A DNA stretch of 24,877 nucleotides from a virus. Made by a program: the position numbers and the translations under genes. Below the pieces are notes generated by a model, which made no database searches, was not told where the DNA came from, and was given only the letters and a program-made list of their open reading frames with translations. Position 1 is the first letter of the stretch; each line of letters starts with the position of its first letter. The stretch covers positions 1 to 24,877 of the IMG/VR virus record IMGVR_UViG_3300022538_000128. One strand, given 5' to 3'. Below, in pieces: positions 1-24,877 of the stretch.

Positions 1-347
1 CCCCATAACCTCGGGTCGAACGGGTCGGCATACTCAAATGGTACACCACGGTCTGGTTCTGGTACGCCTGCTGGAATCGCCTGAGAAGTCACAGACTTAG
101 GCACAGCAGTTGCCTTCACCTGCTCTGTCTTTTCATGCTCGACTTTAACTATTTCCTTCTTGTTATCCTGGACACCTTGGAAGATATCGTACCCAAGGGC
201 AAGCGCCAGGGGGCCACCGATGGACAATATCTGGATGATAGGTTCTGCCGCTTGCTGGGTAAGGATCCCGCTGGTTACGAGTCCGCCAAGTAGGGATGTC
301 AGGAAGCCCATACCCGTTGCTGTGAATTTCTTTTTGCCGTCTAACAT
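1..347 (-). CDS. Partial phage membrane protein, runs off left edge
   Basis: An open frame starts with ATG at 347 and is still open at base 1, giving at least 115 residues. The start overlaps the end of the upstream 49-aa gene, and GAGG lies just before it. After a basic start (residues 1-10) come two apolar stretches (about 11-30 and 38-55, the second rich in Leu, Ala, Gly and Ile), then a charged Lys/Glu linker and a Pro-rich, acidic segment. That layout suits a small membrane protein of the lysis region such as a holin, possibly with a further domain beyond the edge. The family is not recognised. The holin idea rests on position after the tail genes and on the hydrophobic segments only. 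Confidence 0.65.
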   Translation of the reverse strand, partial: MLDGKKKFTATGMGFLTSLLGGLVTSGILTQQAAEPIIQILSIGGPLALALGYDIFQGVQDNKKEIVKVEHEKTEQVKATAVPKSVTSQAIPAGVPEPDRGVPFEYADPFDPRLW

Positions 348-490
348 AGTACCTCCTCTATTTCAATAGGTTCACCGTTCCATTGTTGGCCATCCTTCCA
401 CCACTTACCATCTTCAAAGTTATAGCCAGCGGCTTGCAATTCCCGCACCGATGGGTTTTCTATTGTCCGTTTCTTTTTTCCTTCCGACAT
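341..490 (-). CDS. Small hypothetical phage protein, 49 aa
   Basis: ATG at 490 follows AAAAGGAGGAATT, a very strong ribosome binding site, and the frame ends in TAG at 341, overlapping the ATG of the next gene at 347. The protein has a basic N-terminus (SEGKKKR), then a Trp-rich patch with KWWKDGQQW, and an acidic end. I do not recognise the family. It has no membrane segment and no Cys cluster. Tight overlap and the strong binding site support translation, and coupling to the downstream membrane protein is likely. Confidence 0.6.
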   Translation of the reverse strand: MSEGKKKRTIENPSVRELQAAGYNFEDGKWWKDGQQWNGEPIEIEEVLC

Positions 491-523
491 AATTCCTCCT
501 TTTCGCCAGGCTGAACACTACGG

Positions 524-539
524 GTGTTCAATTGAACAC
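524..539. promoter_or_regulatory. 16-bp perfect palindrome, possible operator
   Basis: GTGTTCAATTGAACAC is a perfect even palindrome. A third arm, TGAACAC at 512-518, can also pair with the left half to give a hairpin with a five-base loop. It lies between a minus-strand terminator (551-580) and the ribosome binding site of the 49-aa gene, the place for an operator controlling a promoter of the last genes. No convincing -35/-10 pair was found beside it, so the role is inference. Confidence 0.35.
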
Positions 540-550
540 ATTTTGTGTCT

Positions 551-580
551 CATAAAATAGCCACAAACAAAGTTGTGGCT
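551..580 (-). terminator. Rho-independent terminator after the holin-like genes
   Basis: Read on the minus strand, AGCCACAA and TTGTGGCT (580-573 and 566-559) form an eight-pair stem around a six-base loop, followed by ATTTTAT. The plus-strand reading has no T-run after the stem, so the terminator acts on minus-strand transcripts. It would end the late transcript after the 27-aa and XhlA-like genes and leave the 49-aa gene and the partial membrane gene to separate transcription or readthrough. The 581-694 stretch beside it shows nothing convincing beyond the micro-ORF described at 647-688. Confidence 0.65.
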
Positions 581-646
581 CACTTTCGGTATATTCTGAG
601 ACGCAATCTCACTGGCTCGTTTCTTTTAAGCAGCTCCAAGTCCCTG

Positions 647-688
647 CTATAGCCCGTAAGGTAGGGTGGTAATAGGGTCACCCGTCAC
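647..688 (-). CDS. Possible 13-codon micro-ORF behind a near-perfect ribosome binding site
   Basis: The end of the 27-aa gene contains AAGGAGGTGAT (704-694), an eleven-base match to the complement of the usual 16S 3' end. Nine bases after its AGGAGG a GTG opens a frame of only 13 codons ending in TAG. A competing ATG at 695 gives only five codons. No longer frame starts here. It may be a real micro-protein, a leader peptide, or the relic of a lost gene. Confidence 0.2.
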   Translation of the reverse strand: MTGDPITTLPYGL

Positions 689-694
689 AATGCA

Positions 695-778
695 TCACCT
701 CCTTCGTTTTATAAATTCCCACAGCACGGCACAGAGAAGCAGAATCAACCAAACTGAAACTACTTCCCAGAATGTCAT
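695..778 (-). CDS. Micro membrane protein, 27 aa
   Basis: The ATG at 778 lies 15 bases after the stop of the XhlA-like gene and is preceded by GAGGT at a longer than usual distance. The peptide is a single hydrophobic helix (about residues 3-22, with two Trp and many Leu) ending in a Lys-Arg-Arg-Arg tail, as in many tiny phage membrane proteins with lysis or regulatory roles. Such short proteins cannot be assigned by sequence. Position beside a holin-like gene suggests a lysis accessory. The final codons double as the strong ribosome binding sequence at 694-704. Confidence 0.45.
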   Translation of the reverse strand: MTFWEVVSVWLILLLCAVLWEFIKRRR

Positions 779-792
779 TTTATCAGCCTACC

Positions 793-1002
793 TCACAATA
801 GTTTGATACAAAGTGCTATAATCCCACCAATAACACCACTACCAAGTATTGCTGAGAAGACAAGCAGCACAGCCCTTTGTGTGCCTTTTAGTTCGCTTAT
901 CTGCTTGGCAAGACTAGGCAGATGGTTGTCCATCACGGCATCAATCTTGACATCGAGTTTCTCGACAGCCTTTTCCACTTTGGCGATTCGGCTCTCTCCC
1001 AT
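793..1002 (-). CDS. XhlA/holin-like protein: coiled coil plus membrane anchor
   Basis: This is a 69-aa protein. Residues 1-42 form an amphipathic, Lys/Glu/Val heptad-like coiled coil, and residues 43-67 form one strong membrane segment (AVLLVFSAILGSGVIGGIIAL). This is the plan of XhlA-type holin accessory proteins and related phage lysis proteins, which sit in the inner membrane and help endolysin release or holin function. AAGGAG seven bases before the ATG supports the start. The gene follows the 102-aa protein with four bases between. No endolysin is in the window, and it may lie beyond the left edge. Confidence is good for the topology and moderate for the lysis role. Confidence 0.7.
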   Translation of the reverse strand: MGESRIAKVEKAVEKLDVKIDAVMDNHLPSLAKQISELKGTQRAVLLVFSAILGSGVIGGIIALCIKLL

Positions 1003-1006
1003 TGGC

Positions 1007-1315
1007 TTACTCCTTTATCTTTTTTAGTTTGGCTACTTTGATTTTAAGTTCATCAATCTCGGCAGCTAAATTCCTTGTTGGTGGAGATGGCTCAGGAAAC
1101 ATCATTGTCAATTCGGATAGTTCTATTTGCTCATCCTTTGCCAGAACGGGCTTGGCCTTTAGCTTATCCTTCCTTTGCTCAAGTTCCACATCACAATCAC
1201 GCCAAACCTGAGCGTGTTGCTGGTCAAATAGCTCCTTATCATCAGCATCCTTGCGAGTGCCGAGAGCATCATGTTGCTCTAAATATCGTGTCTGTATCTC
1301 TGTTTTAGTCCCCAT
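1007..1315 (-). CDS. Hypothetical phage protein with C-terminal coiled coil, 102 aa
   Basis: The start overlaps the stop of the tail-fibre gene by one base (TAATG), so translation is probably coupled. The protein is highly charged. Residues 1-60 are rich in Gln, Asp, Lys and Arg and look helical, a Pro-rich hinge (PEPSPP) lies near 74-79, and the last 20 residues are a Lys/Glu/Ile/Leu heptad segment. There is no catalytic motif or membrane helix. Between a tail fibre and a holin-like gene it could be a small structural or fibre-assembly protein. The family is not recognised. Confidence 0.6.
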   Translation of the reverse strand: MGTKTEIQTRYLEQHDALGTRKDADDKELFDQQHAQVWRDCDVELEQRKDKLKAKPVLAKDEQIELSELTMMFPEPSPPTRNLAAEIDELKIKVAKLKKIKE

Positions 1316-2277
1316 TATTCTATATATCCTAAAACATGAATCCTAGTATCAACCTGAGCCGTTCCGCTAACTATTATCCTATATTCTGAAACTTGACCAG
1401 CATCTAAACCTATAAGTCCTTGTTCGTACTTAGTTTTGCCACTCTCAGGCGCATTTGAAGTGTAGGTTACTAGAGGTATATCAGGCGTCATTCCATTTTT
1501 ACGGACAGCAAGTTGTATAAAACCATCAGTATAACTATCTAGTAAGAGAAAAAGCTCAACTATAGCGAACTTAGCACTAGCACTTGTGTAGGCAGTTAGG
1601 TCAAGGTCAGTCCAATTAAGTGTAGCTGTCCTGTTCAAATCCTCTAGAGCTTTCTCCGAGGCATCCTTCCAAACAACTCTATTAACTAAGGTAGAGGCAG
1701 CACCAAATAAAGCTACATGACTAGCGCCTACACCATGAACACCTGTGGTTGCTACTCCGTGGTCATACATTGCATTGGAAGTAGGTGGCTTTGCTACCTC
1801 CGCATCAGTGCCACCTGCTGTGTCATCCAATAAGACAACGCCCTTGTTTGAGGTCGAGGCATCTTCACAGGCAATGGTTAATGTGGTAGTTGACCCCGAC
1901 GTGTCAATGCCTTCACCACCAACAACGCTGAAAGCTTGGTCGTCAGCCGTAACCGTGCCACTGTCCGTGGTGATAACTGGCTCGCCGTGTGCATCCACAT
2001 CCGCAATATGACCATCTAAAGACTTTGATGTTCTTACATTCTGCTTATCTACAGTGTCTAAGGCAATGAGTTCTTCGGCATCATAGGCGGTGGCCGTTGT
2101 CCCTTCATACCCCCGTTGAACATTCATTACGTTGGCAGAAGTCCAAGAAGTGCAGCACATCTTTTCTCGGTCAATCCATATCTCAAAAGTCTGATTCTGC
2201 GGGAATACAGAGCCATCAGGTACTTCGAGAGTTATCTGTGATGCCGAAATTGGATCCACAAGGTATGAGATAAACAT
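1315..2277 (-). CDS. Tail-fibre or receptor-binding-type structural protein, 320 aa
   Basis: The first 80 residues (a beta-rich Ser-Ala-Ser-Gln start, then MNVQRGYEGTTATAY near 51-65) match a small N-terminal domain I associate with phage tail and fibre proteins, probably the part that docks to the tail. The centre (about 90-190) is rich in Gly, Thr, Asp and Ser with little charge, typical of fibre shafts, with a GVHGVG segment near 178-183. The last 110 residues look like a beta-sandwich tip. AGGAAT precedes the ATG, nine bases after the lipoprotein gene. The likely role is host recognition at the tail tip. The exact family is unresolved. Confidence 0.6.
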   Translation of the reverse strand: MFISYLVDPISASQITLEVPDGSVFPQNQTFEIWIDREKMCCTSWTSANVMNVQRGYEGTTATAYDAEELIALDTVDKQNVRTSKSLDGHIADVDAHGEPVITTDSGTVTADDQAFSVVGGEGIDTSGSTTTLTIACEDASTSNKGVVLLDDTAGGTDAEVAKPPTSNAMYDHGVATTGVHGVGASHVALFGAASTLVNRVVWKDASEKALEDLNRTATLNWTDLDLTAYTSASAKFAIVELFLLLDSYTDGFIQLAVRKNGMTPDIPLVTYTSNAPESGKTKYEQGLIGLDAGQVSEYRIIVSGTAQVDTRIHVLGYIE

Positions 2278-2286
2278 AATCTATTC

Positions 2287-3432
2287 CTAAACAGCGGTTA
2301 ATTTGACAAGGTGTTCATACCGACTTTCTTGCTGGTTCGAGATAAAAGGCTGATATACAAATGTCCAGCCGGCTACCCTGTATGTCGCATTAGTCTGGTC
2401 GCAAATAGTATCGTTAATTTTAATCACGTCCCATAATTCTTGATGTATAGCAGGTGGAATCAAAATCTGTCCTCTTGGTGCGCCTAACCTAGCTTTGGCT
2501 AAGATATTTACAGCAATAGTTTCGGCATCGGCCTGAGTAGGAATCATGGAATCAGGGTATATTTGCAGAACCTCACCCTCTATCGCAGCATCCTTAGCCT
2601 CGCCATAAACAGTATTGCCATCTGTGTCAACACCCACCGCATAAACACGGTTTACAAGCCTCGGTGCATCAAAGTATTCTGGTTTTATAATGGGATGGTT
2701 CAAGAGATGAGAATGTATCCCTTGTAACGCCATACAGGTAATTGCGCAGATAGGAACAGTAAAACCTAGTGGGAAATAAGGTTGAAGTCCTACACAGTCA
2801 ATCTCGCATACATCAACATCAAAATGTAGATCAACCCCTAAATAGGGTCTTGCCAATCGGACACTTGATGTTGTGGCTATTGGTATGGTGTATGTAGGCA
2901 CAGTTCCCCATTCCTCAAACATAAAGTCGCGAGCGGGGGATACATCCATCCAATTTGCACCGCTATCGTCTGAGTAGTGAAATTGCCCACCAGTGTAAGT
3001 AGGGCTTGTGGCGTCCCTCCGCCAGCATACATAATTATCCGCATCCCCAGCAGTTGCTCTGACCACTATGCCGTATGTGGTGCCATCGGTGATCGCATAG
3101 CCAGCCCCCAGTGTAATTGTTATCCACTCACCTTCCGTATCAACTGTCAGCACGTCTCCATCCGTGGTGCCTGAACACAGGTCGGCATCCACCATCGTAC
3201 TAGTTCTAATACCTACCGTTATTGTCCCAGGGGAACCAACCCTATAAATCAATAACTTAACACTGGTAATTGTGTGGTCTACGGATATAGTGAATGTTTG
3301 GGCTAGCCAGCGTGCCGCCTGCGCAAAACTATAAGTATCATCGTTAGTATTGTAGTATTGGTCTCGAATAGGCATATTACAGCCCCCTACCAATAACGAT
3401 AGGATTAAAAGTAACGCTATTGCTTTTCGCAT
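2287..3432 (-). CDS. Chimeric lipoprotein: signal peptide, jelly-roll-like domain and tail-hub C-terminal piece, 381 aa
   Basis: The protein opens with a textbook lipoprotein signal: Arg-Lys, a Leu/Ile core, and VGGC with Cys18 as the lipidation site. Residues 25-177 form a beta-sandwich of the choice-of-anchor type (WLAQTFTI, VKLLIYRVGSPGTITVGI, ending in RDFMFEEWG), usually found in secreted or surface proteins. A Cys-rich, apolar joint follows (about 185-236). Residues 238-381 look like the C-terminal part of a phage tail-hub protein (APRLVNRVYAVG near 256-267, YRVAGWTFVYQP near 350). The N-terminal half of such a hub is the separate 224-aa protein at 3999-4673, so the gene looks like a fusion. 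The start overlaps the 37-aa gene. Whether it is exported or in the virion is not clear. Confidence 0.6.
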   Translation of the reverse strand: MRKAIALLLILSLLVGGCNMPIRDQYYNTNDDTYSFAQAARWLAQTFTISVDHTITSVKLLIYRVGSPGTITVGIRTSTMVDADLCSGTTDGDVLTVDTEGEWITITLGAGYAITDGTTYGIVVRATAGDADNYVCWRRDATSPTYTGGQFHYSDDSGANWMDVSPARDFMFEEWGTVPTYTIPIATTSSVRLARPYLGVDLHFDVDVCEIDCVGLQPYFPLGFTVPICAITCMALQGIHSHLLNHPIIKPEYFDAPRLVNRVYAVGVDTDGNTVYGEAKDAAIEGEVLQIYPDSMIPTQADAETIAVNILAKARLGAPRGQILIPPAIHQELWDVIKINDTICDQTNATYRVAGWTFVYQPFISNQQESRYEHLVKLTAV

Positions 3433-3530
3433 TTTTCATCTTTTACCCGTATCTCAATCTCCAATATAGGCACTTCAAAGACTTGTGTTGTTCCTGGCTC
3501 TGGAACCGTTGGCTTCTCTTTATCTATCAT
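3417..3530 (-). CDS. Small hypothetical protein, 37 aa
   Basis: ATG at 3530 overlaps the TGA of the 152-aa gene (ATGA), and the 3' end overlaps the start of the lipoprotein gene by 16 bases, so it fills the only gap between them and may couple their translation. The peptide is Pro-rich at the N-terminus (KPTVPEPG) and strongly charged at the end (RVKDEKCEKQ). No domain is recognised. The case rests on the two overlaps rather than on similarity. Confidence 0.4.
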   Translation of the reverse strand: MIDKEKPTVPEPGTTQVFEVPILEIEIRVKDEKCEKQ

Positions 3531-3985
3531 GCAGCCACCGTCACTGTCACAATACCAGAGGAGTTGAACGTGAACACCACGTTGGAAGCAGAGGCCGCAT
3601 AGGTCTGGCCGAGGTTAATGCAACATATCAGTTTACACAAGGCATGGGTGCCTGGCGTGTTGTTATCGTACAACACCAAATACTGATAGTCGGTAAGAGT
3701 GACTGTTGAGAATGTCAGGGTATACGGAGAGTCTATCGCAAATGTAGTTACCCTTGATGAATAGGTTACGGTTGGTGCGGTGAGGGCTACGCCGTGCGTT
3801 GTATAACCTGACCCGCTGACTTCATCGGTTTCAACATCTGCCCAGGTTGTGTCGCCATCCTGGTCGAATGTGTGCCCACTGTCAAGCAACGCACCGTAAA
3901 GGTCTGTCGACCCGTGCATGTCATAGACCAGTTTTCTCATGCAGTTTAAGGGAAAGTTACCATAAGCCTTGATTGTAATTGCCAT
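3527..3985 (-). CDS. Phage tail-region structural protein, 152 aa
   Basis: AGGAGG seven bases before the ATG gives a clear start 13 bases after the tail-hub gene. The sequence follows a pattern I associate with small beta-rich proteins in phage tail clusters: ALLDSGHTFD near 33-42, then EVSGSGYTTHGVAL near 55-68, a run of Thr/Val strands, a YQYLVLYDN strand near 100, and a final beta hairpin (FTFNSSGIVTVTV). No enzymatic motif is present. The likely role is a minor tail or virion protein. It lies between two parts of what looks like one hub protein, so it may have arrived with the insertion that split the hub. Confidence 0.6.
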   Translation of the reverse strand: MAITIKAYGNFPLNCMRKLVYDMHGSTDLYGALLDSGHTFDQDGDTTWADVETDEVSGSGYTTHGVALTAPTVTYSSRVTTFAIDSPYTLTFSTVTLTDYQYLVLYDNNTPGTHALCKLICCINLGQTYAASASNVVFTFNSSGIVTVTVAA

Positions 3986-3998
3986 TGTGTCGCCTCCT

Positions 3999-4673
3999 TT
4001 AAGTTACCGGGAATTTATACAAATACGTTGAAACATCCGTAGTTTGTGGGTAGATAATATATCCATCATTGCCGAAAAATCTTATCTGGTCAGAAACAAG
4101 GGCAAGTAATCGCCTTAACATATTGGCTGCACTTTCGCCAGCACTGATTTCAATAACAGGCTCAAAAGTAGTGATGTAAGATGAACGGCTTATGTAAGAT
4201 AAAGAGCCGCCTATTGCCTTGCAGAGCATTTCAATCAGTTCATAAACTGAATAAGTAGTGGTTGCACCAAGGTAATTAAAACTTACCTTGCGGTCAAATC
4301 TGTATTTTTCAAGTAATCCCCAGGCATCTATACAATGAATAGTAAACTGAGCCAAATTAGGCGCACGGGTGTATCCCCATGAATCTACGAAGTAACGGGC
4401 ATATTCCTCATAAGTACCAACGGCACTAATCTCATATCCAACAAATAGATTTATCCGGCTGCCGATAGCGAGCGTGTCTAATACACCTGTTCCCACATCA
4501 TCAAAAAAACTATCGTAGTTATTGAATGTAATGTCCAACTCACTCGACATCTCCGAAGCAACGGTTTCTTTTATTGACAATATGGAATGGCCAAAGGTTT
4601 TGGAATTTAATTGGGCGGGGATTAAACCCTTGCTAGTGATATTGCAAACGGGGACGGTGTGTGAATTGGCCAT
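3999..4673 (-). CDS. Tail-hub-like protein, middle fragment, 224 aa
   Basis: The sequence is beta-rich with the layout of tail-hub proteins: SILSIKETVASEMSSELDIT near 31-50, a GSRINLFVGY strand near 71-80, DAWGLLEKYRF near 117-127, and ISAGESAANMLRRLLALVSD near 175-194 followed by DGYIIYPQ. Hub proteins sit at the base of the tail and hold the fibres or the puncturing tip. The frame stops at KFPVT, where I would expect the hub to continue, and the expected continuation appears in the last 144 residues of the 2287-3432 protein. The ATG follows directly on the TAG of the 435-aa gene. The hub assignment is inference from pattern memory. Confidence 0.55.
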   Translation of the reverse strand: MANSHTVPVCNITSKGLIPAQLNSKTFGHSILSIKETVASEMSSELDITFNNYDSFFDDVGTGVLDTLAIGSRINLFVGYEISAVGTYEEYARYFVDSWGYTRAPNLAQFTIHCIDAWGLLEKYRFDRKVSFNYLGATTTYSVYELIEMLCKAIGGSLSYISRSSYITTFEPVIEISAGESAANMLRRLLALVSDQIRFFGNDGYIIYPQTTDVSTYLYKFPVT

Positions 4674-5981
4674 CTATTCACCAAACTCGATGTAAGAGCC
4701 TGCGCCCGTGCCTATTGTTGGCACACTCCAATCAGTAGGTAAGGGTGACATAAATATCTGGTCGCCGTTGTAAGCAAATATCCAGCTTGAATTAGTACAT
4801 AACTTTACTGGCCTGTCGTTAATGAATGTATATGCCTTGCCGAATGTAGCTGTCGTGATAGCAGTGCCTCTTTTGAGTTCACACAGAGATACCCTCCCAT
4901 CGCTGTAAAGGGACAGGATAAGAGGATAGCCAGATATTTTGTGTAGAAACGCCGCAGGATGCACGTTTAGCATCCTTAGCAACCCTGGTTGTGTCAGCAA
5001 AATAGGCGCAAAAGCAGCTATCGCCTTAGCTTTTTCCTCCCCAATAAGCAGTCTTGGAGAGAAATGAGATAGTTGTGCCATACTAGTTATATTTACTTTC
5101 AAGTCAGCGATTATTATTTCGCCACCCGCTAACCATGAATTAGGTGATACATGAGTCCCATTCCCCAATATTATGGAATATGACGCACGGATAAGCGTGG
5201 ACATATATGATTGTCTTGCAGCATAGGTTATAAACCAATCACCATCGTAAGCTACATCCATATTTTCTAAATATATTGTTTCATAATACGGATACGCAGT
5301 CCCCCAAGCTGGCACCCACCTATGGAGTGTGAACTTGTCTTTCCAGTCAAAATCCGCCCTGTACCAAGGCGATGTCCAAGCACCACTGCGTCTAACCTTT
5401 GTCCGTAATTCGAGGCGATATATATTATAGGAGTGATACTGACGGTTAATTATGGCATGGTATGGTGCCCTAGATGTATACCCAACTACAATAGCCAAAT
5501 CGCCAGTAGGGGTATATGCCATTCTAACCATTGTGCCTGATGAAGCCCCCATGTCTGTAGCAGAACCAAAACTTGCACCATAATCGGTTGATTCTTGGCG
5601 ATATAGTTTTCCCCCACTTAAATAGGCTATTATGACTTCATTGCTCGTTGGATTGGCTGCGATGCAAAAAGTCAATGCTGGGTCAAAAGTACCCTTTTCA
5701 CCGACTGCACCCCATGAAGTGAAATCAGTATCCAAATCAGGAGATGTAATTCGTACCGTAGTTGCGCCGGTCCCTGAAGTTATAACGAAAGAACCATCAC
5801 TCGCACAACAAGCCCATGCACCACCTTTAGAGGTTTCAAGAACCGAAGTCCAGTCATACTCACTAAACTTAATCCCGCTGGATTCGGCAGGGAAATCGTA
5901 AGCCTGTATCTGTAATTTAACAGCAGGTATACTGTTTAGTGTGAGTTGTTCATTAAGAAGTGATTGGGCTAGAGTTTTCAT
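4674..5981 (-). CDS. BNR/Asp-box beta-propeller tail protein, 435 aa
   Basis: Residues 131-138 (STDYGASF) form an Asp box, SxDxGxxF, the turn signature of BNR/sialidase-type beta propellers. Similar strand-turn-strand units recur, for example SDGSFVITSG near 61-70 and DGRVSLCELK later. The first 28 residues (LNSIPAVKLQIQAYDF) resemble the N-terminus of large phage tail-hub proteins. No sialidase catalytic Arg triad is evident, so a binding or structural role is more likely than hydrolysis. The start overlaps the adaptor gene by ATGA, and the stop touches the ATG of the hub fragment, as if the two had once been one long gene. Confidence 0.6.
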   Translation of the reverse strand: MKTLAQSLLNEQLTLNSIPAVKLQIQAYDFPAESSGIKFSEYDWTSVLETSKGGAWACCASDGSFVITSGTGATTVRITSPDLDTDFTSWGAVGEKGTFDPALTFCIAANPTSNEVIIAYLSGGKLYRQESTDYGASFGSATDMGASSGTMVRMAYTPTGDLAIVVGYTSRAPYHAIINRQYHSYNIYRLELRTKVRRSGAWTSPWYRADFDWKDKFTLHRWVPAWGTAYPYYETIYLENMDVAYDGDWFITYAARQSYMSTLIRASYSIILGNGTHVSPNSWLAGGEIIIADLKVNITSMAQLSHFSPRLLIGEEKAKAIAAFAPILLTQPGLLRMLNVHPAAFLHKISGYPLILSLYSDGRVSLCELKRGTAITTATFGKAYTFINDRPVKLCTNSSWIFAYNGDQIFMSPLPTDWSVPTIGTGAGSYIEFGE

Positions 5982-7519
5982 ATTGCCCTCAAGCCAGGAT
6001 AACTAATGCCGTCGGAGAACCTTCCCAAACGATTCAGTGCGACTTGGTATTCTTGGTATTTCATGGTTGCCCAATCTTGGTAGCGTCTCACCATGCCAGA
6101 GACATTGATGGATTGTTCAGCCTGTTGGACATACGAAGTGGCTTCTGCTATGTAGGCATTGGCGGCAGCAAATTCCTGCGCGGCGGTCTCTAGATACTCG
6201 CTGTTTGTTTTGGCTTTGTCAAGATAAGACTTGGCAGCTTCAACCTTTGCTTGTGCATTGGATATGTTGGTCTGGCTGATAGCAACGTATTTCCCAGCTA
6301 TATCACCGCCTGGATTATAGGTATCAACAACGGTTGTTGCCGTATCCATATCCGTGTGCGCTGTATCCAAAATACCCTCTGCATCGGCGATCGCCGTATC
6401 AAAGGCAGTCAGTAAGGCAGCGAGATTACCTCTGCCCGAAGCAATATCAGCAACACCAAGTATGATTTGTGCGTCGGCCTTTGCGGTATCAGATAAGGCA
6501 AGAGAGGCATCGGAAAGTAGCGAGGTAACGCCTGTAAGTTTTAATTGGGCGTAATTAGCACCATACTCAGTGGCAGCGTGGGCAACTGAGCCAAGTATGA
6601 CCGTCTGCTCTATATTGCGTGGCACATCAGATGGTTTCGCCGTGAAAGCCCACTGATCAGTCGCAGTATGCCCAGTATTGGCTGCCCAGAGAATAGACAC
6701 ATTATTCGAAAGGACGGTAGCAGTAGTAGAGCAATTTGTCGCAGACCCATACGTTGTACCGCCATCACTGCTAAACTTGAATGTGTCAGGTGTGCCTTCA
6801 GCGTAAATCTTGACAATATAGTTTAATGCGCCAGTTCCAGTGTAGGCATCACTATCAACCGTGGCATCATCCAGCCCCGACCCTGTAAAGACCGCAGGTG
6901 TATGGGTTAGGATGTATTCCTTCCCGTAATGCACTCGCACACAGGCTTTATAATCACGATACTTTGTGACTGAAACCGTATCAGTGACGGTTTCTTCTTC
7001 AAAAGGAGTGGCAAGGGTTAGAGAGGTAGCTGAAGCACAATGCGCTACCTGATAATACTTCGAGCCAGATGAAACGCAAATTAAATGACCATTACCGTCA
7101 CTAGAATTACTTTTGAGTTCCGTGGTAAAGAGGCTGCTTGAACCCGCTACAGTCCTGCTCCCCTTGGTAAAGGTAATCGTTCCCGTCAATGTGCCATCGG
7201 TAATCGTTGGTATTCCACTGAGGTCAAGGGTAAGGATGCCATCCGACTCCGTGTAATTACGCCATACGGGGGGATTGCCGCCACTGCTTACCGGGTACTC
7301 AACCCGCATCATCTTAACTAAATTAGTAAGCCCTGATATATCAACATCGTTGGTGAATTCAGTAATGCCCAGGCAGGCGGTCTTGTACATTGGCTGCTTA
7401 TTGGCAACCTCGCTTAACACCTGGTCAATTATTGATTGTAGGTAAGCATCAGTCCAAGCAGAGGCTGTTGTTTCCCTCAAGTTTTGTCTGATAGACGATA
7501 GTATTAGCGACCTGTTCAT
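5978..7519 (-). CDS. Adaptor/tail structural protein with long helical C-terminus, 513 aa
   Basis: The N-terminus (SLILSSIRQNLRETTASAWTDAYLQSIIDQVLSEV) is a helical bundle like head-tail adaptor proteins that close the portal ring, followed by a beta domain with FTKGSRTVAGSSSLF near 117-131, a pattern seen in phage connector and tail proteins. From about residue 315 to 500 the sequence is almost entirely Ala/Asp/Thr/Ala-rich helix of coiled-coil type. GGAG precedes the ATG by a few bases. The first gene of the tail block is where a connector would be expected. The adaptor assignment is moderate, and the C-terminal helical part could be a short-tail stem. Confidence 0.6.
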   Translation of the reverse strand: MNRSLILSSIRQNLRETTASAWTDAYLQSIIDQVLSEVANKQPMYKTACLGITEFTNDVDISGLTNLVKMMRVEYPVSSGGNPPVWRNYTESDGILTLDLSGIPTITDGTLTGTITFTKGSRTVAGSSSLFTTELKSNSSDGNGHLICVSSGSKYYQVAHCASATSLTLATPFEEETVTDTVSVTKYRDYKACVRVHYGKEYILTHTPAVFTGSGLDDATVDSDAYTGTGALNYIVKIYAEGTPDTFKFSSDGGTTYGSATNCSTTATVLSNNVSILWAANTGHTATDQWAFTAKPSDVPRNIEQTVILGSVAHAATEYGANYAQLKLTGVTSLLSDASLALSDTAKADAQIILGVADIASGRGNLAALLTAFDTAIADAEGILDTAHTDMDTATTVVDTYNPGGDIAGKYVAISQTNISNAQAKVEAAKSYLDKAKTNSEYLETAAQEFAAANAYIAEATSYVQQAEQSINVSGMVRRYQDWATMKYQEYQVALNRLGRFSDGISYPGLRAI

Positions 7520-7663
7520 TTACTTCTCCTTGGTTTTCACCTCACCAGCTATTGATGGCCCACCGCCTTTGGGAAAACACACGTGCATATAGCGACCACC
7601 CTTAATTTTTATGGTTCTCACACGGCCTTTATTTTTTACGCATTCATCGAATTCCTTCGGCAT
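7520..7663 (-). CDS. Small basic phage protein, 47 aa
   Basis: ATG at 7663 lies two bases after the TAG of the 63-aa gene, with GGGG just upstream, and the TAA touches the ATG of the adaptor gene. The sequence (PKEFDECVKNKGRVRTIKI, then a GGRYMHVCF strand and a Lys-rich tail) fits a family of tiny basic proteins common in phage and prophage structural regions. They look like a small beta barrel. Their function is unknown to me. It has two Cys, not enough for a zinc ribbon. Confidence 0.6.
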   Translation of the reverse strand: MPKEFDECVKNKGRVRTIKIKGGRYMHVCFPKGGGPSIAGEVKTKEK

Positions 7664-7665
7664 TT

Positions 7666-7857
7666 CTACCCCTTATTGAATCCTCTTGACCTGTCAATCA
7701 TTGTGCATCTAATCTCAATCTCGTTTTTCATGTTCTGTATTGGTTCGACAACAAAGTAACCCAGCAAATCACCATCGGATAATACCTTCAGACACTCACC
7801 TGCTTTAATGTCGCCTGCCTTTAATCTGCGGAACGCGCTCCAAGAAATCTCTTTCAT
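7666..7857 (-). CDS. Small hypothetical protein, 63 aa
   Basis: The longest frame begins at 7962, but GGGAGGTG lies directly before the ATG at 7857, which also overlaps the TGA of the YkgJ-like gene as ATGA, so 7857 is the likely start. The sequence EISWSAFRRLKAGDIKAGECLKV followed by DGDLLGYFVVEP resembles the helix-then-strand layout of Phd-type antitoxins and small phage regulators, but no toxin partner is beside it. It may simply be a small structural-region protein. Confidence 0.55.
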   Translation of the reverse strand: MKEISWSAFRRLKAGDIKAGECLKVLSDGDLLGYFVVEPIQNMKNEIEIRCTMIDRSRGFNKG

Positions 7858-8420
7858 TTCACCTCCCTTGGTACTATATTTAGGTTTGGTAATAGTAACG
7901 CATTGGTCTTCTTTACCAAGTCGGTTACAAGTTTGCGTATAACCTTGTTTGCCGACTCGCAAAGGGGTCTAATCATCATCTGCCCTGTGGATGTTGTTGG
8001 CTGAATGGGGAATAGCCAGCAAATGTCAGGCCGGTGATCATAGATTTTGCAAGCCTTGTCTTCCAAGAACATACAGCCACTCTGACAGCGAAGGAATCTA
8101 CCCTTATCGTTGGCACCCAACTGGCCCTCAACATCATCTAGCGTGTAGTCGGTATTGTCTACAATCCTCTGAATCTCACGCTCTGTTATTGGCACCTGAG
8201 CGTAATGACAGCAGTCGGCACAAGTTCCGCTAGGGCAATCGAGCAATTCTCTAGCGTACCTGATGTCAAAGGCGTTCAGCTGAAGAGGAACTGGCAGATT
8301 CATCTTTGCCCCACGGTAGGCTTCAAAAACCTCACTCCAGAAGGTTTCAACGTCCTCCAAGTGCGGTTCGCCCCAGTATTTAGAGAAAAGCTTTGTTTCG
8401 AAATCTAGTAAGATGGTCAT
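7854..8420 (-). CDS. YkgJ-type cysteine-rich metal-binding protein, 188 aa
   Basis: Cysteines occur as CPSGTCADCC near 62-71, then CQSGC near 111-115, CKIYDHRPDICWLFP near 123-137 and a later Cys. This CxnCC plus C-x-I-Y-x-x-R-P-x-x-C-x-x-F/P pattern defines the YkgJ/FliB-like family of proteins predicted to bind zinc or iron-sulfur, some linked to methylation of Lys in flagellin. The length is typical. The gene overlaps the LicD-like gene by ATGA, so the two are co-translated. In a phage structural operon it may modify a virion protein, but no substrate can be seen. Confidence 0.75.
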   Translation of the reverse strand: MTILLDFETKLFSKYWGEPHLEDVETFWSEVFEAYRGAKMNLPVPLQLNAFDIRYARELLDCPSGTCADCCHYAQVPITEREIQRIVDNTDYTLDDVEGQLGANDKGRFLRCQSGCMFLEDKACKIYDHRPDICWLFPIQPTTSTGQMMIRPLCESANKVIRKLVTDLVKKTNALLLPNLNIVPREVK

Positions 8421-9049
8421 TCGTCTAGCACCGCCTCCTGTAGTTCGTTATTACCAAGCATCCTATCCAACTGCCCCTGCGTCATGCAGGCGGGCGAGTC
8501 GTGCATATAGTCCCAGCTCAGGTCTGTTACATTCGCTTCACTAGCCCTTACTTTGAACTTCCGCCAGTCGGGTCCGTAATGCCGTATAATGTATTCCTCT
8601 ATTGGCTGAGGACACGGGTATTCACGGCCCAGCAGTTCAATCTTCCCGAGCTTCTCGAAAAACCTCGTGGGGAAGACATGAAACAGCGGTTGAGGATAAG
8701 GATCAGCCCAACAGTAGTACCAGAGCAGGTTATCTTTGATGTGGCAGAACTTGAAGTCGAGGAGAATCCGTTGCTGGTGGAGGGCCAAAATCTGTGCCTT
8801 GATAGGCTTGTTGGCTTCTATGTGATGAAAGCCTGCCAGCCATAAGCCCTTGACCAGTTCAGCAGTCTTAGCCTCGTCAACCTTGTCACTAAAGCAGCGA
8901 AGGTCTATGTCGTGGTCAAGATGGTTGATGTTCTGGTCACGGTAGGCCGATAGTAGAGTCCCAGAGTCAATCCAATATGGGATGTGCAAGCTTTCAAGCA
9001 CATCGGCGGTCTGTTGCAGGACTTCATTCGCTACTCTTGGAATCTGCAT
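8417..9049 (-). CDS. LicD-like nucleotidyl/phosphosugar transferase, 210 aa
   Basis: Residues 24-36 (IPYWIDSGTLLSA) and 45-50 (DHDIDL) are the two hallmarks of the LicD/nucleotidyltransferase-fold family, where the Asp pair of the second motif binds metal and the first motif lines the nucleotide pocket. LicD proteins attach phosphocholine or similar groups to cell-surface glycans. The rest (FHVFPTRFFEKL, then a PIEEYIIRHYGPDW helix near 150-161) is typical of shorter members. It overlaps the upstream glycosyltransferase gene by 26 bases and is followed by the YkgJ gene with an ATGA overlap. The likely substrate is a glycan on the virion or host surface, which is inference. Confidence 0.75.
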   Translation of the reverse strand: MQIPRVANEVLQQTADVLESLHIPYWIDSGTLLSAYRDQNINHLDHDIDLRCFSDKVDEAKTAELVKGLWLAGFHHIEANKPIKAQILALHQQRILLDFKFCHIKDNLLWYYCWADPYPQPLFHVFPTRFFEKLGKIELLGREYPCPQPIEEYIIRHYGPDWRKFKVRASEANVTDLSWDYMHDSPACMTQGQLDRMLGNNELQEAVLDE

Positions 9050-9749
9050 CTTTCTGCGCCCTCTCCTTATCTGCTATCTGCTTGAGCTGGCTATTTATTA
9101 CCATCTCAAGCGTGTAGGTTTGTGGGCCTCTGTGTCCAACCCATACCGCTGTGTCCAGATAGCACTTAAAGCCCGCTTTCCGTGCCTTCAAGCAGAAATC
9201 CCAATCCTCGGAGATGTAGATGGCTGGCATCCCACCTTCCCTCTCCTCATAATACCCGCCACTCTCGAAGAACGGATAGCACCTGATAGGGTCTGTGGGA
9301 TTAACTATCTTCATGTCGAGTTTCTTTCGTATCGTGTCTAAACAATTCCACGATATTCCCAAGAATCCCGTAGCCAGATATTCCATGTCCTGAATCTTGC
9401 CATTGAAATCTACCGCACCCTTCCAGCCATAAGATGCGAGCTGGCTGCCGTCTTTAACGGCGTAGCAACCTGCGATGAGGTCGTACCCCTGAACCATATC
9501 AAGATACAACCGCTGAATATGCTCTGCCTCGAAGACCATATCATCGTCTATAAAGAGCATATAGGGCGCTGTGTGTGCATCCAAGTATTGAGTACATGAC
9601 CGACTTCTTGAGCGGCCAATGAGGGCATCGCCGGTGAACACAGCTATGTTGTAGAGAAGTTGGGTGTGTAATCTGAACTTCTCCAGCGATTTAACCGTGT
9701 CACAGTCAATGTTCCGATGCCCGCAAAGGATGATTTGCAGATTTACCAT
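9024..9749 (-). CDS. GT-A-fold glycosyltransferase, family 2-like, 241 aa
   Basis: The DxD-type motif FIDDDMVF (Asp68-70) binds the metal and sugar nucleotide. A later ISEDWDFCLKARKAG segment (Glu181, Asp182) and VGH (His206) supply the catalytic base and the final metal ligand of GT-A enzymes. The N-terminus (LQIILCGHRN) is the expected first strand. The C-terminal 25 residues are Lys/Asp-rich and not conserved. AGGAG three bases from the ATG gives a clear start. It opens the three-gene enzyme block after the decoration proteins, and a strong hairpin (9764-9795) lies just upstream. The donor and acceptor sugars are unknown. Confidence 0.8.
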   Translation of the reverse strand: MVNLQIILCGHRNIDCDTVKSLEKFRLHTQLLYNIAVFTGDALIGRSRSRSCTQYLDAHTAPYMLFIDDDMVFEAEHIQRLYLDMVQGYDLIAGCYAVKDGSQLASYGWKGAVDFNGKIQDMEYLATGFLGISWNCLDTIRKKLDMKIVNPTDPIRCYPFFESGGYYEEREGGMPAIYISEDWDFCLKARKAGFKCYLDTAVWVGHRGPQTYTLEMVINSQLKQIADKERAQKDADSKSSE

Positions 9750-9763
9750 AAACTCCTTTCTGT

Positions 9764-9795
9764 GTGGGAAGGTGGGTTTAATCCCACCCTCCCAC
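9764..9795 (-). other. 13-bp stem-loop between decoration and glycosyltransferase genes
   Basis: In the minus-strand RNA, the 13 bases at 9795-9783 pair with those at 9776-9764 with one G-U pair and a six-base AUUAAA loop. No T-run follows on the minus strand, so it is not a standard terminator. On the plus strand the match has one A-C mismatch. A hairpin between abundant virion genes and weakly needed enzyme genes may act as an RNA processing site, a 3' stabiliser or a partial terminator. Confidence 0.55.
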
Positions 9796-9809
9796 TAAAA
9801 TCTATTTGG

Positions 9810-10871
9810 TTATGCGCCAGTCCAACTAGTGCCACTAGCATAAGTCACTACCCAATGTACACCATCTATAGCTAGTACCGTGGCGGCGTTATCTACGCCT
9901 TTGTCATCGTAGATATAGTTGCTATGCCCGCCATCCGTGGGGTCAATAATCTCATCGCTTGTGTTTGCGTTGATATTAAGCCTGTTGGCCCCAAAGTAGT
10001 GGGTGATGTGATACCAGAGTCCTGCGGCAGCCGTTGGCAACGTTACAATACGGTCACCACCAGTCGTATCACAGTTGATGTAGTGCTGCTGGGCTGTGGT
10101 AAGGGTTGATGTTGTAGACACGTCGGTAATTCTGACGTGCGAGACATGGCCATCCGTCAGCGTAATGTTGCCCTTTGTAAGAGTCACATCGCCCAGCTTA
10201 CAGTTCAAGTTACCCGCAGTCAGGGTGACATCACCCAGCGTACTCAGGATGTCCTTCTCAGTGATGGTGAGGTCGCCCTTTGTAAGAGCCATATCACCTT
10301 CGGTCAGTGTGACATTGCCTTTTGTCAGGGTAATGTCTGTGCCAGTTGGACAACTCCAGGAAGCCATTGTTGACACTCCCGTAACAGTCAACTCATAACC
10401 AGCACCCTCGGCAGGTGTTATGTGCACCGCTGTTGCGGTTAGATATCCCTTAGGCGTTACGACAACCCTATTAGCCGCCGTAATGTGTCCGACAATCTGC
10501 TTCGCCGTACTCTCTGAACCCGTGAGCTTGCCGCCAGTTGCAGTGTACAAAGGATCAGCCCGAAGGCCATTTGACGTGGCAGTGTCGGTATCCCAGTAAT
10601 AAGGGGTAACAGCACCACCAGCAGTGGCAATTACGTCAGGTGCCATCAGTTCAGCACCAAAGGCACACCAAACGTCTTCGTCTTCCCGCCTAGCTTCTAC
10701 AGCTACAGCAGAGGCGAAACCATCACCGTTGCAAATCTCAACACCCTCATCACCACCATCTGTACGCCATTTCACAAGGTCACCACAGTCAACACCGGAA
10801 CCACGCATCTTGGTCTTGAAGCGACCCCAGCTATGCAGGACTATTAAACCTTCTCTTGCAGTAAAAGCCAT
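9810..10871 (-). CDS. Decoration/head-fibre-like protein, copy B, 353 aa
   Basis: This is a clear paralogue of the adjacent 346-aa protein: both begin AFTxREGxIVLHSWGRF, both have AGGAVT near 95-105 and both end with WTGA. Residues 1-100 look like a small capsid-cement domain. Residues about 180-250 consist of tandem seven-residue units of the type DVTLTKG, predicted to form a thin beta-solenoid or trimeric beta spike. The last 80 residues (VTLPTAAAGLWYHITHYF then DGGHSNYIYDDKGVDNAAT) form a terminal domain. AGGAGG precedes the ATG. Position right after the major capsid gene suggests a capsid decoration protein with a projecting fibre. A tail spike is the alternative. Confidence 0.6.
   Translation of the reverse strand: MAFTAREGLIVLHSWGRFKTKMRGSGVDCGDLVKWRTDGGDEGVEICNGDGFASAVAVEARREDEDVWCAFGAELMAPDVIATAGGAVTPYYWDTDTATSNGLRADPLYTATGGKLTGSESTAKQIVGHITAANRVVVTPKGYLTATAVHITPAEGAGYELTVTGVSTMASWSCPTGTDITLTKGNVTLTEGDMALTKGDLTITEKDILSTLGDVTLTAGNLNCKLGDVTLTKGNITLTDGHVSHVRITDVSTTSTLTTAQQHYINCDTTGGDRIVTLPTAAAGLWYHITHYFGANRLNINANTSDEIIDPTDGGHSNYIYDDKGVDNAATVLAIDGVHWVVTYASGTSWTGA
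10150..10340 (-). repeat. Tandem seven-codon repeats in decoration protein B
   Basis: About nine degenerate 21-base units encode seven-residue repeats such as DITLTKG, NVTLTEG, DMALTKG, DVTLTAG and NITLTDG. The pattern is D/N at 1, aliphatic at 2, Leu or Ile at 4, Thr at 5 and Gly at 7, as expected for a beta-solenoid with one short turn per unit. Bases vary between units while the residue pattern is kept, suggesting old repeats held by structure. Confidence 0.7.
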
Positions 10872-10899
10872 TTTCTTTATTCCTCCTTCTTATCCTGCA

Positions 10900-11940
10900 T
10901 TATGCACCAGTCCACGTGCCAATCTTGTTGATAGCAATCCAGTTGGCATTGTTTATGGCGTGTAAGGTGACAAGGTTTTCAAGTCCCTTATCATCGTAGA
11001 GGTAATCACTGACGCCACCATCAGCAGGGTCGGTAATCTTGTCACCAGAACCACATAGGACGTTTATATTCTGGGCCGTCTTGAAGTGGAAGATGGTGAA
11101 CTCCTTGCCTGCAGCAGCAGTCGGAAGCGTCAGTATCGTAGCCGCAGCTGGCGATACGTTGATGAAGCCCTGTTCGGCATCAGTCAATGTAGCAGTAGCC
11201 GTCTTGTTTGTTACTCGGACATTCTTAACGTAGCCAGCAGTCATGGTGATGTTACCTGCAACCATGTCTAGGTCGCCTGCCGTCAGGATGACGTTACCCG
11301 CTGTCAAGTTGCAGTTGCCCAAGGTCACGGTAATGTCCCCTGCGGTCATATTGACGTTACCCTTCGTTAGAACAGCGTCATATTCTGTTATAGTGACGTT
11401 ACCCTTGACCAGAGTGATGTCGCCACCTGAAGCCAAGGTGATGTCACCCGTAAAGGAGCTGGTACCCGTAACCGTCAGCGTGCCCGAAAGATTCAGGTCA
11501 GTACTAGTCAGGTAAGCACCTGGACACAGCATAATGCGGTCCTGGTCAATGACATGACCGACTATCTGCGTGGTTGTGCTTGAACTACCAGTGCACTTCC
11601 CAGCAGCCGTAGTGTACAGAGGGTCGCTCCGTATTAAAAGTGCAGCGGCAGCCGTAGTATCGAAGTAACCCTGTGTAACTGCTCCACCTGCTGAAGCGAC
11701 AGAAGGCGGTGCCTGCAACTCAGCAGCTAAAGCCCACCAGCCCATCTCGGTATCCGTAATGTTTTCGCAGGCGATAGCCACCGCTTCAACGGTGTCTGTA
11801 GCTACTTTCAACCCCTCATCCGCACTTCCAGTATCCCAAGCCCCCAAATCCCCTACATCAATGTCGGAACCAGATGCCCTCATGCGGAATCTGCCCCAAC
11901 TATGTAGGACTATTTTCCCTTCTCTATCTGTGAAAGCCAT
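10900..11940 (-). CDS. Decoration/head-fibre-like protein, copy A, 346 aa
   Basis: This is the first of two tandem paralogues after the capsid gene, with AGGAGG before the ATG. The N-terminal 100 residues (HSWGRFRMRASGSDIDVGDLGAW onward) align well with copy B and resemble small cement domains that sit on capsids. A Gly/Thr-rich link (LSGTLTVTGTSSFTGD) leads to about ten seven-residue repeats, then a C-terminal domain with LTLPTAAAGKEFTIFHF and DGGVSDYLYDDKG. Divergence between the copies is high in the repeats and low in the flanks, so they are an old duplication. The 92 bases before it hold only a 15-codon frame with a weak start. Confidence 0.6.
   Translation of the reverse strand: MAFTDREGKIVLHSWGRFRMRASGSDIDVGDLGAWDTGSADEGLKVATDTVEAVAIACENITDTEMGWWALAAELQAPPSVASAGGAVTQGYFDTTAAAALLIRSDPLYTTAAGKCTGSSSTTTQIVGHVIDQDRIMLCPGAYLTSTDLNLSGTLTVTGTSSFTGDITLASGGDITLVKGNVTITEYDAVLTKGNVNMTAGDITVTLGNCNLTAGNVILTAGDLDMVAGNITMTAGYVKNVRVTNKTATATLTDAEQGFINVSPAAATILTLPTAAAGKEFTIFHFKTAQNINVLCGSGDKITDPADGGVSDYLYDDKGLENLVTLHAINNANWIAINKIGTWTGA
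11235..11455 (-). repeat. Tandem seven-codon repeats in decoration protein A
   Basis: About ten 21-base units encode repeats such as DITLVKG, NVTITEY, DAVLTKG, NVNMTAG, DITVTLG, NVILTAG and NITMTAG. The register matches that in copy B, with Gly at position 7 in most units. The repeat block is about one unit longer than in copy B. Confidence 0.7.
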
Positions 11941-12032
11941 ATTCTTTTTACCCTCCTATTATGATTTTGTCGGTTTATAGGTAAACCTCCACTCGTTGAT
12001 TTTCATCGGCCAACAAGCAAAACCTCTAAACC

Positions 12033-12992
12033 TTAGATTACTACCGTGCCATCGGGGTCGATTCCCGTAACTTTGGCACAGGTTAGAATGTTCTGGCACA
12101 TAATGCTCACATACCACTTTATGCGATAGCGACTTGCATCTTTTGTTTCCAGTTTGTCAAACGACTCTATGGTGAGAGGTCCCTTCTGAAGGCCACAACA
12201 AGCCTGTGGCGCAAAACTCAAAACAAAGATGGACGTACCATCATCAGCGGTAGTGACATCGTTATCGTAGCCATATTTGGCAGCTGTGGTATAAGAGTTC
12301 AGAATATTCTCGGTATCCCTTACGAAGTCACACGCATACACAGGAAGTCCGAAAAGCTCCTCAACACGCCTATTCCCAAGGTCGGTATAAGTAATACCGC
12401 CAGCAGCTTGCCTGTAGGTATTGATACTTCGCCTCATTAGCTTGCTCATAACAAGCATCTGAGGTTCTATACCTTTAACCATGTCTATGGCTTCCTCCAA
12501 CTTTGTCATGCTTAAAACAGCCGGATTGCCAGAAGTGCCTCCTACGGGGACAGTATTGTAAGTCTCGCTCTCAATGAGCTTGTGCATCCCCATAAAGCCT
12601 TTCGCGTCCAACGTGGTATGGCCGTAGAAGAACTCGTCCATAAACTCTTTCTTCACAGCCTTTATTTTGGCTTCCAAAGCCTCTTGCTTTAGGTCGTTTA
12701 TGTTAGAACGCGTTTCCTTTAGGAAGTTGTCCACATCAGAGTCACCGCCCAAAATCTTCAGCGTAGCGGTTGTCGGCGTGGTCGTCCCGGTAGTCTCTAC
12801 CCAAGTGTCCCCTACACTATAGAACTGGGCGGTTGCCTCAGTGGTTTCCACATTGTACGTCAGCCCATTGCCTGTAATGTCCTTAAAGGGGATCTTCGCA
12901 AAGATAGGGTCATCCTTGACGATTAACTCTATAACGCCTGCCTGCAAAACATCATTACTGAGTTTTGCGGCATCTACTAATGTCATTGCCAT
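12033..12992 (-). CDS. Major capsid protein, 319 aa
   Basis: The protein shows the build of HK97-fold capsid proteins: an N-terminal helix region (VDAAKLSNDVLQAGVIELIVKDDPIFAKIPF), a strand pair with NGLTYNVE, the spine-helix-like segment DLKQEALEAKIKAVKKEFMDEFFYG near 100-124, and a P/A-domain region with SMTKLEEAIDMV and MLVMSKLMRRSINTYR. The length is normal. GAGGTG sits six to seven bases before the ATG. It follows the scaffold gene, the classic scaffold-capsid order, and precedes the decoration pair. It would form the head shell. Subfamily is not assigned. Confidence 0.85.
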   Translation of the reverse strand: MAMTLVDAAKLSNDVLQAGVIELIVKDDPIFAKIPFKDITGNGLTYNVETTEATAQFYSVGDTWVETTGTTTPTTATLKILGGDSDVDNFLKETRSNINDLKQEALEAKIKAVKKEFMDEFFYGHTTLDAKGFMGMHKLIESETYNTVPVGGTSGNPAVLSMTKLEEAIDMVKGIEPQMLVMSKLMRRSINTYRQAAGGITYTDLGNRRVEELFGLPVYACDFVRDTENILNSYTTAAKYGYDNDVTTADDGTSIFVLSFAPQACCGLQKGPLTIESFDKLETKDASRYRIKWYVSIMCQNILTCAKVTGIDPDGTVVI

Positions 12993-13005
12993 TTACTTCA
13001 CCTCG

Positions 13006-13683
13006 CTATTTTTTTTGCTCTATGCCTCTCCTTAGTTTTTCCGAAGGAGATAAATCTCTCCACGATGTATCCGCAGGGATATTGGTCGCAGAGGGAACTG
13101 GAGGCTTATCTAGCTTTTCCCCTTCCTCAACTTCAGGTGCCTCGGGCATCTTGATTTTGGTCGAATCAAAGTTGTCTGCCGCATAAGCCTTCATTTTTTC
13201 GGGTGTCGGTTCTCCTAGAAGCACGTCAACATCTACACCAAATTTCGTAGACAGCGTTTGAGCGAGTTCTTCCCGGTCACTCTTATCTACCTCGGCAAGC
13301 CTGGTCTCCCACTTAGAGACTTCGCTCTTGTGTTCAGCTTGTTTCACTGCAAGGTCATTCATGTTTTTTAGATACTGCTTTACAACATCTTCGGCATCTT
13401 CTGGAATACCATCGTCAATTTCCTTTTTCAGTTCGACGAGGGTGGATTTTAAGGCTTCGCTTTCAGCCTCCAGAGTGTCGCCCCGGGCTGAGAGTGTGTT
13501 TCTATCAGACTCCAGCTCGTTGATGCGTAATTGCATAGTCTTTCGCATCTTTGACCATTGTGCCTCGGTGTATTTCGGTGCGTCTTTGTCACCTATCGGA
13601 GCTTCGGTTGCCTTGGGCGGAGCAGGATTGGGAGTTTCCTGCTTCTCTTGCTGCGCCGGTTGGTTTTCTAACTGCGATTCCAT
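13006..13683 (-). CDS. Capsid scaffold protein, 225 aa
   Basis: The N-terminus is rich in Gln, Pro, Glu and Ala, residues 45-135 are a long Glu/Lys/Leu coiled coil (MRKTMQLRINELESDRNTL onward), and the C-terminus is basic with SPSEKLRRGIEQKK, the kind of helix-and-basic tail with which scaffolds hold capsid subunits. Size, composition and position directly before the major capsid gene all fit a head-assembly scaffold that leaves or is cleaved before packaging. AAAGGAGG precedes the ATG. No protease domain is fused, and no separate head protease is visible in the window. Confidence 0.8.
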   Translation of the reverse strand: MESQLENQPAQQEKQETPNPAPPKATEAPIGDKDAPKYTEAQWSKMRKTMQLRINELESDRNTLSARGDTLEAESEALKSTLVELKKEIDDGIPEDAEDVVKQYLKNMNDLAVKQAEHKSEVSKWETRLAEVDKSDREELAQTLSTKFGVDVDVLLGEPTPEKMKAYAADNFDSTKIKMPEAPEVEEGEKLDKPPVPSATNIPADTSWRDLSPSEKLRRGIEQKK

Positions 13684-13701
13684 TGTTACCTCCTTTGTAA
13701 C

Positions 13702-13716
13702 TTGTATTCAATACAA
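13702..13716. promoter_or_regulatory. 15-bp palindrome before the scaffold gene
   Basis: TTGTATTCAATACAA is a perfect odd palindrome about 20 bases upstream of the scaffold ATG. It overlaps the tail of the terminator at 13715-13738. It could be an operator on a capsid-gene promoter or an RNA hairpin interacting with the terminator. No strong -10/-35 pair is visible with it. Confidence 0.35.
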
Positions 13717-13738
13717 AAAGCCCAACAAAAGTCGGGCT
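13715..13738 (-). terminator. Rho-independent terminator upstream of the scaffold gene
   Basis: Minus-strand RNA pairs AGCCCGAC (13738-13731) with GUUGGGCU (13726-13719), eight pairs with one G-U and a UUUU loop, followed by four more U. It would end the transcript of the 87-aa gene and insulate the scaffold-capsid operon, or act as an attenuator of readthrough into it. Confidence 0.75.
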
Positions 13739-13817
13739 CATGTACTTTCTGAGTGTTATGGATTTAGTCTTGTTGAGGTTAAGTATTATTGATGTCGGAT
13801 ATTTTAACTTTCATTCC

Positions 13818-14081
13818 TTACAAGCAAGCTTCCTTCAAGCCTGTCAAATATCCCTCGTAGAATGGTCCAGCGTGAGCCTGCATATCGCCCATAGTCCAAA
13901 GCATTTCACTAGCACGAATTAGCTTGGCACAAGCTTCGATAGTGGCAGCCCTTGCCTTATGAGTAAGTTCATCTGTAGCTGGCCCGAACATATCATCCAG
14001 CATAGGCTCAAAAAGTGCCTGTGTCGCTGGATCATCGTTCTGCCATCTGAGTTGCTTTCGCTCTAATGTTGCTGTTACCAT
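13818..14081 (-). CDS. Hypothetical protein, 87 aa
   Basis: AAGGAGGG lies seven bases before the ATG, an excellent site. The protein is mostly helical: an N-terminal basic stretch (VTATLERKQLRW), then Ala-rich helices from 40 to 75 with an SEMLWTMGDMQAH segment. No recognised motif is present. It is alone between the divergent control region (about 14082-14201) and a terminator, so it forms a one-gene unit. That pattern suits a regulatory or head-maturation accessory protein, but nothing in the sequence decides. Confidence 0.55.
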   Translation of the reverse strand: MVTATLERKQLRWQNDDPATQALFEPMLDDMFGPATDELTHKARAATIEACAKLIRASEMLWTMGDMQAHAGPFYEGYLTGLKEACL

Positions 14082-14115
14082 TGCCTTCCCTCCTTATCGT
14101 AAATTGGCTTATCCT

Positions 14116-14174
14116 ATTATAAGTTAACACATCCTAACACCTTTGTCAAGCAATTTATGCCACTTCTTGACAAG
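14116..14174. promoter_or_regulatory. Divergent control region with palindromic TTGTCAAG / CTTGACAAG arms
   Basis: TTGTCAAG (14143-14150) and CTTGACAAG (14166-14174) are inverted copies with a 15-base gap. A TATAAT reads on the minus strand at 14121-14116, about 35 bases before the 87-aa gene, and a TATGAT reads on the plus strand at 14176-14181 before the HTH gene. The region therefore looks like two diverging promoters sharing operator-like sites. Each 9-mer is itself a palindrome (CTTG-A-CAAG). Confidence 0.5.
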
Positions 14175-14201
14175 TTATGATAAAAGGTGCGACAATAAGA
14201 T

Positions 14202-14375
14202 ATGCTAAACGATGAGTGGTTTACAGTTCGGGAGGCTGCCCAGTATTTGAAACTCAGTCCGAGTGCTATACGAAAATATATGCGTTTAGGTAAGTTACCT
14301 TGTTATCGTCAGGGGTATATTATTCGGTTCAAAAAGAGCGACCTCGACAATTTCCTCGAACCGGTTAATTCTTGA
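14202..14375 (+). CDS. Small MerR/excisionase-type helix-turn-helix protein, 57 aa
   Basis: The short frame reads WFTVREAAQYLKLSPSAIRKYMRLGKLPCYRQGYIIRFKKSDLDNFLE, the complete pattern of the HTH_17/excisionase family: helix-turn-helix through residues 7-25, then a wing ending in R-F-x-x-x-D-L-x-x-F. Such proteins bind DNA as excisionases or small transcription regulators. It is the first gene of a plus-strand cassette inside an otherwise minus-strand late region. AAAGGTG lies 12 bases before the ATG, a longer spacing than usual. The palindromes at 14143-14174, 14371 and 14575 are candidate binding sites. No integrase is in the window, so regulation is more likely than excision, but this is not settled. 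Confidence 0.85.
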   Translation: MLNDEWFTVREAAQYLKLSPSAIRKYMRLGKLPCYRQGYIIRFKKSDLDNFLEPVNS

Positions 14376-14391
14376 CAAGCTGTGTTATAAT
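14369..14391 (+). promoter_or_regulatory. Repeat TTCTTGACAAG plus extended -10 promoter
   Basis: CTTGACAAG (14371-14379) is followed by TGT-TATAAT (14383-14391), a perfect extended -10. The TTGACA inside the palindrome is only eight bases from TATAAT, too close to be its -35, so the palindrome is better seen as an operator. TATAAT ends eight bases before the ATG at 14400, so the transcript would be almost leaderless. Confidence 0.5.
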
Positions 14392-14399
14392 TAAGTGTA

Positions 14400-14558
14400 A
14401 TGATGAATCAAATATCTAGAAAGAGCCTATCTACGCTCAAGATTGTTGGTGCCACCTTCGGTGCCATCGTGAGCTTTGGCTTTCTCCTCTGGTGCCTTAC
14501 TGCGTGGGCTCGTATTGCGGCTGTCACGTATTTAGTGCCGTTCTATTTCCCAGAGTGA
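14400..14558 (+). CDS. Small membrane protein, 52 aa
   Basis: The frame runs from ATG at 14400 to TGA and encodes a basic N-terminus (NQISRKSLSTLK), a single membrane helix of about 22 apolar residues (IVGATFGAIVSFGFLLWCL) and a second shorter apolar end (IAAVTYLVPFYF). No Shine-Dalgarno is seen, but an extended -10 ends eight bases before the ATG, as in leaderless genes. It belongs to the plus-strand cassette with the HTH gene. Function is unknown. Phage micro-membrane proteins are often exclusion or antiholin factors. Confidence 0.5.
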   Translation: MMNQISRKSLSTLKIVGATFGAIVSFGFLLWCLTAWARIAAVTYLVPFYFPE

Positions 14559-14572
14559 ATCAAATGGGCTAA

Positions 14573-14594
14573 TTCTTGACAAGCGTGATATACT
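14573..14594 (+). promoter_or_regulatory. Third repeat TTCTTGACAAG plus extended -10 promoter
   Basis: CTTGACAAG (14575-14583) is followed by TGA-TATACT (14586-14594). Fifteen bases (TAATTCTTGACAAGC) are shared with the copy at 14366-14380. TATACT ends nine bases before the ATG at 14604. The three repeats lie 205 and 204 bases apart, each before one gene of the cassette. Confidence 0.45.
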
Positions 14595-14603
14595 TCTTAT
14601 GAG

Positions 14604-14744
14604 ATGCATTACTTTCTTATCGGGTTAGCTATCGTCGGTCTGTTTCTAATTGTCACCCTTGAACATACAAAGGTGGCTTTCGGTGTCTTGATATTACTCA
14701 TTGCCTTCATCATTGAGGAGGTATGGCGACATGCTTTACGGTGA
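14604..14744 (+). CDS. Small two-helix membrane protein, 46 aa
   Basis: The peptide has an apolar helix at residues 3-18 (YFLIGLAIVGLFLIVT) and another at 24-38 (VAFGVLILLIAFIIE), with a short charged loop and a basic end (WRHALR). No ribosome binding site is visible, again with a promoter -10 just upstream. The last nine bases overlap the 3' end of the giant minus-strand gene, so the two are convergent. A nine-codon frame from the ATG at 14599 is the competing start. Function is unknown. Confidence 0.5.
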   Translation: MHYFLIGLAIVGLFLIVTLEHTKVAFGVLILLIAFIIEEVWRHALR

Positions 14745-17700
14745 AGGCCATGTCTTCAAAAAATCCATCGCCTCTTTTGCCAATCTTGTTTTTTCCTTTT
14801 CGCATTGGTCAATCAATTCCCTTTTCCTCTTGCTGTCTAAATCAGGCGAATCGTAAATTTGATTCTCTATTCTCCCTATCTCCGTCATATTCCTACCAAT
14901 GCGCCTTAACGCCCTCGCCGTCTTGGAATAAAACTCTTTATATTGGTAGTCGTAAAATAACAACAGTTCCGGATGAGCAGTCTTGAGCCTCTCAGCCTCG
15001 CTAATCTTTCCTAAGCGTACCAATTCCTGAAAGTGATTCTCATACTGCTCATATTGCTCTACCGTCCTGTAGAATCTATTTACTGACTCGCTAGATGAGC
15101 CGATGGGGTTGCGTACTACAAAGGATTTTATTACAGGCATTTCACTTAATTCTTTTGACGGCTCAGGGATATTAGAAGCTATGCCGATTCCCTTCAAAAT
15201 GCCATCTATAGCTTCTACTGTATATCGCCCCAATCCAGCAGTCCAAGCATAGAGCCAATTATCTATCTTTGCAGGCGGTAATTTAAGCCACTCACCCATC
15301 TTTTTAGCACTTTCAGATGTATAGTGGGTGTATTGTAATTCAGGTGGCATTTTCTGCCTGCTTTCTGGAACGATTTGTCTTCCCATGAAGAAGCTGTAGT
15401 TGGTCATCCACTCCAAAGCAGGAAGAGCAAAGGTGGGAATAAAACCAGGAGAGCCAGCCTCCATTAAATTCATAGCAGTCTCTTCCAGCAATGCTGGGTC
15501 ACGCTCATCCAACCACTCAAGAAAACGCTCCGGGACCGAACCAAAAATAATCCCTAGTTCAAAGGGCTTAGGGATTCGATAAATGTTATCCTCCGTCATA
15601 ATTATCCAGAATAAATCCTTCTGCCATTGGGGGATTTCTTTCCATCTAGGATCGCCCCTATTCACCATATAAAGCACGACAGAGGGCATCGTAATGCCAC
15701 CAAAAACCTTAAAAGATGTCTTTAGGGGTTGTTCTCTGAAAGCTCGAATCAATTTATCCCAACCTTGGACATTGGCATTAAAGAAGGCGATAAACTGGTT
15801 CAGTACCTTGCCTGCAGTTCCCATTCTGGAGAAGTCCAGACTAACTTCCTTTGAAGCAAATCCAGCTTGGGGGGGAGTAACACCTTTGGCTAGTGCTTGG
15901 CGAAATTCCCCAAGACGTGTCCCTTTTTCACCCGCCTCACTGACTACTCTTAATGCTTCTATGGGATGCTTGAAATATTCAACTGCTGGCTTGCCCTTCA
16001 GGACTTGTTGGAATGTCTTTGTTAAGTATTCCCTATCTACTGAAATAAGCATAGAATGTTCAGCACCAGACATGCGATAAAGCCAATAGGCGTCACTCTT
16101 GCCAACCATATCAGCCACACCTTTAGTAAAATCTATGCCTGGCATAAATCCGTACTTAGAATAGACAAAGGCAGTCATTTGGTCTCTTATTGGATTTCTA
16201 GCCATAAAATCAGGACTTAGCGTAGCACCTGCCCTCAGCCATCTTGTCGGCGCTGAGAAGAATCTACCAATCGTTCCCATTTGCTCTCTGTCCAAAGCCA
16301 AAAGTGCATCTCTTATGTCATCATCAACCTTAAAGAACTTTGCCTTGCCCTTTATTAAAACTGTGACCTCGTTGCCCTTCGCCACCATAGATGGCCTGAA
16401 GATGTTAATGGCTTGATTTACTAATTCATCCGATAAACCTTCACCCTTCAGCCCCAATTCCTTAGCTGTGACTGATGCGACTTTAGACATAGGGGTTTTT
16501 ATCGGAGCAAAAAGTTCTATTAAGCCAGGATTCCTGTCAACTAGATTTGCCATCATTATGCCGACCTGGTTTCTTTCACCGGCACTAACGATGAGATACG
16601 TATTACGCACCATACTCTCTAATGGATTGATTATCTGCCTTTCTGAGCCCTTGATTCGCTTCACGGGAGAGGTGATATTTGCCATAGCCTTCCCCATATA
16701 GCCCTTAACTTGTAATTCCTCGAAGACACGGTTAAATGGGACATAAGAGCCATATTTAGCCTGCATCCTCTTTGTGGCCACATCGCTAATCAAGCCCGTC
16801 TCCTTAGCATAATTGAGAAGCTCCCCATTATATTTATGGACCTTCTCAGCCACACCCTTAAAGACAGGGTACATCTTTTCAAGCTCCCTTATAGATGCTT
16901 TAGCTAAAGCAGGCTTAATCCCTGTCTTTATTCCATATTCAGTGAGCTCAATAGAATGTTTGCTTGTAAGATAGGTTGCAAAGTCTTGCCACGTTGCTCC
17001 TTCGCTCACGGGTTTGAGAATATCAGTAAGCCCCTCACCCACGAATTTTGGCTTGGTGACACCCTCCGCAACATCCCAATATTCCTTGCCCATTGTGCCT
17101 TTTTCCAGCCAGACATTTGCCTTACTCTGCCAGCCCCTCAGTAGTCTAGCGGTAATATACGGGTCCGCCCTTGCCGGAATGTCCGCACCTGCCTTTACCG
17201 CTGCATCTCGGAACTTCCGAATGGCATAAAGGTCATCCAAGAGCTTCTTGTTGAACTCAACCCATCCTCTCCCTAACTTTTCAGATAATGGCCGTTTCGG
17301 CGCTTCAAAAGCTATATGTTGAGCGACATCATCGGTTGCTTTAAGCCCGCCCCTAGCAACTTTGGGTATTATAGGCGCAACCTCTTCCCCCACCTTTGCA
17401 GCAGCCGGTGAAACTAATGGTTCTGGTGCTAACTTAGCCGCAACTTCAGGGGCAGCCTCAGCAGCCTTTGGTGCTACTCTAGCAACCTCTTCAACCACTT
17501 CGGTGAAAGCACCCTTACCCTTCTTTATGACTTCTTTAACGAATTGGTCTGTAGCCTTGCCGACTGCTTGTGTGGCAGCTTTGTTAGACATTCCCTTTTC
17601 CACCAATTCCAGAACCAATTTCTCGCCTGTAGCACCTTTTTTAAGTGCGCCTAAAACCAGTTTTATAGCCGTCTTGCCCGCGATTGGACCTTTCGCTGTA

Positions 17701-19160
17701 GGTTGAAGCCACAAGACAGGTTCGGCCATCCTTGCTACTCCGCCAGCGAGTGGATGCTCTTCTTCCCATTCCCTAAACGGCTGCCCACCACGCCACGGCT
17801 CTGTAACCATAGCCGCCCATCTGGTTTCCCATTCCTCATACTGTTCAGCCATCGGTTTTGTAGCACTAATGAGCTCTCTAAAAGCCTCACGCCTGTCTTC
17901 TGGTACTGGCCCATATTTCTCTTCGAGCCTTCGGAGTATAAGCTCACGCCTCTCCGCATCGGTATCCAGTAATCCAGGAGTGGGTGCTTCCCTAACCTCA
18001 GCTTCAGGCAGTATTGTCCTTACCCAGCCTCTTAATCCCATTCTTTGTATTACGGCACGGGTTAGAGGTGTATCGCCAGCCTGACGAATAGCAGCAACAA
18101 ACCCTTCAGGGTCTGCCTCGGCGAAATCTACCATTTCTGTTATATCAGCCTCAGTAAATTCACCCTCCAATCTCTCAATCACACCAGGTATGGTCTTAGC
18201 TTCCTCTAGCGTATATTCGGTCCCCTCTGGGTCTGTTACTCGATCATCGCCTAGCTTCCACCCGTTAGGCGTCGTATATTCTAGTTGATAGGCTGTGGGG
18301 ACTGGCTCTATTTCCCCTTGGTTTATACCAGCCTGAAATTCCCTTAACTCTTGCTCCCATTCGCTCAAAGGAACAGGCTCAACACCCCAGCCATACACCC
18401 TTTTCAACTGACTGAGATATTCCTTCCGTATAGCAGGTGACATAGTTGTCAAATCCTGCCCTGATAACTCTTGAAGGGCATTAAGGTCGGGTTCTGTAAC
18501 AGCAACACCCCAGCCTTCGGGAATACGCCCCATCCGCTCGTCACGCTCTATGTGAAGTAGATTGCGATATGCCTTCCTTAAACTGTCTCGATAAATCCTG
18601 CGTTCCTGCGGGGACATTGCCCCAATATCCCTAGCTGGGAAAGCCGTAGTTATGTCCAGTCTAGCAGATAAGTCCCTGATCCCCGCTAAGTATTGGTCTT
18701 CCGACCGTATGTGTAGCGTGGGGACACCGCCCGGCGGTGTGATTTCTTCATAACCAACAGGTGCTTTCCACTCAGGCTCCGCCAACCGCCTCTCTTCTTC
18801 TAACCTTTGTTCTTCCAGTAGCCTTGCTTCTTCTACACGCTTCCGTTCTGCTTCCTGCTCCTGTTCCAGCGTAGTACCCCAGGGCATTGCCGCAGCAGGC
18901 TCTTCTAGTAGTTGCTTTTGTTCCTCAGCAGCTTTCTTCGCCGCCTCTTCTTCTAATCGCCTCTGCTTTTCTTTCTCATGCGCTTGTACGTGCCCAGCAA
19001 GCGCCGCTTCACTCTTAAAGCCCGCACCGCAAATCGGACAGGTAAATGACACTTCAGGCTTCACTGGAGCGGGTTCCCCAAAGCCTTTTTCAGCAGTGGC
19101 AACCCCACCTTTATCCCTTCTTTCGGTATTACCGAATAACGTATCCAGGAAAGTCGGCAT
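14736..19160 (-). CDS. Giant LPD38-like polyvalent protein with N-terminal C2H2 zinc finger, 1474 aa
   Basis: Residues 41-61 form a C2H2 zinc finger (Cys41, Cys44, His57, His61; C-x2-C-x12-H-x3-H), followed by a Glu/Lys/Gln coiled coil to about 120. Residues 150-420 hold repeated helical units with Pro/Glu-rich links. Ala/Pro/Val-rich linkers span 520-610. From about 640 to 1330 the sequence matches what I know of the large polyvalent-protein-associated LPD38 region, with ARNPIRD near 985 and FIAFFNANVQGWDKLIRAF near 1118. The C-terminus is charged and helical. Such proteins are thought to travel inside the virion and enter the cell with the DNA. Its place after the portal agrees. The start touches the stop of the 84-aa gene (TAATG). 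No nuclease or polymerase motif was spotted. Confidence 0.7.
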   Translation of the reverse strand: MPTFLDTLFGNTERRDKGGVATAEKGFGEPAPVKPEVSFTCPICGAGFKSEAALAGHVQAHEKEKQRRLEEEAAKKAAEEQKQLLEEPAAAMPWGTTLEQEQEAERKRVEEARLLEEQRLEEERRLAEPEWKAPVGYEEITPPGGVPTLHIRSEDQYLAGIRDLSARLDITTAFPARDIGAMSPQERRIYRDSLRKAYRNLLHIERDERMGRIPEGWGVAVTEPDLNALQELSGQDLTTMSPAIRKEYLSQLKRVYGWGVEPVPLSEWEQELREFQAGINQGEIEPVPTAYQLEYTTPNGWKLGDDRVTDPEGTEYTLEEAKTIPGVIERLEGEFTEADITEMVDFAEADPEGFVAAIRQAGDTPLTRAVIQRMGLRGWVRTILPEAEVREAPTPGLLDTDAERRELILRRLEEKYGPVPEDRREAFRELISATKPMAEQYEEWETRWAAMVTEPWRGGQPFREWEEEHPLAGGVARMAEPVLWLQPTAKGPIAGKTAIKLVLGALKKGATGEKLVLELVEKGMSNKAATQAVGKATDQFVKEVIKKGKGAFTEVVEEVARVAPKAAEAAPEVAAKLAPEPLVSPAAAKVGEEVAPIIPKVARGGLKATDDVAQHIAFEAPKRPLSEKLGRGWVEFNKKLLDDLYAIRKFRDAAVKAGADIPARADPYITARLLRGWQSKANVWLEKGTMGKEYWDVAEGVTKPKFVGEGLTDILKPVSEGATWQDFATYLTSKHSIELTEYGIKTGIKPALAKASIRELEKMYPVFKGVAEKVHKYNGELLNYAKETGLISDVATKRMQAKYGSYVPFNRVFEELQVKGYMGKAMANITSPVKRIKGSERQIINPLESMVRNTYLIVSAGERNQVGIMMANLVDRNPGLIELFAPIKTPMSKVASVTAKELGLKGEGLSDELVNQAINIFRPSMVAKGNEVTVLIKGKAKFFKVDDDIRDALLALDREQMGTIGRFFSAPTRWLRAGATLSPDFMARNPIRDQMTAFVYSKYGFMPGIDFTKGVADMVGKSDAYWLYRMSGAEHSMLISVDREYLTKTFQQVLKGKPAVEYFKHPIEALRVVSEAGEKGTRLGEFRQALAKGVTPPQAGFASKEVSLDFSRMGTAGKVLNQFIAFFNANVQGWDKLIRAFREQPLKTSFKVFGGITMPSVVLYMVNRGDPRWKEIPQWQKDLFWIIMTEDNIYRIPKPFELGIIFGSVPERFLEWLDERDPALLEETAMNLMEAGSPGFIPTFALPALEWMTNYSFFMGRQIVPESRQKMPPELQYTHYTSESAKKMGEWLKLPPAKIDNWLYAWTAGLGRYTVEAIDGILKGIGIASNIPEPSKELSEMPVIKSFVVRNPIGSSSESVNRFYRTVEQYEQYENHFQELVRLGKISEAERLKTAHPELLLFYDYQYKEFYSKTARALRRIGRNMTEIGRIENQIYDSPDLDSKRKRELIDQCEKEKTRLAKEAMDFLKTWPSP

Positions 19161-19414
19161 TATTTCTTCCCCTTGAGAAATGGATACTTCATAAATGCCG
19201 GTGTTTCAGGGGTTGGTTCGCCAATCGAGGCGGCAATGCTCTCAGGCGTAGGTTCTGCGATAGGCATGGCCTGACCCACTGGCTGAGGTGGCATATAAGG
19301 TTGTTTTTGGCTGGCTAATAACTCCAAGAGCTTGGGCAAGCGGGCTTCGGGAGACGCTTCAGGCTCGATTAAGTCATCTATTCTTTGGAGGATGTCTTTC
19401 TTTGTAAGTGTCAT
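19160..19414 (-). CDS. Small Pro-rich protein, 84 aa
   Basis: The ATG overlaps the portal stop (ATGA) and the stop overlaps the start of the giant gene by one base. Residues 1-35 form a helix (TKKDILQRIDDLIEPEA, LPKLLELLA), and the rest is Pro/Glu/Ala-rich and probably unfolded, ending in FMKYPFLKGKK. No family is recognised. Full overlaps on both sides imply it is translated in step with the portal, perhaps as a head accessory or as a chaperone for the giant protein. Confidence 0.6.
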   Translation of the reverse strand: MTLTKKDILQRIDDLIEPEASPEARLPKLLELLASQKQPYMPPQPVGQAMPIAEPTPESIAASIGEPTPETPAFMKYPFLKGKK

Positions 19415-21117
19415 TTTGACTCTCCTAGCGTTTTTGCTTGCCGTGCTGTCTGAACAGCCTCCTGCCCAGTTCGCTTGGCCTGTTCTGTCGCTAATTTCTC
19501 AGACGGAGCCCTGCCAGGGTATATCTCCTCCTTGGGCTGCGAAGCGGCATTGGGGGGCGGTCCCATCGCTACGGGCGTTTGAGCCAACTGGTCTTCCAGC
19601 GCTTTCATAATCAATCTAGCCTTTATCTGATTTATCTTTTCCTCAGTCACATCGCCAGCGGCCAGTCCTATGGCTGCATCTGCGAGTTCCAATGTAGGTA
19701 AGATATTGTATAATCGCTCCAATTTAGCAGCCCTCAACATACCAGATGGGTCTTCTACTCGCATTACGTTTCTAAAAATCCATTCAGCGGGGAATCCAAT
19801 CGCCTTTAGCTGTTGGGATAGCTGTGCATTAGCGATGTTTTCCTGCGGACTAACCGAGTCGTAGCTGAAACTGACCATGAATTTATCCTTAAAGATGTCC
19901 TTGTCAATCTCAATTGCATCCTCTTTGGCAACTTTTGTCTTAAAGCAAGTCCCTGTGATTTGTCTGCGTAATGACGTGCATATCTTTCGGTACATCCCCG
20001 ATTTGACTTTTCGGCGTGGCACTATTACCTTATCTCTGTCGCTCTTTAGGTCAGCTATGGCAAGAGCAGAAAGCTCGATGTTCAACTGTCCCAAATTCAC
20101 ACTAGACATCGTGGCACGTTCCCACCTTTGGAATAATAGGGTGAACAATGTCTGCGCCGAGGGGGTCATATCCCTCAAGGGTATTGCATCGAGTTTTTCA
20201 TTCTCATTTAGCTGAAGCACAATCCCATACCCGAATACATTTGCATTCTCCATATCTCGTGTGCCGTAATAAACTAACGGGGTCATAAATTGCTGTTTGT
20301 TGATTGTTGCCCAGATAGAGGAGACTTCATTTAAGGAGGGTATTAAACCTCGAACTGGCGCATACACAGACTCGCCCTGCCTTGACAATGCTTCGGCATA
20401 ATCTCCTCCACCAGTGCCAATTAAAAGAGGTTGTGTGGGCACGGCCATAATTTCAACAGGGCAGAACCCTAAATCATGCACAACTGTTTTTAGCGGTACA
20501 TCACCACTTTTAATCCTCGCATCGGTGGACTGGAATATGTTGAACTCCTTATCATCCCACACGCAACTCAATTCCACATCAGCTTTAGTCCCCAGTGTTT
20601 TTTTATAAGTCTCTTCCGCTTCGAGCCGCCCCATGCGTATTCTATAAGAACGCCATTTCTTACCCTGTTTGTCGATTCCCCACATCATCCATCTGGGGTC
20701 TAACGGCTTAATAACGGGAAGATATTTATCACCGTCTTTATACATCAACACTAAAGCACCAACCCAGCCACGGAGTAACGCAAAGAAATTAAAGCAAGTA
20801 TCAAGAGGCTCAATCAGTTCTTCGGCTAAACTTTCATCATTCACATACAGATAGTTGCTAATTTCTTGCTCTAACTTACTCTGGATTGCTGGGTCAACGC
20901 CCGTTATATCCATCGTTCTCTTGTCAAGAGTCAGTATAGACATAGCGGCATCACCGAAAACACGTGGATCATTAAGCGTGATATTACTGACATTCTCTAG
21001 CGGCTTCCCGTCTTTATCGCTCAATAAAAATGTCTTTAGATAATAAAGATTAAGGTCATCATCCATACGCTTGTGCAAGGTTTCAAAATTCTTTATTGCG
21101 TCATTTGTATTTATCAT
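19411..21117 (-). CDS. Portal protein, 568 aa
   Basis: Size, neighbours and sequence fit the dodecameric portal through which DNA enters and leaves the head. Visible hallmarks are the N-terminal helical region with TLDKRTMDITGVDPAIQSKLEQEI, an aromatic strand LLRGWVGALVLMYKDG, PVIKPLDPRWMMWGID, the central stem region ERATMSSVNLGQLNIELSALAIADLKSDRDKV, and a wing with KDKFMVSFSYDSVSPQENIANAQLSQQLKAIGF. The C-terminal 60 residues are Lys/Glu/Gln-rich. The start overlaps the terminase stop as ATGA, the canonical terminase-portal order. A 13-base palindrome (CTCTTGTCAAGAG, 20918-20930) inside the gene resembles the cassette repeats but encodes the protein and may be chance. Confidence 0.85.
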   Translation of the reverse strand: MINTNDAIKNFETLHKRMDDDLNLYYLKTFLLSDKDGKPLENVSNITLNDPRVFGDAAMSILTLDKRTMDITGVDPAIQSKLEQEISNYLYVNDESLAEELIEPLDTCFNFFALLRGWVGALVLMYKDGDKYLPVIKPLDPRWMMWGIDKQGKKWRSYRIRMGRLEAEETYKKTLGTKADVELSCVWDDKEFNIFQSTDARIKSGDVPLKTVVHDLGFCPVEIMAVPTQPLLIGTGGGDYAEALSRQGESVYAPVRGLIPSLNEVSSIWATINKQQFMTPLVYYGTRDMENANVFGYGIVLQLNENEKLDAIPLRDMTPSAQTLFTLLFQRWERATMSSVNLGQLNIELSALAIADLKSDRDKVIVPRRKVKSGMYRKICTSLRRQITGTCFKTKVAKEDAIEIDKDIFKDKFMVSFSYDSVSPQENIANAQLSQQLKAIGFPAEWIFRNVMRVEDPSGMLRAAKLERLYNILPTLELADAAIGLAAGDVTEEKINQIKARLIMKALEDQLAQTPVAMGPPPNAASQPKEEIYPGRAPSEKLATEQAKRTGQEAVQTARQAKTLGESK

Positions 21118-23357
21118 CCAAATCTCCAGACCTTTACTTTGCTGCTTTGGGGTATGCCCGCATTAAATTCTGATATGATGTACCGAACTGCATCACAATT
21201 GGAAACCAAAACACCGTTCGCAAAATATTCGTGAACGGTGTCTACAGTTAGGTTATATACAGGTTGTTTGCAATTTACCCTTACGCTTAAGACATATGAG
21301 CTTTCTTCCGCATGTTCTTGAACAGGTAACTGCTCTTGCGTATTTATTTCTGATAAATTGGCCTTTACAGATTGGGCAAATTCGAATTTCATTATCGCTT
21401 CCAGTCTTGTAGCGATAAGCCGTTCTGCATCTGTTAGAACAAAATCTATTTCTCCCTTTGGGAATGCTTTGATACTTCCTACCACACATTTCGCAGATAA
21501 ATTCAATTGGCTTTCTATTGGCAAGACTTTGTTTCCAGTGTTCACTATGCCATCTTCTGCCTTCTGGTGAGCGATGCCATTCCTTTGTAAGAGGCTGTAT
21601 CCGCTCAAGATGTTCAAGATCGTAGATATGACTTGCATTATGTTCCGAAATGTGTGGCTTACCCTTTTTAGCCACAAGATTAGATAGATTATTGTTGAGT
21701 GGATTATTGTCTTTATGGTGTATATGATAGCCTTTAGGAATTTCCCCAAAGGCATCTTCCCAAATGGCACGGTGAAGATACCCAAGGGATGACCTAAAAT
21801 AAACACGGTCAGCCCGTCTCTTCGCTTTAGGGTATCGGTGATAGGCAGTTCCGTTGAAGTTAATGGTTTCTCTTTCCATGTCTCTATCATATCATAATAA
21901 CGCACCGAGTTCAATGGAACAAAGCCCTTCCCTTGAATATAAATAGGGTGTTCTCCTGTTCCTGTAAGCGAAGTACCATTAGAAAATCCCACCGTGATTG
22001 TATCTGCTTCATTTTGGGTCATCCCAGATGCCATAACAGGGGAATAACCCTGCCGTGTGGCTACTAAATCTCCAACCTTAACATCCTCGATGGGTTTAGC
22101 TCCATCTATTATTTGTATTTGAGTACCCTCTATAAGGCATAAATGAAATCGCTCTTTTTCTTTGATTTTTTCAGTGGCTTCGTATCTTTCATCTAGTTCC
22201 CTGCTATATGTTTGGAAGTCTTCAAGAAGGCGGGTCATATCATCAAACAGAAACATCTTATTCAGTTTGTGGAAGGCATAAACCCTATCAATGCCCACTT
22301 CAACGTCTTTTATGTAGGGCTTTGACACTCTCCAATCGGCAACCGAAAAGCTCTCACGCCACCCATCTTCACTGGCTGCGCCGCCAACACGTTTGATTAT
22401 GTTTTCATCCTTAGATAACTCTCTTAATGCCTGTGCATGCTCGGCAGCCGACATCCCCCCGGCTAAATACTCCCGATAGCCATAGAGGTTGCCTGTAGTG
22501 GGTTCTAAGGCAAAGAACACGGCGGCGGTATTGCTGCCACCGAAATCCATACCCACATAGCAAGTCCACTCTTTAGGGATAGGGAATCTTTTTATAATGC
22601 AGGTCTTTTCGTCAAAGGCATCATAAATCAACCCTGCGGGTTTTGAATATCGCCCTCGGTAAAATAAATCAAACTTCCAGGAGGGCATTGTAGCTTTTGC
22701 CCTTTCGTATTCATCCCTGGGAAACCCTGGGCAATCTATTGAATCAAATTGGATAACATCTATATCAGGATCACCCTCCAGCCACCTCAGGTAAATCTCA
22801 TTTTTCAGCCAGCCCGAAATGTTATAGAGGGTTGTAGTCCCCAAAATTCGTCCAGCACCAAAGCCAGTTGCTCTTCCTACCCTTCTTAAAACTGCATCCC
22901 AAGCCTGCCTACCAAACCCCTCTTGCCCACATTCATCTAGCCACGCTGCATTAGCAGTAACTGATTCGATAGACCCTGGGTTATCGGCAGAACAAAGAAA
23001 AACCCTGCTATCAGAGTCATAGAACTGAAACACCTTTTTGGAAAAGTTATATTTCCCTAAATTATGGTAATCTTGAAAGAGTGTCAGGAACTCTCTCTCT
23101 AACTTCTTCTCAAGAAGGGGGAAAGTGGCGCTAACAATCAGGTAATCACCCTCGCCGCAGGTGTCTATCTCACGATATAGCCAATCACACCCAAATACGG
23201 TCTTCCCGCTTTGATTGCCGGCGAGCAAAAAGATAAAACGCTTGGTACTTTCCCACGCCTGTGTTTGCCCTTTGTGGAAATTCTTTCTTAGGGTTTGAGT
23301 ACCATTTTTATTGTTTATAAGCTCACGGTAAGCAGGAATCTCAATCGCTGTTGGCAT
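21114..23357 (-). CDS. terL: Large terminase subunit interrupted by an intein, 747 aa precursor
   Basis: The ATPase carries a Walker A motif GNQSGKT (47-53) and a Walker B-type WLDE near 139-142. The nuclease begins with GMDFGG (Asp271) and ends with CDAVRYIISEF directly after the intein. The precursor holds an intein at residues 407-720, and the ligated exteins would give a 433-aa enzyme, the normal size. The longest frame begins with a TTG at 23363, but AGGAA sits seven bases before the ATG at 23357, which I take as the start. It overlaps the small subunit by 17 bases. The protein cuts and pumps phage DNA into the head. Activity should depend on splicing because the nuclease motif is split from the rest. 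Confidence 0.92.
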   Translation of the reverse strand: MPTAIEIPAYRELINNKNGTQTLRKNFHKGQTQAWESTKRFIFLLAGNQSGKTVFGCDWLYREIDTCGEGDYLIVSATFPLLEKKLEREFLTLFQDYHNLGKYNFSKKVFQFYDSDSRVFLCSADNPGSIESVTANAAWLDECGQEGFGRQAWDAVLRRVGRATGFGAGRILGTTTLYNISGWLKNEIYLRWLEGDPDIDVIQFDSIDCPGFPRDEYERAKATMPSWKFDLFYRGRYSKPAGLIYDAFDEKTCIIKRFPIPKEWTCYVGMDFGGSNTAAVFFALEPTTGNLYGYREYLAGGMSAAEHAQALRELSKDENIIKRVGGAASEDGWRESFSVADWRVSKPYIKDVEVGIDRVYAFHKLNKMFLFDDMTRLLEDFQTYSRELDERYEATEKIKEKERFHLCLIEGTQIQIIDGAKPIEDVKVGDLVATRQGYSPVMASGMTQNEADTITVGFSNGTSLTGTGEHPIYIQGKGFVPLNSVRYYDMIETWKEKPLTSTELPITDTLKRRDGLTVFILGHPLGIFTVPFGKMPLGKFLKAIIYTIKTIIHSTIIYLILWLKRVSHTFRNIMQVISTILNILSGYSLLQRNGIAHQKAEDGIVNTGNKVLPIESQLNLSAKCVVGSIKAFPKGEIDFVLTDAERLIATRLEAIMKFEFAQSVKANLSEINTQEQLPVQEHAEESSYVLSVRVNCKQPVYNLTVDTVHEYFANGVLVSNCDAVRYIISEFNAGIPQSSKVKVWRFG
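21253..21879 (-). CDS. HNH homing endonuclease, overprinted inside the terL intein, 208 aa
   Basis: The frame is shifted relative to terL on the same strand (the ATG begins at the third base of a terL codon) and opens at the first ATG after an upstream TGA. It begins like free-standing phage HNH proteins (ETINFNGTAYHRYPKAKRR), then YLHRAIWEDAFG (His36) and YHIHHKDNNPLNN (His54, His55, Asn62), the ββα-metal nuclease core. Two zinc ribbons follow: Cys129/132/147/151 and Cys168/171/186/190. These would bind the target. It ends inside the Hint-C coding part. No Shine-Dalgarno precedes the ATG. It would cut intein-free terL genes to spread the intein. Both frames are open over its full length. Confidence 0.9.
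   Translation of the reverse strand: MERETINFNGTAYHRYPKAKRRADRVYFRSSLGYLHRAIWEDAFGEIPKGYHIHHKDNNPLNNNLSNLVAKKGKPHISEHNASHIYDLEHLERIQPLTKEWHRSPEGRRWHSEHWKQSLANRKPIEFICEMCGRKYQSIPKGRNRFCSNRCRTAYRYKTGSDNEIRICPICKGQFIRNKYARAVTCSRTCGRKLICLKRKGKLQTTCI
21886..21914 (-). promoter_or_regulatory. Possible leaderless promoter for the overprinted HNH gene
   Basis: On the minus strand, TTGAAC (21914-21909), 17 bases, and TATGAT (21891-21886) form a fair sigma-70 promoter inside the intein coding sequence. Six bases (AGAGAC) then lead to the HNH ATG at 21879, so the expected transcription start falls on or beside the A of the ATG. No ribosome binding site exists, which a leaderless message would not need. 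Predicted only. Confidence 0.4.
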
Positions 23358-23781
23358 CTGCAATTTCCTGTGTTATTTTTTTAGTTTCAGTCACGCTGAC
23401 TTTGCCGTAATCCTTCACGATTTCCTCTCTGGTTATTTTGATGCTCTTTTTCTCTTCCCTGTAAGTCCTTTCCCCAAACTCCTTCGGAGCGAGATTCTTC
23501 AGCATGAAAATAGCAGCGGTCACATTAGGCATTTGGACTTTAATAGTCTCATCAGTAGCGACACGGAATAAGAAACTCGCCAGCCCGTCGACTCGTTCTG
23601 CCGTGAGTTTTTCATACTCACGCCTGAACTGCTCATCCTTGCAAGTCCATAGGTGGACACACTGCCTCGTGATACCCACTTCCGTGCACGTCTCAGCCTG
23701 TGCGCGTAATGGGTTTTTCTGGGGATACACTTGTAAAAATGCAGCCTTCTTTTGGTCAGTTACCGCTTTTGGTGTAGGCAT
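23341..23781 (-). CDS. terS: Small terminase subunit, 146 aa
   Basis: Position directly before the large subunit, with a 17-base overlap, and a helix-turn-helix-like N-terminus (QKKAAFLQVYPQKNPLRAQAETCTEVGITRQCVHLWTCKDEQFRREYEKL) match small terminases, which bind the packaging site and load the large subunit. The middle (ERVDGLASFLFRVATDETIKVQMPNVTAAIFMLKNLAPKEFGER) is the usual oligomerising part, and the C-terminus is charged. The start follows the previous stop by one base (TAATATG). Assignment rests on the HTH pattern and synteny. Confidence 0.8.
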   Translation of the reverse strand: MPTPKAVTDQKKAAFLQVYPQKNPLRAQAETCTEVGITRQCVHLWTCKDEQFRREYEKLTAERVDGLASFLFRVATDETIKVQMPNVTAAIFMLKNLAPKEFGERTYREEKKSIKITREEIVKDYGKVSVTETKKITQEIADANSD

Positions 23782-23782
23782 A

Positions 23783-23998
23783 TTAAATCTTGTCTATCGC
23801 CTCTATGGTTTGAATTTGCTCAATGATTTTGGGCTGTAGGATCGACCTCTGGTACAAGTCCCAGGCGGCGTTGACCTTATTGCGGAACTCTTGAAACTCA
23901 TCCAATGAAAATCCAGCCAGGGGCATTAGCCCAAAAGGAGTTAGTATTCCTAACTGAAACACATGGTTTATCGGGTCAACGATAATATAAAGTCTCAA
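23783..23998 (-). CDS. Hypothetical protein, 71 aa
   Basis: The start overlaps the stop of the metallopeptidase-like gene by ATGA and the stop is one base from terS, so it belongs to the packaging operon. The N-terminus is a short beta part (RLYIIVDPINHVFQLGILTPFG) and residues 30-71 are helical with Glu/Phe/Gln heptads. No known motif. It could be a small packaging accessory. Confidence 0.55.
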   Translation of the reverse strand: MRLYIIVDPINHVFQLGILTPFGLMPLAGFSLDEFQEFRNKVNAAWDLYQRSILQPKIIEQIQTIEAIDKI

Positions 23999-24336
23999 TC
24001 TATAAGTTCCTCCAACTTAAATACCACTTCCTCAATTGCTTCGTATATCTCATCCCGAAGTGCATACCTACATTCTGCCCTATGCTCCAATCTTATCAAT
24101 AGAAGGTGTAGGGCTTCATGCTTGGCGCTTTGCTTAACATCCTTAAATGGTTTGTCCGTGTCTAGTAATTTACTGTTAAGCCTGACCGTAGCTACCATAT
24201 CATTCTGCATAACAGTTATCTCAGCAAAATGACCTTCTAATGGCTCATACTTAAAATACACCTTGTAGCCAGTAAGCCCGAAGCGTTGCTGATAGTGCTT
24301 AAAGTGTTTCTGGAACTCAGCAAAATCCTTACTCAT
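23995..24336 (-). CDS. HEALH metallopeptidase-like (SprT/WLM-type) protein, 113 aa
   Basis: The motif HEALHLLLIRLEHR holds His73, Glu74 and His77 of an HExxH zinc site, with a Glu/His pair about ten residues on as a possible third ligand. Strands YKVYFKY and EITVMQNDMVATVRLN precede it, the layout of short SprT- or WLM-type proteins seen in phages near terminase genes. The longest frame begins at 24348, but the ATG at 24336 forms an ATGA overlap with the upstream gene and has GGGAG five bases before it, so it is preferred. Substrate is unknown. The protein may have lost peptidase activity. Confidence 0.65.
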   Translation of the reverse strand: MSKDFAEFQKHFKHYQQRFGLTGYKVYFKYEPLEGHFAEITVMQNDMVATVRLNSKLLDTDKPFKDVKQSAKHEALHLLLIRLEHRAECRYALRDEIYEAIEEVVFKLEELID

Positions 24337-24581
24337 GCTAACTCCCATGCTCTATAATCTACAGCTCTCTGCCACCGTGCTTTAGAATCGTCAGGACAGC
24401 CCAATATCTTGCGCCGTGCAAGGATATCCTTAATCGCCACTATCCGCTCAGGGGGTAAGGAGGGCGTAACATCAGATGGGGCAAAAGGCGTAACGTTCTT
24501 AGTGGGTGTAACTTTACTCCTGTAACGCCTCATACGCTTCTTGGCAGCTTCCCGTTCCTTAGTTTTGTCTTTGTATGCCAT
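24333..24581 (-). CDS. Small basic hypothetical protein, 82 aa
   Basis: The N-terminal 25 residues are very basic and helical (YKDKTKEREAAKKRMRRYRSK), followed by a Thr/Pro/Val-rich stretch (VTPTKNVTPFAPSDVTPSLPP) and a C-terminal helix ending in ARWQRAVDYRAWEL. A GGGGTGAG lies right at the ATG. The build suggests a nucleic-acid-binding protein. Family not recognised. It overlaps the 45-aa frame by 52 bases. Confidence 0.5.
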   Translation of the reverse strand: MAYKDKTKEREAAKKRMRRYRSKVTPTKNVTPFAPSDVTPSLPPERIVAIKDILARRKILGCPDDSKARWQRAVDYRAWELA

Positions 24582-24667
24582 CTCACCCCTGATGCTTTTG
24601 TCCTCTTTACTGATGGAGGCAAGCCGTATTTCTTTTCAAAAGTACCCATTCTACTTCCTCTGGGCAT
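24530..24667 (-). CDS. Possible small protein, 45 aa
   Basis: ATG at 24667 has a GGGGGGAG seven bases upstream, a good site, and the frame runs into the next gene in another frame. The sequence MPRGSRMGTFEKKYGLPPSVKR then a basic tail resembles short phage proteins near packaging genes, but evidence is thin. The overlap with the 82-aa gene (52 bases) is long, so one of the two starts may be wrong. Confidence 0.3.
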   Translation of the reverse strand: MPRGSRMGTFEKKYGLPPSVKRTKASGVRWHTKTKLRNGKLPRSV

Positions 24668-24694
24668 ATACTTTCTCCCCCCTTTGGCTATCTT

Positions 24695-24707
24695 GATAAG
24701 GCTTATC
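24695..24707. promoter_or_regulatory. 13-bp palindrome upstream of the packaging genes
   Basis: GATAAGGCTTATC is a perfect odd palindrome between two short frames, about 30 bases upstream of the 45-aa start. It is a possible operator. No clear promoter core was seen with it. Confidence 0.25.
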
Positions 24708-24727
24708 TATTGCTATTTGCCTACACC

Positions 24728-24823
24728 TCAACTTGTGCATCTTAAAATAGCGACTGTTATAAATACCAATACAATTGTTCCGCCAAGCAACCCGAAGGCC
24801 ACATAAAACGCTTCTAACCCCAT
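24728..24823 (-). CDS. Possible micro membrane protein, 31 aa (frame open to the right edge)
   Basis: The frame from ATG at 24823 encodes one membrane helix (FYVAFGLLGGTIVLVFITVAIL) and ends in RCTS. It is open upstream to base 24877, so it may be the end of a longer gene beyond the window. No good ribosome site precedes the ATG. Confidence 0.35.
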   Translation of the reverse strand: MGLEAFYVAFGLLGGTIVLVFITVAILRCTS

Positions 24824-24877
24824 TTCTGAACCAGACAAGTAATGATATTGGTAACCACTACATTCGGTGGAATGTTC

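What the first reader, a model, noticed from the sequence alone, without database searches (positions are those of the whole stretch)
21253..21879. HNH homing endonuclease gene overprinted out of frame inside a terminase intein
The terL frame (314-codon intein, blocks A, B, F and G all visible) and a 208-codon HNH gene occupy the same strand over 627 bases in different frames. In most large inteins the endonuclease is an in-frame domain between the Hint halves. Here the in-frame linker shows no nuclease, while the shifted frame shows a complete free-standing-type HNH protein with two zinc ribbons. A random 209-codon frame stays open with a chance near 4 in 100,000 under equal codon use, so both frames look maintained. 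The simple reading is that a free-standing HEG inserted into a mini-intein and the intein frame was kept open across it, uncoupling splicing from homing nuclease synthesis. I cannot recall a well-described example of this arrangement in an intein.
Basis: partly seen in the sequence, partly recalled or inferred. Interest (0 to 1): 0.95.

Follow-up and report, generated by a model that had tools for sequence, protein, structure and literature searches.

The report
Homing nuclease gene overprinted inside intein
This phage's DNA-packaging gene carries a self-splicing intein, and the DNA in the intein's middle also encodes a complete homing nuclease in another reading frame; the same double-coded element occurs in at least 176 distinct phage sequences, many with signs that the hidden gene has its own start signal, so the oddity is real, widespread and apparently undescribed.

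Summary
Window 22139-21198 (minus strand) is a 314-codon intein in terL. A 208-aa HNH nuclease ORF (21879-21253) overlaps it in frame offset 2. AlphaFold gives a confident gp41-1-like Hint domain from residues 1-89 plus 279-314; residues 90-278 are predicted disordered and are mostly the HNH gene read in the wrong frame. It is not an artefact or a one-off: 179 unique nested inteins (176 clusters) were found, 177 in the same offset, 2 in the other, none in frame. Of 80 inteins sampled by their C-terminal motif, 72 have this arrangement and 6 are HNH-less mini-inteins. The HNH frame is under purifying selection; the intein frame is detectably kept only as an open frame. Related loci carry the same HNH between split-intein halves or free beside terL. 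One Acinetobacter phage carries the unit as an exact 981-bp insertion in a terL otherwise identical to a relative's outside a -163..+12 tract, a homing signature. A sigma70-like promoter whose -10 box ends exactly 6 nt before the HNH ATG recurs (window included), was confirmed on held-out loci, and predicts a leaderless mRNA; other copies have a Shine-Dalgarno site. Splicing, cleavage and promoter activity are inferred, not tested.

The parts
21114..23363 (-). terL precursor ORF (749 aa) containing the intein; listed start is TTG at 23363, an ATG follows at 23357
   Evidence: PHROG terminase large subunit E 1.8e-31
22140..23363 (-). terL N-extein, ending ...KERFHL
21198..22139 (-). intein, 314 codons, Cys1 to Asn314, inserted before +1 Cys in the conserved terL motif (FHL|CDAVRYI)
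   Evidence: nearest solved relative gp41-1
21873..22139 (-). Hint N-half, intein residues 1-89
   Evidence: AlphaFold pLDDT about 95-98; Foldseek gp41-1
21306..21872 (-). intein-frame linker, residues 90-278, predicted disordered; mostly the HNH gene read in the other frame
   Evidence: pLDDT 39-64; no linker selection beyond openness detected
21198..21305 (-). Hint C-half, residues 279-314; its first ~17 codons also encode the HNH C-terminal tail
   Evidence: pLDDT 94-97
21253..21879 (-). HNH endonuclease ORF, 208 aa, ATG start, frame offset 2 relative to terL
   Evidence: AlphaFold mean pLDDT 91
21670..21777 (-). HNH_3 nuclease motif (residues 35-70, LHRAIW...IHHKDNNPLNNNLSNL)
21427..21495 (-). 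zinc ribbon 1 of HNH (C129, C132, C147, C151)
   Evidence: invariant in alignments
21310..21378 (-). zinc ribbon 2 of HNH (C168, C171, C186, C190)
21909..21914 (-). -35-like hexamer TTGAAC, 17 nt before the -10 element
21886..21894 (-). extended -10-like element TGATATGAT ending 6 nt before the HNH ATG; predicts a leaderless mRNA starting at that ATG
   Evidence: family-wide and held-out support
21117..21197 (-). terL C-extein CDAVRYIISEFNAGIPQSSKVKVWRFG

Best explanation
This is a splicing-type mini-intein (gp41-1-like Hint domain) in the terL nuclease domain whose homing endonuclease is a separate HNH gene overprinted in a fixed alternate frame. Shown: both ORFs, both folds by prediction, the fixed offset, conserved splicing residues, purifying selection on the HNH frame, and mobility of the whole unit in a relative. 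Inferred: TerL precursor is translated through the HNH DNA as a disordered loop and splices to active TerL. The HNH protein is made separately, in this window probably from an internal sigma70-like promoter as a leaderless mRNA beginning at its ATG, and in many relatives from an internal Shine-Dalgarno start. HNH cuts intein-free terL near the insertion site, and repair from the intein-bearing copy spreads intein and HNH together.
For: Two ORFs and domains. Hint fold split by a disordered linker, nearest gp41-1; [quoted passage not shown] 179 unique nested inteins, offset 2 in 177, offset 1 in 2, in-frame 0. First residue Cys in 170/170, +1 residue C/S/T in 170/170, last two residues HN or SN in 170/170. 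Intein-frame stops are 0 in nested copies but usually several in split or free relatives. HNH under purifying selection. Exact 981-bp insertion in Highwayman versus Acba_21 with all 15 mismatches within -163..+12. -10 element 6 nt before the ATG in the first sample and again in 100 held-out loci, 18 loci against at most 3 at any other spacing; -35 match of 5/6 or better in 11/38 against 0.4 in control registers.
Against: No splicing, cleavage, transcription or homing was measured. The window has no close relative without the intein, so its own mobility is inferred from Highwayman. The -10 element overlaps codons for a conserved Asp-x-Ile/Leu of the intein, so part of the match is coding shadow: several loci have a good -10 there without an ATG 6 nt later. 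68 of 167 nested copies with an ATG show neither signal. The window's penultimate intein residue is Ser rather than the more usual His (46 of 170 have this).
Confidence: 0.86

Rival explanations
1. The nested HNH serves the phage (helping the terminase cut or package DNA, as reported for HK97-type HNH proteins) rather than homing.
For: HNH genes of this family lie next to terL or terS in many phages; PMC10448857 discusses HNH-terminase cooperation at cos.
Against: 41 other Acinetobacter phage records with a similar terL have no equivalent full-length match, and the closest lacks the intein exactly; the co-conversion pattern around Highwayman's insertion fits homing.
Confidence: 0.07
2. The HNH is not started at its own ATG but made by ribosomal frameshifting from the intein frame, as an intein-N-HNH fusion.
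For: The frame offset is nearly constant, and the HNH start lies right at the end of the Hint N-half.
Against: SD sites before the first ATG are enriched (60 loci against about 9 expected) and a fixed-spacing promoter element exists; two loci use the other offset. No slippery site was searched for.
Confidence: 0.05
3. A formerly in-frame endonuclease domain was thrown out of frame by an indel and is now a decaying remnant, or the frames are an assembly error.
For: HEGs are known to decay.
Against: The HNH ORF is complete with all catalytic and zinc residues; 176 diverged clusters show nested HNH, nearly all in the same offset; purifying selection in the HNH frame; no in-frame relative found.
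Confidence: 0.01
4. The insert is a group I intron carrying an HNH gene, removed at RNA level.
For: HNH genes often live in introns.
Against: No Rfam family reaches its gathering score anywhere in the window; the frame stays open and encodes a confident Hint fold.
Confidence: 0.01

Closest known systems
ShiLan domain and Pacc40 gp60 insertion (Arsenault, Gosselin and Gogarten 2025, PMC11855218)
   Same: Open in-frame insertion in a phage gene whose alternate frame encodes an HNH endonuclease with zinc fingers; leaderless translation was proposed.
   Different: Those insertions have no intein splicing domain and sit in DNA methylases; the paper found no RBS and shows no promoter. Here a complete splicing domain surrounds the HNH.
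Fractured genes: split inteins with a free-standing endonuclease between them (Dassa et al. 2009; known from memory and a reference list, not read)
   Same: Nearest solved intein is gp41-1, recalled as of that kind; the HEG lies at the split position; sister loci in this very HNH family are fractured this way (L013 CL2, L034, L055, L105 and others).
   Different: Here the intein reads through in one frame, so no trans-splicing is needed; overprinting replaces the split. The nuclease is HNH_3 with two zinc ribbons.
Canonical large inteins with in-frame LAGLIDADG (for example mycobacteriophage TerL inteins, PMC5050341)
   Same: TerL host, splicing domain plus homing nuclease in one DNA unit.
   Different: The nuclease is a different protein in a different frame, with its own start; the site is the terL nuclease motif in most copies, whereas the mycobacteriophage TerL inteins all lie in the ATPase domain.
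I-HmuI-like HNH homing endonucleases and free-standing phage HEGs (PMC10448857 for phage HEGs in general)
   Same: HNH motif; relatives of this gene lie beside terL; nearest solved structure by sequence is I-HmuI.
   Different: Nested inside an intein and overlapping its coding frame; two C-terminal zinc ribbons.

Membership tests
Intein (cis-splicing, class 1 type) | N-terminal Cys/Ser, block B TxxH, block F, C-terminal Asn, +1 C/S/T | tested here: met
   170/170 relatives keep Cys1 and C/S/T at +1
Intein (cis-splicing, class 1 type) | Hint fold | tested here: met
   AlphaFold pLDDT about 95 for residues 1-89 and 279-314; Foldseek 6riz TM 0.88 on target
Intein (cis-splicing, class 1 type) | Actual protein splicing | not testable with these tools
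   needs a reporter or phage proteomics
HNH homing endonuclease | HNH motif with conserved catalytic His and metal-binding residues | tested here: met
   HNH_3 E 1.9e-14; H54, H55, N63 invariant
HNH homing endonuclease | Element present in one lineage and absent from close relatives, with co-conversion | tested here: met
   for the relative Highwayman only; not testable for the window itself, no near relative
HNH homing endonuclease | Cuts or nicks the intein-free allele | not testable with these tools
   needs biochemistry
Fractured gene (split intein with HEG between halves) | Intein halves encoded by separate ORFs | tested here: not met
   host frame open through the HNH in the window; met in 16 sister loci by HMM, IntC starts checked in 14
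ShiLan-type out-of-frame HNH insertion | Out-of-frame HNH in an open insertion without splicing domain | tested here: not met
   a splicing domain is present
Group I intron | Match to an intron covariance model | tested here: not met
   Rfam gathering search of the window: no match

The most novel reading that the evidence does not exclude
A large class of phage inteins has split its two jobs between overlapping genes. Splicing is read in one frame as part of late TerL, while the homing nuclease is a second gene in a near-fixed alternate frame, transcribed in part of the class (window included) from a promoter embedded in the intein's N-half as a leaderless mRNA starting at its ATG, so that homing is expressed independently of the host gene.
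Probability: 0.5. Interest if true: 0.87.

Novelty: new variant of a known kind. Interest (0 to 1): 0.8.

Why it matters
Inteins are taught as one protein with an in-frame nuclease domain, or as split halves. Here overprinting appears as a third and very common architecture, about 90% of one sampled intein group, which annotators often report as an ordinary TerL. It suggests how a free HEG can turn a mini-intein into a mobile one without domain fusion, gives a natural series (free HEG, split, overprinted) for studying how mobile inteins form, supplies over 170 diverged examples of long same-strand overlapping genes, and gives a concrete testable answer (internal leaderless promoter, or internal SD) to how hidden nucleases are expressed.

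Tried and rejected
A dual-frame selection test: intein-frame identity exceeded an HNH-only simulation in nested pairs, but split and free control pairs showed similar excess, so no residue-level selection on the linker is claimed. The HNH tree (110 rows) is poorly resolved and does not say how many times nesting arose; only the offset-1 pair L066/L077 stands as one group. The mutual exclusivity of promoter and SD (0 of 99 have both; Fisher 3e-9) is not used as independent evidence because the two motifs compete for the same nucleotides. The raw -10 resemblance is partly a coding shadow of the intein's Asp-x-Ile/Leu; what survives is the fixed spacing to the ATG, the Ile codon bias to ATA (12/13 and, held out, 22/26) and the -35 enrichment. 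Searches for empty sites for L098, L099, L051 and a distant search for the window region found nothing. The first intein-profile scan (77/77 nested) is biased because its query contains the HNH-shadow linker; the C-motif scan was done to remove that bias. Literature searches in the held open-access library found no description of an out-of-frame HEG inside a splicing-competent intein, but a 2025 preprint on actinobacteriophage inteins with 'non-canonical architecture' (cited as ref. 7 in PMC11855218) is not held and may overlap.

Full report
Observation. The window's minus strand holds terL (23363-21114, 749 aa) with an in-frame intein at 22139-21198 and, inside it, a 208-aa HNH ORF at 21879-21253 in frame offset 2. 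Pfam and PHROGs identify terL, Hint traces and HNH_3. Its probability estimate is too strong for one locus: keeping the HNH protein and shuffling synonymous codons, the intein frame stays open 4% of the time, since that frame is naturally stop-poor, while the remaining frame would carry about 27 stops.

Structure. AlphaFold on 35 aligned inteins gives residues 1-89 and 279-314 at pLDDT about 95 and residues 90-278 mostly below 60; the ordered part matches gp41-1 and other Hint domains. The HNH protein folds with mean pLDDT 91; its nearest solved relative by sequence is I-HmuI (E 0.002), and Foldseek's best match is the same structure at a weak E 0.027. The HNH ORF spans intein residues 88-295: most of it overlaps the disordered loop, and about 17 codons at its 3' end overlap structured Hint C-half sequence.

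Relatives. A tblastn search of annotated phages already showed the same thing inside 'terminase large subunit' genes of Tetrasphaera phage TJE1, Acinetobacter phage Highwayman and Rhodobacteraceae phage MD07 and in an unannotated faecal contig, all in the same offset. Among 115 HNH-selected loci, 77 are nested in this offset, 2 in the other, 16 have the HNH between two intein halves on separate ORFs, 18 have no intein, 2 are partial, and none is in frame. In 80 loci chosen only by the intein C-terminal motif, 72 are nested, 6 are mini-inteins without HNH and 2 are truncated. The union is 179 unique nested inteins in 176 clusters at 85% nucleotide identity. All 170 with clear borders keep Cys1, a C/S/T at +1 and HN or SN at the end; the HNH stop lies a median 18 codons before the intein end. 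48 of 53 scanned hosts match terminase large subunit PHROGs. Most inserts sit around the DALRY-type terL motif, a few at other terL sites: L120 before a DELAAW motif resembling Walker B, and L092 before DVARFG, which resembles the first nuclease motif (motif names are my reading).

Selection. Nested copies have no stop in the intein frame; split and free copies usually carry 1-12. Codon-position patterns show purifying selection on the HNH frame in nested pairs; linker conservation is no higher than in controls. So the HNH protein and the openness of the intein frame are maintained, not the linker sequence.

Mobility. Highwayman terL differs from that of Acinetobacter phage Acba_21 by an exact 981-bp, 327-codon insertion, and the remaining 1302 bp differ at 15 positions, all between -163 and +12 of the insertion. 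That is the co-conversion pattern expected of homing, and it indicates that intein and nested HNH move as one unit. A free-standing relative lies beside terS in phage BP10, also of Acinetobacter. Because the window has no near relative, this is evidence about the family.

Expression. In the window TTGAAC-17-TATGAT with an upstream TG ends 6 nt before the HNH ATG, the geometry that puts +1 on the A of ATG. Single promoter matches are cheap (5 found against 5.0 expected in this region), so the claim rests on the family. In the first sample 9 starts reach 7/8 at spacing 6 against 0-3 at other spacings; in 100 held-out loci 18 do, against at most 3 elsewhere. Ile at the overlapping codon is ATA in 22/26 held-out loci against 162/448 background (P 1e-6), and -35 matches are enriched (11/38 at 5/6 or better against 0.4). 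Sixty other loci have SD-like sites before the first ATG against about 9 in control windows. Coding shadow explains part of the -10 signal, and 68 of 167 loci with an ATG show neither signal. This step is inferred.

Comparison and verdict. The closest published case is the ShiLan domain (PMC11855218), an out-of-frame HNH without any splicing domain; the closest known architecture is the split intein with a HEG between its halves, which also occurs here in sister loci. Overprinting inside a continuous intein is a third architecture. I found no description of it in the held literature, with the caveat of one unread preprint. I rate it a new variant of a known kind, real and widespread, with the biochemistry still to be done.

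Noticed in passing
L013, L034, L036, L045, L055, L057, L067, L068, L083, L100, L105, L110, L112, L113: Fractured terL genes: terL-IntN, then the HNH gene, then IntC-terL on a separate ORF with a possible start codon, some with an SD-like site (Lactobacillus phage CL2 among them). Annotated terL there lacks its C-terminal piece.
   Followed up: partly
L066 and L077: Two related inteins nest the HNH in the other frame (offset 1), with zero stops where 9-12 are expected; likely an independent origin from the split-type intein lineage.
   Followed up: partly
L279:2243-4975: Two inteins in one terL separated by only four residues (CDEI), at a motif resembling Walker B; the second is a mini-intein and the first carries a linker that looks like a nested HNH read out of frame.
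   Followed up: no
L043 and L051: terL genes with two inteins each: an additional intein near the N-terminal P-loop region (long and in-frame in L043) plus the out-of-frame HNH intein downstream.
   Followed up: no
L005 (Brochothrix phage BL3) 2196-2523: Remnant of the HNH between intein halves: only the C-terminal zinc ribbons remain, and terL is annotated truncated.
   Followed up: no
L140 (Acinetobacter phage vB_AQ1) 3001-5421: terL fused to the portal gene, losing the terL C-terminus close to the intein insertion motif; deletion or assembly error.
   Followed up: partly
L097: A nested HNH intein lies on a 2.3-Mb contig labelled Thermoplasmatales archaeon, so the element may reach archaeal viruses or proviruses.
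   Followed up: no
window 23357-23363: The listed terL start is TTG; an ATG two codons downstream is a likelier start.
   Followed up: no
window 14736-19160: 1474-aa protein with an LPD38 domain and a C2H2-like zinc finger near its N-terminus.
   Followed up: no
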